Positions 1-64,000 of a stretch of DNA of 64,000 bases are shown piece by piece; within the stretch, counting starts at the first letter, position 1, and every line of letters begins with the position of its first letter. Below the pieces are notes generated by a model. That model did not search any database, had not been told where the DNA came from, and was given only the letters and a program-made list of their open reading frames with translations. Source of the DNA: Pedococcus cremeus (GTDB lineage Bacteria; Actinomycetota; Actinomycetes; Actinomycetales; Dermatophilaceae); contig NZ_FOHB01000002.1 in assembly GCF_900111375.1 (NCBI RefSeq), forward strand, positions 336,992 to 400,991, read 5' to 3'. The position numbers were made by a program, and so were the translations under genes.

Positions 1-105
1 CTCCGGCGGATCAGCCCGCAGGAGGCGCACGACGCAGCGGCGCTGCGGGCCACCGCACCCGACACGACGCCGGCGGACGTCACCACACGAGAAGAGGGGC
101 CATGA
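1..105 (+). CDS. C-terminal end of an unidentified protein (cut by window edge)
   Basis: An open frame runs from base 1 to a TGA at 103-105. The TGA overlaps the ATG of the next gene as ATGA, the same 4-bp coupling seen repeatedly elsewhere in the window. The 34 visible residues are polar, rich in Ala, Thr and Asp, and end in REEGP; no family can be named from them. The overlap suggests that the upstream gene and the DMT exporter form an operon. The alternative is that this is non-coding leader that happens to stay open. Confidence 0.4.
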   Translation, partial: LRRISPQEAHDAAALRATAPDTTPADVTTREEGP

Positions 106-1028
106 ACACAACACGCCGGACCGGCATACTCCTCGCGCTCGCCACGGCGGCGGTCAGCGGGGTCTCCGTCTTCGTCAACAGCTACGGGGTCAAGGCCTTC
201 GACGACGCCACCGTCTACACGACCGCGAAGAACCTCGTTGCCGCGGCCGTGCTGCTCGGGGTGGTCGGCCTCGGTGCCGGCCGGGGGGCCCGGCTGACCC
301 CGCCGCGCTCGGGACGGCAGTGGTTCGCGCTGGCACTGGTCGGGGTGGTCGGCGGCAGCGTGCCCTTCGTGCTGTTCTTCGAGGGCCTGAGCCGCGCGTC
401 GTCACCGCAGGCGGCCTTCATCCACAAGACCTTGGTGCTCTGGGTGGCCCTGCTCGCGCTCCCGCTGCTCAAGGAGCGGCTGCAGTGGGGGCACTGGGTG
501 GCCATCGGCCTGCTGGTCGTCGGCCAGGTCGGCCTGGCCGGGGGGCTGCCGGCCGACTTCGGCAGCGCAGGGGTGATGATCCTCGCCGCCACGCTGCTGT
601 GGTCGGTCGAGGTCGTCGTCGCCAAGTGGCTCCTCGCAGACGTGTCGTCCTGGACGGTGGGCGTGGCCCGAATGGGTCTGGGGTCGGCGGTGCTGGTGGC
701 ATGGCTCGCCGTGAGAGGCGAGGCCGGCGCCCTGGGCGCGCTCTCGCGGGTGCAGCTCGGCTGGGTGCTCGTGACGGGTGCCCTGCTGGCCTGCTACGTC
801 GCGACCTGGTTCGCCGCCCTCGCCCGGGCGCAGGCCGTCGACGTCACGGCCGTGCTCGTGCTCGCCGCCCCGGTGACGGCCGCCCTCAGCGCCACGGTCA
901 ACGGCACCGCTATCGCTCCGCAGGCGTCGTGGCTCGCCCTCCTGCTGCTCGGCGGACTGGTGGTGGTGTGGCTCGGCTGGCGCGGCACGCCGCGGGCGGC
1001 CGCGGACGCCGGGCCGGCAGGGGGGTGA
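102..1028 (+). CDS. EamA/DMT-superfamily membrane exporter
   Basis: 308 aa with about ten hydrophobic segments arranged as two five-helix EamA repeats (roughly residues 8-140 and 150-292). This is the standard layout and length of drug/metabolite transporters of the RhaT/YdcZ/EamA type. It is expected to act in the cytoplasmic membrane as an exporter of metabolites or amino acids; the substrate cannot be read from sequence. The start is the ATG at 102, preceded by a GAAGAGGGG ribosome-binding site. The gene overlaps the upstream frame by 4 bp and is followed 4 bp later by the next gene, so the three are probably co-transcribed. Confidence 0.85.
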   Translation: MNTTRRTGILLALATAAVSGVSVFVNSYGVKAFDDATVYTTAKNLVAAAVLLGVVGLGAGRGARLTPPRSGRQWFALALVGVVGGSVPFVLFFEGLSRASSPQAAFIHKTLVLWVALLALPLLKERLQWGHWVAIGLLVVGQVGLAGGLPADFGSAGVMILAATLLWSVEVVVAKWLLADVSSWTVGVARMGLGSAVLVAWLAVRGEAGALGALSRVQLGWVLVTGALLACYVATWFAALARAQAVDVTAVLVLAAPVTAALSATVNGTAIAPQASWLALLLLGGLVVVWLGWRGTPRAAADAGPAGG

Positions 1029-1032
1029 CGGG

Positions 1033-1827
1033 ATGGGGACGGCACCGGGTGGCGGGACACGCGGGGTGCTGGGTGGCGCGCTGCGGTTCGCGGCCTACGC
1101 CTACCCGCCGAACGCGCTGGGCTACTGCGGCCCCGACGCCGCCCAGCAGCTGCTCGAACAGGTGGCGGCCGGTGTCGACGACCCTGACCTGCGCCGGCTG
1201 GCGAAGGGGTTCGAGGGAGCGTGGCCCTACCTCGAGCTGATCGCGGCGGCGAACCGGATCGGCGACCCGCTGGACCCCCGGGTCGTCGAGGCCTACTGGG
1301 TGGGCAACAGCCTGCTCGACCGGGTGACGCCCCGCCTGCTCGGCGACTCGCTCGAGACGCGCTTCCGTGACCGGGTCGGCCGGTCGTGGCCGAGACTCGT
1401 CGACGCGGTGCCGGCCGGCGCGGTGCCGCACCACTCGTTCCACGTCTTCGGTGTCTACCCGTGGCTGGGCCTCCTGCGCGAAGGGCGGGTGGACGAGCCG
1501 CTGCACGTGCTCGACCGGTGCCGCGTCCGCTGGGGCCAGGTGGTCGAGGTCCGCGGTGCCGAGGCCGTGGTGCGGTCGCGACCGCTGCGCTGGGACGGGC
1601 GTCGTCTCGGCCTCGGCGACGCACGCGAGGAGCGGGCCCTGCTGCGCCTGGACGGGCGCGGCCTGGCCGGCGGCGTGCAGGCGGGGGACTGGTGCTCCCT
1701 CCACTGGGACTGGGTGTGTGAGCGGCTCGACCGGCGCGCGCTGGCCGCCCTGCGCCGCTACACGCTGCGGCAGCTCACCGTGGCCAACAGCACACCGTTC
1801 CCCGCTCCGGCGGCAGTGCTCGCCTGA
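1033..1827 (+). CDS. DUF6390-like conserved actinobacterial protein
   Basis: 264 aa, soluble, no signal peptide. Conserved-looking blocks are AYPPNALGYCGP near residue 20, FEGAWPYLELIA near 60, VVEAYWVGN near 85 and HHSFHVFGVYPWLG near 135. I recognise this as the DUF6390 family from memory; its function is unknown. In other actinobacteria such genes are, as I recall, often near hydrogenase loci, but nothing in this window supports that link. The gene starts 4 bp after the DMT exporter and converges on the ABC-transporter ATPase with a 10-bp gap. Confidence 0.7.
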   Translation: MGTAPGGGTRGVLGGALRFAAYAYPPNALGYCGPDAAQQLLEQVAAGVDDPDLRRLAKGFEGAWPYLELIAAANRIGDPLDPRVVEAYWVGNSLLDRVTPRLLGDSLETRFRDRVGRSWPRLVDAVPAGAVPHHSFHVFGVYPWLGLLREGRVDEPLHVLDRCRVRWGQVVEVRGAEAVVRSRPLRWDGRRLGLGDAREERALLRLDGRGLAGGVQAGDWCSLHWDWVCERLDRRALAALRRYTLRQLTVANSTPFPAPAAVLA

Positions 1828-1837
1828 GGCCGGACCG

Positions 1838-2632
1838 TCAGAGCACCTGGGAAAGGAACTGCCGCAGCCGGTCGCTCTCGGGGGCCTCGAAGACCTGCTC
1901 CGGTGGGCCGGACTCGACCACCCGACCGTGGTCCATGAAGAGCACCTGGCCCGCCACCGAGCGGGCGAAGCCCATCTCGTGCGTCACGACGAGCATGGTC
2001 ATGCCGCCGGCCGCGAGGTCGGCCATGGTCGCCAGCACGCCCTTGACGAGCTCGGGGTCGAGGGCGGAGGTCGCCTCGTCGAAGAGCATCACCTCGGGCT
2101 CCATGGCGAGGGCCCGCGCGATCGCCACGCGCTGCTGCTGCCCGCCGGAGAGCGTGCCGGGCCGCGCGTCCGCCTTGTGGGCCAGGCCCACCCGGTCGAG
2201 GTGGTGCAGGGCCCGCTCGGCCGCCTCGTCCTTGGACAGGCCCTTGAGCCTGGTCAGGCCGAGGGTGATGTTGGCGCGAACGCTCTTGTGCGGGAACAGG
2301 TTGAAGTGCTGGAACACCATGCCGACCCGCTGGCGCAGGTGGTCGGGGTTGTCGCCCAGCACGCTGCGTCCCGCGAGCAGCACGTCGCCCCGGTCGGGTT
2401 CGAGGAGGCGGTTGACCACCCGGAGCAGGGTGGACTTGCCCGACCCGGAGGGGCCGATGACGCAGGCGGTCGACGCCGCCGCGACGTCGAGGTCGACGCC
2501 GCGCAGCACGCGGGTCGAGCCGAACGCCAGGTGCACGTCACGGGTGGCGACGGAGACCCCGGGCGCGGCCGGGGTGGGGGTCGTCGCCGAGGTGGTGGCT
2601 GAGGTGGTCAGGGGACTCTTCTGGGTGCTCAT
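1838..2632 (-). CDS. Polar amino-acid ABC transporter ATP-binding protein
   Basis: 264 aa. An unusual 25-residue Thr/Pro/Ala-rich N-terminal extension precedes a canonical ABC ATPase domain: Walker A GPSGSGKST near residue 70, Q-loop in VFQHFNLFPH, signature LSGGQQQR, Walker B VMLFDEATSALD and the H-loop VTHE. The VFQHFNLFPH block is typical of the GlnQ/HisP subfamily for polar amino acids. The start ATG at 2632 overlaps the permease stop codon by 4 bp (ATGA). It is the last gene of the substrate-binding protein, permease, ATPase operon read leftward. The substrate could be glutamine, glutamate, cystine or another polar amino acid. Confidence 0.9.
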   Translation of the reverse strand: MSTQKSPLTTSATTSATTPTPAAPGVSVATRDVHLAFGSTRVLRGVDLDVAAASTACVIGPSGSGKSTLLRVVNRLLEPDRGDVLLAGRSVLGDNPDHLRQRVGMVFQHFNLFPHKSVRANITLGLTRLKGLSKDEAAERALHHLDRVGLAHKADARPGTLSGGQQQRVAIARALAMEPEVMLFDEATSALDPELVKGVLATMADLAAGGMTMLVVTHEMGFARSVAGQVLFMDHGRVVESGPPEQVFEAPESDRLRQFLSQVL

Positions 2633-3399
2633 CGGGCCTCCTGGGCCAGCGCCAGGGGTGGCAGCTCGCTGTCGTCGTGGTCGTTCGCGTCGGGACGCCG
2701 GCCCTCGCGCAGCCGCCGGTCGATCGCGTTGACCGCGTGGGTGAGGGGGACGGTGATGACGAGGTAGAACAGCCCCGCCAGCACGAGCGCCGACTCGTTG
2801 CCGGTGTTGGCGGCGGCGTCCTGGCCGATGCGGAACAGGTCGCGCTGGGTGGCCAGCAGTCCGAGGAAGTAGACCAGCGACGAGTCCTTGATGAGGGAGA
2901 TGAACTGGTTCACCAGGGCCGGCAGGACGCGCCGCACGCCCTGCGGGATGACGACGAGCCGCATCCCGGCCGGGCGGCTGAACCCCAGGGCGCGGGCAGC
3001 CTCGAGCTGACCGGCCTCGACGCTCTGGATGCCCGAGCGGAAGATCTCGCCGATGTAGGCGCTGGCGATGAGCGACAGGGCGAGGATGCCCAGGGGGTAT
3101 GGGTTGGGTCCCCAGAGCTCGAGGCCCACGGGGGCGAGCCCGACGCCGATGAGCAGGATCGTCACCGCGGCGGGGAGGCCGCGGAAGACGTCGGTCCACA
3201 CCCGCGCCGGCCAGCGCAGCCACCGGCTCCGGGAGAGGCCGCAGACGGCGAGCACCATGCCGAGCACGGTCCCGATGAGCGCCGAGAAGAGGGCCAGGAC
3301 GAGCGTGTTGCTCAGGCCCACGCGCAGCAGCTCGGGCAGGGCTGCCCGCATGGACTCGAGGTCGAAGAAGGTCGACCACAGGGTGCCGAGGATCTCCAC
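2629..3399 (-). CDS. Polar amino-acid ABC transporter permease (HisM/GlnP type)
   Basis: 256 aa with an N-terminal periplasmic stretch and about five membrane helices. It has the family EAA loop (QLEAARALGFSRPAGMR) followed by VVIPQGVRRVLPALVNQFISL, which docks the ATPase. The C-terminal 30 residues are charged and cytoplasmic. The start is a GTG at 3399 with a strong GAGGAGGG ribosome-binding site. It lies 53 bp downstream of the binding-protein gene and overlaps the ATPase gene by 4 bp. One permease in the operon implies a homodimeric channel. Confidence 0.9.
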   Translation of the reverse strand: MEILGTLWSTFFDLESMRAALPELLRVGLSNTLVLALFSALIGTVLGMVLAVCGLSRSRWLRWPARVWTDVFRGLPAAVTILLIGVGLAPVGLELWGPNPYPLGILALSLIASAYIGEIFRSGIQSVEAGQLEAARALGFSRPAGMRLVVIPQGVRRVLPALVNQFISLIKDSSLVYFLGLLATQRDLFRIGQDAAANTGNESALVLAGLFYLVITVPLTHAVNAIDRRLREGRRPDANDHDDSELPPLALAQEAR

Positions 3400-3452
3400 C
3401 CGGCCCTCCTCTCGGTGTGGTTCTGTCTCGTGGTGGTGCCGCTACGCCGCTG

Positions 3453-4304
3453 CTACTTGGCGGCGCCGATGGCGACCTTGCCGCTGCCCGGCTTGAAGTC
3501 GGCCGGCACCTCGCGCCCGGGGTAGTACTGCTTCTGCAGGCGAGCCCACGTGCCGTCGGCGACGACCTCGTCGAGGCCCTTGTCGATCGCCTCGCGCAGC
3601 GCGTCGTTCCGCTGGGCGACCGCGAAGGCCATGCCGCCGGGCTGGAGCTGCTTGGCGACTGCGACGACCTTGCCGCCGGAGTCGCCGGCGGTCTTCTCAC
3701 CGATCTCGGCCGGGGTGATCCACGCGTCGGCGGTACCCGACTTCAGCTGGTTGAGGGCCGCGTTGTAGTCGGGCACGCGCACGGGGTTCAGGCCCGAGGT
3801 GGTGGCGTAGTCGTCCTGCACGGTGCCCTGCACGACGGCGACCCGCTTGCCCTTGAGGTCGTCGAAGCCCTTGATGGCCGAGCCCTTCGGCACGTCGAGG
3901 CCGAGGAAGCCGAAGTCGTACTTGTTGGTGAAGGCCACCGTCTTCTTGCGGGCGTCGGTGATGCTGATGCTCGAGGAGCCGACGTCGAACTTGCCGGTCT
4001 TGACCTGGGCCAGCAGGGAGCTGAACTCGGTGCCGACGAACTCGACCTTGAGCCCCAGCTTCGCGGCCACGGCCACCAGCAGGTCGTTGTCGAAGCCGGT
4101 GTACTGCCCGTCCTTGAGGTAGACGTTGGGCGGGGCGTCGGTCAGGGTCCCGGTGCGGAGCACTCCGGGCTGCTGGAGGCCGTAGGGGTTGGCCTCCTTG
4201 TCCTGGGGGGAGGCCGACGAGCCACCACCGCAGGCGGTGAGCGCGAGGGCGGCGACGGCTGCTGCAGAAGCGGCGAGGAGGCGGGTGCGGGTGGAGGGCG
4301 ACAT
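3453..4304 (-). CDS. Amino-acid ABC transporter substrate-binding lipoprotein (SBP family 3)
   Basis: 283 aa. The N terminus is a lipoprotein signal with a lipobox ending LTAC near residue 24, so the mature protein should be tethered to the outer face of the membrane. The body shows family-3 features: YTGFDNDLLVAVAAKLGL, DVGSSSISITDARKKTVAFTNKY and GKRVAVVQGT. These match extracellular receptors for polar amino acids, and cystine/glutamine-type ligands are most likely. The start ATG at 4304 has a GAAGGA site 5 bp upstream. It is the first gene of the importer operon. Confidence 0.92.
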   Translation of the reverse strand: MSPSTRTRLLAASAAAVAALALTACGGGSSASPQDKEANPYGLQQPGVLRTGTLTDAPPNVYLKDGQYTGFDNDLLVAVAAKLGLKVEFVGTEFSSLLAQVKTGKFDVGSSSISITDARKKTVAFTNKYDFGFLGLDVPKGSAIKGFDDLKGKRVAVVQGTVQDDYATTSGLNPVRVPDYNAALNQLKSGTADAWITPAEIGEKTAGDSGGKVVAVAKQLQPGGMAFAVAQRNDALREAIDKGLDEVVADGTWARLQKQYYPGREVPADFKPGSGKVAIGAAK

Positions 4305-4726
4305 GGTGGTCCTTCGGTGGAGACGACAGGCGGGCAGGACGGCGCGCGGGCAGCCGGAACCGACCGCGCGGAGGCGTCAGGGAAGACAAGGGCGTCAGGT
4401 GCCGCGGACCGGCGAGGGCTCGCCGAGGCCGCGGCTAGCGACAGCAGCAGCAGGTCAGGGCACCACGCGCGGCCGACGACGTCGGCGACATTCGTGCGGT
4501 CTGCATGGGTTGAAGGTTATATGACCCATAACGACGGGTGATGACCGGCCCAGCATGTGGGCTCGATGGCCACGGGGCTGCGGGGGTGGGGCGGTGCCCG
4601 GTATGCCGCCAAATGCGGCTTTCGCCTCTCTGGAGCCCTTGAGCCACAACGACTTTCCCTGTGCCCGAAGGGGTTTAGGTCCGCGAGACCCGGGCACGGG
4701 GTGTCTCAGGGGACAAAGGAGAAACC
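4305..4726. other. Intergenic region upstream of two divergent transcription units
   Basis: 422 bp without a convincing gene. Left-facing is the leader of the amino-acid importer; right-facing is the leader of the small ORF and glycan cluster. An AT-richer island at about 4505-4535 holds nested inverted repeats (listed separately). One intergenic copy of the window-wide octamer GTATGCCG lies at 4601-4608. The stretch from 4620 to 4720 is comparatively AT-rich and probably holds the promoter for the rightward genes, but I cannot fix -10/-35 boxes with confidence. Confidence 0.6.
4505..4532 (-). promoter_or_regulatory. Nested inverted repeats, possible operator/promoter of the amino-acid importer
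   Basis: ATGGGT (4505-4510) pairs with ACCCAT (4524-4529), and GTTAT (4516-4520) pairs with ATAAC (4528-4532). On the minus strand the same island reads TATAAC, a plausible -10 hexamer for the importer operon about 210 bp downstream. No good -35 is visible. A repressor or attenuation site is possible; this rests on sequence shape alone. Confidence 0.3.
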
Positions 4727-4903
4727 ATGCCCGAGACCACCAGCCACCTGCGCCCGGACGGCACCACCTTCCCGCCCGTGACACCCGACCCGCCGCCGCC
4801 GCCCGGCTACGTGGACCCGTTGGCCGCGCTCGAGGGCGACGCCCTGTTCGCCGGCGCCGCACCACCCGACGGCGACGCAACCTCGAGCGGGTCCGGCGGG
4901 TAG
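4727..4903 (+). CDS. Small proline-rich protein (58 aa) of unknown function
   Basis: ATG at 4727 is preceded by AAAGGAGAAACC, one of the best ribosome-binding sites in the window, and the frame runs 58 codons to TAG at 4901. The product begins MPETTSHLRPDGTTFPP, has a run of prolines at about residues 22-26, then an acidic Ala/Gly-rich tail. It has no membrane segment, signal or cysteine. It ends 10 bp before the glycosyltransferase fusion gene and is likely translated from the same mRNA. It may be a leader peptide or a small partner protein; no family is recognised. Confidence 0.6.
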   Translation: MPETTSHLRPDGTTFPPVTPDPPPPPGYVDPLAALEGDALFAGAAPPDGDATSSGSGG

Positions 4904-4913
4904 GGCACCGAGC

Positions 4914-7217
4914 ATGCGCGTCGCCGTCGTCAGCACCTATCCACCGCGGCCCTGCGGGATCGCCACCTTCACCCAGGACCTCCGGCGCGCCCTGCTCGAG
5001 GCCGACGGCAGCACGGAGGTCTGCGTGGCCGCGATCACGAGCGGTGCGGGCCAGGACCCGGCGCCGGAGGTCGCCGTGACCCTGCGCCAGCACTCCCGGA
5101 CCGACCACGTGCGGGCCGCGGACGCCCTCAACGACCTCGGTGTCGACGTCGTGCTCCTCGAGCACGAGTTCGGCATCTACGGCGGTGAGTCCGGGCAGTG
5201 GGTGCTGGACCTGGTCGGCCGGCTCGAGGCGCCGAGCGTGGTGACGCTCCACACGGTGCTGGGGCGACCCTCGGCGCTGCAGTCGTTCGTCCTCGCCGAG
5301 CTGTGCCACCAGGCTGCGCAGGTCACCGTCTTCAGCGAGACGGCCCGCGGAATGCTCACCGCTGCGGGTCTGGCTGCGCCGGAACGGGTCAGCGTGGTCA
5401 ACCACGGCGCCCCGGTGCAGCTCCGGAGCGCCACTGCCGGAGGCGCACGGCGGGTGGGAAAGGGACTGCCGGAGCTCGACGGCCACCCCGGCCGCACCGT
5501 GCTGTCCACCTTCGGGCTCCTCTCCGCCGGCAAGGGCATCGAGACGGCCATCCGCGCGCTGCCCCCGGTGGTGCGACGGCACCCGGAGCTGCTCTACGTC
5601 GTCGCGGGACGGACGCACCCCGAGGTCGCGCGCCTGGAGGGGGAGCGGTACCGCGAAGGCCTCGAGCGGCTCGTGGACGAGCTGGACCTGTCGAGGCACG
5701 TGCTGTTCGTGGACCGGTTCCTCACCGATGACGAGGTGCAGCACCTCCTCGGGCGCACGGAAGTGTTCCTGACGCCCTACCGCTCGGAGGAGCAGGTGGT
5801 GTCGGGCGTGCTGACCTTCGCCCTCGCGGCCGGCTGCCCGGTCGTCTCGACGCCCTACCGCTACGCAGCCGACCTGCTGTCCTCAGGCGCTGGGATCCTC
5901 GTGCCCTTCGACGACCCCGGCTCCGTCGCCGACGCGGTGGGCCGGCTGCTCGACGAGCCCCAGCAGCGGCAGGCCATGGCGGAGCAGGCGCACACCATCG
6001 GTGCCAGCCACACCTGGCCCGAGGTGGGCCGGGGCATGCTCGAGACGCTCGGACGTGCGTGCGAGCGCGGCGCGCCCGCGGTGGCCGCGCCGTCCTCCCT
6101 CGGTCACGGTGTCCTCCAGCTCCAGGTTCCCGGTCACGACCTGCGGCTGGCACACCTGCAGACCCTGGTGGAGCCGGGCGGGATGGTCCAGCACGCCCAA
6201 GGGCTGAACCCGGACCGCTCCACGGGGTACTGCGTCGACGACCTGGCCCGTCTCGCGATGGTGGCCACGGCCACCGTCGACCGGGGCGCCGGTGACGCGT
6301 GGCTGCGGACGGCGCTGCGGCGGTCACTGGTCTTCCTCGGCGAGGCCTGGGACGTCCCCACGGGGGCGATGCACAACTTCCGCGCCGTCGACGGCTCGTG
6401 GCTCGACCGGCCCCACCACGGCGACCACGTGGGCCGGGCGGTCTGGGCCCTGGGTGAGGTGGTGGCCGCGGCCCCCGACCGGTGGAGCCGCTCCACCGCG
6501 CGGGCGCTCCTCGAGGACGTCCTGGCGTCCCCGCTTCCCTCCGGGCACCTGCGGCCGCTGGCCTTCGCATTGCTGGGGCTTGCCCGCCTGCCACAGCGCG
6601 ACGCGGCGGTCGAGGCCCTCTCGACCACGTGGGCGGGCGCACTCGCCGCGGCATACCGCCGGCACCGCAGCCGGGAGTGGCGCTGGTTCGAGGACCACCT
6701 CACCTATGACAACGCGCGGCTGTCCCAGGCGCTGCTCGCCACCGCCGGCAGGACCGGGGGCCCGGTGCTCCTTGCCATCGGCCTGGAGTCGCTGGACTGG
6801 TATGCCGCGCAGTGCGGCCTCGGGACGGGGCCCCTGCGCCTGGTCGGCAACGAGTGGCGGCGGCGCCCGGCGGGGGAGCAGCCGTCGAGCCGAGCGCGGC
6901 TGGGCAGCGGCCAGCGCGACGAGGGTGACGAGCAGCCGTTGGACGCGGCGGCGCTGGTGGAGGCGTTCGTCGAGGCGTACCTCGTGACCGGCGACGATGA
7001 CCACCTCACCCGCGCCCGCTGGGCGCTCGGGTGGTTCCACGGCCGCAACCGGCTCGGCCTGCCGGTCGTGGACGAGGAGTCGGGCGGCTGCCACGACGGC
7101 CTCGGTGCCAACGGGCTCAACGCCAACGAGGGGGCTGAGTCGACCCTGGCGTACCTGCAGGCAAGCCTGGCCCTCGGGCGGGTTCGAAACCCGCGCAGGC
7201 AGAGCGCGACCGCATGA
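4914..7217 (+). CDS. GT4 glycosyltransferase fused to an alpha/alpha-barrel (glycosidase-like) domain
   Basis: 767 aa. Residues 1-380 form a GT-B fold GT4 transferase: an N-terminal nucleotide-fold strand RVAVVSTYPPRPCGIATF, a linker, and the nucleotide-sugar domain with FGLLSAGKGIETAI, YVVAGRTHPE and a C-terminal SGVLTFALAAGCPVVSTPY block. Residues about 400-760 are helical and rich in Trp, Asp and His (TGYCVDDLARLAM, GDHVGRAVWALGE, RWFEDHLTYDNARL, GANGLNANEGAESTLAYL), like six-hairpin glycosidase-type proteins. It probably adds hexose, likely mannose, to an oligosaccharide. The last codons overlap the next GT4 gene by 4 bp. Confidence 0.8.
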   Translation: MRVAVVSTYPPRPCGIATFTQDLRRALLEADGSTEVCVAAITSGAGQDPAPEVAVTLRQHSRTDHVRAADALNDLGVDVVLLEHEFGIYGGESGQWVLDLVGRLEAPSVVTLHTVLGRPSALQSFVLAELCHQAAQVTVFSETARGMLTAAGLAAPERVSVVNHGAPVQLRSATAGGARRVGKGLPELDGHPGRTVLSTFGLLSAGKGIETAIRALPPVVRRHPELLYVVAGRTHPEVARLEGERYREGLERLVDELDLSRHVLFVDRFLTDDEVQHLLGRTEVFLTPYRSEEQVVSGVLTFALAAGCPVVSTPYRYAADLLSSGAGILVPFDDPGSVADAVGRLLDEPQQRQAMAEQAHTIGASHTWPEVGRGMLETLGRACERGAPAVAAPSSLGHGVLQLQVPGHDLRLAHLQTLVEPGGMVQHAQGLNPDRSTGYCVDDLARLAMVATATVDRGAGDAWLRTALRRSLVFLGEAWDVPTGAMHNFRAVDGSWLDRPHHGDHVGRAVWALGEVVAAAPDRWSRSTARALLEDVLASPLPSGHLRPLAFALLGLARLPQRDAAVEALSTTWAGALAAAYRRHRSREWRWFEDHLTYDNARLSQALLATAGRTGGPVLLAIGLESLDWYAAQCGLGTGPLRLVGNEWRRRPAGEQPSSRARLGSGQRDEGDEQPLDAAALVEAFVEAYLVTGDDDHLTRARWALGWFHGRNRLGLPVVDEESGGCHDGLGANGLNANEGAESTLAYLQASLALGRVRNPRRQSATA

Positions 7218-8233
7218 GGGTCGCCCTGCTCGGGCCGGTCGCGTGGCGCACCCCCCCGGAGCACTACGGGCCCTGGGAGCAGGTGACGGGTCTGCTGGCT
7301 GACGGGCTGGTGGGGCGCGGGGTCGACGTCACGCTGTTCGCCACCGGCGACTCGCGCACGACGGCCGAGCTCGACGCGGTGCTGCCGCACGGGTACGCCG
7401 AGCACCCCGACCTCGACGGCCGCGTCTGGGAGGCCCTGCACGTCTCGCACGCCCTGGCCCGCTCGGCGGAGTTCGACCTGGTGCACAGCCACCTCGACTG
7501 GCTGCCGCTGTGCTTCTGGCAGCACGTGGACGCACCGCTGGTCAGCACCGTCCACGGGTTCTCCAACCCGGCGATCCTGCCCGCCTACCGCGCGGCGCGG
7601 GCGGCATACGTGTCCATCTCCGACGCCGACCGGGCGCCCGACCTCGACTACGTCGCGACGGTGCACCACGGCGTGGACGTCGCCGGGCTCCCGTTCGACC
7701 GACAGGGGGGTGACGCCCTGGTCTCGTTCGGGCGGATCCACCCCGACAAGGGCACCGCCGAGGCCATCGCCATCGCCCGCAAGGCGGGTCGCCCCCTCGT
7801 GCTGTGCGGGATCGTGCAGGACCAGCAGTACTTCGAGGAGGAGGTCGCGCCGCACATCGACGGCCACGACGTCATCCACCTCGGCTCGGTGGGCCCACAG
7901 GAGCGCGCTCGTGTCCTGGGCGCGGCAGCGGCGCTGCTCCACCCCATCGCGTTCGACGAGCCGTTCGGCCTCTCGGTGGTCGAGGCCATGGTCTGCGGCA
8001 CGCCGGTGGTCGCCTACCGGAGGGGGTCGATGCCGGAGGTCGTCGACGAGGGCGTGACCGGCCTGCTCGTCGAGGGGCTCGACGAGGCGGTGGCGGCCGT
8101 CGAGCGCGCCGTGCTGCTCGACCGCGCCCGCTGCCGGGAGGTGGCCGTGCGGCGGTTCGACTCCGCGCGGATGGTCGACGACTACCTGCGGGTGTATGCC
8201 GCGGTGCTGGCTCGCCGGGGTCGTCATGGCTGA
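7214..8233 (+). CDS. GT4 family glycosyltransferase
   Basis: 339 aa with a GT-B fold. The N terminus is MRVALLGPVAWRTPPEHYGPWEQV with an early LVHSHLDWLPLCFW donor/acceptor cleft segment. The C-terminal half has SFGRIHPDKGTAEAIAIARK and the GT4 signature ending FDEPFGLSVVEAMVCGTPVVAYRRGSMPEVV, where the ExxxxG-type glutamates bind the nucleotide sugar. The start ATG overlaps the preceding stop codon (ATGA), and the 3' end overlaps the GH130 gene by 8 bp, so the three are translated as a unit. The donor sugar is not certain; the GH130 neighbour points to mannose. Confidence 0.85.
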   Translation: MRVALLGPVAWRTPPEHYGPWEQVTGLLADGLVGRGVDVTLFATGDSRTTAELDAVLPHGYAEHPDLDGRVWEALHVSHALARSAEFDLVHSHLDWLPLCFWQHVDAPLVSTVHGFSNPAILPAYRAARAAYVSISDADRAPDLDYVATVHHGVDVAGLPFDRQGGDALVSFGRIHPDKGTAEAIAIARKAGRPLVLCGIVQDQQYFEEEVAPHIDGHDVIHLGSVGPQERARVLGAAAALLHPIAFDEPFGLSVVEAMVCGTPVVAYRRGSMPEVVDEGVTGLLVEGLDEAVAAVERAVLLDRARCREVAVRRFDSARMVDDYLRVYAAVLARRGRHG

Positions 8234-9158
8234 CGGCGACCTCTTCCACCGGGCCACGGTCAACCCGGTGCTCACGCCGAACGACTGGCCCTACCGGGCC
8301 AACGCGGTGATGAACCCCGCAGCGGTGCGCGTCGACGGCGACACGCTGCTGCTGTGCCGGGTCGAGGACCGCGAGGGCCGCAGCCACCTGACGGTGGCCC
8401 GCTCGCCCGACGGGCTCTCCGGCTGGAGGGTCGACCACGAGCCGCTGCTGTCGCCCTCGCCGGACGCGCCCGCGGAGGCCTGGGGGGTCGAGGACCCCCG
8501 GGTGGTGCGCCTCGACGAGCTCGACGCGTGGGCGGTCGCCTACACGGCATACGGACCGGCGGGGCCCGCCGTGGCGCTGGCGCTGACGAAGGACTTCCGG
8601 TCGGTCACGCGACTGGGGGTCGTGTGCCCGCCCGAGGACAAGAACGCAGCTCTGCTCCCTCGCCGGGTGGGCGAGCACTTCGTGCTCCTCCACCGGCCGC
8701 GCACCGTCCTCGGCGGACGCGCGGACGTGTGGCTGTCACGCTCGGCGGACCTGCGCAGCTGGCTCGCACCGGAACGGGTCTTCAGCACCCGCCCCGGCAT
8801 GTGGGACTGCGAAGGGGTGGGGGTCGGGCCGCCGCCGCTCGAGACGCCGGAGGGCTGGCTGGTCGCCTACCACGGGGTCCGCCAGACGGTCGCCGGGCAG
8901 CTGTACCGGGTGGGCCTCGCCCTGCTCGACCTCGAGGACCCGGTGCGGGTCGTGAGGCGCTCACCCGAGTGGGTGCTGGGACCGCAGGCGCCCTACGAGC
9001 TCAGCGGGGACGTGCCCGGCGTCGTGTTCCCCTGCGGGTGGGTGCACGACCCGGCGACCGACGAGCTGCGGCTCTACTACGGCGCGGCCGACACCTGCAT
9101 CGCGATGGCGCACGCGTCCCTGCGCGACGTGCTGGACTTCGTGATGACCGGCCCGTGA
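8226..9158 (+). CDS. GH130-family enzyme (mannoside phosphorylase/hydrolase-like)
   Basis: 310 aa, a single five-bladed beta-propeller of the GH130 (DUF377) type. Family marks are NPAAVRVDGDTLLLCRVEDREG near residue 35, the catalytic-loop motif WGVEDPRVV near 90, KNAALLPRRVGEHFVLLHRP near 140 and DCEGVGVGPPPL near 190. Known members phosphorolyse or hydrolyse beta-1,2- or beta-1,4-mannosides, and relatives (GT108) build beta-1,2-mannan reserves. I start it at the ATG at 8226; an ATG 30 bp upstream is less likely. With two GT4 enzymes next to it, it probably remodels a mannose-containing oligosaccharide. Confidence 0.8.
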   Translation: MADGDLFHRATVNPVLTPNDWPYRANAVMNPAAVRVDGDTLLLCRVEDREGRSHLTVARSPDGLSGWRVDHEPLLSPSPDAPAEAWGVEDPRVVRLDELDAWAVAYTAYGPAGPAVALALTKDFRSVTRLGVVCPPEDKNAALLPRRVGEHFVLLHRPRTVLGGRADVWLSRSADLRSWLAPERVFSTRPGMWDCEGVGVGPPPLETPEGWLVAYHGVRQTVAGQLYRVGLALLDLEDPVRVVRRSPEWVLGPQAPYELSGDVPGVVFPCGWVHDPATDELRLYYGAADTCIAMAHASLRDVLDFVMTGP

Positions 9159-9162
9159 GTGC

Positions 9163-11265
9163 TCAGGGCCTGCGGACGACCACCACGGCGTTGGACGGGA
9201 CGCGCTGGACGTCGAAGACCGCGGGGTCGAACGCCTTCGCCGGGAAGAACACGTCCTTCCACCGGTAGCGGTTTCCGGAGGCGCGCTTGAGCACGAACAC
9301 GTCGATGGGCCCGAAGGCGGTGGCCTGCGACGCCTTGGCGAACTGCGCCGGGTCCGTGACCCGGGAGAGCTTCTGCAGCTCGGCGTAGCGGTCGTCCCAC
9401 CGCAGCAGGCTGTTGGCGGACACCCGGTCCGTCGCGGTGTAGCCGTACCAGGGTAGGAAGGCGAACAGCCTCTGGTCGTAGGAGAGCACCACCGGCCGGG
9501 CGTCCCTGCCCAGCCGCTTCTCGACGGCCTTCTCGATGGGCTCGACCGGCATCCAGCCGTGCAGGTACTGCGCCGGCGGCGCGAACCGGGGGTAGCTGCC
9601 GTCGGGCAGCGGCTCAGCGTGCGCGTCGGTGCCCCGCGTCACGCCACCGGCCGCCTTGACCGAGTCACGGATCCCGCGCGGCCCCGGCACCCAGTCCACC
9701 CAGCCCTGCATCCCGGCATACGCCACGAGCGCCGCGACGGCGGTGACGAGGACGGCCCGCTCGGGCCCGCGCACGCGTCCTGCTGACCAGGGACCGGCGG
9801 GTGCCACCGATGGTCCGACCGGCGGGGCAGCTGCCCCGGCCGGCGCCGTCGTCGTCGCGCGCAGGCGCCGCCAGAGACCGGGGCCGGCCTCCACGGTCGT
9901 CAGCACGCCGGCCGTCAGGAGCACCATGCCGATCAGCGTCTCGGTGTACTGCAGGTACCCGGTGTGGTTGTCATAGGCGGTGCGCAGCAGGAAGAGGACC
10001 CGGTAGGCGTAGCAGCCGGCGACGATCAGCAGGAGCGGCTGCGCCCAGAAGGTGGTGCGGCGGTACCAGACCATGCCCAGCAGCCCGACGAGGGTGATGA
10101 GCCCGACCACCGTGGGCTGCAGGAACGGGAACACCACCGGGCGGTCGACGATCGATCCCGACATCCAGAAGTCGCTGAGCCGGTTCTGCCCGCCGGTGAC
10201 CATGGTCGACACGAGGGGGATGACGTACCACGACGACACGACGAACGCCGTCACCGCGACGCCGACCAGGTGCAGCAGGTACCGGCCCTTGGACGGCACG
10301 ACGCGCAGGGTCAGCACGATCAGGGCGAGCAGGCCGAGGGCCGAGAACATCAGCCACGCCTGGTAGGTCAGCACCAGCAGGCCACCGATGATGCCGGCCG
10401 GCAGCCAGTGCAGCCCGCCTCTCCGGCGTGGCAGCCCGGCGAAGGTCATGATGACCCACGGCGCGTAGACGAGCAGCGCCACGAACTCGTAGTCCTTGCT
10501 GGGCTCGCGGAAGACGAGTGGGGCGAGGCCGACCAGGGCGAAGGCGACCGGCGCCGCCACGAGGCGTCGCCAGAACACGTAGGCCAGGACGACGGCCAGC
10601 GACATGACCACGATCTGCATCTCGCCGAACAGCTGCCAGGCCGGCTTGTCGACCAGCCGCGCCACGTGCCCGACGATCCACGGGTAGAGCGGCGGGTACT
10701 CGCTGGGCAGGCCCTTGACGAAGGAGTCCGCGGACGCCGACGTGTACATGTACTTGTTGGCCTGCGCCACGAAGCGCCCGGCGTCCCCGGCCAGCATGCC
10801 GTAGCCGTACGGCGTGCCGTGGAGCGTGGTGGCCATGGTCAAGGCGATCCACGCGGCGTAGACGCCCATGGCGATCCCCATCAGGACGTCGGTGCACCGC
10901 CGCAGCGCCACGGCGAGCAGGATGCCGCCCGCGAGCGCCCCGACCCCCACGGGCATGACGACGCCGGCCACGGTGAACGGGTCGAGGTCGGCCCACCACG
11001 CGAGCAGCACGGCCAGCGGCGTCGCCACCAGCCAGGTCACCAGCGCGGCCGCGCCGTCGACCGTGAAGCCGGCCCAGGTCCGGCGCCGGGGAGGGGCGTC
11101 GGCGGCCGAGGCGGACGACGGCTGCGCCTCCCGCTCCGTCGTCCGCGCCTCAGGCTGCGGGGTCCGTGCCTGCGGCTCCGGTGTCCGCGCCTGCTGCTCG
11201 GCCTCGTGGTCGTCGGGAGAGGTGCCCTGCACATCGCCCGTCGGCTGCTGCCGCGCCTGTGTCAT
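9163..11265 (-). CDS. aftA: AftA-like galactan 5-O-arabinofuranosyltransferase (GT-C membrane protein)
   Basis: 700 aa. About 60 disordered N-terminal residues with repeats of ARTPxPE precede roughly 12-13 membrane helices (residues about 65-500), then a soluble C-terminal domain ending WKDVFFPAKAFDP...VVVVRRP. The loop GDAGRFVAQANKYMYTS with EYPPLYPWIVGHVARL after helix 4 matches the GT85 AftA family, which primes arabinan on galactan using decaprenyl-phospho-arabinose. The long reading frame continues upstream, but the first sensible start is the ATG at 11265. It is divergent from the GT2-methyltransferase gene and converges on the GH130 gene with a 4-bp gap. Confidence 0.75.
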   Translation of the reverse strand: MTQARQQPTGDVQGTSPDDHEAEQQARTPEPQARTPQPEARTTEREAQPSSASAADAPPRRRTWAGFTVDGAAALVTWLVATPLAVLLAWWADLDPFTVAGVVMPVGVGALAGGILLAVALRRCTDVLMGIAMGVYAAWIALTMATTLHGTPYGYGMLAGDAGRFVAQANKYMYTSASADSFVKGLPSEYPPLYPWIVGHVARLVDKPAWQLFGEMQIVVMSLAVVLAYVFWRRLVAAPVAFALVGLAPLVFREPSKDYEFVALLVYAPWVIMTFAGLPRRRGGLHWLPAGIIGGLLVLTYQAWLMFSALGLLALIVLTLRVVPSKGRYLLHLVGVAVTAFVVSSWYVIPLVSTMVTGGQNRLSDFWMSGSIVDRPVVFPFLQPTVVGLITLVGLLGMVWYRRTTFWAQPLLLIVAGCYAYRVLFLLRTAYDNHTGYLQYTETLIGMVLLTAGVLTTVEAGPGLWRRLRATTTAPAGAAAPPVGPSVAPAGPWSAGRVRGPERAVLVTAVAALVAYAGMQGWVDWVPGPRGIRDSVKAAGGVTRGTDAHAEPLPDGSYPRFAPPAQYLHGWMPVEPIEKAVEKRLGRDARPVVLSYDQRLFAFLPWYGYTATDRVSANSLLRWDDRYAELQKLSRVTDPAQFAKASQATAFGPIDVFVLKRASGNRYRWKDVFFPAKAFDPAVFDVQRVPSNAVVVVRRP

Positions 11266-11364
11266 GCCCCGGAGGCTACCGAAGCAGCCTGTCCATGCCG
11301 GGTGTCGGAGGGCTCTCCTGTCTATGCTGCCGTGGTGACGTCCACCCAGAGGAACGAGACGCCC

Positions 11365-12864
11365 GTGTCGGACACCCCCCGAGAGCCGCGCATCGGCATC
11401 CTGGTGGTGGCGTACAACGCCGTCACCACGCTGGCCAGCGTGCTCGACCGCATCCCGCAGGACTTCCGCAACCGGGTCGCCGAGATCATCATCTGCGACG
11501 ACGCCAGCCGCGACGCCACGCACCTCGTGGCGCTCGGCTACCAGCAGACGGCCCCCGATCTGCCGATCACGGTGATCCGCCACGAGAAGAACCTCGGCTA
11601 CGGCGGCAACCAGAAGGCCGGCTACCGGCTCGCCATCGAGCACGACCTCGACATCGTGGTGCTGCTGCACGGCGACGGGCAGTACGCCCCCGAGTGCCTC
11701 GGGGACATCGTGGCGCCGTTGGTGCGGGGCGAGGCCGACGCCGTCTTCGGCTCGCGCATGATGACCGAGGGCGCTGCGCGCCGGGGTGGTATGCCGCTGT
11801 ACAAGTACGTCGGCAACAAGGTCCTGACGCGGTTCGAGAACGCCGTCGCGGGCGCCGAGCTCAGCGAGTGGCACTCGGGCTACCGTGCCTACTCCACCGC
11901 GGCGCTGCGCTCGATCGCGTTCGACCGCAACGCCGACGGCTTCAACTTCGACACCCAGATCATCCTGCAGCTCATCGAGGCGGGGAAGCGCATCGTCGAG
12001 GTGCCGATCCCCACCTACTACGGCGACGAGGTCTGCTACGTCAACGGCCTCGGCTACGCCCGCGACATCTCCCGCGACGTGGTCCGGTACCGGCTCGGCA
12101 AGATGGGGTTCACCAGCGGCGAGTACGGCAGCGTCGACGCCGAGTACGACCTCAAGGAGGGCGAGGGCAGCTCGCACCACCGCATCCTCGAGTTCCTCGC
12201 CGACCTGCCGCCGTCGAAGGTGCTCGACCTCGGCTGCTCGAGCGGCCTGCTCTCCGAGCGGGTGCGTGCCCTCGGCCACCATGTCACCGGAGTCGACCGG
12301 GAGGCCTTCCCCGAGACCCTGGAGCGCGTCGACGAGTTCGTCGTGGGCGACCTCGAGGACGGCATCCCCTCGGAGGTCGGCACCGGGTTCGACGTCGTCA
12401 TCGCGGCCGACGTGCTCGAGCACCTGCGGCGCCCCGAGGACCTGCTCGAGGCGGTCAAGAAGGTCCTGAAGCCGGACGGCCGCCTCGTGGTGTCGGTGCC
12501 CAACTTCGGGCACTGGTACCCGCGGGGCCGCAGCGTGCTCGGCGTCTTCGACTACGACCAGCGCGGCATCCTCGACAAGACCCACTACCGGTTCTTCACC
12601 CGCAAGAGCCTGACCCGCATGCTGCGCAACGCCGGATTCGAGGTCCGGCGCCACAGCGAGGTCGGTCTGCCGTTCGACGTGCTCGCCGGTGACGGCGGGT
12701 CGCTCGGCACCCGGCTCCTGCGGCGCGCCGACCGTGTCAGCGTCTCCCTGCGGCCGACCCTGTTCGCCTACCAGTTCGTGCTGCACCTCCAGCGCCCTGC
12801 GGCCCCGGAGCTGCTCACCCGCTCGGTGGAGGAGGCGACGGAACACGCGGCCGCATCCGCCTGA
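11365..12864 (+). CDS. GT2 glycosyltransferase fused to a class I methyltransferase
   Basis: 499 aa. Residues 5-235 are a DPM1-like GT2 domain (RIGILVVAYNAVTTL, IIICDDASRD, acceptor-metal region LLHGDGQY, then SEWHSGYRAYS). Residues about 265-480 are a SAM-dependent methyltransferase with motif I VLDLGCSSGLLSERV, VTGVDRE, AADVLEHL and VSVPNFGHWYPRG. The GT2 part probably loads polyprenyl-phosphate or a wall glycan, and the methyltransferase part methylates a sugar or lipid head. The chosen GTG at 11365 has an AGAGGAA site 10 bp upstream; GTG at 11332 is an alternative. It sits back to back with aftA across 99 bp. Confidence 0.82.
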   Translation: MSDTPREPRIGILVVAYNAVTTLASVLDRIPQDFRNRVAEIIICDDASRDATHLVALGYQQTAPDLPITVIRHEKNLGYGGNQKAGYRLAIEHDLDIVVLLHGDGQYAPECLGDIVAPLVRGEADAVFGSRMMTEGAARRGGMPLYKYVGNKVLTRFENAVAGAELSEWHSGYRAYSTAALRSIAFDRNADGFNFDTQIILQLIEAGKRIVEVPIPTYYGDEVCYVNGLGYARDISRDVVRYRLGKMGFTSGEYGSVDAEYDLKEGEGSSHHRILEFLADLPPSKVLDLGCSSGLLSERVRALGHHVTGVDREAFPETLERVDEFVVGDLEDGIPSEVGTGFDVVIAADVLEHLRRPEDLLEAVKKVLKPDGRLVVSVPNFGHWYPRGRSVLGVFDYDQRGILDKTHYRFFTRKSLTRMLRNAGFEVRRHSEVGLPFDVLAGDGGSLGTRLLRRADRVSVSLRPTLFAYQFVLHLQRPAAPELLTRSVEEATEHAAASA

Positions 12865-12916
12865 GCCGCGGGGATTCCGCGAAATCCTCACCGAGGCGGG
12901 AGAGGACTGTGATGAT

Positions 12917-14740
12917 GTGGCCGTGAGTGGCGACCGGCCCGATCCCCGGCCTGGCCAGCCGCGCCTCCTCGATGCCTTCGACGACGCGGCACCGGGGACC
13001 TCGTCGACCCTGGCCCGGCTCGCGCGCGTCACCTCCGAGCTGGCCACCGCCGACTCGGTGGAGGCCGTGAAGCAGATCATCGTCACCCATGCCGCCGACG
13101 CGGTGGGCGCCCCCATCGCGACCCTCAGCCTGCGTGACGACGAGGACACCCTGCGCATCATCGGGCTCCGGGGACTCGAGGAGCACCAGGCTGACCGGTG
13201 GCGCCGGTACCCGGTGGGAACCGCGACCCCCTCGAGCCGGGCGGTCGTCACCGGGAAGACCGTGACGGCCGTGGGGCGCACCGAGATGCTGGAGCATTTC
13301 CCCGAGCTCAGGACGACCCTCGAGGGGGATCAGTCCGTCGTCGGTCTCCCGCTGCGCAGCGCCGACCACACGATGGGTGCGATCGGCCTGTCCTTCCCCG
13401 GCGACCGGCGGCTGACGTCGGCGGAGCTCGAGTTCCTCGAGATCGTCGCCGACACCTGTGCGCAGGCCCTCGAGCGCATCAACGCCCTCGAGGAGGCGGC
13501 CAACCAGACGGCCAAGCTCGCGTTCCTCGCCGACGCGGCCGGGGAGCTCGCGAGCAGCCTCGACTACGAGACGACGCTGGCTCGGGTGGCCCGGCTGGCG
13601 GTGCCGCGGTTCGCCGACTGGTGCGCCATCGACCTCGTCAACGGCACGCGCCTGCACCGCGTGGCGGTCGCCCACGTCGACCCCGCCAAGGTCGAGCTCG
13701 CCCGGACCCTGCAGGACGCCTACCCGCCCGACCCGGACTCGCCGGTCGGCCCATGGGAGGTGGTCCGCAGCGGCAACCCCCTGCTCATCGCCGAGATCAC
13801 CCCGGAGATGCTCGAGGCGGTGGCGACGGACGAGGAGCAGGTCCGGATCGCCCGCGAGCTCCAGCTCTGCAGCGCCCTCACCGTGCCCCTGGCCGCGCGC
13901 GGCAAGGTCTTCGGCGTCATCACGTGGGTGTACGCCGAGTCCGGGCGCCACTTCGGGTCGGATGACGTCGCCTTCGCCGAGGACCTCGCGCGCCGGGCGG
14001 CCGTGGCCATCGACAACGCCGAGCTGCACAGCCAGACGCTGGCTGCGGCGGTCGAGCTCCAGCGGGCCGTGCTGCCCGAGGCGCTGCCGGCGCTGCCGGG
14101 GTGGGAGCTGGCCAGCCACTACAGCCCGTCGGGCCGCACCGAGGTCGGGGGCGACTTCTACGACGCGATCCCTTTGGGTGGTGGACGGATCGCCGTCTTC
14201 GTCGGCGACGTCATGGGGCGCGGTGTGCACGCCGCCGCCGCGATGGCCCAGATGCGGGCGGCGGTGCGGGCGTATGCCGCGGTGGACCCCTCTCCGGAGG
14301 CGGTGCTGCGCAGCCTCGACATCATGCTGGCTCGCTACCCGTCCGAGCAGCTCGTCACGCTCCTCTACTTGGTGCTCAACCCGCGCCACGACGAGCTCAT
14401 GGTCGCCAACGCCGGCCACCCGCCGGCGGTGCTCCTGCGCAGCGACCTGAGCACCGAGCAGCTGCCCTGGGCCGACGGCGCCCCTCTCGGGGTGGGGCGT
14501 CGCCGCCGTGGCCTGTCGCGCATGTCCTTCCGGACCGGCGACACCCTCGTCGCGTTCACGGACGGGCTCATCGAGCGGCGGGACGAGGACATCGAGCAGG
14601 GAATGAAGAGGGTGCACGAGGCGATGCCCGCCATGGCCGGCTCCTCCCTGGACACGGCCCTCGACCACCTCGTGACCCAGCTGCGACTCGAGCTGCACGA
14701 CGACGACGTCGCGGCCGTCGCGGTGCGACGCACCGGGTGA
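12917..14740 (+). CDS. GAF-GAF-PP2C (SpoIIE/RsbU-type) serine phosphatase
   Basis: 607 aa. Two GAF-like sensor domains (about residues 30-185 and 195-365) precede a SpoIIE/PP2C phosphatase domain at about 380-605. The catalytic metal-binding motifs are visible: EVGGDFYDAI, VGDVMGRGVHAA, NAGHPPAVLL, FTDGLIERRDE and the final DDDVAAVAVR. Such proteins dephosphorylate anti-sigma-factor antagonists and so release stress sigma factors. The start is GTG 12917 with GGGAGAGG upstream; GTG 12923 is possible. It overlaps the following ATPase gene by 4 bp (GTGA). It could act on the anti-sigma network encoded 10 kb downstream. Confidence 0.88.
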   Translation: MAVSGDRPDPRPGQPRLLDAFDDAAPGTSSTLARLARVTSELATADSVEAVKQIIVTHAADAVGAPIATLSLRDDEDTLRIIGLRGLEEHQADRWRRYPVGTATPSSRAVVTGKTVTAVGRTEMLEHFPELRTTLEGDQSVVGLPLRSADHTMGAIGLSFPGDRRLTSAELEFLEIVADTCAQALERINALEEAANQTAKLAFLADAAGELASSLDYETTLARVARLAVPRFADWCAIDLVNGTRLHRVAVAHVDPAKVELARTLQDAYPPDPDSPVGPWEVVRSGNPLLIAEITPEMLEAVATDEEQVRIARELQLCSALTVPLAARGKVFGVITWVYAESGRHFGSDDVAFAEDLARRAAVAIDNAELHSQTLAAAVELQRAVLPEALPALPGWELASHYSPSGRTEVGGDFYDAIPLGGGRIAVFVGDVMGRGVHAAAAMAQMRAAVRAYAAVDPSPEAVLRSLDIMLARYPSEQLVTLLYLVLNPRHDELMVANAGHPPAVLLRSDLSTEQLPWADGAPLGVGRRRRGLSRMSFRTGDTLVAFTDGLIERRDEDIEQGMKRVHEAMPAMAGSSLDTALDHLVTQLRLELHDDDVAAVAVRRTG

Positions 14741-15369
14741 CGGCCGTGACCGTGCCCTGCTCCTGCACCAGTGAGCACACCCCCCGCCGGGTCGTGCTGA
14801 CCGGTGGCCCGGGCGCCGGGAAGACGGCCCTGCTCGAGCTGGTGCGCCACGCCGTCTGCCAGCACGTCCACATCCTCCCCGAGTCGGCCGGGGTCGTCTT
14901 CGGCGGAGGCTTCCCCCGCGAGGACGACCCGACCTGCCGCAAGGCGTCGCAACGAGCGATCTTCCACGTCCAGCGCGAGCTCGAGGCGGTCGGCGACGCG
15001 CACCGGCCGGCCATCGTGCTGTGCGACCGAGGCACCGTCGACGGCGTCGCCTACTGGCCGGGGGAACCCGACGGCTTCTGGGCCGCCCTGCACACCGACC
15101 CGCGCGAGGAGCTCGCCCGCTATGACGCGGTGATCCACCTCCGCACGCCACCGGCGGGGGAGTACAACCACCGCAACCCGCTGCGCACCGAGACCGCAGC
15201 CGCCGCGGCCGAGATCGACGAGCGGATCCTGCAGGCCTGGTCCGACCACCCGCGAAGGCACGTGGTCGAGTCGTCAACCCGCTTCATCGACAAGGCCGTT
15301 CGAGCCATCGCGCTGCTGCACGACGAGCTGCCGGCGTGCTGTTCGCACGGCCCGGAGCTCGACCGGTGA
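14737..15369 (+). CDS. AAA-type P-loop ATP-binding protein
   Basis: 210 aa with a Walker A GGPGAGKT at residues 23-30 and LCDRGTVDGVAYWPG as the probable Walker B/sensor region. This resembles the AAA_28 group of small nucleotide-binding proteins (predicted ATPases or kinases). A Cys-Ser-Cys near the N terminus (residues 8-10) and a late CC pair are unusual. It is embedded in an operon, overlapping both neighbours by 4 bp (GTGA each time): the PP2C phosphatase before it and the CorA transporter after it. Its substrate is unknown. The start is GTG 14737, with GTG 14746 as alternative. Confidence 0.75.
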   Translation: MTAVTVPCSCTSEHTPRRVVLTGGPGAGKTALLELVRHAVCQHVHILPESAGVVFGGGFPREDDPTCRKASQRAIFHVQRELEAVGDAHRPAIVLCDRGTVDGVAYWPGEPDGFWAALHTDPREELARYDAVIHLRTPPAGEYNHRNPLRTETAAAAAEIDERILQAWSDHPRRHVVESSTRFIDKAVRAIALLHDELPACCSHGPELDR

Positions 15370-16385
15370 CCGCCGACCCGGCCAGCACGGTCCGCACGAG
15401 GCTGTGGCGGCCGTCGGGTGAGGTGGTCGACGGGTTCCCGCTCGAGAACCTCTCCGAGCACCTGCGCGACGAGGGCTGCCTGGTGTGGGTCGACCTGTGC
15501 GGCCCCAGCGCCGCCGGTCTGGACACGCTCGCCGACGAGCTGCTGCTCGACCCGCACGCCGTGGAGGACGCCGTCACGTCGGGGGAGCGACCCAAGGCCA
15601 CCTGGCACGGCACGCACACCTTCGTCACGGCATACGGCACGCGCCTGGTCGGGGACGACGACCAGCGCGGGGCGCTGGAGTCGCGGCTGGAGCTGCACCG
15701 CCTCTCGGTGTTCGCGCTGCCCGGCGGGGTGGTCACGGTGCGGCCGGACGACCGCTTCGACATGGACGAGGTCCTGGCTCGCTGGGCCGACCACCCGGAC
15801 CTGGTGAAGCAGGGGGCGGGTGCCCTGCTGCACGGCCTGCTCGACGTCGTCGTCGACGGGCACTTCGACACCATCCAGGCCATGGACGACGCGATCGAGT
15901 CGCTCGAGGACTCGCTGTTCGACGACACCGGCGGGGGCCGGCAGCTGCAGGAGCGCACCTACCGGCTGCGCAAGGAGCTGGTCCAGCTGCGGCGGGTCGT
16001 GCTGCCGATGCGCGAGGTCGTCAACACCCTGATGCGCCACCAGGCGGACCTCGGGGGCGACCAGGGAGACCTCGGCGGCTGGTACACCGACCTCTACGAC
16101 CACGTCCTGCGGGCCTCGGAGTGGACCGAGTCGCTGCGCGACATGGTGACGACGGTCTTCGAGACCAACCTCGCCCTCCAGGACACCCGTCTGAACGTGG
16201 TCATGAAGAAGCTCACCGGGTGGGCGGCCATCATCGCCGTGCCGACGGCGGTCACCGGCTGGTTCGGCATGAACGTGGCCTACCCGGGCATCGGCAAGAC
16301 CTCCGGGTTCATGGCCAGCGTCGTGGTCATCACCACGCTCGCCGTCAGCCTCTACGTGCTGTTCAGGCGGCGGGGCTGGATCTGA
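15366..16385 (+). CDS. corA: CorA-family Mg2+/Co2+ transporter
   Basis: 339 aa. A large N-terminal cytoplasmic domain is followed by a long helix and two C-terminal membrane helices. The signature GMN sits in WFGMNVAYPGIG at the end of the first helix (about residues 298-309), and the protein ends in a basic FRRRGWI. Family members form pentameric channels for Mg2+ or other divalent ions. The GTG start overlaps the ATPase stop codon. The 3' end overlaps the convergent monooxygenase gene by 23 bp. Confidence 0.9.
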   Translation: MTADPASTVRTRLWRPSGEVVDGFPLENLSEHLRDEGCLVWVDLCGPSAAGLDTLADELLLDPHAVEDAVTSGERPKATWHGTHTFVTAYGTRLVGDDDQRGALESRLELHRLSVFALPGGVVTVRPDDRFDMDEVLARWADHPDLVKQGAGALLHGLLDVVVDGHFDTIQAMDDAIESLEDSLFDDTGGGRQLQERTYRLRKELVQLRRVVLPMREVVNTLMRHQADLGGDQGDLGGWYTDLYDHVLRASEWTESLRDMVTTVFETNLALQDTRLNVVMKKLTGWAAIIAVPTAVTGWFGMNVAYPGIGKTSGFMASVVVITTLAVSLYVLFRRRGWI

Positions 16386-17973
16386 CCCCGACGAGGTCGA
16401 GCCACCGTGCCAGCGCACCGTCGGCGACATCGGGGGTGCGCAGGCCGACGTGGCCGTCGGGTCGGACGGCCAGCAGCCCGTCGCCCATCCAGCTGTCCAC
16501 CCGGTGGACGGACACCCAGGGATGTGCCGCGGCGACCGGCGGTGGCGGGGCGTCCCGCTCGAGCAGGACGTGGACGCCCGGTGAGGCGAGCAGCCGGTGC
16601 ACGCGGGTGCGCTCGCTGCCGCAGACGACGTCGGAGTCGGGCAGGCGGTCGCCCGGGCGAGGTCCCCGGTGCCCTCGACCGGCGTCGAGGGAGAGGGGGC
16701 TGCGCGGGTAGCGGACCCACTGCTGCGACAGCAGCCGCACCACCGCCGCCATGGGCAGCCGTTGGCGCAGCACCAGCGGCAGGGCGGGGGCAGCGAGGGG
16801 GACGAGGGTGCTGCGCAGCAGGGAAGGCAACGGATGGGTGGAGGCCTCCGCGAAGAAGACGAGGTGCGTCAGCGCCAGCACCTCGCGGGCCACGGGGCGG
16901 CGCTCGGCGGCATACGAGTCGAGCAGCGGCCCGAGCGACGCCGGCCACCGGCTGTCGCCGGCCGCTCGGGCGGCGAAGGCCAGCTTCCACCCGAGGTTGA
17001 GCGCGTCGAGGATGCCGGTGTTCATGCCCTGCGCCGCCGCGGGCGAGTGGGTGTGGGCGGCGTCCCCGACGAGGAAGAAGGGGCCCTGGCGGAAGGACCG
17101 TGCGAGCCGGTGCTGCAGGCGGACGACGGCCGACCAGCGCAGCGATGCCACCCGGGCCGGGAGCCCGCCTCCGTCGAGCAGCTCCTGCACCTCCTCGGCC
17201 GGCACTGACGGGCCGGGCTGCCCGAACGGCAGGTCCCCGGCGCCCGTCGGTCGCGTGGCCAGCACCCGCCACGTGGCGCCCTCGCCGAGGGCGAAGACGA
17301 ACACGAGGCCACGTCGCCCCGCGGCGACGTGCAGCACCCCGGGCGCGAGGCCGCCGTCGAGCTCGACGTCGGCCAGCACGACCTCCTCGCAGTAGGTGCC
17401 ACCGTGCCAGCCGGTGCCCATGAGGGACCGCACGGTGCTCGCCTGGCCGTCACACCCGGCGACGAACCGGCAGGTGGTCTCGCTGACGCCCCCGCGGGCG
17501 TCGCGCAGGACCGCCCGAGCCCCCCTGCCCAGCGCCCCACCGTCCAGCACCCCGGCGTCCACCAGCTCGGTGCCCCACTCGACCTCCACCCCGCGTTCGC
17601 GCAGGGCGTCGAGGAGGGCGTTCTCGACAGCCATCTGGCGCACCATCGTCAGGTGCGGGTACGCCGTGTCCGCCAGGGCCACCTCGCTGAGCTGGGCCGA
17701 GACGGTGCGCGACCCGAGGTGCAGCTCGGCCCGCGGGGCACGGTCCCCGCGCGCGAGGACGCGCTCGGCCACCCCCAGGGGCCGCAGCCCCTCGAGGGTG
17801 CGGGGGTGCACGATCATGGCGCGGGACGGCCGGAACGGCTCGGTGCGCCGCTCGACCACACGCACGGTGGCACCGTGCGCGCTGGCCTGCAGGGCGGTCG
17901 CCAGCCCGGCCGGGCCGGCACCGACCACGAGCACGTCGACGTCGGGCGTCAGGCCGCCACGAGCCGCCACCAC
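16363..17973 (-). CDS. FAD-dependent aromatic monooxygenase (PHBH/MhpA-like)
   Basis: 536 aa. The N-terminal Rossmann motif is VVGAGPAGLATALQA (about residues 15-29). The DG motif is CDGQASTVRS near 190, and the GD motif FLVGDAAHTHSPAAAQGMNTGILDALNLGWKL is near 315, written here in parts of one conserved block. These define class A flavin hydroxylases acting on aromatic or polyketide substrates with NAD(P)H. The C-terminal thioredoxin-like part is present, as in MhpA and rifampicin monooxygenase relatives. The GTG start overlaps the neighbouring gene by 25 bp. Substrate unknown. Confidence 0.85.
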   Translation of the reverse strand: MVAARGGLTPDVDVLVVGAGPAGLATALQASAHGATVRVVERRTEPFRPSRAMIVHPRTLEGLRPLGVAERVLARGDRAPRAELHLGSRTVSAQLSEVALADTAYPHLTMVRQMAVENALLDALRERGVEVEWGTELVDAGVLDGGALGRGARAVLRDARGGVSETTCRFVAGCDGQASTVRSLMGTGWHGGTYCEEVVLADVELDGGLAPGVLHVAAGRRGLVFVFALGEGATWRVLATRPTGAGDLPFGQPGPSVPAEEVQELLDGGGLPARVASLRWSAVVRLQHRLARSFRQGPFFLVGDAAHTHSPAAAQGMNTGILDALNLGWKLAFAARAAGDSRWPASLGPLLDSYAAERRPVAREVLALTHLVFFAEASTHPLPSLLRSTLVPLAAPALPLVLRQRLPMAAVVRLLSQQWVRYPRSPLSLDAGRGHRGPRPGDRLPDSDVVCGSERTRVHRLLASPGVHVLLERDAPPPPVAAAHPWVSVHRVDSWMGDGLLAVRPDGHVGLRTPDVADGALARWLDLVGVRSSPAA

Positions 17974-18536
17974 GAGCCTCCCGCGGGGTCCGTCGGGGCG
18001 TAGGTGTCGAGCAGGCCAGGCTCGGCCAGCACGGCGTCACGCCGCAGCCCCGGCAGCACCCGGTAGTCGATCGACCCCGGCTGGGAGACCAGCTCCAGCA
18101 CGCGCCAGAGCGATCGGGCGTAGCTCTGCGCCAACGAGGCTCCGTCCCACTCGTACACGCCCCGGTAGAGGTCGTGCTCGTCGTGGGCGAGCCACAGCTT
18201 GGAGACGAAGCCCGGGAACCCGACGAACAGGGGCGTGTTGAGCAGGCTCTCGATCCGGAAGACCGGGTGCGCGCGGCCGCGGACCAGCCGGAGCCGGAAG
18301 GAGACGACCAGCAGACAGGGGTCTGCGGGATCGGCGTCCACCACGGTCTCGCGGTAGACGCGCCCGGTGGTGCCGTCCGCGAACGGCAGCACCCGACCGA
18401 CGTTGTCCTCCGGCTGGTGGATCTCTCGCCGGCGGAGCATGCCGACCGTCGTCAGCACGCACCGGGCCACGGCGCGCCACGCCACCGGCCTGGGTAGCGG
18501 CGGGAGCGTCGGCAGGGGCTGGGCGCTCGTGGTCAC
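17949..18536 (-). CDS. Conserved hypothetical protein upstream of the flavin monooxygenase
   Basis: 195 aa, soluble, with no signal or obvious catalytic motif. Its more structured stretches are FRIESLLNTPLFVGFPGFVSKLWL and YRGVYEWDGASLAQSYARSLW, which look like a ligand-binding barrel of the monooxygenase/SRPBCC sort, though I cannot name the family. It ends SWWRLVAA. It starts with a GTG at 18536 and overlaps the flavin monooxygenase gene by 25 bp, so the two are almost certainly co-transcribed and likely cooperate on one substrate. Confidence 0.7.
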   Translation of the reverse strand: MTTSAQPLPTLPPLPRPVAWRAVARCVLTTVGMLRRREIHQPEDNVGRVLPFADGTTGRVYRETVVDADPADPCLLVVSFRLRLVRGRAHPVFRIESLLNTPLFVGFPGFVSKLWLAHDEHDLYRGVYEWDGASLAQSYARSLWRVLELVSQPGSIDYRVLPGLRRDAVLAEPGLLDTYAPTDPAGGSWWRLVAA

Positions 18537-18730
18537 CTCTCCACCGTGCGGCGTGGGCAGGGCTGGTGACAGGGAGGAAGGTCCCGGCCCGGCGGCACAC
18601 GGCAGGGCGGCGCAGCCGACCCATCCGAACCGCGTACCCGCCCATCAGCCGTTCGGATGAAAAGGGGGGTGTCACGCAGGCGTGGGCGTGGCCAGCCGTA
18701 ACGGGGACGGCGCCCGGGCGTTGAGCGGGC

Positions 18731-18946
18731 ATGGTGACCATGCCGCTGGACCCCGAGCTCACGGACTCCGACCTGGGGTCGGAGATCGAGCTGCTGGCCG
18801 ACGTCATCGACGTCGCCAGCGAGGCGTCCGGAACGCTGAGCCAGGCGCAGGTCGACAGCGTGCTCGGCGTCCGGCCGGTCTCCGCCGGTGAGGGTCGGCC
18901 CCACCCCACCGGGGCGACAGCAGGCACTGAGGGCAGCGCAGGCTGA
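18731..18946 (+). CDS. Small acidic protein of unknown function
   Basis: 71 aa. The first 45 residues are acidic and helical (LTDSDLGSEIELLADVIDVA, then LSQAQVDSVLGV), and the tail is a disordered Gly/Ala/Thr-rich stretch. The composition and third-position GC are those of a real coding sequence. ATG 18731 and ATG 18740 are both possible starts, and neither has a strong ribosome-binding site. It is transcribed away from the monooxygenase pair and ends just before a hairpin. It may be a small regulatory protein. Confidence 0.55.
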   Translation: MVTMPLDPELTDSDLGSEIELLADVIDVASEASGTLSQAQVDSVLGVRPVSAGEGRPHPTGATAGTEGSAG

Positions 18947-18977
18947 CGTCCCGGCAGGCCGCTCTCCCGGAGGAGGC

Positions 18978-19003
18978 GCCCTGGCGACCGCGGTTGCCAG
19001 GGC
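18978..19003. terminator. Hairpin between convergent genes, probable bidirectional terminator
   Basis: GCCCTGGC (18978-18985) pairs perfectly with GCCAGGGC (18996-19003) around a 10-nt loop. It lies 32 bp after the small acidic gene and 22 bp after the copA stop codon. There is no U-tract on either side, as is common in actinobacteria. Confidence 0.55.
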
Positions 19004-19024
19004 CCCTCTGCGTCGGCTGGTTCG

Positions 19025-21334
19025 TCAGCGGCTGGGGTCGAACCTGCGCAGCCGGAGGCTGTTGCTGACGACGAACACCGAGCTGAACGCCATGGCCGCA
19101 CCGGCGATGAGCGGGTTCAACAGGCCGAGGGCGGCCAGCGGCAGGGCGGCCACGTTGTAGGCGAAGGCCCAGAACAGGTTGCCCTTGATGGTGCGCAGCG
19201 TCGCGCGGGCGAGGCGGATGGCGTCCGGGGCCGCCCTCAGGTCACCGCTGACGAGCGTCAGGTCGGAGGCCTCGATGGCGACGTCGGTGCCGGTGCCCAT
19301 GGCCAGGCCGAGGTCGGCCTGCGCGAGCGCAGCGGCGTCGTTGACGCCGTCGCCGACCATGGCGACGGTGGCCCCCTCGTCCTGCAGGCGCTTGACCGCG
19401 TCGACCTTGTCGGCGGGCAGCACCTCCGCGATGACGTCGTCGGGGCCGATGCCCACCTGGGCGGCGACCGCCCGTGCGGCCCGGGCGTTGTCGCCGGTCA
19501 GCAGCACGGGCCGGAGCCCGAGCGAGCGGAGCTCGGCGATGGCCGCCGCGGAGGAGTCCTTGACGGTGTCGGCGACGACCACCACGGCGCGGACGGCGCC
19601 GTCCCAGCCGACCCAGACCGGTGTCTGTCCGAGCGCCTCGGCGTCGTCGGCGACGGCCACGAGCGCGGCCGGTGCGGTGAGCGACCACTGCTCGGCCAGC
19701 CAGCGACGGCGGCCGGCCATCGCGGCGTGGCCGCCCACGACGCCGGAGACGCCACTGCCCCCGTGGGCGGTGAAGCCGTCGACGTCGGCGAGCGTGGCAC
19801 CCGACGCTGCGGCGTGCTGCGCGATCGCGCGGCCGATGGGGTGCTCCGAGGCGTTCTCCAGCGAACCGCCGACGGCCAGCACCTCTGACAGTGACTCGCC
19901 GGGCGCGGGGTGGACACCCAGCACGCCCATGTGGCCCGTCGTCACGGTGCCCGTCTTGTCGAGCACCACCGTGTCGACGCGGCGGGTCGACTCCAGGACC
20001 TGCGGGCCCTTGATGAGTATGCCGAGCTGGGCGCCGCGGCCGGTTCCGACCAGCAGGGCCGTCGGCGTGGCCAGCCCGAGCGCGCAGGGGCAGGCGATGA
20101 TCAGCACCGCCACCGCGGCGGTGAACGCGGCGGTCGGGGCGTGCCCGGTCAGCAGCCACGCGGCGAGCGTGGCGAGCGCGAGCCCGATGACGATCGGCAC
20201 GAAGACCGCCGACACCCGGTCGGCGAGGCGCTGCACCTCGGCCTTGCCGCTCTGGGCCTCCTCGACGAGCCGAGCCATCTGGGCCAGCTGGGTGTCGGCA
20301 CCGACCCGGGTCGCCCTCACCACGAGGCGGCCCCCCGCGTTGACGGTGGCACCGACCACCGCGTCGCCGGGGCCGACCTCGACCGGCACGGACTCACCGG
20401 TCAGCATGGACGCGTCGACCGCCGACGTGCCGGAGACGACGGTGCCGTCGGTGGCGACCTTCTCGCCGGGACGCACCACGAACTGGTCGCCGACCTGCAG
20501 CTGCCCGATCGCCACGCGAGACTCCACGGGTCCGGCGGGGCCGTCCCGCAGCACGGCGACGTCCTTGGCGCCCATGTCGAGCAGCGCGCGGAGGGCGGCA
20601 CCGGAGGTGCGCTTGGCGCGGGCCTCGAAGTATCGGCCGGCCACGATGAAGGTGGTCACGGCCGCGGCGACCTCGAGGTAGATGTTGGCGGCACCCTCGG
20701 AGCGGCTGGGCAGCAGCTCGAACGGCATCCGCATGCCGGTCGTGCCGGCGTCGGTGAACAGCAGGGCCCAGAGCGACCACAGGTATGCCGCGCCCACGCC
20801 GACCGAGATCAGCGTGTCCATGGTGGCGGCCCCGTGCCGCAGGTTGGTCCAGGCCGCGCGGTGGAACGGCAGGGCACCCCACACGACGACGGGGGAGGCG
20901 AGGGTCAGCGAGACCCACTGCCAGTTGTCGAACTGCAGCGCCGGGACCATCGCCATGAGCAGCACCGGCACCGTGAGGACGGCCGACACGACCAGGCGCT
21001 GGCGCCACGCGGCTGCCTCGGCGTCCTTGGCCTGCTGGCCCGCGTCGGCGGGAGGTCCGGTGACGCCGGTGCCCGGTTGGTCGGGGCTGGGAGGAGGGGC
21101 GGGAAGGGTGGCGGTGTAGCCGGTGGCCTCGACGGTCGCCACGAGGTCCTCGGCGGCGACGTCCTCGCTCACCTGCACGTGTGCCTTCTCGGTCGCGTAG
21201 TTCACGCTGGCCGTGACGCCCGGCATCTTGTTGAGCTTCTTCTCGATGCGGGCCGCGCACGACGCACAGGTCATGCCGCCGATCTCGAGGTCCAGGCTGC
21301 GGGTGTTGCCCAGGTGCTCCACGGGCGTGGTCAT
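19025..21334 (-). CDS. copA: Copper-translocating P1B-type ATPase
   Basis: 769 aa. One N-terminal HMA domain carries GMTCASC (Cys23, Cys26). Eight membrane helices follow, with the CPC transport motif in [11 protein letters not shown], the phosphorylation site DKTGTVTTG, the TGES actuator motif (LTGESVPVE) and the nucleotide-domain HP motif (SEHPIGRAI), then [10 protein letters not shown]. These define Cu(I) exporters. The start is ATG 21334 with a GGAAGGAC site. It is the third gene of csoR-copZ-copA, 37 bp after copZ. It exports Cu(I) from the cytosol, with delivery by CopZ. Confidence 0.95.
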
Positions 21335-21371
21335 CGTGCGTCCTTCCTGCCCCTCCGGGGGCACGGTCTGC

Positions 21372-21737
21372 TCAGGCGAGCTGGTAGTCGCCCGCCTCGT
21401 CGAGCGCAGCCACGACGGCCGACTCCTCGACGGGCTGCTCGCTGTTCACGGTCACCGTCGAGGTGCCACCGGCCACGAGGTCGACCGCGACGTCGGTCAC
21501 GCCCGGGATCTCCTGCAGCTCGGAGGTGACGGCGCTGACGCAGTGGCCGCAGGTCATGCCGGTGACGGAGAAGGTCTGGGTGCTCTGGGTGCTCACTGGT
21601 GCCTCCTGGGTGGGGGAGTGGGTGCCGGCGGTGGCGCCGGTCGTGCCGGTCGTGCTGGTCGTCGTGGTCGGGGTGGAGCAGCAGGCGCAGCCGCCGCCGT
21701 TGTCGGCGAGGGGAAGTGTGCTTCTGCCGTGGTCCAT
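21372..21737 (-). CDS. copZ: CopZ-like copper chaperone with a cysteine-rich N-terminal extension
   Basis: 121 aa. The C-terminal 70 residues are a heavy-metal-associated domain with GMTCGHC (Cys63, Cys66). The first 47 residues are an extension carrying C-A-C-C (Cys17, 19, 20) and a Thr-rich linker. Two in-frame starts each have an excellent ribosome-binding site: ATG 21737 behind AAGGAGAAACGC, and GTG 21596 behind AGGAGGCACCA. The second gives a 74-aa protein of typical CopZ size. Both forms may be made. It lies between csoR and copA and probably hands Cu(I) to CopA. Confidence 0.85.
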
Positions 21738-21823
21738 GCGTTTCTCCTTCGGGGACTGCCTCGGTGGGTGCTGCGGTCTGTGCCGCGGTGGGTGCTGCGC
21801 CTGTGGGCTCGGGACCGATCGGC

Positions 21824-22135
21824 TCAGGACCGCACGAGCCGGGCGATCGCGGCCGACGCCTCGCCGACCTTGGCGTCGAGGTCGACGGAGGGGTCGTGGG
21901 CGGCGTGGACCATGCAGTGCTTCAGGTGGTCGTCGAGCAACCCGAGCGCGACGGCCTCGAGGGCCTTCGTCGCAGCCGAGACCTGGGTCAGGATGTCGAT
22001 GCAGTAGGTGTCGGACTCGACCATCCGCTGCAGTCCGCGGACCTGGCCCTCGATCCGGCGAAGGCGCTTGAGCTGCGCGTCCTTGTTGTCGATGTAGCCC
22101 GGCACGGCGGGCTGGTGGTCGTGCGTGGTCGTCAT
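21824..22135 (-). CDS. csoR: CsoR-family copper-sensing transcriptional repressor
   Basis: 103 aa, all-helical DUF156 fold. The copper-binding triad is exact: Cys45, His70 and Cys74 keep the 25- and 4-residue spacing of M. tuberculosis CsoR (36/61/65). RRIEGQVRGLQRMVE is the conserved DNA-binding helix. An N-terminal THDH may add metal affinity. The ATG at 22135 has GGAGGGAGAAACC upstream. It is the first gene of the copper operon, and it likely represses its own operon from the palindrome at 22164-22182 until Cu(I) binds. Confidence 0.95.
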   Translation of the reverse strand: MTTTHDHQPAVPGYIDNKDAQLKRLRRIEGQVRGLQRMVESDTYCIDILTQVSAATKALEAVALGLLDDHLKHCMVHAAHDPSVDLDAKVGEASAAIARLVRS

Positions 22136-22163
22136 GGGGTTTCTCCCTCCATCCACGACAACC

Positions 22164-22182
22164 ATACCCCTAGGGGGTGTAT
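22164..22182 (-). promoter_or_regulatory. CsoR operator
   Basis: ATACCCCTAGGGGGTGTAT is an imperfect GC-core palindrome 29 bp upstream of the csoR start. It matches the usual CsoR/FrmR-type box of an AT-flanked C-run facing a G-run. Its position across the likely promoter suits autorepression of csoR-copZ-copA. Confidence 0.85.
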
Positions 22183-22200
22183 TCCCACAGGGCGGGTGCA

Positions 22201-22270
22201 ACGAGCCGCCGGTGTGGCTTGGGGCGTGGGCGCAGGGAGCCGTCGGTGTTGATTCGAGGCGTGGGAGAAA
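22201..22270. repeat. Two degenerate 35-bp direct repeats after the HExxH gene
   Basis: 22201-22235 and 22236-22270 align with conserved blocks GAGCCG, CGGTGT and GGCGTGGG. The pair starts 7 bp beyond the stop codon of the leftward secreted-protein gene and reaches back towards the CsoR operator. It belongs to the set of post-stop tandem repeats in this window. Confidence 0.6.
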
Positions 22271-22276
22271 CCTGCG

Positions 22277-23119
22277 TCAGAGGCGGCGGCCGGCCAGCAA
22301 CCGGCCGGCAGCGGCCTGCCAGTCCGCCCGACCGCAGGAGGTGTACTGCGTGAAGGAGGCGCCGAGAGCCCTGGCCATGCAGTCGGCAGCCCGCTCCACC
22401 CCGGTGCGGCCGGTGCCGCCGAAGGTCACGTTCGCGGCCTGCTTGGCGGTCCGCCAGTCGCCGGCGTAGGCGCGGACGGTGACGATGTGGGCGTACTCGT
22501 GGCGGACCACGGAGTCCAGCACGCCGGGGCTCACGGAGGGGGAGATGTAGATCCAGCCGGTGGCCATGTCGGTGGCACCCCAGTGGCCGTAGCGGGAGCT
22601 CACGGTCCACGTGATGCCCCCGGGGCGGTACCCGGGGATGCGCGCGATGGCGGCGTTGAGCGCGGGCCACCCCGTCGGGCCGGTCACGCCGGAGGGCTTC
22701 GGGCGGGTCGCCGCCCGCGGGGTGGCGGGCGAGTCCTGTGTCGCGGCCGGTCGGCGCGCTGTCGTCGAACGCGTGGGCGTCGCCGGGCGCTGCTTCACCA
22801 CGTGCTGCGGGGCCCGGGCTCGCGTGGTCGGCGAGGCGCCCGGCCGGGACGCCGAGCCGCCTGCCCCGGTCCTCGACGTGGGACGCGGCACCTGGAGGGC
22901 CTGCGTCTGCGACGCGACGGCGCGTGGGCGCTGAGCTCTCGGGTGGAGCAGATCCAGCTCCGGCACAGCCGCTGCGGCGCCCACCTGTGTCTCGGTGACG
23001 AGGCGGGCCCCGGGGGCGGCCGGGCTGGTCCGGGCGTCCGGCCGGTTCTCCAGCGCCGAGGTTCCCGTGACAGCGGCAGCGGCCGCCACGACGAGCAGCA
23101 CGAGCGTCTTCGCGGTCAC
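22277..23119 (-). CDS. Secreted HExxH (gluzincin-like) protein
   Basis: 280 aa. A Sec-type signal or anchor helix lies at residues 4-22 (TLVLLVVAAAAAVTGTSA), followed by a long Pro/Arg/Thr/Ala-rich disordered linker to about residue 145. The C-terminal globular domain holds HEYAH (His207, Glu208, His211) and, 31 residues later, ExxxD (Glu242, Asp246): the zinc-ligand pattern of gluzincin peptidases. Cys247 and Cys262 could form a disulfide. It probably cleaves or binds a cell-surface or extracellular polymer. The GTG start faces the anti-sigma-like gene divergently. Family not recognised. Confidence 0.7.
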   Translation of the reverse strand: MTAKTLVLLVVAAAAAVTGTSALENRPDARTSPAAPGARLVTETQVGAAAAVPELDLLHPRAQRPRAVASQTQALQVPRPTSRTGAGGSASRPGASPTTRARAPQHVVKQRPATPTRSTTARRPAATQDSPATPRAATRPKPSGVTGPTGWPALNAAIARIPGYRPGGITWTVSSRYGHWGATDMATGWIYISPSVSPGVLDSVVRHEYAHIVTVRAYAGDWRTAKQAANVTFGGTGRTGVERAADCMARALGASFTQYTSCGRADWQAAAGRLLAGRRL

Positions 23120-23460
23120 ACCGGCCCCCTCCCGGCAGTGGCGCCCTCCGGCCCGTTCGCGTGGGCGGGTCGAACCGGAGGCGCCGGTCCCAGGAGTTCG
23201 ACGGTAGGGAGGGTTGAGTCGGCCCCAAACAGCCTGTGGCTGTAGGACTTTCGGCGTACCCGGACGAGTCCTCCGAGCGGTCCTGCCTAGGACATCTGGA
23301 GGAGCGCGCCCGAACGGGCGCTGGGTCCGCTTGGCCTAGTCCGCGAGGCGTCCCGCGGCGTAGCGTGGACGTGGAGCAGCTCACCGCTGGTGACCCAGCC
23401 GCAGGGGGGAAGAGGGGCTGCCCCTCACCGACCGATGGTGGAGTGGGCAGAGGTACTGCG
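23120..23460. other. Divergent intergenic region between the secreted HExxH gene and the ATPase/STAS gene
   Basis: 341 bp with no credible gene. It contains two perfect inverted repeats: ACAGCC-tgt-GGCTGT (23229-23243) and GCGCCCG-aa-CGGGCGC (23306-23321). Either could be an operator or transcript hairpin. The right end has GGGCAGAGG as the ribosome-binding site for the gene at 23461. No consensus housekeeping promoter is evident. Confidence 0.5.
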
Positions 23461-24321
23461 ATGACTGGTCGTACACGCTCGGGCGACGCCGGGGGTTCCA
23501 CCACCGGCAGCCGCCGGCGCGCGCTGCCCGCGACGGGCGACGGGCAGCGGGGCACGTGGGCCGGCGCCAACTGGTCGGCACCGGCGCGGCTGGGGACCAC
23601 GGGGCGGTTGGCCGCCTACCCGCTGCGGGGCGTGTGGCTCATCGAGGTGGACCCGCCCTATGACGACACGGCCGACGAGGTCGACCACGCCGTCCAGCTG
23701 GCGCTCGCAGAGTGCCCGCGCGGCGTCGTGGTGAGCCTCACCGGGCCGCTCGACGGGACCAGCGAGCACGCCCTGGAAGTGCTGGCCTCCACCGGTCGTC
23801 ACGTCGCTCCCTGGCCCGCCATCCCCGTGGTGCTTGCGGTCCGGGACCCGTGCGCCAGAGGGCTTTTCGCGGGGCGTGCCGGCGCGGAGCACCTGGTCCA
23901 CGCCTCGTCCATGCTGCACGGGTGGACCCAGGTGATGACGCGCCGCGCCCCGACGACCGCCCAGGTGCGGCTCGGTTCCGGCGCCGTCGCCTCCCGCAAC
24001 GCGCGGCGCTTCCTCATCCGCTGCTGCCTCGACTGGGGCCTCAACCAGCAGCTGGCGTCCGGGCCGCTCGTCGTCAGCGAGCTCGTCACGAACGCGATCC
24101 AGCACGCCAACAGCGACATCGACGTGGTGCTCGCCGCCCACGACGGGCGACTGCGCGTGGGGGTGCGAGACCGCAGCCCGGCCCCGCCCGTCACGCGTCA
24201 CGCACCGCCTGACGCCACCGGTGGCAGGGGGCTTCGGGTCGTGGAGGCGCTGGCCCGGTCGTCCGGGGCCTGGCCCACGGTGGACGGCGGCAAGTTCGTG
24301 TGGGCCGTGCTGGGGCCCTAG
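23461..24321 (+). CDS. STAS-like domain fused to a GHKL ATPase (anti-sigma-factor type)
   Basis: 286 aa. Residues about 45-160 resemble a STAS/anti-anti-sigma fold (GVWLIEVDPPYDD, RGVVVSLTGPLDGTSE). Residues about 175-286 are an RsbW/SpoIIAB-type HATPase with the N-box VVSELVTNAIQHAN, the G1-like RVGVRDRSPAPP and the G2 box GGRGLRVVEAL. Such ATPases bind sigma factors of the SigB/F type; fusion to a STAS-like module in one chain is less usual. It lies immediately upstream of, and co-directional with, a SigB/F-type gene, so it likely controls it. Start ATG 23461. Confidence 0.75.
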   Translation: MTGRTRSGDAGGSTTGSRRRALPATGDGQRGTWAGANWSAPARLGTTGRLAAYPLRGVWLIEVDPPYDDTADEVDHAVQLALAECPRGVVVSLTGPLDGTSEHALEVLASTGRHVAPWPAIPVVLAVRDPCARGLFAGRAGAEHLVHASSMLHGWTQVMTRRAPTTAQVRLGSGAVASRNARRFLIRCCLDWGLNQQLASGPLVVSELVTNAIQHANSDIDVVLAAHDGRLRVGVRDRSPAPPVTRHAPPDATGGRGLRVVEALARSSGAWPTVDGGKFVWAVLGP

Positions 24322-24393
24322 AGGGTCCCACCGGTCAGGGCGTGGGGCGGGGCGCCCGAGCCGTGGTACCTGACCGCGAGAGGGCTGAGCGCG

Positions 24394-24420
24394 GTTGTCG
24401 CCGGGCACGGGTCCGGGTAC
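24394..24420 (+). promoter_or_regulatory. Possible SigB/SigF-type promoter for the downstream sigma gene
   Basis: GTTG (24394-24397), 17 bp, then GGGTAC (24415-24420) approximates the actinobacterial stress promoter GTTT-N15-17-GGGTA. It lies 126 bp before the sigma-factor start, which would fit autoregulation. The -35 match is imperfect. Confidence 0.3.
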
Positions 24421-24545
24421 TTCTCACGGGACCGGGTGCCTCGTTGGTCACCCCCCGTGTTGCGGACGCCCGGGAGACGTGTTCGGCTGGACCCCCGGGG
24501 AGCGGCACCGCTCGGCGGCCCTCCCCGGCAGCGGAAGGACGCATC

Positions 24546-25367
24546 GTGACCCGCTCGACCGCCCACCACCTGGCCCACCAGCAGCGGCGTCGCGACCACC
24601 GGCGCATGGACCCGGACACCGTGATGCGGCGGGCCGAGCGTCTGCTGGAGACCGCGCACGAGCCGGGCGCCCAGGACCGACGGCAGCGGTGCGAGGAGGA
24701 GGCCGTGGTGCTGACGCTCGAACTGGCCGACACCGTGGCCCGCCGCTACAGCGGACGTGGCATCGAGTACGACGACCTCCTGCAGGTGGCGCGTCTCGCC
24801 CTGGTGAAGGCCGCCCAGGCCTACCGCTCCGGGCCGGGCAGGGGATTCGCGGCCTACGCGGTCCCGACCATCACCGGCGAGGTCAAGCGCCACTTCCGTG
24901 ACTGCGGATGGGCGGTGCGGCCGCCTCGGCGCCTGCAGGAGCTGCGGGTCGCCCTGACCGAGGCGGAGGACCGGCTGACGCAGGAGAGCGGCAGCCAGCC
25001 TGGCGTCCTCGAGGTCGCCGCCGCGCTCGGCGTGGACATGTCCGAGGTCGAGGCCGCACGCGCGTGCGGTGGGGGCTACAGCCTGCTCTCGTTGGAGGGC
25101 ACGGTCGCGCAGAACCGCGCAGCCGACGCCGTGGCGTCCGAGAGCGGGGACTTCGCGCGGTTCGACACCCGTGACCTGCTGAGCCACGCGCTCGACGACC
25201 TCTCACCACGAGAGCTGGGCTTGCTGCGGCTGCGCTTCGTGGAGGAACGCACCCAGGCCGAGATCGGCGCGTCCGTGGGGGTGAGCCAGATGCAGGTCTC
25301 ACGGCTCCTGAGCGGCATCGTCGCCCGGCTCCGCGTCACCCTGCTCGACGCCGACAGCGCCGCCTGA
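24546..25367 (+). CDS. SigB/SigF/SigG-type RNA polymerase sigma factor
   Basis: 273 aa. It has region 2 (GIEYDDLLQVARLALVKA, then FAAYAVPTITGEVKRHFRDCGW), region 3 (VRPPRRLQELR) and region 4 (LSPRELGLLRLRFVEERTQAEIGASVGVSQMQVSRLL). Region 1.1 is absent, as in alternative stress/sporulation sigma factors. Start GTG 24546 follows GGAAGGA. It is preceded by the STAS-ATPase gene, its likely regulator. It is closely similar across regions 2-4 to the sigma factor at 33098, so the two are paralogues. Confidence 0.92.
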   Translation: MTRSTAHHLAHQQRRRDHRRMDPDTVMRRAERLLETAHEPGAQDRRQRCEEEAVVLTLELADTVARRYSGRGIEYDDLLQVARLALVKAAQAYRSGPGRGFAAYAVPTITGEVKRHFRDCGWAVRPPRRLQELRVALTEAEDRLTQESGSQPGVLEVAAALGVDMSEVEAARACGGGYSLLSLEGTVAQNRAADAVASESGDFARFDTRDLLSHALDDLSPRELGLLRLRFVEERTQAEIGASVGVSQMQVSRLLSGIVARLRVTLLDADSAA

Positions 25368-25412
25368 CCGCAGCCGCGCCACGCAGCCGCCTGACCGCAG
25401 CCGCGCCACGCA
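25359..25412 (+). repeat. Perfect 27-bp tandem duplication spanning the sigma-gene stop codon
   Basis: The units 25359-25385 and 25386-25412 are identical. The first carries the last two codons and the TGA (25365-25367) of the sigma gene. The second therefore supplies another TGA in frame 27 bp downstream. Confidence 0.9.
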
Positions 25413-25671
25413 CTAGTCACGGCCCCCCGGAGCCGTCATCAGCGGGTGGGCGGTCGGTGGGCGAGGGACTAGGCCGTCGTCTCCACAACCAGTCCTGTGG
25501 ACAACGCGGTCTGCGCGGGCGGGCCTGTGGGAAAGCGGGTGGCCCGCGCGCAGCAGGGCTACCCGGTCCTCGGGCGCACCCGCTCGTTGACCAGTCCGGT
25601 GTGACCCCCAGGGCCAGGCCGATGACGCCACCGTGACCACGTCTCGTGGCCACGGTGACCCCCCGTGCGAC

Positions 25672-25863
25672 CTAGCGCCTGGCGGAGCGGCGCACCGCCG
25701 AGCCAGCCACGGCTGCGGCCGTGAGCGCCACCGTCAGGCACCCGACCGGCAGCGGCAGGCAACAGCCACCGACCGAGACGCGCGCACCACTCCGGGTGGT
25801 GGTGGAGTACCTCGGGAACGGACCGAAGAAGCTGAAGCGACCGCGAGGGCGGGCTTGGGGCAC
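25672..25863 (-). CDS. Small membrane protein with Cys-Cys motif
   Basis: 63 aa from GTG 25863 (AAAGGTG site upstream) to TAG. A basic, aromatic N terminus (RFSFFGPFPRYSTTT) precedes one hydrophobic helix at about residues 33-56 that opens GGCCLPLPVGCLTVAL and ends in a basic AVRRSARR. It resembles small actinobacterial single-pass proteins of unknown function bearing GCCLPLP. The cysteines may be lipidated or bind metal. It lies 128 bp downstream of, and on the same strand as, the RNase Z gene. Confidence 0.6.
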   Translation of the reverse strand: MPQARPRGRFSFFGPFPRYSTTTRSGARVSVGGCCLPLPVGCLTVALTAAAVAGSAVRRSARR

Positions 25864-25991
25864 GGTGACACCTTTCGGGGACGAGAGCCCCAGTGGGAGA
25901 AGACGGTGAGGACACACGCAGGGTCGTGGCAGGCATTCCTCTCGTCGTCGGCTCGGTGGGGGCTGCTGTGCGCTCCATACCCACTCGGTGG

Positions 25992-26918
25992 TCAGCGAAC
26001 CCGGTGTGGGACGGGAATCCGGTCGAGGTCGTGGGCGACGACCGTGTCCGGGAACACCCCCCGCGCCTGGGCGAGCAGCGGCGCGGTGTCGCGGTACCGC
26101 TGGGAGAAGTGGGTGAGGACCAGCCGTCGCGCCCCGGCCTCGCGCGCGATCGTCGCCGCGTCGCGCGCGGTGAGGTGCCCGTATGCCGCCGCGACGTCGG
26201 CTTCCGCGTCGCCGAAGGTCGCCTCGCAGACCAGCAGGTCGGCGTCGCGGGCGAGCGCGACGGCTTCGGCGCAGGGTGCGGTGTCCATGACGAAGGCGAA
26301 CCGCTGGCCCGGACGCGGCTCGCTGACGTCCGCCAGCTCGACGACGCCTCCCGGGGTGCGCAGCATGCCCTCACGCTGCAGGCGACCGACATCGGCACCG
26401 CCGATTCCTTTGTCCTGCAACAGGTTGCGCAGCATGCGGCGTCCGTCGGGCTCGACGAGCCGGTAACCGTAGGTGGGCACGGAGTGCTGCAGCGGCAGGG
26501 CGTGCACGGTGAGGCCCGGGAGCTCGAGCACGGGGCCGGGCGCCGCGACGGGTCGGAGGTCGACCGACAGCCGGTCGTCGTACACCGAGGCCGACCGCAG
26601 GCGGTCGACGTACTCGTCGGCGCCCGCCGGGTGGACCAGCGGCAGCGGTCCGGTGACGCCGTCGAGGCTGAGCCGCTGCAGCACCCCGGGCAGCCCGAGG
26701 CAGTGGTCGCCGTGCGCGTGGGTGATGCAGATGGCGTCGACCTGGCTGGCGGACACGCCCGCGAGCGTCATCTGCCGCTGGGTGCCCTCACCGGGGTCGA
26801 AGAGGACGCCGAGCCCGTCCCACCGCAGCAGGTAGCCGTTGTGGTTGCGCTCACGGGTCGGGACCTGCGACGCGGTGCCGAGCACCACGAGCTCGCGCGC
26901 CCTGCTCGGCTGGTGCAT
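25992..26918 (-). CDS. rnz: Ribonuclease Z
   Basis: 308 aa metallo-beta-lactamase fold. The zinc-binding HAHGDH motif is near residue 65, with further ligands in PLQHSVPTYGYRL, FVMDTAPC and LVLTHFSQRY. FDPGEGTQRQM is the RNase Z signature before it. It removes 3' trailers from tRNA precursors. The first sensible start is ATG 26918, with GAGG upstream; an upstream in-frame extension is low-complexity and lies within the SDR gene. The SDR stop codon is 8 bp away, so the two are co-transcribed. Confidence 0.9.
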   Translation of the reverse strand: MHQPSRARELVVLGTASQVPTRERNHNGYLLRWDGLGVLFDPGEGTQRQMTLAGVSASQVDAICITHAHGDHCLGLPGVLQRLSLDGVTGPLPLVHPAGADEYVDRLRSASVYDDRLSVDLRPVAAPGPVLELPGLTVHALPLQHSVPTYGYRLVEPDGRRMLRNLLQDKGIGGADVGRLQREGMLRTPGGVVELADVSEPRPGQRFAFVMDTAPCAEAVALARDADLLVCEATFGDAEADVAAAYGHLTARDAATIAREAGARRLVLTHFSQRYRDTAPLLAQARGVFPDTVVAHDLDRIPVPHRVR

Positions 26919-26926
26919 CGTCGGCC

Positions 26927-27883
26927 TCAGCGTCGGGCACGTTGCGACAGCCAGGCCAGTCCCGTCGCTGCGGCCGCGGTGCCCGCCCCCAGGGGTCGCG
27001 GCCATTGCCGGTCCCAGGGCCCGTGCACGGCCTCACCCGTGGGCTGGGGGTCGAGCACGTTGCCGGGTGTCGCCGGAGCGGCGTCGCGGGAGATGCCGCC
27101 GAGCCGCATGAGGGGGGTCACCAGCAGGTCGTAGGCACCGGGCAGGAGCCGGAAGCCCAGCACCGCAACGGGGTTGCCGAAGCCGACCGACGTCTCGCGT
27201 CGGGGTCGCTCCACGGCCGCCACCACGGCCCGGGCGACCTTCTCGGGGGAGTCGACGGGCGGTGGCGGCCGGCCGTGCCAGCCCAGGTAGGTGCCCGCCT
27301 GCCGGTAGACGGGGGTGTTGACGCCGCCGGGGGAGACCAGGCTCACCGCGATGCCGGGCTCCGAGCGCGCCTCGATCTGCAGGGTGCGCACGAGCCCGTG
27401 CACGGCCCACTTGGCGGTGACGTAGGAGCTCATGAACGGCGTCGCGATCTTGCCCAGCAGCGAACCCACGACGACGAGGGTGCCGCCGCCATGGTCGCGG
27501 AAGTGGTGCAGCGCGGCGCGGGCCGTGTTGACGGTGCCGCCGAGCGTGGTGCGGATCGCGGCGTCGAACACCTCGGCCGGCACGTCCTCGAACCGTCCGT
27601 AGGCCAGCGCGGCCGCCGAGTGCACCACGGCATCGACCCGGCCGAACTGATCGGCTGCCCGCTCGAAGACCGCGTCGACGGCCGCGGCATCGGTGACGTC
27701 GGCTGCCACGACGAGGGTCCGGGCCGTCGGCTCGGCGCGGTGGCAGTCGCGCTCCGCCTCGGCCAGGCTCTCGGGCGAGCGCGCGACGAGCACCACGTTG
27801 GCCCCGCGCGACGCGAGCAGGATGGCGCTGGCGCGCCCCACTCCGCTCGACGCGCCGGTCACGACGACCGTTGTCCCACGCAT
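26927..27883 (-). CDS. Short-chain dehydrogenase/reductase (SDR)
   Basis: 318 aa. The cofactor motif is TGASSGVG (about residues 9-16), the structural motif HSAAAL, and the active-site Ser-Tyr-Lys is in VVGSLLGKIATPFMSSYVTAKWA. The C-terminal 80 residues extend beyond the classical SDR core, as in the DltE-like long SDR group, ending in a weakly hydrophobic stretch. It likely oxidises or reduces an alcohol or ketone with NADP(H). It is the first gene of a pair with rnz and converges with nothing. Substrate unknown. Confidence 0.85.
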   Translation of the reverse strand: MRGTTVVVTGASSGVGRASAILLASRGANVVLVARSPESLAEAERDCHRAEPTARTLVVAADVTDAAAVDAVFERAADQFGRVDAVVHSAAALAYGRFEDVPAEVFDAAIRTTLGGTVNTARAALHHFRDHGGGTLVVVGSLLGKIATPFMSSYVTAKWAVHGLVRTLQIEARSEPGIAVSLVSPGGVNTPVYRQAGTYLGWHGRPPPPVDSPEKVARAVVAAVERPRRETSVGFGNPVAVLGFRLLPGAYDLLVTPLMRLGGISRDAAPATPGNVLDPQPTGEAVHGPWDRQWPRPLGAGTAAAATGLAWLSQRARR

Positions 27884-27937
27884 GGCGCCACGCTACGGGC
27901 GGCGTGGCCACAACGCGCGGCCACGCCCGGAGACGCC

Positions 27938-27982
27938 GAGTGGGTCAGGTGGTGGACAGGTGGCGCGTCAGGTGGTGGCTCA
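27938..27982 (-). repeat. Degenerate 12-bp tandem repeats starting at the ubiA stop codon
   Basis: Read leftward, the units are TGAGCCACCACC (27982-27971, containing the gene's TGA), TGACGCGCCACC (27970-27959), TGTCCACCACC (27958-27948) and the start of a fourth, TGACCCAC. The second TGA is in frame with the first. Confidence 0.75.
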
Positions 27983-28792
27983 GGAGCCGAGCACCAGCGC
28001 CGCGACGTCGACCGCCGCGATGCCGATGGCGGCGGCGAAGGGCACCTTGCCCCGGCCGGTGACCGCGACGGCGGCCAGGACGAGGCACAGGGCGAAGGCC
28101 GCCCACGCAACCGGCGACGGAGCACCTGCCGGACCGACCAGCGCGGCTGCGGACGCCAGGACCAGCACGGCCGGCGCGAGCCACCGCACCCACCGGGCGC
28201 CGAGCCGGTGGGGGAGGCCGCGCACCCCGGTCTGCTCGTCGTCCGCAAGGTCGGGCAGCGCGTTGAGCAGGTGGGCGCCGACGCCGAGCAGCGCACCGGC
28301 CAGCACGACCCAGGCCGGCGGCCCCGTCGGTGCGGGCAGCGCGAGGGTGACGACCGCGGGCAGCGCGCCGAACGCCACGGCATACGGCACCGCGGACCAG
28401 ACGGTGCGCTTCAGGCCCAGGTTGTAGGCCCACCCGGAGGCGACCCCGAGCAGGAGGTGCACCGCGGCGGAGGCGAGCCCGCAGGCGAGGGAGAGCAGCA
28501 CGCACAGCACCCCGGCGACGGCCAGCGCCCGGCGCACCACGGCCTCGGTGACCTCGCCGCGCGCGACCGGCTTGTCGGCCCGTCCCACCAGGCGGTCACG
28601 GCCGGCGTCGATGAGGTCGTTGGACCACCCGATGGTGAGCTGCCCGGTGCCCACTGCGGCCGTCACGAGCGCACCCCGGGCCAAGGTGTGGCCGGCGCCC
28701 GCCGCGAGGAGGGCTGTCAAGGTGGTCACGGCCACCGTGGGCCCCGGGTGGCAGGCCCGGGCCAGGCCGGCGAGCTGGCTGGGGCGGGGCAC
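27980..28792 (-). CDS. UbiA-family aromatic prenyltransferase
   Basis: 270 aa with about eight to nine membrane helices. The first Asp-rich motif is NDLIDAGRD (Asn58, Asp59, Asp62, Asp66) followed by KPVARG. The second is NALPDLADDEQTGVRGLP near residue 185. Both bind Mg-prenyl diphosphate in UbiA enzymes, which attach isoprenoid chains to aromatic rings or polyols at the membrane. GTG start at 28792. It is divergent from the type III polyketide synthase gene across 85 bp, so a prenylated polyketide quinone or resorcinol is a reasonable guess at its product. Confidence 0.85.
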   Translation of the reverse strand: MPRPSQLAGLARACHPGPTVAVTTLTALLAAGAGHTLARGALVTAAVGTGQLTIGWSNDLIDAGRDRLVGRADKPVARGEVTEAVVRRALAVAGVLCVLLSLACGLASAAVHLLLGVASGWAYNLGLKRTVWSAVPYAVAFGALPAVVTLALPAPTGPPAWVVLAGALLGVGAHLLNALPDLADDEQTGVRGLPHRLGARWVRWLAPAVLVLASAAALVGPAGAPSPVAWAAFALCLVLAAVAVTGRGKVPFAAAIGIAAVDVAALVLGS

Positions 28793-28877
28793 CCGCCGAG
28801 CCTACGGCCAAGTCCCTGCCGGCACAGTCCGTCGCTTTCAGGCGCGCTCGCGCGTGTTCTGTGCCTAGGGTTGCCGG

Positions 28878-29945
28878 GTGAGCCACCTCGCCGCCGTCGT
28901 CGGTGCCCTTCCGCCCCACCGCTACGCCCAGGCCGAGGTGACCCGGGCCTTCGCCGAGGTCCTCGGCTCGGAAGGCGTCAACCGTGCGGTGCTCGAGCGC
29001 CTGCACGCCAACGCCGGGGTGAGCCACCGGCACCTCGCGCTGCCCCTCGAGCGGTATGCCGCGCTGGCGGACTTCGGTGAGGCCAACGACGAGTTCATCC
29101 GCGTGGCCGTCGACCTCGGTGCCACGGCGGTCGAGAAGGCCCTGGCCGAGGCCGGCCTCACGCCGGCCGACGTCGACCTGGTGGTGTCGACCACGATCAC
29201 CGGGCTGGCGGTGCCCTCGCTGGAGGCCCGGGTCGCGGCGCGCATCGGCCTGCGCGACGACGTCAAGCGCGTGCCGCTGGTGGGGCTCGGGTGCGTGGCC
29301 GGAGCGGCCGGCGTGGCACGGGTGCACGACCACCTGGTGGGCCACCCCGACGACGTCGCGGTGCTGCTGTCGGTGGAGCTGTGCAGCCTGACCGTGCAGC
29401 GCGACGACACCTCCACGGCCAACCTGGTCGCGAGCGGCCTGTTCGGCGACGGAGCCGCTGCGGTCGTCATGGTCGGTGACGCGCGGCGTGACGCGACGAC
29501 GCTCCCCGCCGTGCTCGCCAGCCGCAGCCGGCTCTACCCCGACAGCGAGCGGGCCATGGGCTGGGACGTCGGCGCCTCCGGGCTGCGGATCGTCCTGGGT
29601 GTGGAGGTGCCGGAGCTGGTGCGGGCCAATGTCGGCGACGACGTGCGCGCCTTCCTGGCCGACCACGGGCTGACCCTCGGAGACATCGGCTGGTGGGTGG
29701 CGCACCCCGGCGGCCCCAAGGTGCTCGAGGCGATGCAGGACGCCCTCGAGGTGGAGCGGGAGGCCCTGGGGGTGACGTGGCGGTCGCTCGACCGCATCGG
29801 CAACCTGTCGTCGGCGTCGGTGCTGCACGTGCTGGCCGACACCCTCGCGGACCGGCCGCCGGCACCCGGGAGCCACGGCGTGCTCCTCGCGATGGGGCCG
29901 GGCTTCTGCCTCGAGATGGTGCTGCTGCGCGCGCAGGAGGCCTGA
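28878..29945 (+). CDS. Type III polyketide synthase (alkylresorcinol/alkylpyrone-synthase-like)
   Basis: 355 aa thiolase-fold homodimer type. The catalytic triad is visible: Cys139 in VGLGCVAG, His276 in WVAHPGGP and Asn309 in GNLSSASVL. The conserved near-terminal MGPGF is present. Such enzymes extend a fatty acyl-CoA with malonyl-CoA units to give alkylresorcinols or alkylpyrones. The GTG at 28878 opens a four-gene operon: PKS, methyltransferase, flavoprotein, Idi. The order PKS-methyltransferase-flavoprotein is that of Streptomyces griseus srsABC, whose products are phenolic lipids and quinones. Confidence 0.9.
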
Positions 29946-29949
29946 CGCG

Positions 29950-30477
29950 GTGGCGTCGGAGGTGTGGTTCACGGCCCTGGTGGTGGCGGTCGGCCTGGAG
30001 CGGCTCGCCGAGATCGTCGTCTCGAAAAGGCATGCGGCATGGGCTTTTTCGCGCGGTGGCATCGAGTACGGGCGCCGGCACTACGGCGTGATGGTGGTCC
30101 TGCACACCGCACTGCTGGTCGGCGCCGTCGCGGAGGTGTGGTGGCTCGACCGACCCTTCCTGCCGGTGCTGGGCTGGTCGATGCTGGCGCTGGTCCTGGC
30201 CTCCCAGGCGCTGCGCTGGTGGTGCATCCGCACCCTCGGTCCGCAGTGGAACACCCGGGTCATCGTGGTGCCCGGCCTGCCGCTCGTGAGCCGCGGCCCC
30301 TACCGGGTGCTGCGTCACCCGAACTACGTCGCGGTGGTGGTCGAGGGGGTGGCCCTGCCCCTGGTGCACACCGCGTGGGTCACCGCGGTGCTCTTCACGG
30401 TGCTGAACGCCGCGCTCCTCACCGTGCGGATCCGGGTGGAGGACCGCGCGTTGCAGCCGGAGCCCGTCCGTGCCTGA
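29950..30477 (+). CDS. ICMT-type membrane methyltransferase (SrsB/BpsB-like)
   Basis: 175 aa with about four membrane helices. The isoprenylcysteine carboxyl methyltransferase signature is RGPYRVLRHPNYVAVVVEG (about residues 115-133), which binds SAM at the membrane face. The neighbouring PKS suggests O-methylation of an alkylresorcinol or alkylpyrone rather than of a protein. GTG start at 29950, 4 bp after the PKS stop codon. The 3' end overlaps the flavoprotein gene by 8 bp. Confidence 0.88.
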   Translation: MASEVWFTALVVAVGLERLAEIVVSKRHAAWAFSRGGIEYGRRHYGVMVVLHTALLVGAVAEVWWLDRPFLPVLGWSMLALVLASQALRWWCIRTLGPQWNTRVIVVPGLPLVSRGPYRVLRHPNYVAVVVEGVALPLVHTAWVTAVLFTVLNAALLTVRIRVEDRALQPEPVRA

Positions 30478-31525
30478 CCTCGTGGTGGTGGGCGGCGGAC
30501 CGGTCGGCCTGTCGGCCGCGCTGTATGCCGTCCGCTCCGGTCTGTCGGTGACGGTCCTGGAGCCGCGCACCGGTCCGGTGGACAAGGCCTGTGGCGAGGG
30601 GCTGATGCCGGGCGCCGTCACCGCCCTGGCCGCCCTCGGGGTGGAGCCGCCCGGCTGGGAGCTGCAGGGCATCCGCTACACGAGCGGATCGCGCAGCGCG
30701 GTGGCCGACTTCCCGGCCGGCCCGGGCAGGGGTGTGCGGCGCACGACGCTGCACCAGGCGTTGCTCGACGCCGTGCACGCCTCCGGCGTCGAGGTGGTCG
30801 CAGCGGCGGTCACCGGCCTCGCCCAGGACCCCGACGGCGTGCAGGTCACCACGAGCGAGCCCTCAGGCCTGGCGGGACCCACCCTCCGGGGTAGTTACGT
30901 CCTGGCGGCCGACGGGCTGCACTCGCCGGTGCGGCGACGGCTGGGCCTCGACCGGCAGGCGGCCGCCTCCCGGCGCTTCGGCCTGCGCCGCCACTTCGCG
31001 ACCACGCCGTGGAGCCGGCACGTCGAGGTGCACTGGGGAGCCACCGGTGAGGCGTACGTGACGCCGGTCGGCGAGGACCTGGTCGGGGTGGCGGTGCTGA
31101 GCGCCGCTCGCGTCTCCTACGACGAGCACCTCGCGGGGTTCCCCGCCCTGCAGGAGCGGCTGCGCGAGGCCTCGCCGGCCACACCGGTGCGCGGGGCCGG
31201 CCCCCTCAGGCAACGCGCCGCACGCCGAACGGCGGGCCGCGTGCTGCTCGTGGGTGACGCCAGCGGCTACGTGGACGCCCTGACGGGAGAAGGCATCTCG
31301 CTCGGCCTGGCCCAGGCGCGCGCGGCTGTCGACGCCGTCGCGCGCGACCGCCCCCATGCCTACGAGGCCGCGTGGCGGAGCGCCACGTGGCGGTATGCCG
31401 CCCTCACCCACGCGCTGCTGCTGGCCACGCGGCCCGCGTGGGGTCGCCGGGCGGTCGTCCCCGCCGCGTCCGCGGCGCCGTTCGTGTTCAGGGCGGCCGT
31501 CGCGGAGCTGGGGCGGACCCGGTGA
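30470..31525 (+). CDS. FAD-dependent oxidoreductase, geranylgeranyl-reductase-like
   Basis: 351 aa. FAD-binding GGGPVGLSAALYA is at residues 8-20, with DKACGEGLMPGAV near 40, a loop seen in the geranylgeranyl reductase family. The second FAD motif is VLLVGDASGYVDALTGEGI near residue 258. In the srs-like context it could hydroxylate the resorcinol to a quinone. Its geranylgeranyl-reductase affinity instead suggests saturation of a prenyl chain, which would fit the nearby UbiA and Idi. GTG start at 30470, overlapping the methyltransferase by 8 bp. Confidence 0.83.
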   Translation: MPDLVVVGGGPVGLSAALYAVRSGLSVTVLEPRTGPVDKACGEGLMPGAVTALAALGVEPPGWELQGIRYTSGSRSAVADFPAGPGRGVRRTTLHQALLDAVHASGVEVVAAAVTGLAQDPDGVQVTTSEPSGLAGPTLRGSYVLAADGLHSPVRRRLGLDRQAAASRRFGLRRHFATTPWSRHVEVHWGATGEAYVTPVGEDLVGVAVLSAARVSYDEHLAGFPALQERLREASPATPVRGAGPLRQRAARRTAGRVLLVGDASGYVDALTGEGISLGLAQARAAVDAVARDRPHAYEAAWRSATWRYAALTHALLLATRPAWGRRAVVPAASAAPFVFRAAVAELGRTR

Positions 31526-32133
31526 CCGAGGAGCGGGTGGTGCTGCTCGACGAGACGGGGCGGGCGGTCGGCACGGCACCGAAGGCACAGGTCCACCATG
31601 CCGACACGCCCCTGCACCTGGCGTTCTCGCTGTACGTCTTCAGCGCCGGGGGAGAGCTGCTGCTGCTGACCCGCCGCGCCGCGACCAAGACGACGTTCCC
31701 CGGGCTCTGGACCAACACGGTCTGCGGCCACCCGGGGCCCGGTGAGCCGGTGGGCGCCGCGTCCGCACGCCGGGCTCGCGAGGAGCTCGGCCTCGAGCTG
31801 GCGGCTCCCCGGCTGGTGCTGCCGCAGTTCGCCTACCGCGCCGAGATGGGGGGAGTCGTCGAGCACGAGCTGTGCCCGGTGCTGGTGGTGGAGGCCCCGC
31901 CCGACGCCGTCCCGTCGCCGGACCCGGCCGAGGTGGACCAGACCCGCTGGGTGCGGTGGGCCGACGTGGTGGAAGGGGTGCGCTCGGGCGGGCTGGCGAT
32001 GTCGCCGTGGGCTCGTGAGCAGGTGGGGCAGCTGGCGCGGCTCGGCCCCGACCCGGCGCGCTGGCCCACCGCCGACCCCGCCCTGCTCCCGCCGGCCGCC
32101 AGGGCCGACCAGGTGCCCGGTCAGTACAGCTAG
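31522..32133 (+). CDS. idi: Isopentenyl-diphosphate delta-isomerase, type I
   Basis: 203 aa Nudix-fold enzyme. The active-site Cys is in TNTVCGHPGPGE near residue 68, and the family block SLYVFSAGGELLLLTRRA precedes it. The Nudix-like ARREELG region and VVEHELCPVLV carry the metal and catalytic glutamates. It interconverts IPP and DMAPP. The GTG at 31522 overlaps the flavoprotein stop codon (GTGA), so idi is translationally coupled to the polyketide operon. The 3' end overlaps the convergent PAS-ANTAR gene by 4 bp. Confidence 0.93.
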   Translation: MTEERVVLLDETGRAVGTAPKAQVHHADTPLHLAFSLYVFSAGGELLLLTRRAATKTTFPGLWTNTVCGHPGPGEPVGAASARRAREELGLELAAPRLVLPQFAYRAEMGGVVEHELCPVLVVEAPPDAVPSPDPAEVDQTRWVRWADVVEGVRSGGLAMSPWAREQVGQLARLGPDPARWPTADPALLPPAARADQVPGQYS

Positions 32134-32855
32134 GGCTGGGCGGGTGCACCCCTTCGGATGTGGTGCAGCAGCCCGGGTCGGTCGGTCACCGCGGCCAGGA
32201 TCTCGCCCAGCTTCTCCTGCGGGCGCAGGTGCGCGTGGACCGGGTTGGCGAGCTCGGCGACGACGTAGGCCGCCAGGGCGTTGAGCTTGACGTTGGTGTG
32301 GTTGGAGTAGGCCCTCAGCGCCTGGAATGCCTCCTCCGCGCTCACCCCGTAGGTCGCCATCAGGGCGCCCTTGGCCTGCTCGATCACCGCGCGCGTGGCC
32401 ACCGACCGGGCGATGCCGTCAGCGGTCTCCTGCTCCACATCCCGCCGGAGGGGCACGGTCTGGTCGATGAGGTAGCCCCTGACGGCGATCACGCTGCTGT
32501 TGGACCGCACGCCCTCACCGATGACCACGACGTGCCGCTCCTCCTGCGCGACGGTCATGATGCGGTGCCGGGACGAGAAGGCGGCGCCGTCGGCGAGCAC
32601 GCCCTCGATGGTGCTCCGCAGCCGGGGCTGGTCGTCGGGGTGCACCTGCTCCATGAGCGCCTCGTACGTCGGGGGAGGGTCTCCCGGCACGTGACCGAAG
32701 ACGGCGAGCAGCTGTTCGGACCACCACCAGGTCGCGGTGAGCGCGTCGTAGCGGAAGCGGGCCACCGGGTCGGCCGTCGTCGCGCTGCCCCCGAGGGCCT
32801 CGGGACGTGGTCCCGTCGCGTGCGGGCGCGGTCGGGAGTGTTCCCGGTCGTTCAT
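32130..32855 (-). CDS. PAS-ANTAR RNA-binding antiterminator protein
   Basis: 241 aa. Residues about 35-140 form a PAS domain (ALTATWWWSEQLLAVFGH, HPDDQPRLRSTI). Residues about 165-220 are an ANTAR domain with AVIEQAKGALMATYGVSAEEAFQALRAYS. Such proteins bind dual-hairpin leaders and prevent termination in response to a PAS signal. Start ATG 32855 behind CTCTGGAG; an upstream in-frame extension overlaps the intergenic region and looks non-coding. It is divergent from a stress sigma gene and overlaps idi convergently by 4 bp. Confidence 0.87.
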   Translation of the reverse strand: MNDREHSRPRPHATGPRPEALGGSATTADPVARFRYDALTATWWWSEQLLAVFGHVPGDPPPTYEALMEQVHPDDQPRLRSTIEGVLADGAAFSSRHRIMTVAQEERHVVVIGEGVRSNSSVIAVRGYLIDQTVPLRRDVEQETADGIARSVATRAVIEQAKGALMATYGVSAEEAFQALRAYSNHTNVKLNALAAYVVAELANPVHAHLRPQEKLGEILAAVTDRPGLLHHIRRGAPAQP

Positions 32856-33097
32856 GTGTGGACTCCAGAGATGGTTGACCGGAGCAGCAGCCCCGGACGC
32901 GGTACGCGTTCTCGAAGCGGCTGTCTGCTCAACCAACGGCGGAGTGTAGGCGATGGACGGGGCTCCGCCTGACACCGGAGCGACGACGGCGCGTGCCGCG
33001 TCCTGCGGTTGCGGGTGGGGAGAAGCGGTGCTTGTCTGGCCGGGTACCCCTCGTGGTCCAGCAGCGGCGCCACACTCCTCTCACCGAAGGATGTGCG

Positions 33098-33958
33098 ATG
33101 CCGCCGAACACCACCGCTGTCGCCCCCCTCACCCCCCACCTCGCGGCCGCACCGGGCACTCCGTGGAACGCCGGGTGCCCCGACGCCGTCGAGGAGCTGC
33201 TCGCGCGGATGCGCGGGTGCCAGGACCGGCACCTCCGGGCCGAGCTCGAGGAGGCCGCGGTCGTCCAGAGCCTGCGCCTCGCGGAGGCGGTCGCGCGCCG
33301 CTACGTCGGCCGGGGGATGGAGTACGACGACCTCCTGCAGGTCGCCCGGCTGGCCCTCGTGAAGGCGGTGCGGCGCTACCGTCCCGGGGCGGGGTCCGGT
33401 TTCACGGCATACGCCGTGCCCACCATCGCGGGTGAGGTCAAGCGCCACTTCCGCGACTGCGGGTGGACCGTCCGGCCGCCGCGGCGGCTGCAGGAGTTCA
33501 AGGCCCGGCTCGCGGCGCAGGAGGAGCGGCTGCTCCACGAGCTGCACCGCGAGCCCACCCTGGCCGACCTCGCCGAGGCCCTGCGGGCCACGCCGGCCGA
33601 GGTCACGGAGGCACGGCTGGGCGCCGCCGCCTACAGCGCCTACTCCCTGGACACCCCCACGACCGTGCAGGGTCGGCCGGAGGTGGCAGGTCAGGCGCCG
33701 GACGAGTACGCCGCCCTGGAGATGCGGGAGGCGCTGCGTGGAGCGCTGGCCACGCTGAGCCCGCGAGAGCGCCAGCTGATCCGGCTGCGGTTCGTCGACG
33801 AGCTCACGCAGGCGGAGGTGGGGCGCATCCTCGGGGTCAGCCAGATGCAGGTGTCCCGCCTGCTCGCCGGTGTGCTGCGACAGCTTCGGGCACAGCTGCT
33901 GGAGGACGAGAACGCCGGCCGGGTCCCGGACGAGGGACGCGACCGCCGCAGCGCGTGA
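33098..33958 (+). CDS. SigB/SigF/SigG-type RNA polymerase sigma factor (second copy)
   Basis: 286 aa. It has region 2 (GMEYDDLLQVARLALVKAV, FTAYAVPTIAGEVKRHFRDCGW), region 3 VRPPRRLQEFK and region 4 LSPRERQLIRLRFVDELTQAEVGRILGVSQMQVSRLLAG. It is paralogous to the sigma factor at 24546, with nearly identical core blocks but a different N terminus and a longer C-terminal tail. ATG 33098 with GAAGGA upstream. No anti-sigma gene is adjacent, so it may share the partner at 23461 or respond to the PP2C network. It is divergent from the PAS-ANTAR gene. Confidence 0.92.
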   Translation: MPPNTTAVAPLTPHLAAAPGTPWNAGCPDAVEELLARMRGCQDRHLRAELEEAAVVQSLRLAEAVARRYVGRGMEYDDLLQVARLALVKAVRRYRPGAGSGFTAYAVPTIAGEVKRHFRDCGWTVRPPRRLQEFKARLAAQEERLLHELHREPTLADLAEALRATPAEVTEARLGAAAYSAYSLDTPTTVQGRPEVAGQAPDEYAALEMREALRGALATLSPRERQLIRLRFVDELTQAEVGRILGVSQMQVSRLLAGVLRQLRAQLLEDENAGRVPDEGRDRRSA

Positions 33959-34014
33959 CTGCCATGGCGTGAGGCATGGCGTCAGACCTGGCGTGAGGCC
34001 CGGCGTGAGGGCCC
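33953..34014 (+). repeat. Degenerate 12-14-bp tandem repeats anchored on the sigma-gene stop codon
   Basis: Five units each begin GCGTGA or a one-base variant: 33953-33966 (its TGA is the gene's stop codon), 33967-33978, 33979-33990 (GCGTCA), 33991-34002, and one from 34003. The terminator hairpin begins within the last unit. Confidence 0.75.
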
Positions 34015-34039
34015 CTGGTGCGCGAGCGCCCGGGGCCCT
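34008..34039 (+). terminator. Rho-independent-like terminator after the sigma gene
   Basis: AGGGCCCC (34008-34015) pairs perfectly with GGGGCCCT (34032-34039); the loop can form a shorter inner hairpin around GCGCGAGCGC. TTCTCGTC follows. It lies 50 bp past the stop codon, in a convergent gap. Confidence 0.6.
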
Positions 34040-34096
34040 TCTCGTCGCCCTCGTCGTCGTCCTCGTCGTCGGTGGCCGAGTGGCCGCCTACCGACA

Positions 34097-34162
34097 GCCT
34101 CGTACTCAAGGCCTGGACTGGAAGGGCCCGTACTGAGAGGCCTCGTACCGAAGGCGCTCAGA
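34097..34162 (-). repeat. Degenerate 14-bp tandem repeats downstream of the DUF2795-like gene
   Basis: On the plus strand the units are GCCTCGTACTCAAG (34097-34110), 34111-34125, 34126-34139 and GCCTCGTACCGAAG (34140-34153), with a partial unit to 34162 that contains the gene's stop codon at 34158-34160. The array faces the one following the convergent sigma gene, with 82 bp between them. Confidence 0.65.
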
Positions 34163-34466
34163 CGGGCTCGGCGACCGTCCCCGTGGTGGCGTGCCCGTCG
34201 ACGTAGTCGACGACCTCGGCGAGGGAGCCGAACTGCCGGGTCCGGGGGAGGCAGGTGAGCCGCCACATGAGGTGGCTCGGCGCCCGGTGACGGATGAGCG
34301 TCGCGAGCAGCTCGTCCTGGCGCGCGGGGAAGCACGTCGGGCGCAGGACGCGGCTGAGCTGCTCGGGCCAGTGGGCCTCGTGCGTGGTCTCGCGGCGCGC
34401 CTCGCGGCGAGTCTCGTGACGGGACAGGGGTCGCGGTGTCGGCGTGGCCGGCAACGTCGCGGTCAT
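34158..34466 (-). CDS. DUF2795-like small protein
   Basis: 102 aa. A basic, Arg/Glu-rich N-terminal 35 residues (RHETRREARRETTHEA) precede a compact domain with FPARQDELLATLIRHRAPSHLMWRL and FGSLAEVVDYVDG. This resembles DUF2795, a short helical domain common in actinobacteria and thought to bind nucleic acid or protein. Start ATG 34466 behind AGAGAGGAACG. The ATG-proximal composition is good coding sequence, whereas the frame upstream of it is not. It is divergent from the conservon across 356 bp. Confidence 0.65.
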   Translation of the reverse strand: MTATLPATPTPRPLSRHETRREARRETTHEAHWPEQLSRVLRPTCFPARQDELLATLIRHRAPSHLMWRLTCLPRTRQFGSLAEVVDYVDGHATTGTVAEPV

Positions 34467-34822
34467 GGGCGTTCCTCTCTGTGCACCGGGCCTGGCGCCG
34501 GGGTGTCGGCCGCTGGCGGCGGTGCGGGCCTGTCGGTGCGCCGGAATGCCCGCTCCGGCGTCACCCGAAACCCATGCTCCGGTAAAGACTTCGGAAAATC
34601 CTGGGTCGGAGGTCCCTAGTCCTTTTGGTCGATTTGCCCCCACCAAACGTCTAGGCGGACTGCGAGGGACTGTGGCTGCTGTGGCTGGCGCTTCTATGTT
34701 TCGTTCGCTTGAGGTTTCACCCGTCGGGCCCCGGTTCGTCCCCCGAACCCCACCAGGCCCGCAGGACCCACAGGACCCACAGGCCCGCAGGACCCACCAG
34801 CACCCATCAGGAAGGTGTCGCT
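34467..34822. other. Divergent regulatory region in front of the conservon
   Basis: 356 bp without a credible gene. The stretch at 34560-34720 is noticeably AT-richer than its surroundings and should hold promoters in both directions. GTCCTTTTGGTC (34619-34630) is a near-palindrome resembling, with one extra base, the DevR/DosR-like site seen before the nar operon. Close to the conservon start are the 26-bp-period direct repeats listed separately, then AGGAAGG as ribosome-binding site. Confidence 0.5.
34755..34797 (+). repeat. 17-bp direct repeat with 26-bp period in the cvnA leader
   Basis: AGGCCCGCAGGACCCAC occurs at 34755-34771 and again at 34781-34797, with AGGACCCAC between them. The array thus reads as three or four copies of a CAGGACCCAC core. 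It lies 25-70 bp upstream of the cvnA start, probably inside the mRNA leader. Confidence 0.8.
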
Positions 34823-37800
34823 GTGACCCCAAGGCAGTCGGCTGCCGACCAGACCCCCACGGCGGCGTGGTCGTTCTCCCAGTGGCCCCTGCGCCGCAAG
34901 CTCGCCGCGGCCCTGATCGCGCCGGTGCTCCTCGCGTTCTGGCTCGGAGGCCTGCGCGTCAAGACCGAGCTCGACCAGGAGCGCACGTTCGCCCGCGCCG
35001 CCGACAGCACCCTCCTGCTGCGGCCGGTCACCGAGTTCAACCTGGCCGTGCAGCGGCTCGCGGCCTCGAGCGCCCCCGGCGGTCAGGGCCTGAAGGCGTC
35101 CGCCGGTGCCTACGACCGGGCCGTCAAGGACGTGAACCAGGCCCTGGACCAGTCATCGGTCTCCGACAGCGTCCGCCGGCGCACCGAGGAGGCCCTCGTC
35201 CTGGGCCGGGGCGTGCGCCAGGCCGCCGGTCAGAGCGGCGCGTTCTCGGTCGCCATCGACAAGTCGGCCAGCACCGCCGGCCTCGTCTCCTCGATCATCG
35301 GCGACCTGGGCCTCAACGACGTCTCCTCGGTCAAGACCCTGGTCGCGCTGCAGGACACCATCGCGGCCCAGCGGGCCATGACCGGCCAGCAGCTGAACAT
35401 CGCCAACAAGGATGACGCCAGTGGTTCGCTGAGCGCCATCAAGCTCGTGGGTGCCGAGACCTCCTTCGTCACCCGCCTCAAGGACGAGGCGACCCAGGCG
35501 AACGTCTCCGACATCCGCCAGCTGGTCAACGAGAACACCGCCCGCGGTGTCTACCTGCAGCAGAGCTCCATGACCCCCGACGAGCTCGCCGTGGTGGCGG
35601 GCGCCTTCGAGCGCAGCAACACGGCATACGGCTCCCTGCTCAACCGGCAGCTGTCCGAGTTCGAGGCCAGCCTCCGCGCGCAGGCCAGCGAGCACCGGAC
35701 CCAGGCCCTGGTCAACATCGCCCTCATCGTCCTGGCCCTGCTCGCGTCCCTCGTCATCGTGCTCGCCCTGCTCCGGTCGCTGCTCGTCCCGCTGCGCGCC
35801 GTGCGCCACGGCGCGCTCGAGATCGCCCGGCACCGCCTGCCCGACGCGGTCCGCCGCATCCGTGACGGCGAGGAGGCACCGGCGTTCCAGCCGATCCCGG
35901 TCCACACCAAGGAGGAGGTGGGCCAGCTCGCCCGCGCGGTCGACGACCTCCACCAGCAGGCCCTGACCCTGGCCGGTGAGCAGGCCCGCCTGCGCGTCCA
36001 GGTCGGGCACATGTTCGAGACGCTCTCGCGCCGCAGCACCTCGCTCATCGAGCAGCAGCTGACCCTCATCGAGCGCCTCGAGAGCGACGAGGAGGACCCG
36101 CAGCGCCTGCAGAGCCTGTTCCGCCTCGACCACCTCGCCGCCCGCATGCGGCGCAACAGCGACTCCCTGCTCGTGCTCGCCGGCACCACGACCCGTCGTG
36201 GTGGGGCGCGCTCGGTCTCGGTCGCCGACGCGGTCCGTGCGGCGGTCTCCGAGGTCGAGGAGTACCAGCGCATCGACATGCACGAGACGTCCGACGACCA
36301 CGTGCTGTCCTCGGTCGGCTCCGACCTGATCCACATGCTCGCCGAGGTCGTCGACAACGCCCTGTCGTACTCGCCGCCGACCAGCCGCGTCACCATCCGC
36401 GGCGCCCGCACCTCCGAGGGCGGCGTGCTCATCGAGATCAAGGACGCCGGCCTCGGTATGCCGCCGAACACCCTGGCGGCCCTCAACGAGCGCCTGGCCG
36501 ACGGCGGCGACATCACCACCGACACCGCACGACGCATGGGCCTGTTCGTGGTCGGCAGCCTCGCCAAGCGCCACGGCATCGGCGTGCGGCTGCGCCGCAA
36601 CGACGACGTGGGCCAGAGCGGCATCACCGTGTCGGTGCACCTGCCCGGTGTCCTGCTCGCCGACCGTCCGTCCAAGAAGAAGCCGGCGGTGCCCCTCGCC
36701 GGCCAGGTCAACGGCTCTGCCGCACCGGCCGCGGCCCCCGTGCAGCCGAACGGCCACACCGCGAGCCCGTCGTCCCCGGCCGCGCCGCCTGCTCCTCCCG
36801 CCGCACCGCCGGTGACCAACGGCGAGCCGGTCAGGGGCCCGGGCGGGCTGCCCGTCCGCAGGCCGATGGCCAGCGGCGTCGGCGAGCACACCAGCACCGG
36901 ATCTGCCCCGGCTGGCCCGTCCGCCTCGGGCACCCCGGCGGGCGAGGCGACCTCCCGGGCCGAGGCCACCGCCCGGACCTTCAAGGGGATGACCTCGCGC
37001 CGTGGCGCGGTGTCGCGCCCTGCAGGGGCCGACGAGCCGGCGCGACCGACTCCGCCCCCGGCGACCCCCGCTGACAGCGCCCCCGCCGAGAGCGCCCCGG
37101 CCGGCAAGCCGGCGGCCGCCCGTGCCGCCGAGCCTGCCCCGGCGCCGGTCCCCGAGCCCGCCGCCGAGCCGGTGAGCGAGGGGCCGCGCACCACGACCGG
37201 GCTGCCGATGCGCCGTCCGATGGCGACCGGAATCACCGAGCACACCGGCACCCCGGCCACCCGCGCCGAGGCAGCCGCCGAGGCCGCGAACGACGGCAAG
37301 CGCAGCTGGTTGCGCCTGCCGTCGCGCAGGAGCGACGGCGACGAGCCCAAGGCCAAGGGCCGGGGTCGTGGCAAGGAGGCGGCGGCAGCCGAGGCGGAGG
37401 CCGAGGAAGAGCACCGTATGCCGGCGAACCTCACCGCCTGGCTCGACCACCGTGCCAAGCTCGCCGAGGCGCGCGCCAAGGCCACCGAGGACGAGGCCGC
37501 CGGGGAGTCCGCCGACCGCGACCAGCCGGCGACCGACACCGCGAGTGAGCAGGCCACCGAGCCGGCCGTCATGGCCGACACCGCTGCGACGGTGACCGAG
37601 CCCGCCGTCGCTGTCGCTGAGCCTGCTGAGGCTGCTGAGGCCGGCCAGGAGCCGGCCGTGCCGTCCGCCACCGAGTCGGCCCCCGCTCCCGCTCCGGTCG
37701 AGGAGCAGGTGGCGGCCCTGCCGGCACGCGCTGCCGAGCCGGTGCAGGAGCCGGTGTACCGCGACGCCGGGTTCAGCGCCGCCGCGGCCGCGATGGCACC

Positions 37801-38338
37801 CACCGACCAGCCCTTCACGCCGTTCAACGCCTTCGGCACGCCGCAGCCCACCGCTGCGCAGCCGGTCGCGCAGGTGGCGCAGGAGCCGCCGGCTCCGACG
37901 GAGGCCGAGACCCTCGAGACCGGCCTGCCGCGACGCCAGCCCGGTGCCTCGGGGATCAGCCCGGCCGACTCGTCCCACGAGGACACCCCGATCTTCCGGG
38001 CCATGGGATCGTCATGGCTTGCCAACACCGATGGAGGACAAGTGGATTCGTCCTGGTCGCCCGCTGCTGCCGCCGGCGCTCCGTCGGCGGGGGCAGGCAT
38101 CGAGGGCACCCAGCCGGAGTCGACCGTGACAGGCCTGCCGGTGCGCCGGCCGGGCCAGAGCGGCGCACCCGGCACCGACCCGGCCGCCGAGGGCGGACCG
38201 ACGTCGACACGTGGAGGCCGCGACCCGGAGTCGATCCGGCGCAGCCTCAACCGCCACCAGACGGGTGTGAGCTCGGCTCGCTCCCAGACCCCGCTGAACG
38301 GAACCCCCGACCGAGAGGAAGCCGATGTTCCCCACTGA
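34823..38338 (+). CDS. cvnA: Conservon sensor histidine kinase (nitrate/nitrite-sensor-like) with long disordered tail
   Basis: 1171 aa. Membrane helix at about residues 24-42, extracellular all-helical NIT-like sensor domain (about 45-305), second helix (about 305-325), HAMP, then a kinase core: phosphoacceptor-like [12 protein letters not shown]-box [14 protein letters not shown]1 [10 protein letters not shown] and G2 [16 protein letters not shown]. Residues about 640-1171 are disordered Pro/Ala/Glu-rich sequence with four copies of a TGLPxRRPxxSG motif (near 674, 792, 1032 and 1102), comparable to the GLPRR motifs of streptomycete CvnA tails. GTG 34823 follows AGGAAGG. It overlaps cvnB by 14 bp. 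Confidence 0.92.
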
Positions 38339-38744
38339 GACCGCAGCCCAGACGCAGGGCCAGTACGACTGGCTCGTGTCGAAGTTCGCTGCCGAGACCC
38401 CCGGGGTCTCGCACGCGATCCTCGTCTCGGCCGACGGCCTGCCCATGGCTGCCAGCGAGCAGCTGCCGGCCGACCGCGCCGAGCAGATGGCCGCCGTGGC
38501 CTCCGGCATGGCCAGCCTGGCAGCAGGTGCAGCCCGGCTGTTCGAGGGTGGCACGGTGCTCCAGTCCGTCATCGAGATGGAGCTCGGGTACCTGCTCCTC
38601 ATGAGCGTCGGTGACGGCTCGCACCTCGCCGCGCTCACCGGCACCGACTCGGACATCGGCCAGGTCGGTTACGAGATGGCGGTCCTCGTCGACCGGGTCG
38701 GGCGGATGATCGACGCATCCGCCCGGTCGAACATGTCGGGGTAG
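38325..38744 (+). CDS. cvnB: Conservon roadblock/LC7 protein
   Basis: 139 aa Roadblock/LC7 fold ([28 protein letters not shown], then [15 protein letters not shown]). In conservons and MglB-type systems such dimers bind and regulate the partner Ras-like GTPase. It starts within the cvnA 3' end (14-bp overlap) and is followed 3 bp later by cvnC. It likely acts at the membrane with CvnA and CvnD in a signal complex resembling eukaryotic G-protein coupling. Confidence 0.94.
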
Positions 38745-38747
38745 GCC

Positions 38748-39119
38748 ATGACGCCCGAGGACATCATCGAGCCGAAGGGTCCGAACCTGGTCAGGCCCTA
38801 CTTCCTGACCGCGGGGCGCACCCAGGCCGCCGTCGAGCTGCCGATCGAGGCGACGCTCGTCCTGCAGCCCTCCGCGCGCGAGCGGACCTGGCCGGCCGGC
38901 GACATGGCCGGACGGATCATCGCACTGTGCGCCGAACCCCAGTCCGTCGCGGAGATCTCGGCCAAGCTGTCGGTCCCGCTCGGCGTCGCCCGGGTGCTCA
39001 TCGGTGACCTCGTCGCCGCCGGCCACCTGCGCACCCAGGCCACCCTCACCGAGAACAGCTCCACCGACGAACGTCGTGACCTCATCGAAAGGACCCTCAG
39101 TGGACTTCGCGCCCTCTAG
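38748..39119 (+). CDS. cvnC: Conservon DUF742 protein
   Basis: 123 aa DUF742. The N-terminal RPYFLTAGRTQ block is the family hallmark, followed by a winged-helix-like C-terminal half (AEISAKLSVPLGVARVLIGDLVAAGHL). Its biochemical role in conservons is unsettled; association with the kinase and GTPase is likely. It sits 3 bp after cvnB and overlaps cvnD by 20 bp, so the operon is tightly coupled. Confidence 0.93.
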   Translation: MTPEDIIEPKGPNLVRPYFLTAGRTQAAVELPIEATLVLQPSARERTWPAGDMAGRIIALCAEPQSVAEISAKLSVPLGVARVLIGDLVAAGHLRTQATLTENSSTDERRDLIERTLSGLRAL

Positions 39120-39684
39120 CCGCTCCAGTGCCTCGACGAAGATCGTCGTGGCGGGCGGATTCGGCGTCGGCAAAACCACCTTCGTGGGCACCGTCTCCGA
39201 GATCGACCCCCTGCGCACCGAGGCCCTCGTGACGAACGTGTCGGAGGGTGTCGACGACATCGAGCAGGTGCAGTCCAAGACCTCCACCACCGTGGCGATG
39301 GACTTCGGCCGCATCACCCTCTCCGAGGACCTCGTCCTCTACCTCTTCGGCACCCCGGGCCAGCGCCGCTTCTGGTTCATGTGGGACGACCTGGTCAAGG
39401 GCGCCATCGGGGCGATCGTCCTGGTCGACACCCGCCGGCTCGACGACAGCTTCGCCGCCGTCGACTACTTCGAGGCCCGCAAGCTGCCGTTCATCGTGGC
39501 GGTCAACGAGTTCGACGGCGCCCAGCGCTTCGGCCTCGAGGACATCCGGGAGGCCCTGGCCATCTCGGCGCACGTGCCGATGATGACGGTGGACGCCCGC
39601 CACAGGGAGTCCGCCAAGGACGCCCTCGTGCGCATCACCGAGTTCGCGCTGCTCCAGCTCGCGGCGCCGGCAGCCACCCGCTGA
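39100..39684 (+). CDS. cvnD: Conservon small GTPase
   Basis: 194 aa Ras-like fold. The P-loop is GGFGVGKTT near residue 20. G3 is the modified FGTPGQRRF (TPGQ in place of DxxG, as is normal for this family), and the NEFD block near 130 stands for the N/TKxD guanine motif. It cycles between GTP and GDP under control of CvnB. GTG 39100 follows GAAAGGA; the start lies inside the cvnC 3' end. It is followed by a strong hairpin terminator, marking the operon end. Confidence 0.94.
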   Translation: MDFAPSSRSSASTKIVVAGGFGVGKTTFVGTVSEIDPLRTEALVTNVSEGVDDIEQVQSKTSTTVAMDFGRITLSEDLVLYLFGTPGQRRFWFMWDDLVKGAIGAIVLVDTRRLDDSFAAVDYFEARKLPFIVAVNEFDGAQRFGLEDIREALAISAHVPMMTVDARHRESAKDALVRITEFALLQLAAPAATR

Positions 39685-39711
39685 CCGGCTCACCCCTCCG
39701 CGAGCGCCGCC

Positions 39712-39747
39712 GCTGTCGCCCGGGCCGTCCTCGGCCCGGGCGACAGC
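39712..39747 (+). terminator. Terminator hairpin of the conservon operon
   Basis: A perfect 15-bp stem, 39712-39726 against 39733-39747 (GCTGTCGCCCGGGCC and its complement), closes a 6-nt loop. It begins 28 bp after the cvnD stop codon. No U-run follows, but the stem is the most stable in the window. Confidence 0.8.
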
Positions 39748-39963
39748 TGTGTCCGTGAGCGGTTGTGTAGGTGGCCCGGTCCGGCGCACCGGAGGACGGC
39801 CCCACCCGTCGCGCGCCGGAACTTGCCCCGAAGGCCCGGGTTGGGTCAGTCTTCTCCTGCCAGGCCAACTGCGTGGGCGCGGACTCGCGTGCACGCCCTG
39901 GCGGGTTCAAGACACGGACCGCACCCGATGAGCGGGCCGGTCTGCCCGCGGAGAGGACTCCTG

Positions 39964-40242
39964 GTGAGCGCCGACGCGACGCCTGAGCCGGTCGCACAGC
40001 CCAGCGTGACGATCCACGAGGACCCGGTGGTCGAGCAGGCCAAGGGCATCCTGGCGGTCATGTTCGCCATCACCCCCGGGGAGGCCCTGCTGGTCATGCG
40101 GGCCTTCGCCGGAGCCGAGTTCCCGACGCTGGGCGAGCTCGCGGCCCACGTCGTCGCCGTGGCGACCGAGCCCCCGGGCGGCCCCGACGTCGCCCGGCAT
40201 CGGCTGACCCTCCTGCTGTTCGCCGAGGGCGGCGCCCCCTAG
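39964..40242 (+). CDS. Short ANTAR-like protein without a sensor domain
   Basis: 92 aa. Residues about 20-75 match an ANTAR core (EQAKGILAVMFAITPGEALLVMRAFA, then LGELAAHVVAVA), the RNA-hairpin-binding module of antiterminators. The usual PAS, GAF or receiver sensor is missing. The GTG at 39964 follows AGAGGACT; ATG 39928 is an alternative adding 12 residues. It is a monocistronic gene after the conservon terminator. It may be constitutive, may pair with another sensor, or may be a degenerate relic of a longer gene. Confidence 0.65.
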   Translation: MSADATPEPVAQPSVTIHEDPVVEQAKGILAVMFAITPGEALLVMRAFAGAEFPTLGELAAHVVAVATEPPGGPDVARHRLTLLLFAEGGAP

Positions 40243-40280
40243 GTCGAGGCCCGTTCGGCGCCGTCAGGCCCGCCTCGTCG

Positions 40281-40931
40281 TCAGCCGGCGAGCACCACGA
40301 CCAGGGTGCGGGGGCCGTGCACGCCCTCCACGCGGCTCAGCTCGATGTCGCTGGTGGCCGACGGGCCGCTGACGAATGTCAGCGGGCGGGTGGGGTCGAG
40401 GCGCCCGAGCGCCTCCGGCACCGTCTGGACGACGTCGGCGACGCGTACGACGACCACGTGGGTGTCGGGTACCAGCGTGATCGCGCGTCGCCCGCACAGC
40501 GGGCCGCCGTCGAGGACGATGGTGCCGGTCTCGGCGACGGCGACCGCCGAGCCGGTGACCACGGCGCCCGTGCGGTCGAGCTGCCGCGGCGTGGCCGACC
40601 CGTCGTCGAGCCGGTGCTCCGGTATGCCGTGCAGCCAGTCCGCGGGCACGCCCGGTGCCGCGATGGCGTCCCGAACCCCCTGTGCGGCAAGGGCTTCAGC
40701 GACGGCCACACCGATCTCACGGTCGTCGGCGCCGGTGCGCGCCACGGTGGCGCGGTAGTCCTCGAGGCGGTCGACCAGGAGGTCGACGAGCTCGGGCGAC
40801 CCGGCGGCATACGCACCCTCGCGGCGGTAGGTGCGCGGCACGGTGGGCACGGTGGGGTCGTCGCCCAGCGCGCCGCGCAGCCGGGCTAGCACGACGTCGC
40901 GGGCCGCCTGGTGCGCGTTGTCCGTGGTCAC
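40281..40931 (-). CDS. lutC: LUD-domain lactate utilisation protein LutC
   Basis: 216 aa LUD fold. Family marks are AVAVAETGTIVLDGG and RRAITLVPDTHVVVV in the C-terminal half and LTFVSGPSATSDIELSRVEGVHGP near the end. With LutA and LutB it forms the Fe-S lactate oxidation complex that turns L-lactate into pyruvate. GTG 40931 overlaps the lutB stop codon (GTGA). It is the last gene of the leftward lutABC operon. Confidence 0.93.
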   Translation of the reverse strand: MTTDNAHQAARDVVLARLRGALGDDPTVPTVPRTYRREGAYAAGSPELVDLLVDRLEDYRATVARTGADDREIGVAVAEALAAQGVRDAIAAPGVPADWLHGIPEHRLDDGSATPRQLDRTGAVVTGSAVAVAETGTIVLDGGPLCGRRAITLVPDTHVVVVRVADVVQTVPEALGRLDPTRPLTFVSGPSATSDIELSRVEGVHGPRTLVVVLAG

Positions 40932-42436
40932 GACCGGGCTCCACGGGTGCGGCTCCACCAGTCGCGGAACGTCTCGGCCGGGGGAGCGGGCACGTCGCGG
41001 GAGGCGGTCCACCCGTTCAGCGGCGGCGGCAGCGGGAGCACCGGCTTCCCCTTCCGTATGCCGCGGCGTGCGACGGTGGCGGCGCGGCCCGCGGCGGCGA
41101 ACCGGTCGGCGTCACGCATGACCCAGGCGGCGGCCCGCATGGCCGCGGCCTCGGGGGTGGGGAGGCGGTGCTTCTCGGCGTGGGCCTCGGTGTGCTCCGC
41201 GCGCAGCTGGACGAGCAGCTCGGGAATGTTGATCTTCACCGGGCAGACGTCGTAGCAGGCCCCGCACAGCGACGACGCGTACGGCAGCGAGTCGTTGGGG
41301 TCGTCGCCGCCGGTCAGGCCGGTGAGCTGGGGGGTGAGCACGGCACCGATCGGGCCGGGGTAGACCGAGCCGTAGGCGTGGCCGCCGGTGCGCTCGTAGA
41401 CGGGGCAGACGTTCAGGCAGGCCGAGCAGCGGATGCAGTGCAGGGCCGAGCGCCCGGCCTCGTCGGCCAGCGCCCGGGAGCGTCCGTTGTCGAGCAGGAC
41501 GAGGTGGAACTCCGACGGCCCGTCGCCGGGCGTGACGCCGGTCCAGGTCGAGGTGTAGGGGTTCATCCGCTCACCGGTCGAGGAGCGGGGGAGCAGCTGG
41601 AGGAAGACCTCGAGGTCCGACCACGTGGGCACGACCTTCTCGACGCCCATCACGGTGATCAGGGTCTGGGGCAGGGTCAGGCACATGCGCCCGTTGCCCT
41701 CGGACTCGACCACGGTGAGGGTCCCGGTGTCGGCCACGGCGAAGTTCGCCCCCGACACGGCGACCCTGGCGCGCAGGAACGCCTCGCGCAGGTGGGCCCG
41801 GGCGGCCGCGGCCAGCACCGCCGGCTCGTCGGTCAGGGCACCGGTGTCGACGCCGGGCATCCGCTGGGCGAAGATCTCGCGGATCTCGGCCCTGCCGCGG
41901 TGGATCGCGGGCACCAGGATGTGCGACGGCTTGTCGCCGGCGAGCTGCACGATGAGCTCGGCGAGGTCGGTCTCCAGGGCGGTGATCCCGGCGGCCTCCA
42001 GCGCCTCGTTGAGCCCGATCTCGGCGGTGGCCATCGACTTGACCTTGACGACCTCGTCGGCGCCGGTGGTCCGCACCAGGTCGGTGACGACCGCGTTGGC
42101 CTCGGCGGCGTCGCGGGCCCAGTGCACCTGTCCGCCCCGGGCGACGACGTTGGCCTCGAGCTGTTCGAGGAGCTCGGGCAGCCGCGCCATCGTGGCGGCC
42201 TTGATGGCGGACCCGGCTTCGCGCAGCGCCTCCCAGTCGGGCACCTCCTCCACCACGGCAGCACGTTTGGCCCGGATCGTGGAGGTGGCGTGGGCGAGGT
42301 TGGCGCGCAGCCGGGAGTTGCCGAGCGCCGACCGGGCCGCCGCGGGGAACGGGCGGTCGCCGGTGAGCTGGCCGACGGCCGGGTCCGCAGGCGGACCGGG
42401 CACCCGGCCACGCGGCATACCGAGGAAGGTGCTCAC
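40928..42436 (-). CDS. lutB: Iron-sulfur lactate utilisation protein LutB
   Basis: 502 aa. The N-terminal LUD part contains the block VSGANFAVADTGTLTVVESEGN. The C-terminal ferredoxin-like part carries two [4Fe-4S] motifs, CIRCSACLNVCPVY and CGACYDVCPVKI. It is the electron-transfer subunit of lactate dehydrogenase LutABC. GTG 42436 overlaps the lutA stop codon by 4 bp. Length and motif order agree with Bacillus LutB. Confidence 0.95.
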   Translation of the reverse strand: MSTFLGMPRGRVPGPPADPAVGQLTGDRPFPAAARSALGNSRLRANLAHATSTIRAKRAAVVEEVPDWEALREAGSAIKAATMARLPELLEQLEANVVARGGQVHWARDAAEANAVVTDLVRTTGADEVVKVKSMATAEIGLNEALEAAGITALETDLAELIVQLAGDKPSHILVPAIHRGRAEIREIFAQRMPGVDTGALTDEPAVLAAAARAHLREAFLRARVAVSGANFAVADTGTLTVVESEGNGRMCLTLPQTLITVMGVEKVVPTWSDLEVFLQLLPRSSTGERMNPYTSTWTGVTPGDGPSEFHLVLLDNGRSRALADEAGRSALHCIRCSACLNVCPVYERTGGHAYGSVYPGPIGAVLTPQLTGLTGGDDPNDSLPYASSLCGACYDVCPVKINIPELLVQLRAEHTEAHAEKHRLPTPEAAAMRAAAWVMRDADRFAAAGRAATVARRGIRKGKPVLPLPPPLNGWTASRDVPAPPAETFRDWWSRTRGARS

Positions 42437-43176
42437 GACCGGCTCGCCAGGATCTCGGCGAGGTGCACCGGACGCACCCCGGTGCGCAGGCGGGACAGCC
42501 CACCGCCGATGTGCATGAGGCAGGACGCGTCACCGGCGGTGACCACCTCGGCGCCGGTGCCCAGCACGGCGGTCATCTTGTCGGCGAGCATGGCCGTGGA
42601 GGTGTCGGCGTTCTTCACCGAGAACGTGCCCCCGAATCCGCAGCACGAGTCGGCCGCCGGCAGCTCGACGAGGTCGATGCCGCGCACGTGGCGCAGCAGC
42701 TGCAGCGGGCGGTCGCCCACCCGAAGCATGCGCAGGGAGTGGCAGGTGGGGTGGTAGGTGACCCGGTGCGGGTACGACGCACCGACGTCGGTGACACCCA
42801 ACACGTCGACGAGGAGCTCGGACAGCTCGTAGGTGCGAGCCGCCACCACCTCGGCGCGGGTGGCGAGAGCCTCGTTGCCGGCCCGGCGGGCGAGCATCGC
42901 GTGCTGGTGGCGCACCGACCCGGCGCACGACCCGGAGGGGGCCACGACCGCCTCGCAGCCGTCGGCCAGCGCCTGCTCGAAGACCTCGACGTGGTGGCGC
43001 ACCAGCCCCACGGCGTCGTGCTGGTAGCCGGTGTTGGTGTGCATCTGGCCGCAGCAGGTCTGTTCCGCCGGGAAGACCACCTCGTGGCCGAGGCCCTCGA
43101 GCACGGCGACGGTCGCCTTGCCGACGTCGGGGAACAGCACGTCGCCGAGGCAGGTCACGAACAGCGCGATCCGCAT
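42433..43176 (-). CDS. lutA: Lactate utilisation protein LutA (CCG-domain)
   Basis: 247 aa with two cysteine-rich CCG domains: EQTCCGQMH near residue 40 and DSCCGFGGTFS near 185, plus PSGSCAGSVR and HPTCHSLR ligands. These bind a noncubane or heterodisulfide-type [4Fe-4S] cluster. It is the first gene of lutABC. Start ATG 43176. No GntR-type LutR regulator is seen nearby. Confidence 0.95.
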   Translation of the reverse strand: MRIALFVTCLGDVLFPDVGKATVAVLEGLGHEVVFPAEQTCCGQMHTNTGYQHDAVGLVRHHVEVFEQALADGCEAVVAPSGSCAGSVRHQHAMLARRAGNEALATRAEVVAARTYELSELLVDVLGVTDVGASYPHRVTYHPTCHSLRMLRVGDRPLQLLRHVRGIDLVELPAADSCCGFGGTFSVKNADTSTAMLADKMTAVLGTGAEVVTAGDASCLMHIGGGLSRLRTGVRPVHLAEILASRS

Positions 43177-43227
43177 GGCCCTCCCTTACCCGTCGGTGCC
43201 TCTCGGCAACCTACCGCGCGGTCCTGC

Positions 43228-44394
43228 TCACGGCGTGACGAGCGACCTCCGCAACCGCAGCGACGCCAGGGTGAGCAGCACGGCGGCATACAGGGCCAGG
43301 ATGCCGAGGTAGCCGGCGATCTGCGTCAGCCCCCCACCGCGGGAGAGGACCTCCACCCACGCGTCGACGGCCCAGGCGTGCGGGGTGGCGTGGCCGAGCA
43401 TCCGCACCGAGGGCGGCACGACCTCCAGCGGCCACATGCAGCCGCCGAGCATGCCGAAGGCGATGCCGATGGCGGGTCCGATGGCCCCGGCCTGCTCTGG
43501 TGTGCGGAACAGGGTGCCGCTCAGCATGCCTGCTCCCGTGCCGACCAGCGCCCACACGAAGATGAGGGCCGCCGCCGCCCACGGGTTGCCCCAGTCGACG
43601 CCGAACAGGACGGCCCCGATGCCCACGCTGAGGACGGCCTGGCCCACGGTGAGGCTGAGGTAGGCCAGGGCCTCACCGCCGACGAGGTCGCGAGGTCGCG
43701 TGGGTGCCGCGAGGGAGCGTGACAGGATGCCGTACTGCCGGGTCTGGATCATCGCTGCGCCGCCGGCGAGCGCGTTGATGAAGACGAAGAGCACCAGCAT
43801 GGTGGGGGCGCTGTAGCTGAAGCCCAGCGGCAGGAAGTTGCTGGCGCTGTCGACCACCTCGGTGCGCAGTGGCACGGCCTGGTTGGACTGCTGCAGCCGG
43901 GTCGCGGCGCCCAGGTTCTGGTCGAAGGAGCCCAGCCGCCGGTCGGTGGCGAAGGCGGCGGCCTGCACCGCGGCGGAGTGTCGGCCCACCACCGCCTGCA
44001 CCGCCGTCAGCGCGGCCTGGCTGCTCTCGGCTGAACCGGGCACGAGCACCGGCACGGTGACCGGCTTCCCGGCGCGCAGGGCGGCGTCGAAGTCGGACGG
44101 GATGACCACCGCCGCCGTGACCTCGCTGCGGCGCAGCGCAGCGGAGGCATCGGCCCGGCTGTCGAGCGACTCGACCGTGAGCGCGGGGTCGTCGGCGAGC
44201 TCGCGCGCGAGGCTGCTCGAGAGGGCTCCACGTCCGGTGTCCACGACACCGACACGGATCTGCTCGTTGCTGGAGATGGTGATGCCGATGAGCAGGATGA
44301 TCAGCACCGGCAGCAGCACCATGAAGAACAGGAAGGTGCGGTCGCGGGCGACTCGGCGCAGCTCCGCGCCCGCCAGCGCGACGGCGGCCCTCAT
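43228..44394 (-). CDS. ABC-2 type exporter permease (second subunit)
   Basis: 388 aa. One N-terminal helix (FLFFMVLLPVLIILLIGITIS), a large extracytoplasmic domain (about residues 50-175), then five C-terminal helices. The conserved ABC-2 loop NALAGGAAMIQTRQYGILSRSLAAPTRPRDLV lies in the middle. This is the DrrB/YhaP-type topology of drug, antibiotic or lipid exporters. It overlaps the preceding permease gene by 4 bp (ATGA) and is the last gene of the three-gene operon. Confidence 0.88.
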   Translation of the reverse strand: MRAAVALAGAELRRVARDRTFLFFMVLLPVLIILLIGITISSNEQIRVGVVDTGRGALSSSLARELADDPALTVESLDSRADASAALRRSEVTAAVVIPSDFDAALRAGKPVTVPVLVPGSAESSQAALTAVQAVVGRHSAAVQAAAFATDRRLGSFDQNLGAATRLQQSNQAVPLRTEVVDSASNFLPLGFSYSAPTMLVLFVFINALAGGAAMIQTRQYGILSRSLAAPTRPRDLVGGEALAYLSLTVGQAVLSVGIGAVLFGVDWGNPWAAAALIFVWALVGTGAGMLSGTLFRTPEQAGAIGPAIGIAFGMLGGCMWPLEVVPPSVRMLGHATPHAWAVDAWVEVLSRGGGLTQIAGYLGILALYAAVLLTLASLRLRRSLVTP

Positions 44395-45575
44395 GGCGTG
44401 ACCACCCGTCGCCTAAGGAGCACGGCGGCTCCACCGGTGGCGGCGGCGAAGGCGAGCAGGACGAGCACGGGCGTGACCGCGGCAGTCCAGTCGGCGCCTC
44501 CCGCGAGGTCGGTGAAGGCCCGCAGCGCCCAGCCGTTCGGGGTCAGCAGCGACAGGCTGCGCAGGAGCGGGGGAGCGGCGCTGATGAAGATGAAGTTCCC
44601 GCCGAGCAGCACCAGGCCGAAGACGAGGATGGACGACAGCCCCTCGGCCTGGCGCTCCGTGCGGGCCACGGCGATCACCAGGGCGGTCAGCCCGACGAGG
44701 ACGAGGGCCAGGGCCACCACGAGCGCGACGACGGCGGGCACGGGACCCCAGTAGGCGCCGAAGACGAGGCTGGTGAACACCGCGACGGTGCCCAGGCTCG
44801 CGACGCCGTAGACGAACGTCGCCAGCGACTTGCCCAGCAGCACGGCGCTGGGAGTGATGGGTGCCGCGACCAGGCGCTCCATGGTGCCGCCCGCCCGCTC
44901 GAGGAAGAAGCCCCGGGAGCCGAAGCTGATGGCGAAGAGCATGAAGAAGATGCCCATTCCGGGCGCGTAGTAGCTGATCGCGTCGATCGAGCGGGTGCTG
45001 GCGGACTGCGCGGCCACGGTCTCCGGTGGTCTGATGCGCGCGGCCGCCTGCGCCAGCGCCGCGGCCTGGGCGTGCGGTGCGCCGGCGTCGACGGCGGTGG
45101 CCACCGAGAGCCGCACGGCCTCGAGCTGGGCGGTGAAGGACGAGGCCAGCGAGCGGGAGACCTGGGTGGCGACGGACGTGTCGACGCTGCCGAGCACGGT
45201 GAGCGGGCGGCCACCACCGGCCAGCACGGCGCTGGAGAAGCCCTCGGGCACGACGAAGGCGGTGTCGAGGGTGCCCGCGTCCACCTTCGAGCGCGCCTCC
45301 GCCTCGCTGGGCACCACGGTGACCGTGACCAGGTCGCGGAGCTCGGGACTGCGGAGGAACGACTCGAAGGCCGCTGCCACCTGCCCGCGGTCGCGGTCGA
45401 CGACCCCGACGTCCATGTGGAACGTCTGGGTCGAGCCGAACGCCGCACTCACCAGCCACGCCACGGCCAGTGGTGCGATGAGGCCGAGCACGAGCGCGGA
45501 GCGGTCACGCAGGCGCTGGCGCAGGTCCTTCAGGGCGATGACGACGACGGGGCTGGTGCGCACGACCTGCCTCAC
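44391..45575 (-). CDS. ABC-2 type exporter permease (first subunit)
   Basis: 394 aa with the same topology as its neighbour: N-terminal helix (SALVLGLIAPLAVAWLVSAAF), external domain, then five helices with SFGSRGFFLERAGGTMERLVAAPI as the conserved intracellular loop. With the downstream permease it would form a heterodimeric pore. GTG 45575 overlaps the ATPase stop codon (GTGA); the open frame upstream of it is antisense-like and not used. Confidence 0.88.
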   Translation of the reverse strand: MRQVVRTSPVVVIALKDLRQRLRDRSALVLGLIAPLAVAWLVSAAFGSTQTFHMDVGVVDRDRGQVAAAFESFLRSPELRDLVTVTVVPSEAEARSKVDAGTLDTAFVVPEGFSSAVLAGGGRPLTVLGSVDTSVATQVSRSLASSFTAQLEAVRLSVATAVDAGAPHAQAAALAQAAARIRPPETVAAQSASTRSIDAISYYAPGMGIFFMLFAISFGSRGFFLERAGGTMERLVAAPITPSAVLLGKSLATFVYGVASLGTVAVFTSLVFGAYWGPVPAVVALVVALALVLVGLTALVIAVARTERQAEGLSSILVFGLVLLGGNFIFISAAPPLLRSLSLLTPNGWALRAFTDLAGGADWTAAVTPVLVLLAFAAATGGAAVLLRRRVVTP

Positions 45576-46537
45576 TCCCGCAGCGCGGTGCCGGTCAGGT
45601 GCAGGAACACCGCCTCGAGGTCGGGCTCCTCGACCTCCACCGAGCGGACCGACGTGTCCGTCACCGTCGCGGCCGCGAGCACCTGGGCCAGGCGTCGGCG
45701 CCCGTCGGTGGCGATCAGGTGCACGGATGAGTCGGCGGTGTCGACCTGCTCGATGCCCTCGATGCGGCGGCACGCCTCGGCGAAGAGGGCCAGGGAACCG
45801 GTGGCCGAGAGGGTGATCCGGTCCTTCTCACCGACCCGCGCGACGAGCTCGCGGCGGGTGCCCTCGGCGACGAGGTGGCCGTGGTCGATGACGCCCACCC
45901 GGTCGCAGAGCCGCTCGGCCTCCTCCATGTAGTGCGTCGTGTACAGCACGGCCATGCCGGCGGTCCCCAGGTTGGCGATGCTCTCCATGATGGCGTGCCG
46001 ACTCTGTGGGTCGACCCCGACGGTGGGCTCGTCGAGCACCAGGAGCTCGGGGCGGTGCAGCAGGCTGGCGCCGATGTTGAGCCGGCGCTTCATGCCCCCG
46101 CTGTAGGACTCGACCCGGTCGTCGCCGCGGTCGGCGAGGCCGATGAGCTCGAGCACCTCCTCCACGCGGTCGCGCAGCTCCTGCCCACGCAGCCGGTAGA
46201 GCCGGCCGAAGAAGCGCAGGTTCTCGCGGGCGGTGAGGTCGGGGTAGAGGGAGACCTCCTGCGGCACGTACCCGATGCGGGCCTTGGCCTCGGTGGCCGT
46301 CGCGGCGACGGGCAGCCCCGCCACGGTGACCTCTCCTGCGTCCGGTGCGAGCAGGCCGCAGACGACCCTGATGGTCGTGGTCTTGCCGGCGCCGTTGGGG
46401 CCCAGCAGGCCGTAGGTCTCGCCGGGAGCGACGTGGAAACTGACGTCCTCGATGGCGACGCGGTCGCCGAACCGCCGGGTCAGGCCGCTCGCCTCGAGGG
46501 TCATGACGGCCTTCTCGGTCATGACAGCCTGGCTCAT
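45572..46537 (-). CDS. ABC exporter ATP-binding protein
   Basis: 321 aa. Walker [11 protein letters not shown], signature [10 protein letters not shown], Walker [13 protein letters not shown] and H-loop [14 protein letters not shown] are all intact. The C-terminal 80 residues form the extra domain typical of DrrA/NatA exporters. ATG 46537 follows GAGGAGG. It is the first gene of an ATPase-permease-permease operon, likely for drug or lipid efflux. No dedicated regulator is adjacent. Confidence 0.92.
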
Positions 46538-46647
46538 GCGGCCTCCTCGGGTTCGCTCCCAGCCTCGCCCGGTGCCGCAGGCCTCCCTAGGGTCGAAGTG
46601 CCCTACGCGTCCGTGGCGCCGGGCACGGGGGCCGACCATCCGTCACA

Positions 46648-46732
46648 CCGGTTCAACCGTTACGCGGGCTCAGCCGTCACGCGGGCTCAGCCGTCACGCC
46701 GGCTCAGCCATCACGCGGGCTCAGCCGACGCG
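46648..46732 (-). repeat. Five tandem 17-bp repeats running into the 3' end of the CMD gene
   Basis: The units are 46648-46664, 46665-46681, 46682-46698, 46699-46715 and 46716-46732; the second and third are identical (CGGGCTCAGCCGTCACG) and the rest differ at one to six positions. The last unit contains the TGA of the carboxymuconolactone-decarboxylase-family gene (46721-46723). The array fills the gap towards the ABC exporter operon. Confidence 0.88.
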
Positions 46733-47275
46733 GAAGACCCGCATCTGCAGCGCGAGGGTCGAGTAGTAGCCGACCAGGGTGCAGAGCTCGAAGACCACGG
46801 CGTCGCCGAGTGGCTCGGCCCAGCGCCCCCACTCCTCGTCGGAGACGTCGCCGTCCAGGAGGCAGCGCACCAGCTCGGCTGCCGCCTGCTCCTCCTGGTC
46901 GCCGAGGGTCGGCACCTCACCGCCACGCAGTGCGTCGAGCTCGGCGTCGGTGACCCCGGCTGCCCGTCCCACCGCCTCGTGCGCCTCCCACTCGAAGGCG
47001 CTCGACCAGTGCGCCGCGACGGCGAGGATCGCCAGCTCACGGGTGCGGTCGCTCAACGACGTCGTGTAGCGCACGGCCGACCCCAGTCGCTCGAGGGCGC
47101 CGCCCAGGCCGGGGGAGAGCAGGAAGGCGTTGAACGGCCCCCTCAGCGCGCCGTCGGGCGTGGTCAGGGCGAAGTGCTGCGGACCGTTCGCCCGGGGACC
47201 ACCGGTGATGCTCGCGTGCAGGTCTCGCTGCTGCGCGTCCTGCTCCTCGGGACGGATCGGTTCCAGGCGGGTCAT
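46721..47275 (-). CDS. Carboxymuconolactone decarboxylase/AhpD-like family protein
   Basis: 184 aa, all-helical. LSDRTRELAILAVAAHWSSAFEWEAHEAVGRAAGV is the CMD core, written here in full only as its recognisable ends (residues about 66-100). It lacks the CxxC redox pair of AhpD, having Ser-Ala-Phe-Glu-Trp there, so peroxidase activity is doubtful and a CMD-type hydrolase or carboxylase role is more likely. ATG 47275 is the chosen start; ATG 47296 or a later upstream Met are possible because no clear ribosome-binding site is visible. Divergent from the GH31 gene. Confidence 0.75.
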   Translation of the reverse strand: MTRLEPIRPEEQDAQQRDLHASITGGPRANGPQHFALTTPDGALRGPFNAFLLSPGLGGALERLGSAVRYTTSLSDRTRELAILAVAAHWSSAFEWEAHEAVGRAAGVTDAELDALRGGEVPTLGDQEEQAAAELVRCLLDGDVSDEEWGRWAEPLGDAVVFELCTLVGYYSTLALQMRVFRVG

Positions 47276-47365
47276 GGCGTGGAGTCTGGCAGCCATCTGC
47301 GGCATGCTCGCCACTGGCACTCCGGCGCCGCACCCGCCACCGAACCAGCGAGGAGCTGACGACCT

Positions 47366-49786
47366 GTGATCGAGACCGAGGGCTACCGCCGCTTCGAGCG
47401 GGTGGACCACGTCGAGGAGACCTCCACCGGCCTGCTCGCGCAGGCCCACGGCGAGCAGGTGCGCGTCGACCTCGTCCGCGACGACCTCGCGCGCGTCAAG
47501 ATCAGCCGCGGCGGGGTGTTCGACGAGGAGCCGACGTATGCCGTGTGCGTCGACCCGCTCGACGACTCACCGCAGTTCTCGCTCGAGCGGGGCGACGACG
47601 TCGTGCGCCTGCACACCGCCGCCATGGTCGTCTCCCTGTGGCTCGACCCCTTCCGCCTCGACGTGCACCGCGCGGACGGCACCCCGGTCGTGGAGACGGC
47701 CCAGGACGACCACGGCCGCTACTGGGCCTACGCCACCCTGAACGACGCCTTCACCGTGCGGCGTCGGTGCCGCCAGGAGGACGCCATCTACGGCCTGGGG
47801 GAGAAGACCGGTCACCAGAACCGCAAGGGCCGCGACTTCACGCTCTGGAACACCGACGTGCTCAACCCCGACGCGACGGCCGAGTTCCGCTCCGCGCTCG
47901 ACCCGGCCGACCCGCGGGCCGACCGCACGAGCACCGAGTTCGACCCCTACTACATCTCGATCCCGTTCTTCTACCACCAGAGCTACCCGTCGGGGGTGAT
48001 GAGCGGGTCGTTCGTCGACAACGCCTACCGCGGTGCCTACGAGTTCTCACACCGCGAGGAGTACCGGTTCCACTTCTCCGGCGGCCAGTACACCGAGTAC
48101 ATCTTCGCGGGACCACGGATGCCGCGGATCCTCGAGGCCTACACCTGGCTGACCGGCCGCACGGCCCCACCACCGCTGTGGGCGCTGGGCCACCACCAGT
48201 GCCGGTGGTTCCGCTACACCCAGGAGGCCGTGGAGGCACTGGGACAGCGGCACCGTGACCTGGAGATCCCCTGCGACGCCCTGTGGCTCGACATCGAGTA
48301 CATGGACGGCTTCCGCGTCTTCACCTGGGACGAGCAGTCGTTCCCGGACCCCCCTGCGATGCTGGCACGCCTGCGCGAGAAGGGTTTCCGCGTCATCACG
48401 ATCATCGATCCCGGCGTCAAGCAGGACCCCGGCTACTGGGTCTACGACCAGGCCGTGGAGGGCGACGTGCTCTGTCGGACCGAGGGCGGCGACGTCTACA
48501 TCGGGGAGGTCTGGCCGGGCGACACCGCCTTCCCCGACTTCGCCATGGAGGAGGCGCGGTCGTGGTGGGGTGAGCTCAACGCAGCCCACGTGCGGTCGGG
48601 TCTCGCCGGCATCTGGAACGACATGAACGAGCCGGCCACCGGCAAGAGGGACCCCCTGCTGATGCGCTTCAACCACGGCCGCGAGTCGCACGAGCGCTAC
48701 CACAACCAGTACGCCCTGCTCATGGCGATGGGCACCACCCAGGGGCTGCGGGAGGCCATGCCCGACCTGCGGACCTTCGTGCTGTCGCGCGCCGGTTTCG
48801 CGGGCATCCAGCGGTATGCCGCGAACTGGATGGGCGACAACATGTCTCGGTTCGACCACCTGTGGTTGAGCATGCCGATGGCCGCCGGGCTGGGCATCTC
48901 CGGCCAGGCCTTCGTCGGCGCCGACATGGCGGGCTTCGCCGGGAACTCCAACGCCGAGCTGTACCTGCGCTGGATGCAGTACGGCACGCTGACCCCGTTC
49001 TGCCGCAACCACTCCGAGATCGGCAACGTCGACCAGTACCCCTGGTCCTGGGGCGACGTCGTGCTCGACCTGGTGCGCGAGGCGCTGCGGCTTCGCTACC
49101 GCCTCCTGCCCTACATCTACGCCGCCTTCCTCACCGCCTCGGAGACGGGCGCGCCCGTCCAACGGCCCCTGGTGTTCGACTTCCAGGACGACCCGCTGGT
49201 GCGCGACCTCGACGACGAGTACCTCTTCGGCCCCGACCTGCTGGTGGCGCCGGTCACCGAGGCCGGGCAGACGTCACGGCAGGTCTACCTGCCCGAGGGC
49301 CACTGGTACGACTGGTACTCGGGGGAGTGCCACGAGGGCCGTCGCTTCCTGCGGGTGGACACGCCCATGGAGCACATCCCCCTCTTCGCCCGGGCCGGGG
49401 CTGTCCTGCCGATGTGGCCGGACGCGCCCGCGTCGACGGATGGCCACCACCCCGAGGTGGTCGAGCTGCACCTGTTGGTCCCGGTCGTCGACGGCACCGC
49501 CCGCTCCGTGCTCCGGGAGGACGACGGCCTCACCCTCGCGGCTGCCGACGGGGCGCACTACCGCACCACCCTGGTCGTGGAGCGGCGCGGCGACACCGTC
49601 ACCCTGCGCGGCGACGTCGACGGCGACGGCTACCCGGAGTTCCGCCGCCGGTCGTTCCGCCTCGTGCTCCACGGCGCCAGCCCGGAGAGGGTGGAGCACG
49701 GCGGTGAGGTGGTCGAGGCGACCGACGGCGCGTTCGTCCTGCCCAACACCGGGCAGGCCTTCGAGGTCAGCCTCAGAGTCGGCTGA
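47366..49786 (+). CDS. GH31 alpha-glucosidase/alpha-xylosidase
   Basis: 806 aa, full family length, no signal peptide. The N-terminal beta-sandwich is followed by a TIM barrel with WLDIEYMDGFRVFTWD and the catalytic nucleophile region GIWNDMNEPA. The acid/base region is NWMGDNMSRFDHLWLS, then QAFVGADMAGFAG, and a C-terminal beta domain completes it. It hydrolyses terminal alpha-1,4 or alpha-1,6 glucosides or alpha-xylosides; the intracellular location suggests imported oligosaccharides. GTG start at 47366 with GAGGAG upstream. The 3' end overlaps a convergent SRPBCC gene by 14 bp. Confidence 0.92.
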   Translation: MIETEGYRRFERVDHVEETSTGLLAQAHGEQVRVDLVRDDLARVKISRGGVFDEEPTYAVCVDPLDDSPQFSLERGDDVVRLHTAAMVVSLWLDPFRLDVHRADGTPVVETAQDDHGRYWAYATLNDAFTVRRRCRQEDAIYGLGEKTGHQNRKGRDFTLWNTDVLNPDATAEFRSALDPADPRADRTSTEFDPYYISIPFFYHQSYPSGVMSGSFVDNAYRGAYEFSHREEYRFHFSGGQYTEYIFAGPRMPRILEAYTWLTGRTAPPPLWALGHHQCRWFRYTQEAVEALGQRHRDLEIPCDALWLDIEYMDGFRVFTWDEQSFPDPPAMLARLREKGFRVITIIDPGVKQDPGYWVYDQAVEGDVLCRTEGGDVYIGEVWPGDTAFPDFAMEEARSWWGELNAAHVRSGLAGIWNDMNEPATGKRDPLLMRFNHGRESHERYHNQYALLMAMGTTQGLREAMPDLRTFVLSRAGFAGIQRYAANWMGDNMSRFDHLWLSMPMAAGLGISGQAFVGADMAGFAGNSNAELYLRWMQYGTLTPFCRNHSEIGNVDQYPWSWGDVVLDLVREALRLRYRLLPYIYAAFLTASETGAPVQRPLVFDFQDDPLVRDLDDEYLFGPDLLVAPVTEAGQTSRQVYLPEGHWYDWYSGECHEGRRFLRVDTPMEHIPLFARAGAVLPMWPDAPASTDGHHPEVVELHLLVPVVDGTARSVLREDDGLTLAAADGAHYRTTLVVERRGDTVTLRGDVDGDGYPEFRRRSFRLVLHGASPERVEHGGEVVEATDGAFVLPNTGQAFEVSLRVG

Positions 49787-50201
49787 GCGCCTCGCGCATA
49801 CCCCGCTCGGCGTCGTTGCCCAGCTTGGTGAAGGCCGGCGCGAGCAGCGGTGCGACGAAGCGGGTGAGGCCCTTGAACTCGAAGTCGGCGGTGTAGGTCA
49901 CGGTCGAGCGACTGCCGTCACCGGAGAACTCCAAGGTGTCGTGCGCGACGAGGGTCTTGTTCTCCCCGCGCAGGGCGAAGCGGCGGTCGGGGACGAGTTC
50001 CTCCACGACGTAGACGAGCTCGGTCTCGCGCCCCGCGAACTTCGTGGTGTTGTGGTAGCTCGTGCCGACGCCCCCGTCGCCGCTCTGCCGCACGGTCCGC
50101 ACGGTGCCCGGGTCCCACTCCGTCGTCGTGGTGAAGTCGGACAGGTAGGCGAACACCGTCGACAGTGGCTTGTCGACGGTGACGGTGCGCTGGATCTTCA
50201 C
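49773..50201 (-). CDS. SRPBCC/polyketide-cyclase-like lipid-binding protein
   Basis: 142 aa helix-grip fold: MKIQRTVTVDKPLSTVFAYLSD at the N terminus, the sheet LVYVVEELVPDRRFALRGEN, and the long C-terminal helix ending FTKLGNDAERGMREALSRL. Such proteins bind or cyclise hydrophobic ligands, or act as START-like carriers. GTG 50201 follows GGAGGACCTC. It lies downstream of the TspO gene on the same strand, separated by the 15-bp repeat array, and may be co-transcribed with it. Confidence 0.8.
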   Translation of the reverse strand: MKIQRTVTVDKPLSTVFAYLSDFTTTTEWDPGTVRTVRQSGDGGVGTSYHNTTKFAGRETELVYVVEELVPDRRFALRGENKTLVAHDTLEFSGDGSRSTVTYTADFEFKGLTRFVAPLLAPAFTKLGNDAERGMREALSRL

Positions 50202-50216
50202 GAGGTCCTCCGTGCA

Positions 50217-50276
50217 GTGGGGGCGGTCATCAGCTCTGTGGTCATCGGGAGCGTGGTCCTCGGGAGCGTGGTCATC
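50217..50276 (-). repeat. Four 15-bp tandem repeats starting at the TspO stop codon
   Basis: Plus-strand units are 50217-50231, 50232-50246, GGGAGCGTGGTCCTC (50247-50261) and GGGAGCGTGGTCATC (50262-50276). The last carries the TspO TGA (50272-50274). Because 15 is a multiple of three, the TGAs of the first, third and fourth units from the gene all stand in its frame. The array sits between tspO and the SRPBCC gene. Confidence 0.85.
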
Positions 50277-50748
50277 CGCTCCTGCGGTTGCGGCGGGCGA
50301 TCGAGGCGTTCAGGGCGGTCGCGAAGGCGACCCACGCGGCATACGGCCAGAACAGCCGGCCGGCGACAGGGTCGGCGCGCCCCGCGCGGCGCGCGAGGTC
50401 GAGGCTCGAGGCCTCCAGGACCAGGACCTCGGCGAGGGCGAGGTCGGGTCGGCGCGCCTTGAAGAACAGCCAGTTCCAGCCGGCGTTGAGCACGAGGTTG
50501 GTGGCGAGGGCTCGCCACAGCGTGCGGCGCTCTTCGGTGGACGCCCGGTCGAGGGCACGGGCGGAGCCCGTGGCGACCAGCGCGTAGAGCGTGGTCCACG
50601 CCGGGCCGAAGGCCCAACCGGGCGGCTGCCAGGCCGGCTTGTCCAGGTTGGCGTACCAGCGGGACCGCACGTCGGTGCCCAGCCCGCCGATGACCGCCGT
50701 CGCCGTGACGGCCGCGCCGGTGGCGAGCAGGCTTCGCTTCTGGGGCAT
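50272..50748 (-). CDS. tspO: TspO/MBR-family tryptophan-rich membrane protein
   Basis: 158 aa with five membrane helices. The family signature WYANLDKPAWQPPGWAFGPAW is near residues 30-50, here read as NLDKPAWQPPGW plus FGPAWTTLY; LNAGWNWLFFKAR and LFWPYAAWVAFATALN are the later helices. TspO binds porphyrins, tetrapyrroles or sterols and takes part in stress responses. Start ATG 50748 behind GAGGACGACC. Divergent from the MgtC/DUF4010 gene. Confidence 0.92.
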   Translation of the reverse strand: MPQKRSLLATGAAVTATAVIGGLGTDVRSRWYANLDKPAWQPPGWAFGPAWTTLYALVATGSARALDRASTEERRTLWRALATNLVLNAGWNWLFFKARRPDLALAEVLVLEASSLDLARRAGRADPVAGRLFWPYAAWVAFATALNASIARRNRRSG

Positions 50749-50883
50749 CAGGTCGTCCTCACACTCGGACTTCGGCGCCGACCGCCAGGGCGGATGGGGT
50801 GCCGTGCCGGTCCACGGGGATCGGGTGGTTCCATCGCAGCACAAGGTCGGACGGGTCGCCTGCCGGCGTGGTGAGATGCGCCC

Positions 50884-52131
50884 ATGGACTTCTCGGCTGC
50901 CGACGTCTCCGGGCTGGCAGCCGCCCTGGGCATCGGGCTCCTCATCGGCATCGAGCGTGAGCGTCGCAAGGGCCAGGGAGCACTCCGTTCGGCGGCCGGT
51001 GTCCGCACGCACGCGCTGCTCAGCCTGGCCGGGGCCCTGTGCGTCCTCGTCGACACCCGCCTGCTCGTCGTCACCGGGCTGGTGGTCGCGGGCCTGGTGG
51101 TGGTGAGCTACGCCCGGTCGGGCGGCGACGACCCCGGCGTCACGGGTGAGGTCGCCATGGTGGCCTCCTTTCTGCTCGGCGCCCTGGCCATGCGCAGCCC
51201 GGCCCTCGCGTCGGGGCTCGGTGTCGTCGTCGCGGTGCTGCTGCACACCAAGCGTCCGCTCCACCGCCTCAGCCGCGACCTGATCAGCCAGCGCGAGCTG
51301 GGCGACCTGCTCCTGCTCGCGGCGGCGATCCTCGTGATCTGGCCCCTGCTGCCCGACCGGAGCCTCGACCCGTGGGGAGCGCTGAACCCGCGCGTCATCT
51401 GGAAGTACGTCGTGCTGGTCATGGCCGTCGGTGCGGTCGGCCACGTCGCGCTGCGGCTCGTCGGCGCCCGCTGGGGGCTGCCGCTGGCGGGCTTCTTCTC
51501 CGGTTTCGCGTCATCGACCGCTGCCACGGCGGGCTTCGGCCAGCAGGCGCGGGACACCCCGCCGGTGCGCCGACCGGCCGCGTCCGCAGCGCTGCTGTCG
51601 AACCTCGCCTCGCTGCTGCTGTTCGTCGCGGTCATCGGTGCGGGGTCACCGGCGCTCCTGCGCAGCACGGTGTGGGCCCTGGTGGCGGCGGTGGTCGTGC
51701 TCCTCGGCACCAGTGCGGTGGGGATCTGGGGCCGGGGCTCCGACAGCCCGCCGCTGCCCGGCGACCCCACCGCCCGAGCCTTCCGGCTCAGCTGGGCTCT
51801 GACGTTCGGCCTGGCCATCACGGTGGTGCTGTTCGTCTCGGCATGGCTGCGCGCCCTGTTCGGCGACGCGGGAGCGCTGGTGACCGCGGGCATCGCAGCC
51901 CTCGCAGAGCTGCACGCCTCGGCAGCTTCCGTCGCCCAGCTCTCGGCGTCGGGCAGCCTGGCCCTGTCCAGCGCACGATGGGGGGTCGTCGGGCTGCTCG
52001 TGGCGAGCGGCCTGGTCAAGTCCGTGGTGGCCTTCACGAGCGGGGGCCGTCGGTTCGGCCTGCTGGTGACTGCTGGACTGCTGGGCTCCGTCGTGGCGGC
52101 GGCCTTGGTGGTGGCGCTGACCCCGGCGTAG
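50884..52131 (+). CDS. MgtC/SapB + DUF4010 membrane protein
   Basis: 415 aa with about eleven helices. Residues 1-140 are an MgtC/SapB domain (LGIGLLIGIERERRKGQG, AGVRTHALLSLAGAL). Residues about 150-415 are DUF4010 (GFFSGFASSTAATAGFG near 195). The architecture is common in bacteria; a role in Mg2+ homeostasis or membrane stress is suggested by the MgtC part, but transport has not been assigned to the family. Start ATG 50884 with a weak ribosome-binding site. Confidence 0.88.
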   Translation: MDFSAADVSGLAAALGIGLLIGIERERRKGQGALRSAAGVRTHALLSLAGALCVLVDTRLLVVTGLVVAGLVVVSYARSGGDDPGVTGEVAMVASFLLGALAMRSPALASGLGVVVAVLLHTKRPLHRLSRDLISQRELGDLLLLAAAILVIWPLLPDRSLDPWGALNPRVIWKYVVLVMAVGAVGHVALRLVGARWGLPLAGFFSGFASSTAATAGFGQQARDTPPVRRPAASAALLSNLASLLLFVAVIGAGSPALLRSTVWALVAAVVVLLGTSAVGIWGRGSDSPPLPGDPTARAFRLSWALTFGLAITVVLFVSAWLRALFGDAGALVTAGIAALAELHASAASVAQLSASGSLALSSARWGVVGLLVASGLVKSVVAFTSGGRRFGLLVTAGLLGSVVAAALVVALTPA

Positions 52132-52237
52132 CGACGTCCCGGCCCCCGAGGGAGCCGTCGATCGCCGATCCGCCAGCGAGCTGCCCCCGAAGCCAGCGCC
52201 CACCAATCCACGTCCCGACCCGCACCGAAGGACCCAC

Positions 52238-53521
52238 ATGACCCAGCCCGCCTCCTCAAGCCGACCGTCGGTCGCCGTCATCGGCGCCGGCGTCTCGGGC
52301 CTGACGGCCGCGTACCTGCTGTCGCGCACCCACGACGTCACGCTGTACGAGGCGGAGGAGCGGTTGGGCGGGCACGCCCACACGCACGACGTGCCGTCGG
52401 CTGATGGTCGGCGGTATGCCGTGGACAGCGGCTTCATCGTGCACAACGACCGCACGTACCCCCTGCTGCGCCGGCTCTTCGCCGAGCTCGGCGTGGACGC
52501 GCGGCCGACCGAGATGAGCATGAGCATCCGCTGCGAGGACTGCGGGCTGGAGTACGCCGGGGGGCGCGGCCTCAGGGGGATCCTCGCCCAGCCGCGCCGG
52601 CTGCTCGACCGGCGCTTCGTCGGCATGCTGCGGCAGGTCAGGCGGTTCCACCGCCGCGCCGCCGCGTTCCTCGAGCGCACCGACGACAGCGACACGACCA
52701 CCTACGGCGAGTTCCTGGCGCGCGAGGGGTTCGACGACCACTTCGTCAACCACTACGCCGTGCCGGTCGTCTCCTGCGTGTGGTCGTCCGGCCAGGACAC
52801 CGCGCTGCTCTACCCGGCGCGGTACCTCTTCCGGTTCCTCGACCACCACGGGATGCTGCAGGTCACCGGCTCGCCGCAGTGGTACACGGTCGTCGGCGGC
52901 TCACGGACCTACGTCGAGCGCATCGCCGCGCAGCTGCCCGCGGTGCGGCGCGGCAGCCCGGTCACCACGGTGTGGCGCGACGCCACGCGGGTCGAGGTGG
53001 AGGACGCGAGCGGGGCTGTCGCACGCTTCGACAAGGTCGTGCTGGCAACCCACCCCGACCAGGCGCTCTCGCTGCTCGCGGACCCCACCCAGGACGAGGT
53101 GCAGGCGCTCAAGGCTTTCACCTACACGCCCAACGAGACGGTGCTGCACACCGACACCCGCCTGCTGCCGGAGGCGCGCGAGGCCAGGGCGTCGTGGAAC
53201 TACCTCATGACCTCGTGCTCCACCCTCGGCTCGGCACCGGTGGTGACCTACTGGATGAACCGGCTCCAGGGCCACACGTCGCCCGAGCAGTTCCTCGTCA
53301 CGCTGAACGCGCGGGAGCGCATCGCCGCGGATAGCGTCATCGCCGTGATGGACTACGAGCACCCGCTCTACACAGCGGAGTCCGTCGCCGCGCAGTCCCG
53401 CCTCGCCTCCCTCGCCACCGACCGCACCGTGTATGCCGGTGCCTGGCACGGCTGGGGGTTCCACGAGGACGGCTGCCGCTCGGGTGTCGAGGCCGCCCGG
53501 CACTTCGGGGTCCGGTGGTGA
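52238..53521 (+). CDS. FAD-dependent amine-oxidase-like flavoprotein of a lipid-modification operon
   Basis: 427 aa. The N-terminal FAD motif is VIGAGVSGLTAAYLLSR (about residues 12-28). YAVDSGFIVHNDRTYP follows, and the C-terminal TVYAGAWHGWGFHEDG block closes the FAD site. This is the flavoprotein that typically precedes DUF1365 and a cyclopropane-fatty-acid-synthase homologue in bacteria and is thought to act on membrane acyl chains. ATG 52238 follows GAAGGACC. It is coupled to the DUF1365 gene by a GTGA overlap. Confidence 0.88.
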   Translation: MTQPASSSRPSVAVIGAGVSGLTAAYLLSRTHDVTLYEAEERLGGHAHTHDVPSADGRRYAVDSGFIVHNDRTYPLLRRLFAELGVDARPTEMSMSIRCEDCGLEYAGGRGLRGILAQPRRLLDRRFVGMLRQVRRFHRRAAAFLERTDDSDTTTYGEFLAREGFDDHFVNHYAVPVVSCVWSSGQDTALLYPARYLFRFLDHHGMLQVTGSPQWYTVVGGSRTYVERIAAQLPAVRRGSPVTTVWRDATRVEVEDASGAVARFDKVVLATHPDQALSLLADPTQDEVQALKAFTYTPNETVLHTDTRLLPEAREARASWNYLMTSCSTLGSAPVVTYWMNRLQGHTSPEQFLVTLNARERIAADSVIAVMDYEHPLYTAESVAAQSRLASLATDRTVYAGAWHGWGFHEDGCRSGVEAARHFGVRW

Positions 53522-54303
53522 GTCCCACCGTCGAGAGGCGCGCGCCGGCGGCGCCTCGCGCCCGTCTCGAGCTGCCGACCCTGCCGGCGCTCGTCGTCGG
53601 CACGGTGTCGCACCAGCGTCCCGGCCCGGTGCGCCACGGCTTCAGCCACGGGGTGTACCAGTGGCTGGTCGACGTCGACGCGCTGCCGCGCCAGCCGTGG
53701 TGGCTGCGTCCCTTCACCGGTTTCAGCAGCGCCGACCACCTCGGTCGGCCCCACCGCAGCCTCAAGGCGAACGTCGAGCACTTCGTCGCGCAGCGCGGCA
53801 TACGGCTGGGTGCCGGGGGACGGGTGCTCATGCTCGCCAACGCGCGCGTGCTCGGCCACGTGTTCGACCCGCTGACCGTCTTCTGGTGCCTCGACGCCGA
53901 CGACGCGCTCGTGTGCGTCGTCGCCGAGGTGCACAACACCTACGGAGAGCGCCACGTCTATTTGCTCACCCCCGACGAGGGCGGGCGGGCCTCGGTGGAC
54001 AAGGAGTTCTACGTCTCGCCGTTCAACGACCTGTCGGGCCGCTACGACATGCGCTTCACACTGGCCGCCGACCGCGTGGCCACCACCATCGTGCTGCGTC
54101 GCGACGGAGCGGCCGTCTTCTCGGCCAGCCTCAACGGGCGTCCCGTTCCCGCGACGCGCGCGACGGTCGTCCGACAGCTGCTGACCAAACCCTTTATGCC
54201 GCAGCGGGTCTCTGCCCTGATCCGCGCGCATGGCGTCTACCTCTGGCTCCGACGACTGCCCGTCGTCCGCCGCCCCCACCATCGACCACAGGAAGGTGTC
54301 TGA
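53518..54303 (+). CDS. DUF1365 family protein
   Basis: 261 aa. Conserved DUF1365 blocks: HGFSHGVYQWLVDVDALP near residue 45, RVLMLANARVLGHVFDPLTVFWC near 105, VVAEVHNTYGERHVYLL near 140 and KEFYVSPFNDLSGRYDMRF near 165. Function is unknown, but it consistently sits between a flavoprotein and a CFA synthase and is presumed to assist acyl-chain modification. GTG 53518 gives the GTGA overlap used throughout this window; GTG 53515 is equally possible. Confidence 0.88.
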   Translation: MSPTVERRAPAAPRARLELPTLPALVVGTVSHQRPGPVRHGFSHGVYQWLVDVDALPRQPWWLRPFTGFSSADHLGRPHRSLKANVEHFVAQRGIRLGAGGRVLMLANARVLGHVFDPLTVFWCLDADDALVCVVAEVHNTYGERHVYLLTPDEGGRASVDKEFYVSPFNDLSGRYDMRFTLAADRVATTIVLRRDGAAVFSASLNGRPVPATRATVVRQLLTKPFMPQRVSALIRAHGVYLWLRRLPVVRRPHHRPQEGV

Positions 54304-54308
54304 CCACC

Positions 54309-55565
54309 ATGACGGTGACCACGACCATGCGTTGGCCCTCGATCGTGCGCACGCCCCGGGCCCCCCTGCACGCGTCCGTCGCCCGCGTCATCTTCGAGCG
54401 TGCCGTCTCGATGGTTCCGGTGCGCGTCACGACGCCGGATGGCCAGGTGCGCGGCGGCGACACCACCCCGGGGGCCCCGGAGTTCCGCATCGTGCGGCCG
54501 ACGGCCTTCTTCGCCCGGCTCGGCCGCGACACCAAGGTGGGGTTCGGCGAGGCCTACATGGCCGGTGACTGGAAGGCGGGCGAGGGCACCGACCTCGCCG
54601 ACCTGCTGACGCCCTTCTCGGCGCGGCTGACCACCCTGGTGCCCCAGCCGCTGCAGCGACTGCGTGGCCTCGTCGACAAGCGCATCCCTGCCCACCAGGA
54701 GAACACCCCGGAGGGCTCGAGGGACAACATCGCCGCGCACTACGACCTCAGCAACGACCTCTTCGAGGCGTTCCTCGACCCGACGATGAGCTACTCCTCG
54801 GCCTGGTTCGCCGATGACGTCGACATCACCGCGGCCACCGACCTCGAGGCGGCGCAGCTGCGCAAGATCGACGGGATCCTCGACTACGCGGGTGTCGGCA
54901 ACGGGACGCGGGTGCTCGAGATCGGTACCGGCTGGGGCGCCCTCGCGGTGCGGGCGGCCCAGCGGGGCGCCAGGGTCACCACCGTGACGCTCTCCACCGA
55001 GCAGCTGCAGCTGGCCCGTCGCCGGGCGGAGGAGGCCGGCGTGGCCCACCTCGTCGAGGTGCGGCTGCAGGACTACCGCGAGGTCGAGGGCGAGTACGAC
55101 GCCATCGTCAGCGTCGAGATGATCGAGGCGGTCGGCGAGCAGTACTGGCCCGCCTACTTCGCGGCCATCGACCGGCTCCTCGCACCCGGCGGGAAGGTGG
55201 CGATCCAGGCGATCACCATGTCGCACGAGCGGATGCTCGTGACGCGGCGCTCGTTCGGGTGGATCCAGAAGTACATCTTCCCGGGCGGTCTCATCCCGTC
55301 GCTGGAGGCCATCGACCAGACCGTGGCGGCCCACACCAGCCTGCGGGTGACCCAGCGGCGTGAGCTCGGCCCGCACTACGCCCGCACGCTGCACCTGTGG
55401 CGCGAGCGCTTCACCGAGAACTGGCCGCAGATCCACGCGCACGGGTTCGACGAGACGTTCCGCCGCATGTGGGAGTTCTACCTCGCCTACTGCGAGGCCG
55501 GCTTCCGCACGGGCTACCTCGGCGTCAGCCAGCTGCAGCTGACCCGCGCTCCCTCCTGGGACTGA
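54309..55565 (+). CDS. Cyclopropane-fatty-acyl-phospholipid synthase family methyltransferase
   Basis: 418 aa. An N-terminal lipid-binding region (GFGEAYMAGDW) precedes the SAM domain: HYDLSNDLFEAFLDPTMSYSSAWF, motif I VLEIGTGWGALAVRAAQRG, VSVEMIEAVGEQYWPAYF, and AYCEAGFRTGYLGVSQL at the end. These match CFA synthases that methylate or cyclopropanate unsaturated acyl chains in phospholipids. ATG 54309 has AGGAAGG 12 bp upstream. It is the third gene of the flavoprotein-DUF1365-CFA operon; the product could be a cyclopropane, 10-methyl or furan-type fatty acid. Confidence 0.9.
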   Translation: MTVTTTMRWPSIVRTPRAPLHASVARVIFERAVSMVPVRVTTPDGQVRGGDTTPGAPEFRIVRPTAFFARLGRDTKVGFGEAYMAGDWKAGEGTDLADLLTPFSARLTTLVPQPLQRLRGLVDKRIPAHQENTPEGSRDNIAAHYDLSNDLFEAFLDPTMSYSSAWFADDVDITAATDLEAAQLRKIDGILDYAGVGNGTRVLEIGTGWGALAVRAAQRGARVTTVTLSTEQLQLARRRAEEAGVAHLVEVRLQDYREVEGEYDAIVSVEMIEAVGEQYWPAYFAAIDRLLAPGGKVAIQAITMSHERMLVTRRSFGWIQKYIFPGGLIPSLEAIDQTVAAHTSLRVTQRRELGPHYARTLHLWRERFTENWPQIHAHGFDETFRRMWEFYLAYCEAGFRTGYLGVSQLQLTRAPSWD

Positions 55566-55619
55566 GCCTCCAGCACGCAGGACGGTGGCCCCGGACGGGC
55601 CGGCTCGGACGGCTGGCCG

Positions 55620-56342
55620 TCAGCGGCTGGCCTTCTCCCAGCCACGCTTGGGCGCACGGGTGCCCTCGCGGTCCTCGTCACGGCTGCGGTAGACGATGTA
55701 GGGCCGGGTGATGTAGCCCAGTGGTGCGCTGAACACGTGCACCAGCCGGGTGAACGGCCACAGGGCGAAGAGGGCGAAGGCGACCAGCGCGTGCAGCTGG
55801 AAGCCGAGCGGCGCCTCGGACATGAGGGCGGGGTCGGGCCGGAAGGTGAAGATGCCCCGGAACCACACGGAGACGCCCTCGCGATAGTCGTAGTGGCCGA
55901 AGACGCTGCTGGCGACGGTGTTCCACATGCCGAGGAGGATGACCGCGGCGAGGAAGACGTACATCAGCTTGTCCATCTTGGTCGTCGCCATGAAGACCGG
56001 CCCGACGGTGCGCCGCCGGTAGACGAGGATGACCAGCCCGACGACCGTGGCCACGCCGGCCAGGCCGCCCAGGCTGACGGCGAGGAAGTGGTAGATCCCC
56101 TCGCTGACGCCGATCGCCTCGGTCCAGCCCTTGGGGACGACGAGCCCGACGACGTGGCCACCGATCACGCCGAGCAGGCCGAAGTGGAACAGCGGGCTGC
56201 CCCATCGCAGCAGCCGGTTCTCGTAGAGCTGCGACGACCTCGTGGTCCAGCCGAACTTGTCGTAGGTCCAGCGCCAGTAGTGGCCGACGACGAAGACGGC
56301 CAGGCACAGGTAGGGGACGATCAGGAACAGGAAGGTGTCCAT
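55620..56342 (-). CDS. narI: Respiratory nitrate reductase gamma subunit (cytochrome b)
   Basis: 240 aa with five membrane helices. It is the di-haem quinol-oxidising subunit; haem histidines are expected in FHFGLLGVIGGHVVGL and LQLHALVAFALFALWPFTRLVHVF-type helices near residues 55 and 190. It passes quinol electrons to NarH. Its ATG overlaps the narJ stop codon (ATGA). It is the last gene of narGHJI. A 9-bp segment of its 3' end (GGCCAGCCG) recurs just past the stop codon. Confidence 0.95.
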   Translation of the reverse strand: MDTFLFLIVPYLCLAVFVVGHYWRWTYDKFGWTTRSSQLYENRLLRWGSPLFHFGLLGVIGGHVVGLVVPKGWTEAIGVSEGIYHFLAVSLGGLAGVATVVGLVILVYRRRTVGPVFMATTKMDKLMYVFLAAVILLGMWNTVASSVFGHYDYREGVSVWFRGIFTFRPDPALMSEAPLGFQLHALVAFALFALWPFTRLVHVFSAPLGYITRPYIVYRSRDEDREGTRAPKRGWEKASR

Positions 56343-57088
56343 CAGGGCGCTCCTACCGGGATGGTGTGGCCGAGGTCGACGGGCTGGTGGTCCGTGGAGT
56401 GCGGGAGGTCGTCGTCGCCGGGACGCGGGTTGAGGCGCGGGTCCATCGCGTAGGGCTGCAGGTCGAGGCCGACCTCCTCCGACGGCGGTCCCTGCGCGAT
56501 GAGCGCGGCAACCTTCTCCTCGTCCTCGCCCTTGAGCTCGGGCAGCGTCGCCACGAGCGCGAGCACGAGGTCGTGCCAGGCAGAGCCCTTGTCCGACAAG
56601 GCGATCCGCAGCATCTCGACGCCGGCCCGGTGGTCGTTGAGCAGCTTCCACGCGGTCTCGGCGTCGTAGGCCGCGCCGAACTCGAGCACCACGCTCAGGT
56701 GGTCCGGCAGCTCCGGCGCGTCGAACTCCACGCCGGCCTTGCGGTAGGCCTGCTTGAACTGCACGAGCGCCAGGCCGCGCTTGCGGGTGTCTCCGTGCGC
56801 GAAGTAGGTGAGGTAGAGGCAGCAGCGGCGCGTGACGTCGAAGGTCTCGACGTACTCCCGCTGCAGGGCCGACAGGGGAGTGGCCTCGACGAAGGCGAGG
56901 AAGCGGCATACCGGGTCGGCGACCGCGGCCGGGAGGGTCCCGGCCGCCCGGCGGACCACCGGCACCCGGTCGAGGAGGCCCTCGTCGGGGTAGTCGAGCA
57001 GCAGCGACAGCACCTGCCACGCGGTGGCGAGCTGCTGCTCGTCGAGGCGAGGCGCCGGGTGCCGGGAGGAGCGGGAGCGGCGGAACAT
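56342..57088 (-). CDS. narJ: Nitrate reductase molybdenum-cofactor assembly chaperone
   Basis: 248 aa all-helical NarJ/TorD-type chaperone, with LLLDYPDEGLLDRVPVVRR near residue 35, EYVETFDVTRRCCLYLTYFAHGDTRKRG near 85 and LPDHLSVVLEFGAAYD near 120. It holds apo-NarG during Mo-bis-MGD insertion and is not part of the final enzyme. The start ATG shares one base with the narH stop codon. The acidic C-terminal tail after about residue 215 is disordered. Confidence 0.95.
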   Translation of the reverse strand: MFRRSRSSRHPAPRLDEQQLATAWQVLSLLLDYPDEGLLDRVPVVRRAAGTLPAAVADPVCRFLAFVEATPLSALQREYVETFDVTRRCCLYLTYFAHGDTRKRGLALVQFKQAYRKAGVEFDAPELPDHLSVVLEFGAAYDAETAWKLLNDHRAGVEMLRIALSDKGSAWHDLVLALVATLPELKGEDEEKVAALIAQGPPSEEVGLDLQPYAMDPRLNPRPGDDDLPHSTDHQPVDLGHTIPVGAP

Positions 57089-58752
57089 CAGTGGTCGTCC
57101 TCCTTGCCCTTCTTGGGGAAAAGGCCGCGGGGCGAGCCCTTGCCGTCCCAGTTGAGCAGGTTGACCCTGCCCTTCTTCTCCGTGCCACTGATGGTGTCGG
57201 ACGTCTGCCGCTGCTTGAGCATCTGGAAGTTCTCGACCGCGACCGGCGTCAGCTCGCCCGAGCCCTCGCCGAACGGGCCGGACTCACCCATCATCCCCGG
57301 GCCGCCCTCGTAGTCGAGCGAGCACTCGGTGGCCAGCTCCTCGAGCGCGTGCGCCTGCTCGGCGTGCGCCGTCGGGATCACGTAGCGCTCGTCGTACTTG
57401 GCGATGGCGAGCAGCCGGAACATGTCGTAGAGCGTCTCGCCGTCCATGCCCACGGACTCGGGGATCGACTCGTCGGGGTCGCGGCCGAGGTTGATGTCGC
57501 GCATGTAGGAGCGCATCGCCGCGAGCTTCTTCAGCACCGCGTCGACCGGCTTCGTGTCGCCGGCCGTGAAGAGGTTGGCGAGGTACTCCACCGGGATCCG
57601 CAACGTGTCGATGGCCGCGAAGAGGTTGCCCTTGTCCTCGGCGTCGTGGCCGGTGTCGGCGATCACGTCGACGACGGGGGACAGCGGCGGGATGTACCAG
57701 ACCATCGGCATGGTGCGGTACTCCGGGTGCAGCGGCAGGGCCACCTTGTAGCGGTTGATGAGGGCGTAGACGGGCGAGCGCTTCGCCGCCTCGACCCAGT
57801 CACCCGGTATGCCGGCCAGCTCGGCTGCGCGCTGCACCGCCGGGTCGCTCGGGTCCAGGAAGACGTTGCGCTGCGCCTCGTAGAGGTCCTGGTCGTCCTC
57901 CACCGAGGCGGCCTCCAGCACCCGGTCGGCGTCATAGAGCACGAGCCCGATGTACCGCAGCCGGCCCACGCACGTCTCGGAGCAGACGGTCGGGATGCCG
58001 ACCTCGATGCGCGGGTAGCAGAAGGTGCACTTCTCGGCCTTGCCGGTCTTGTGGTTGAAGTAGACCTTCTTGTACGGGCACCCGGAGACGCACATGCGCC
58101 AGCCGCGGCACTTGTCCTGGTCGACGAGCACGATGCCGTCCTCGGCCCGCTTGTAGATCGCGCCGCTCGGGCACGACGCCGCGCACGAGGGGTTGAGGCA
58201 GTGCTCGCAGATTCGCGGCAGGTAGAACATGAAGGTCTGCTCGAACTCGAGCTTCACCTTGTCGGTGATGCCCTTGAGCATCACGTCGCGGCTGGCGTTC
58301 TCGTGGCTGCCGCCGAGGTTGTCGTCCCAGTTCGCCGACCAGCTCACGTTCATCGGCTTGCCGGAGATCAGCGAGATGGGCCGCGCGACCGGGAAGTGCT
58401 TCTGCGCCGGGGCGTTCAGCAGCGTCTCGTAGTCATAGGTCCACGGCTCGTAGTAGTCGTCGATCGAGGGCAGCTTGGGGTTGGAGAAGATGTTGGCCAG
58501 CTTCTTCCAGCGGCCGCCCGCCTTCAGCGTCAGCTTGCCGTTCTTGCCCAGCTTCCAGCCGCCCTGCCACTTCTCCTGGTCCTCGTAGCCGCGGGGGTAC
58601 CCCAGGCCCGGCCGGGTCTCGACGTTGTTGAACCAGACGTACTCGGTGCCGGCGCGGTTGGTCCAGGCCTGCTTGCAGGTGACCGAGCAGGTGTGGCACC
58701 CGATGCACTTGTCGAGGTTCATCACCATGGCCATCTGTGCCATGACCTTCAT
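57088..58752 (-). CDS. narH: Respiratory nitrate reductase beta subunit (Fe-S)
   Basis: 554 aa. Four cysteine clusters: CIGCHTCSVTCKQAW at the N terminus, CEHCLNPSCAASCPSG, CRGWRMCVSGCPYKK (the Trp replacing a Cys marks the 3Fe-4S centre) and KCTFCYPRIEVG with CSETCVG. This is the complete NarH set relaying electrons from NarI to NarG. The start ATG 58752 shares one base with the narG stop codon. An upstream in-frame extension lies inside narG and is not coding. Confidence 0.97.
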   Translation of the reverse strand: MKVMAQMAMVMNLDKCIGCHTCSVTCKQAWTNRAGTEYVWFNNVETRPGLGYPRGYEDQEKWQGGWKLGKNGKLTLKAGGRWKKLANIFSNPKLPSIDDYYEPWTYDYETLLNAPAQKHFPVARPISLISGKPMNVSWSANWDDNLGGSHENASRDVMLKGITDKVKLEFEQTFMFYLPRICEHCLNPSCAASCPSGAIYKRAEDGIVLVDQDKCRGWRMCVSGCPYKKVYFNHKTGKAEKCTFCYPRIEVGIPTVCSETCVGRLRYIGLVLYDADRVLEAASVEDDQDLYEAQRNVFLDPSDPAVQRAAELAGIPGDWVEAAKRSPVYALINRYKVALPLHPEYRTMPMVWYIPPLSPVVDVIADTGHDAEDKGNLFAAIDTLRIPVEYLANLFTAGDTKPVDAVLKKLAAMRSYMRDINLGRDPDESIPESVGMDGETLYDMFRLLAIAKYDERYVIPTAHAEQAHALEELATECSLDYEGGPGMMGESGPFGEGSGELTPVAVENFQMLKQRQTSDTISGTEKKGRVNLLNWDGKGSPRGLFPKKGKEDDH

Positions 58753-61700
58753 CAGTACTGCACCTCCTGCGAGCGGCGACGGATGACCGTCACCTCGTCG
58801 CGCTGGTTGCCGGTCGGTCCGAGGTAGTTGAACGCGAAGGAGAGCTGGGCGTACCCGCCGATGATGTGGCTCGGCTTCACGAGGATGCGGGTGAGCGAGT
58901 TGTGTATGCCGCCGCGTCGCCCGGTCTTCTCCGTGAGCGGGACGTCGATGAGCCGGTCCTGCGCGTGGTGCATGTAGACCGTGCCCTCGGGCATCCGGTG
59001 GCTGACGATCGCGCGGGCGTTGACGACACCGTTGCGGTTTACCGCCTCGACCCAGTCGTTGTCCTTGATGCCGACCTTGGCGGCGTCCTTGTCCGAGATC
59101 CAGATCGCCTGCCCGCCGCGCGAGAGCGAGAGCATGAACAGGTTGTCCTGGTACTCGCTGTGGATCGACCACTTGTTGTGCGGCGTCAGGTAGCGCACGC
59201 TCACGCCCAGCTCGCTCTGCGTGCCGATCGCGGGCTCACCGAAGATCTCGGTCATGTTGAGCGGTGGCCGGTAGACCGGCAGCCCCTCACCCAGCTCCTG
59301 CATCCAGTCGTGGTCGAGGTAGAAGTGCTGGCGTCCCGTCAGGGTGTGCCACGGCTTGAGCCGCTCGACGTTGATGGTGAAGGGCGAGTAGCGCCGTCCG
59401 CCGGTCTCCGACCCCGACCACTCGGGGCTGGTGATGACCGGCACCGGCGCGGCCTGCGTGTCGGCGAAGGTGATCTGCTTGCCCTCGTGCTCGGCCGCGA
59501 GGTCGTGCATGAGCTGGCCCGTGCGCTTCTCCAGGGTCTTGAAGCCCTGGGTGGCCAGGTGACCGTTCGTCGTGCCCGACAGCGCCATGATCGTCTCGGC
59601 GACGTGCACGTCGCGCTTGAGCGAGGGGCGGCCGTCGGCCGCGCCGCCGCGAATCGCGCCGTTCTTGTGCCGGAGGTAGTCGACCTCGCGCTCGACGTTG
59701 TAGGTGATCCCCTTCTGGGTCGTGCCGAGCTTCTCCATGAGCGGCCCGAGCGCGCCCATCTGGTCGAAGACGGCGCCGTAGTCGCGCTCGACGACGATGA
59801 GCTTCGGCATGGTCTTGCCCGGCACGGGTTCGCACTCGCCCTTGCGCCAGTCGAGCACCCGGCCGTGCGGCGTGGCCATGGCCTCCGCGGTGTCGTGGAG
59901 CAGGGGAGCGGCCACCACGTCCTTGCGCACGCCGAGGTGCTTGGCGCCCAGTGGGGCGAACGCCTCGGCGATGGCCTGGAAGATGTCCCAGTCCGTCTTG
60001 GTCTGCCACGGTGGGTTGATCGCCGGGTTGAACGAGTGGATGAACGGGTGCATGTCCGTGGTGTTGATGTCGTGCTTCTCGTACCACGTGGCCGCCGGCA
60101 GCACGACGTCGCTGAAGATCGTCGAGCTCGTCATCCGGAAGTCCAGGACGCACAGCAGGTCGAGCTTGCCCTCGGGCGCCTCGTCCCGCCAGACGACGTC
60201 CTTGGGGCGCGCGGCCTCGGCCGTCTCGGTCGCCGACACCGAGCTGTCCGTGCCGAGCAGGTGCTTGAGGAAGTACTCGTTGCCCTTGGCCGAGGAGCCG
60301 AGGAGGTTCGCTCGCCACATCATCAGCACCCGCGGCCAGTTCTCCGGCGCGTCCGGGTCCTCGACGGCGAAGCGCAGGTCGCCCGACCTCAGCTGTTCGA
60401 CGACGTACTCGCCGATGGGCCTGCCCGCCGCCTCGGCCTCGTCGGCGAGGTCGAGCGGGTTGCGGTCGAAGGTGGGGTAGGACGGCATCCACCCGAGCCG
60501 GGTCGACAGCGCGAGCTGGTCAGCGGTGCTCATGCCCGCGAACAGGCCGGTGCCGGTCGACGCCGCCATCGTGTCGGCGGTGTAGTGGTCGTACCGGTAC
60601 TGGTCGGTGTGCATGTACCAGTAGGCGGTCTGGATCATCTGGCGCGGGGGCCGCACCCAGTCGAGGGCGAAGGCCATCTGCGCCCAGCCGGTGATCGGAC
60701 GCGCCTTCTCCTGCCCCACGTAGTGCGCCCAGCCGCCGCCGTTGACGCCCTGGCAGCCGGTGATCGTGGTGAGCAGGAGCATGCAGCGGTAGATCGTGTC
60801 GGAGTGGTACCAGTGGTTGGTGCCGGCGCCGACGATGATCATCGACCGGCCCTTGGTGTCCACGGCGTTCTGCGCGAACTCACGGGCGATGCGGGCGACC
60901 TTCTCGGCCGGCACCGCGGTGATCGGCTCCTGCCACGCCGGCGTGTAGAGGCCGTCGACGTCGTCGTAGCCCGCCGGCCACGGACCCGGGAGTCCTTCCC
61001 TCTCGACGCCGTACTGCGCCAGCAGCAGGTCGAAGACCGTGGTCACCATGCGGTCGCCCACCCGGCGCACCGGCACACTGCGCCGGAGCACCGGGTCGCC
61101 GCCCTCGGCGAGGTCGAAGCGGGGCAGGTCGACCACCGCGGTGTCGTCGCGGGTCTCGAGCAGGCTCAGGGCCGGCACGACGTCGCCGAGGTCGAGGTTC
61201 CACTTGCCGGCCCCGCTGTCCCCGAAGCGGTCGCCGAGCGTGCCGTTCGGCACGACCAGCTGCCCGGTGCGGCTGTCGACCAGCACGGTCTTGAACTCGG
61301 CGTTCTCGGCCGTCGCCTCGGTGCCGCCGAGGTCGGAGGCGGTGAGGAACTTCCCGGCCCGGTAGGCCGCGGAGCCGTCCTTCGCGGCATACGGCTCGAG
61401 GGCCACGAGGAAGGGCAGGTCGGTGTACTTCCGGGTGTACTCCTCGAAGTACTCGACCTGCTGGTCGACGAAGAACTCCTTGAGCACCACGTGGCCCATC
61501 GCCATGGCCAGCGCGCCGTCGGTGCCCGGTGCGGCGGGCAGCCACTCGTCGGCGAACTTGACGTTGTCGGCGTAGTCGGGGGCGACGACGACCACCTTCT
61601 GGCCGCGGTAGCGGGCCTCGGCCATCCAGTGCGCGTCGGGCGTGCGGGTGACGGGGACGTTGGAGCCCCACATCATCAAGTAGCCGGCGTCCCACCAGTC

Positions 61701-62489
61701 GCCGGACTCGGGCACGTCCGTCTGGTCACCCCAGATCTGGGGTGAGGCGACGGGCAGGTCGGCGTACCAGTCGTAGAACGAGAGCATCGAGCCGCCGATG
61801 AGCGAGGTGAAGCGCGCGCCGGAGGCGTGGCTGACCATCGACATGGCCGGGATGGGCGAGAAACCCGCGACGCGGTCCGGGCCCCACTGCTTGATCGTGT
61901 GCACGTTGGCGGCGGCGACGATCTCGGCGGCCTCGCCCCACGACGCGCGCACCAGGCCGCCCTTGCCGCGAGCGGACTTGTAGCGCTTGGCCTTCACGGG
62001 GTCGTTCACGATGTCGGCCCACGCCAGCACCGGGTCACCGAGGCGCTGCTTGGCCTCGCGGTACATCTCCAGCAGGACGCCGCGCACGTAGGGGTACCGG
62101 ATCCGGGTGGGGGAGTAGGTGTACCAGGAGAAGGCCGCACCCCGAGGGCAGCCGCGGGGCTCGTACTCGGGACGGTCGGCGCCGGTGGACGGGTAGTCGG
62201 TCTGCTGCGCCTCCCACGTGATGATGCCGTCCTTGACGTAGACCTTCCACGAGCAGCTGCCCGTGCAGTTCACGCCGTGGGTCGACCGCACGACCTTGTC
62301 GTGGCTCCAGCGGTCGCGGTAGAACGAGTCACCCGAGCGGCCGCCCTTGGCGTAGAGGCTGCGCTTGTCCTCGGAGACCTCGGCGCGGGTGAAGAACCGC
62401 CGCGTGCCCACGAGGGCCTCCGAGAGGGGGCCGTCGAGCCCTGCCGTTCCGGATCCCTGCCGTTCGGTCGGCCGCTCCGTGGTGCTCAC
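58752..62489 (-). CDS. narG: Respiratory nitrate reductase alpha subunit (Mo-bis-MGD)
   Basis: 1245 aa, normal length. The N-terminal cluster motif HGVNCTGSCSW (His plus Cys ligands of the FS0 [4Fe-4S] centre) is near residue 73; SWYTYSPTRIRYPYVRG and the molybdopterin-binding blocks (LMMWGSNVPVTRTPDAHW, GQAIWISDKDA) follow. It reduces nitrate to nitrite at the cytoplasmic face. There is no Tat signal, as expected for a Nar-type enzyme. GTG 62489 overlaps the hemerythrin-protein stop codon (GTGA). Confidence 0.97.
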   Translation of the reverse strand: MSTTERPTERQGSGTAGLDGPLSEALVGTRRFFTRAEVSEDKRSLYAKGGRSGDSFYRDRWSHDKVVRSTHGVNCTGSCSWKVYVKDGIITWEAQQTDYPSTGADRPEYEPRGCPRGAAFSWYTYSPTRIRYPYVRGVLLEMYREAKQRLGDPVLAWADIVNDPVKAKRYKSARGKGGLVRASWGEAAEIVAAANVHTIKQWGPDRVAGFSPIPAMSMVSHASGARFTSLIGGSMLSFYDWYADLPVASPQIWGDQTDVPESGDWWDAGYLMMWGSNVPVTRTPDAHWMAEARYRGQKVVVVAPDYADNVKFADEWLPAAPGTDGALAMAMGHVVLKEFFVDQQVEYFEEYTRKYTDLPFLVALEPYAAKDGSAAYRAGKFLTASDLGGTEATAENAEFKTVLVDSRTGQLVVPNGTLGDRFGDSGAGKWNLDLGDVVPALSLLETRDDTAVVDLPRFDLAEGGDPVLRRSVPVRRVGDRMVTTVFDLLLAQYGVEREGLPGPWPAGYDDVDGLYTPAWQEPITAVPAEKVARIAREFAQNAVDTKGRSMIIVGAGTNHWYHSDTIYRCMLLLTTITGCQGVNGGGWAHYVGQEKARPITGWAQMAFALDWVRPPRQMIQTAYWYMHTDQYRYDHYTADTMAASTGTGLFAGMSTADQLALSTRLGWMPSYPTFDRNPLDLADEAEAAGRPIGEYVVEQLRSGDLRFAVEDPDAPENWPRVLMMWRANLLGSSAKGNEYFLKHLLGTDSSVSATETAEAARPKDVVWRDEAPEGKLDLLCVLDFRMTSSTIFSDVVLPAATWYEKHDINTTDMHPFIHSFNPAINPPWQTKTDWDIFQAIAEAFAPLGAKHLGVRKDVVAAPLLHDTAEAMATPHGRVLDWRKGECEPVPGKTMPKLIVVERDYGAVFDQMGALGPLMEKLGTTQKGITYNVEREVDYLRHKNGAIRGGAADGRPSLKRDVHVAETIMALSGTTNGHLATQGFKTLEKRTGQLMHDLAAEHEGKQITFADTQAAPVPVITSPEWSGSETGGRRYSPFTINVERLKPWHTLTGRQHFYLDHDWMQELGEGLPVYRPPLNMTEIFGEPAIGTQSELGVSVRYLTPHNKWSIHSEYQDNLFMLSLSRGGQAIWISDKDAAKVGIKDNDWVEAVNRNGVVNARAIVSHRMPEGTVYMHHAQDRLIDVPLTEKTGRRGGIHNSLTRILVKPSHIIGGYAQLSFAFNYLGPTGNQRDEVTVIRRRSQEVQY

Positions 62490-63004
62490 GCGTGCTCCTC
62501 ATGCTCGGGGTCGTGCGGGTGGTCGTGCTGGTCGTGCGGGTGGTCGTGGATGGCGGTGCCGGCCCTCGCGCGGGCCGCCTCGACCTGCTCCCACCCCTGG
62601 GTGTCAATGACGGACAGGGACGCCGGGAAGACGCCGTCCTGCTCCTTGAGGATGTGGTCGCGCAGGGTGTCGAGGACGGCAAGGAGGCGGGTCGGCCACG
62701 TCGGGTCCGCCGGGATGCCCTCGGCGGCCTCGGCGAGCACGGCCTCGATGACGCGGTGCTCGCGCTCGAGCGCCTCGATGTGGTCGGGGAACTCCTCGCT
62801 CATGAGCGGGAAGAGCCCGCCCTCCTCGACCTCGGTGTGCGGGCCGAGGATCTCGGCGATGCGCCGCGAGGTCTTGGCCGCGCCCTCGACGTCGTGGTCG
62901 CGCAGGAAGGCGCGCACCTCCGCGACCTCGGCGACCACCGCGTCGTGCTCACGGGTGAGCTCGCCGATCGACGCGATCTGCTGGCAGCCGCAGTACTCAC
63001 ACAC
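62486..63004 (-). CDS. Hemerythrin-domain protein with N-terminal CxxCxC and His-rich tail
   Basis: 172 aa. The N terminus CEYCGCQQI precedes a four-helix hemerythrin domain whose ligands are visible as REHDAV, HTEVEE, HIEALEREH and HILKEQD (H, HxxxE, HxxxH and HxxxxD pattern). The C-terminal tail is a His/Asp-rich HDHPHDQHDHPHD. Such di-iron proteins bind O2 or NO or store iron. GTG 63004 overlaps the regulator by 8 bp, and the 3' end overlaps narG by 4 bp, so it is part of the nar operon. A role in NO handling or Fe supply for NarGH is inferred. Confidence 0.85.
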   Translation of the reverse strand: MCEYCGCQQIASIGELTREHDAVVAEVAEVRAFLRDHDVEGAAKTSRRIAEILGPHTEVEEGGLFPLMSEEFPDHIEALEREHRVIEAVLAEAAEGIPADPTWPTRLLAVLDTLRDHILKEQDGVFPASLSVIDTQGWEQVEAARARAGTAIHDHPHDQHDHPHDPEHEEHA

Positions 63005-63785
63005 GGACGGACTCCTTACCGGGGACGGGGGACTCGGAGGACAGGACAGCCGGCGACGTCAGCCGGGCCAGGCAGATGCCCGGCAGGGCGAACGGCTCGA
63101 GCTCCACGTCGGCGTCGGGCTCGCCGAAGACGTCGAGGGCTCCTCGGAGCAGCCCCCGGTGGGCCGCGCAGACCACCTCGGTGTGCGACTGCGCCAGGGA
63201 GAGGAACGGGCACCGCGCCAGGGCCACCTCGGCGGTGCGGCCGTGGTCGGTCGTGCGGACGCTGGGCTCGTAGCCCCAGGACTCCATCAGGTCCAGCACC
63301 CGGCCGACCTTGGCCAGCCACTGGCCGGGCGTCTGGGCTCGCGGGAGCTCCTCCTCGACGCAGCCGAGGCGGCGCACGTGCTCGTGCGCCCAGCGCTCAC
63401 CGGCGTCCTCCGGGGAGAGCGCGCCACCCTCCCGCGGGGCCAGGGCCTCGGTGAGCAGCTCGGCCAGCATGCGGTAGGCGTCGTCGGGCGGCGACGCGGC
63501 CGTCGCCCGGTCCGGCAGGACGGCATACCGCTTCTGGGGCCGGCCGGTGCCGTGCCGGTGGAAGGTCGCGGCGACCACTCCTGCGCCGGCCAGCTGCTCG
63601 AGGTGGAACCGCGCGCTCGTCACGTGCAGGCCGAGCCGCTCACCGACCTCCGCGGCGGTGAGCCCGGTGGAGCGGTTGGGCGTCGGGTCGTCGCTGAAGA
63701 GGGGGAGTGCCTCGAGGGTGTCGACGATGCGGCGACGCACAGGCGACACCAGCAGCGCTGCGCTGCGCGGCGTTTGCGGTGCCAC
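62997..63785 (-). CDS. ArsR/SufR-type winged-helix regulator with putative Fe-S or metal-binding cysteines
   Basis: 262 aa. A winged helix at about residues 15-95 (SPVRRRIVDTLEALP, LTAAEVGERLGLHVTSARFHLEQL, GRPQKRYAVLP) is followed by an effector domain with LGCVEEE and ARCPFLSLAQSHTEVVCAAHRGLL. The Cys spacing recalls the Fe-S-binding C terminus of SufR-like regulators. GTG 63785 follows GGAAGG; the frame continues upstream, but without a better start. It is the first gene of the hemerythrin-narGHJI operon and so a candidate redox or NO sensor for it. Confidence 0.82.
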   Translation of the reverse strand: MAPQTPRSAALLVSPVRRRIVDTLEALPLFSDDPTPNRSTGLTAAEVGERLGLHVTSARFHLEQLAGAGVVAATFHRHGTGRPQKRYAVLPDRATAASPPDDAYRMLAELLTEALAPREGGALSPEDAGERWAHEHVRRLGCVEEELPRAQTPGQWLAKVGRVLDLMESWGYEPSVRTTDHGRTAEVALARCPFLSLAQSHTEVVCAAHRGLLRGALDVFGEPDADVELEPFALPGICLARLTSPAVLSSESPVPGKESVRV

Positions 63786-64000
63786 TCGCCTGCCTTCCTT
63801 TAGAGGATCCGGGTCGTTCAAACCGAGGCTCTGCGGGACTTCTCGGCACACTACCCCGGAACGGGCACTCGTGACGGATGCCGCAGCGGGACAAACCTTT
63901 GCGTTTCCAACGGCCCTCGCACTAGGGACCAAAGGCCCTCTCACGCGGCTGATGCGGCTCCCTACGCTGACGCCAGTATTTGGAGGACCACGCTCCTTTT
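63786..64000. promoter_or_regulatory. Upstream region of the nar operon
   Basis: 215 bp to the window edge. It includes the DevR/DosR-like box listed separately, a second partial GGGAC element at about 63836-63841 and GGGACAAACC at about 63890. The right end (GGAGGACCACG) resembles a ribosome-binding site for a rightward gene beyond the window, so the region may be a divergent promoter, perhaps with a nitrate transporter gene outside. Confidence 0.5.
63924..63939. promoter_or_regulatory. DevR/DosR-like hypoxia box
   Basis: AGGGACCAAAGGCCCT is a near-palindrome close to the actinobacterial dormancy-regulator consensus (GGGACTWWAGTCCC). It lies 139 bp before the regulator start codon. Hypoxic induction of nitrate reductase through such sites is known in other actinobacteria. 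The cognate DevRS-type two-component system is not in this window. Confidence 0.5.

Follow-up and report, generated by a model that had tools for sequence, protein, structure and literature searches.

A probable agq-type phenolic-lipid gene cluster with a divergent UbiA prenyltransferase gene in Pedococcus cremeus

Five adjacent genes in the stretch of Pedococcus cremeus DNA analysed here (64,000 nucleotides, hereafter the window) probably constitute a new member of the agq-type phenolic-lipid clusters. Awakawa reportedly described in 2011 the agq cluster of Actinoplanes missouriensis, said to direct the synthesis of alkyl-O-dihydrogeranyl-methoxyhydroquinones. The most likely reading is that the locus represents this pathway type, already known from Actinoplanes, here with an extra supply gene, idi, and with the probable chain reductase encoded elsewhere in the genome. 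The initial annotation had presented a meroterpenoid lipid as not obvious from srsABC, a view overtaken by the agq precedent as citing papers describe it. Gene content, gene order, intact catalytic residues and co-occurrence across genomes were observed directly for this cluster, which is assigned to the agq type by gene content; all reactions, the substrate, the prenyl length and O- versus C-attachment are inferred.

Organization of the locus

Table 1. Features of the locus, in window coordinates
Feature	Position	Strand	Support
UbiA-family gene	27980..28792	-	Pfam UbiA, 90 bits
Divergent intergenic region, UbiA start to PKS start	28793..28877		85 nt (sequence)
Type III PKS gene	28878..29945	+	Pfam chalcone/stilbene synthase C-/N-terminal, 70/66 bits
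ICMT-type methyltransferase gene	29950..30477	+	Pfam ICMT, 99 bits
FAD flavoprotein gene	30470..31525	+	Pfam FAD_binding_3, 67 bits
idi	31522..32133	+	Pfam NUDIX, 61 bits; NF002995, 217 bits

The five genes are where the initial annotation had placed them (Table 1). All are intact open reading frames with GTG starts, no internal stops and a third-position GC of 0.92-0.95, and all five proteins score above Pfam's cut-offs. The PKS, methyltransferase, flavoprotein and idi genes form a run with near-zero gaps or overlaps: 4 nt separate the first two, and the following pairs overlap by 8 and 4 nt. In srsABC of Streptomyces griseus the gene order is PKS, methyltransferase, flavoprotein, and the trio stands in that order here, as had been noted. 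Because the same gene order recurs in named contigs from many actinobacterial families, the arrangement goes beyond chance. A promoter region shared by UbiA and the PKS gene had also been proposed. The divergent anatomy fits this, but a scan of positions 27850-32300 for the sigma-70 consensus returned 0 sites (0.0 expected in shuffles), so the proposal stands as anatomy only. An SDR gene lying 96 nt after UbiA was considered as a regular cluster member and rejected, since no SDR match lies beside UbiA at the sister-genome locus L153 and, among loci L031-L110, a match of >40% identity occurs only in Lentzea pudingi (L110).

The type III PKS is the genome's single match at E 1e-5 and is a probable alkylresorcinol synthase. 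Its catalytic Cys139, His276 and Asn309 are invariant in 87/87 aligned rows (motif counts and trees exclude short or weak rows). The closest solved structure is Mycobacterium tuberculosis Pks11 (E 2.1e-122), which carries an alpha-pyrone name and to that extent counts against an agq-type reading. Trp281 of ArsB is given as a resorcinol marker (PMC9927152). The ICMT-type membrane enzyme probably methylates the resorcinol or hydroquinone; its gene lies near the PKS gene in 60 of the 65 named loci with sufficient flank, 15 of the 80 named loci having flanks too short to count. A codon-usage gene caller was used at the loci.

The idi product is a type 1 isopentenyl-diphosphate isomerase, well above the NF002995 cut-off of 127 bits and with no second match elsewhere in the genome at E 1e-10. 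The annotation had treated idi as a translationally coupled fourth gene; its GTG start overlaps the flavoprotein stop by 4 nt. Its link to the PKS is weaker than that of the other genes: of the 24 genomes having both, just 7 place idi no more than 6 kb from the PKS. This linkage does not track UbiA on the PKS tree, and idi is found in 26 of 64 PKS-less genomes. We therefore rejected idi as a pathway-specific marker; as the sole type 1 match here and a gene common in PKS-less genomes, it may serve the whole cell.

The UbiA protein and its association with the PKS

The UbiA protein is probably an O- (or C-) prenyltransferase of an alkyl-methoxyhydroquinone, with a role like that of AgqD. The predicted model has a pLDDT of 96.5, and its top fold matches are archaeal UbiA homologues with GPP or DMAPP bound. 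The initial annotation had named grouping with MenA as a finding that would overturn its reading, and the protein is not MenA. Against NCBIfam, the protein had nothing over a cut-off, and none of its 7 matches at E 0.001 was a MenA model. The genome has its own MenA (L149:5391-6263), from which the cluster protein is separate, as it is from the heme o synthase and the decaprenyl-phosphate phosphoribosyltransferase. MenA was thus excluded as its identity.

Another reading of the locus is an srsABC/pkqABC-type cluster in which synthesis ends with an alkylquinone or polyketide quinone and no prenyl group is added, UbiA, idi and the reductase being nearby by chance. Such a PKS-methyltransferase-flavoprotein trio has been described as polyketide quinone genes (PMC9927152), and we found the trio without a UbiA match at Mycolicibacterium, Rhodococcus and Planctomycetota loci. 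The conservation data make this reading unlikely. Across 97 genomes, counting that of the window, UbiA was present in 27 of 33 PKS genomes and in 2 of 64 PKS-less genomes (Fisher p 5.1e-16, uncorrected for kinship). The PKS-less set takes in seven genomes whose PKS matches reached just 29-35%. The two genes are at most 6 kb apart in 23 of the 27 genomes with both, and two genomes (G059, G065) have UbiA at 44-45% identity though distant from the PKS. The PKS tree offers only 5 independent contrasts, and on it the link with UbiA or the GGR-type gene falls short of significance. Of the five-gene co-occurrence that the annotation had offered as a check, the pairing of UbiA with the PKS is kept in relatives. 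The UbiA motifs NDxxDxxxD and DxxxD, with all their Asp residues, are invariant in 57/57 aligned rows, which also argues against a chance neighbour. A separate plasmid search returned two actinobacterial loci, in Streptomyces sp. NBC_01237 (with UbiA) and Nonomuraea gerenzanensis (without a UbiA match), both lacking annotated genes in the stretch concerned.

The prenyl group could be placed on oxygen or on carbon. The only PDB sequence match of the UbiA profile is digeranylgeranylglyceryl phosphate synthase (E 0.0018), an ether-forming enzyme. The characterised relative by gene content, named 'AqgD' in PMC3227686, likewise O-prenylates an alkyl-methoxyhydroquinone. Both points weigh against C-prenylation of the ring, which would give a prenylated polyketide benzoquinone with redox activity, comparable to ubiquinone as a carrier but assembled from a polyketide rather than from chorismate. 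UbiA enzymes of lipoquinone pathways do C-prenylate (family knowledge; PMC3227686), and polyketide quinones are reported as mycobacterial electron carriers and linked to Streptomyces spores (PMC9927152; PMC10896814); even so, C-prenylation seems rather improbable here.

Two flavoproteins with different predicted roles

The cluster flavoprotein had been annotated as resembling a geranylgeranyl reductase. We regard it as a probable FAD monooxygenase-type ring hydroxylase, with a predicted activity leading to the hydroquinone or quinone. Its best NCBIfam match is TIGR02032, at 122 bits and under the 158.8 cut-off; among PDB sequences its family profile matches a GGR-type enzyme best (69 bits), and an alignment of the two flavoprotein families covers most of their length. 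These similarities favour the cluster flavoprotein itself as the prenyl reductase. However, ExYxTP replaces the YxWxF signature in 75/75 cluster-flavoprotein rows, whereas GGR-type flavoproteins have YxWxF in 27/27; the cluster flavoprotein occurs also where UbiA was not found; and a separate GGR-type gene exists. In the flavoprotein tree it groups with flavoproteins of clusters without UbiA. The sub-cut-off score, the replaced signature and this grouping led us to reject it as a GGR, and a reductase role for it is very improbable. A fold search placed flavin halogenases and monooxygenases on top and a GGR-like structure at rank 41, which is indecisive, since hydroxylases, halogenases and GGR have one common fold. 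What stands of the initial proposal is the core of PKS, methyltransferase and oxygenase joined to a dedicated, non-MenA UbiA, an arrangement kept in relatives; the flavoprotein as reductase does not stand.

The proposed prenyl-chain reductase is instead the GGR-type flavoprotein, kept unlinked in this genome at G000:C8:412113-413225, ~43 kb downstream of the cluster. In other actinobacteria the GGR-type gene adjoins the cluster, and 11 of the 12 genomes carrying it also have PKS and UbiA (presence was scored at 50% identity, a threshold set after a gap of 265 versus 91 bits was apparent). Among the 80 named loci it is found in 25, 24 of these with UbiA. Against the agq-type reading, it is missing in 18 of 29 UbiA genomes, and in the sister genome, G001, the cluster occurs with no GGR-type match.

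Proposed pathway and related systems

In the agq-type pathway proposed for this locus, the type III PKS would condense malonyl (or methylmalonyl) units onto a fatty acyl starter to form an alkylresorcinol, which the ICMT-type enzyme would methylate and the flavoprotein would hydroxylate on the ring to an alkyl-methoxyhydroquinone. UbiA would then add a short prenyl group in the membrane, probably geranyl and probably on oxygen, and the unlinked GGR-type flavoprotein may hydrogenate this chain. The idi gene of the operon would provide more DMAPP for the prenyl donor.

The agq products are given as 6-alkyl-4-O-dihydrogeranyl-2-methoxyhydroquinones (PMC3569393), whose hydrogenated prenyl chain implies a need for a prenyl reductase; AgqA makes alkylresorcinols, followed by prenylation and hydroxylation (PMC10896814). 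By gene content, both systems have a type III PKS for alkylresorcinols and a UbiA-like prenyltransferase. They differ, going by the descriptions in citing papers, in that idi here ends the operon and the GGR-type gene is ~43 kb off. The pkqABC genes of Mycobacterium smegmatis have the same PKS-methyltransferase-flavoprotein trio, and UbiA, idi and GGR-type genes go unmentioned in the part of that description consulted (PMC9927152). A linked, co-retained UbiA prenylation gene distinguishes this cluster from both srsABC and pkqABC.

Two further clusters resemble the locus in part. In Gephyromycinifex aptenodytis, also of the Dermatophilaceae, UbiA, a stilbene-synthase type PKS, an ICMT methyltransferase and an FAD oxygenase are adjacent in a T3PKS cluster, but the authors assign it to angucycline biosynthesis, and idi is unmentioned in the portion consulted (PMC8779670). 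The loseolamycin cluster of Micromonospora endolithica has UbiA family and methyltransferase genes near the type III PKS losA, but with an acyl-CoA dehydrogenase in between and no idi in the available part of the gene table (PMC7587189). Heterologous expression of this PKS, despite the UbiA gene near it in Micromonospora, yielded alkylresorcinols, which counts against an agq-type reading (PMC7587189). Our literature search found nothing under the phrase 'prenylated alkylresorcinol' or with pathway terms combined and, under the name AgqD, nothing on this pathway among the matches listed.

What the Actinoplanes lipids do continues to be termed enigmatic (PMC10896814). One conceivable though unlikely role is that the PKS core and UbiA, with the GGR-type reductase in some lineages, form a second lipoquinone system of Actinomycetota beside menaquinone, the product being a prenylated, chain-saturated polyketide (hydro)quinone carrier or, if O-prenylated, a masked redox pool freed under stress. 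Agq-like gene sets are found here in genera that include Terrabacter, Phycicoccus and Jiangella, and the GGR-type flavoprotein, proposed as the likely chain reductase, can be told apart from the easily confused ring hydroxylase. Genomes that naturally have or lack UbiA or the reductase make the roles of these proteins testable.

Gene organization of the cluster

The cluster comprises a UbiA prenyltransferase gene divergent from a four-gene run, PKS-ICMT-FAD-idi (table). All five genes start with GTG and run without internal stops, and their third-position GC is 0.92-0.95. Between the UbiA and PKS starts lie 85 nt, a 4-nt gap separates PKS from ICMT, and the ICMT/FAD and FAD/idi pairs overlap by 8 nt and 4 nt. 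No counterpart of the neighbouring SDR gene adjoins UbiA in L153, the corresponding stretch of the sister genome. The flanking sigma-factor gene, together with the PAS-ANTAR regulator kept in the sister genome, makes stress control of the cluster possible.

Features of the cluster, its flanks and related genes elsewhere in the genome
Feature	Coordinates	Strand	Remarks
Whole cluster	27980-32133		
UbiA	27980-28792	-	
Type III PKS	28878-29945	+	
ICMT	29950-30477	+	
FAD protein	30470-31525	+	
idi	31522-32133	+	
SDR gene	26927-27883	-	96 nt downstream of UbiA, same direction
Sigma-factor gene	33098-33958	+	3' side; SigB/SigF/SigG family TIGR02980, 218.5 bits, under cut-off 234
Sigma-like frame	24606-25367	+	other side of cluster; likeness to 33098-33958 judged by reading
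PAS-ANTAR regulator	32130-32975	-	domain search; 71% in sister genome (L153_3)
Fifth UbiA-family protein	L150:4884-5909		own genome, C9; weakly like chlorophyll synthase; under cut-offs of every listed match
Second-family flavoprotein	C8:412113-413225		own genome; ~43 kb beyond cluster, outside window

The closest solved relative of the PKS is M. tuberculosis Pks11 (411 bits), whose structure entry mentions alpha-pyrones in its name; the top NCBIfam model, DpgA, scores 198 bits, far under its cut-off of 425. Cys139, His276 and Asn309 are invariant in all 87 aligned rows, and this PKS is the only match in its own genome at E 1e-5. In UbiA, both Asp motifs are invariant (57/57 rows). The top fold matches of its predicted model (pLDDT 96.5) are archaeal UbiA structures with bound GPP or DMAPP, and in the PDB, searched up to E 1, the family profile has a single sequence match, digeranylgeranylglyceryl phosphate synthase (E 0.0018). 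Four further UbiA-family members are encoded in the genome, namely MenA, heme o synthase, decaprenyl-phosphate phosphoribosyltransferase and one weakly chlorophyll synthase-like protein. None of the four falls inside the cluster proteins in the UbiA tree, where their branches are very long; heme o synthase joins basally to that set, on an open fork. The cluster UbiA is thus not grouped with MenA.

Conservation and co-occurrence

On named contigs, PKS relatives are encoded at 89 places, the best 80 of which were used; the nearest belong to Terrabacter, Terracoccus, Phycicoccus, Pedococcus and Intrasporangium, and the host is probably a member of their family. In 65 of these loci the sequence reached 3 kb or more before the PKS and 4 kb or more after it; among them, ICMT was found nearby in 60, FAD in 59, UbiA in 50, idi in 20 and a second flavoprotein in 23 (75, 73, 59, 24 and 25 for all 80 of the best 80 of 89).

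In a set of 97 whole genomes, which span 80 genera and count the window's own, PKS matches at E 1e-20 occurred in 40 and a close PKS in 33; G027, G063, G067, G078, G081, G094 and G096, with PKS identities of 29-35%, were scored as lacking it. UbiA was present in 29. Both genes were found in 27 genomes, PKS alone in 6, UbiA alone in 2 and neither in 62 (Fisher p 5.1e-16, uncorrected for kinship), and the two lay at most 6 kb apart in 23 of the 27. They were on separate contigs in G035 and G074, whose assemblies are in hundreds of pieces, and in G065, and ~520 kb apart on one contig in G059; the UbiA of G059, G065 and G074 shares only 44-46% identity with the window's. PKS without UbiA was seen in G039, G050, G072, G083, G089 and G090, with the PKS at a contig edge in G050 and G072. 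UbiA without a close PKS was limited to G030 (58% complete) and G096. In G096 (L158, G096:C98:1-5793), a cluster-type UbiA adjoins a remote type III PKS (33-35% identity) with one frame between, perhaps for a different prenylated polyketide.

Of the proposed five-gene co-occurrence in relatives, the link of PKS and UbiA is conserved (27/33 genomes with a close PKS vs 2/64 without). The link of idi is weaker: among 24 genomes with both genes, own included, 7 have it no more than 6 kb from the PKS. An idi gene is also present in 26 of the 64 genomes without PKS; the one in the cluster is the sole match in its genome at E 1e-10, and none of three prenyl diphosphate synthase genes there is within the cluster. 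It is plausible, though not specific, that idi raises DMAPP for the cluster pathway.

The contig L080 (CAJCJE010000320, 9262 bases) was assigned to Candidatus Melainabacteria by binning. It encodes UbiA-PKS-ICMT-FAD and a partial second flavoprotein, and its UbiA groups with Pseudonocardiaceae. The Planctomycetota MAG loci L090 and L095 carry the PKS-ICMT-FAD trio, with a PKS surprisingly close across phyla (63-64% identity to the window's). Either misbinning or transfer could account for each.

Two flavoprotein families and a probable unlinked reductase

The cluster flavoprotein had been taken for a geranylgeranyl reductase (GGR). It shares 48-54% identity with four proteins from clusters where no UbiA match was found (Rhodococcus L088, Mycolicibacterium L094, Planctomycetota L090 and Actinomycetales MAG L103), and only 29% with the second-family flavoprotein of its own genome. 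In Jiangella, Streptomyces, Nocardioidaceae, Nitriliruptoraceae, Lentzea and others, the cluster itself includes a member of this second family. A quick tree splits the families cleanly, with one change for each (68 vs 26 rows; SH-aLRT 99 and 92). At the signature site, the second family has YxWxF (27/27), the GGR mark, which the MenJ-like protein of the window's own genome also has in this alignment; the cluster family has ExYxTP (75/75). Against TIGR02032 (cut-off 158.8 bits), three second-family members score over (171.8, 173.2 and 171.7) and three of the cluster family under (122, 98 and 120.8). The GGR assignment was therefore rejected for the cluster protein, which scores 122 bits and belongs to the ExYxTP family. 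Profile searches of the PDB agree with this, though less sharply: one and the same GGR-type enzyme is top for both families, at 101 bits for the second and 69 for the cluster family, with other flavoproteins, PyrE3 and the monooxygenase PnpA among them, close behind in the latter.

Counting members at 50% identity or more, the second family occurs in 12 of the 97 genomes, 11 of which also have PKS and UbiA; G073 has neither. With weaker matches included (E 1e-15), 63 genomes have one; the weaker proteins (43% identity or less) are probably MenJ-like. Of the 65 flank-filtered loci, 50 have UbiA, and the second flavoprotein accompanies it in 22; of the 15 loci lacking UbiA, one has the second flavoprotein (p 0.012, Fisher). 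On the PKS tree, where only five contrasts are independent, this link falls short of significance. Since, in addition, no second-family match was found in the sister genome G001 and the family is absent from 18 of the 29 UbiA genomes, the reductase step is optional.

Relation to agq-type pathways

The primary paper on agq is Awakawa 2011, ChemBioChem 12:439. According to papers that cite it, the A. missouriensis products are 6-alkyl-4-O-dihydrogeranyl-2-methoxyhydroquinones (PMC3569393); AgqA makes alkylresorcinols, whose function is called enigmatic (PMC10896814); and 'AqgD' is a UbiA-like enzyme that O-prenylates the alkyl-methoxyhydroquinone (PMC3227686). Further papers mention an in vitro study of the O-prenylation of a small polyketide by a membrane prenyltransferase (PMC4044012), annotated agq-like clusters in Micromonospora and Salinispora (PMC9967187, PMC9181873), and the PKS-methyltransferase-flavoprotein core as polyketide quinone genes (PMC9927152). 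In PMC7587189, a UbiA gene lies near the type III PKS gene losA, and the reported products are alkylresorcinols. A Dermatophilaceae strain in PMC8779670 has adjacent genes for UbiA, a stilbene-synthase type PKS, an ICMT methyltransferase and an FAD oxygenase, as in the window; its authors assign the set to angucyclines, unlike the agq-type reading here. For the variant with idi, combining isomerase with other pathway terms returned no paper in the open-licence literature.

The cluster is real, conserved and biosynthetic, and is best read, by gene content, as an agq-type pathway. To the known agq type it adds a probable hydroxylase told apart from a probable reductase, the latter unlinked here, and idi within the operon.
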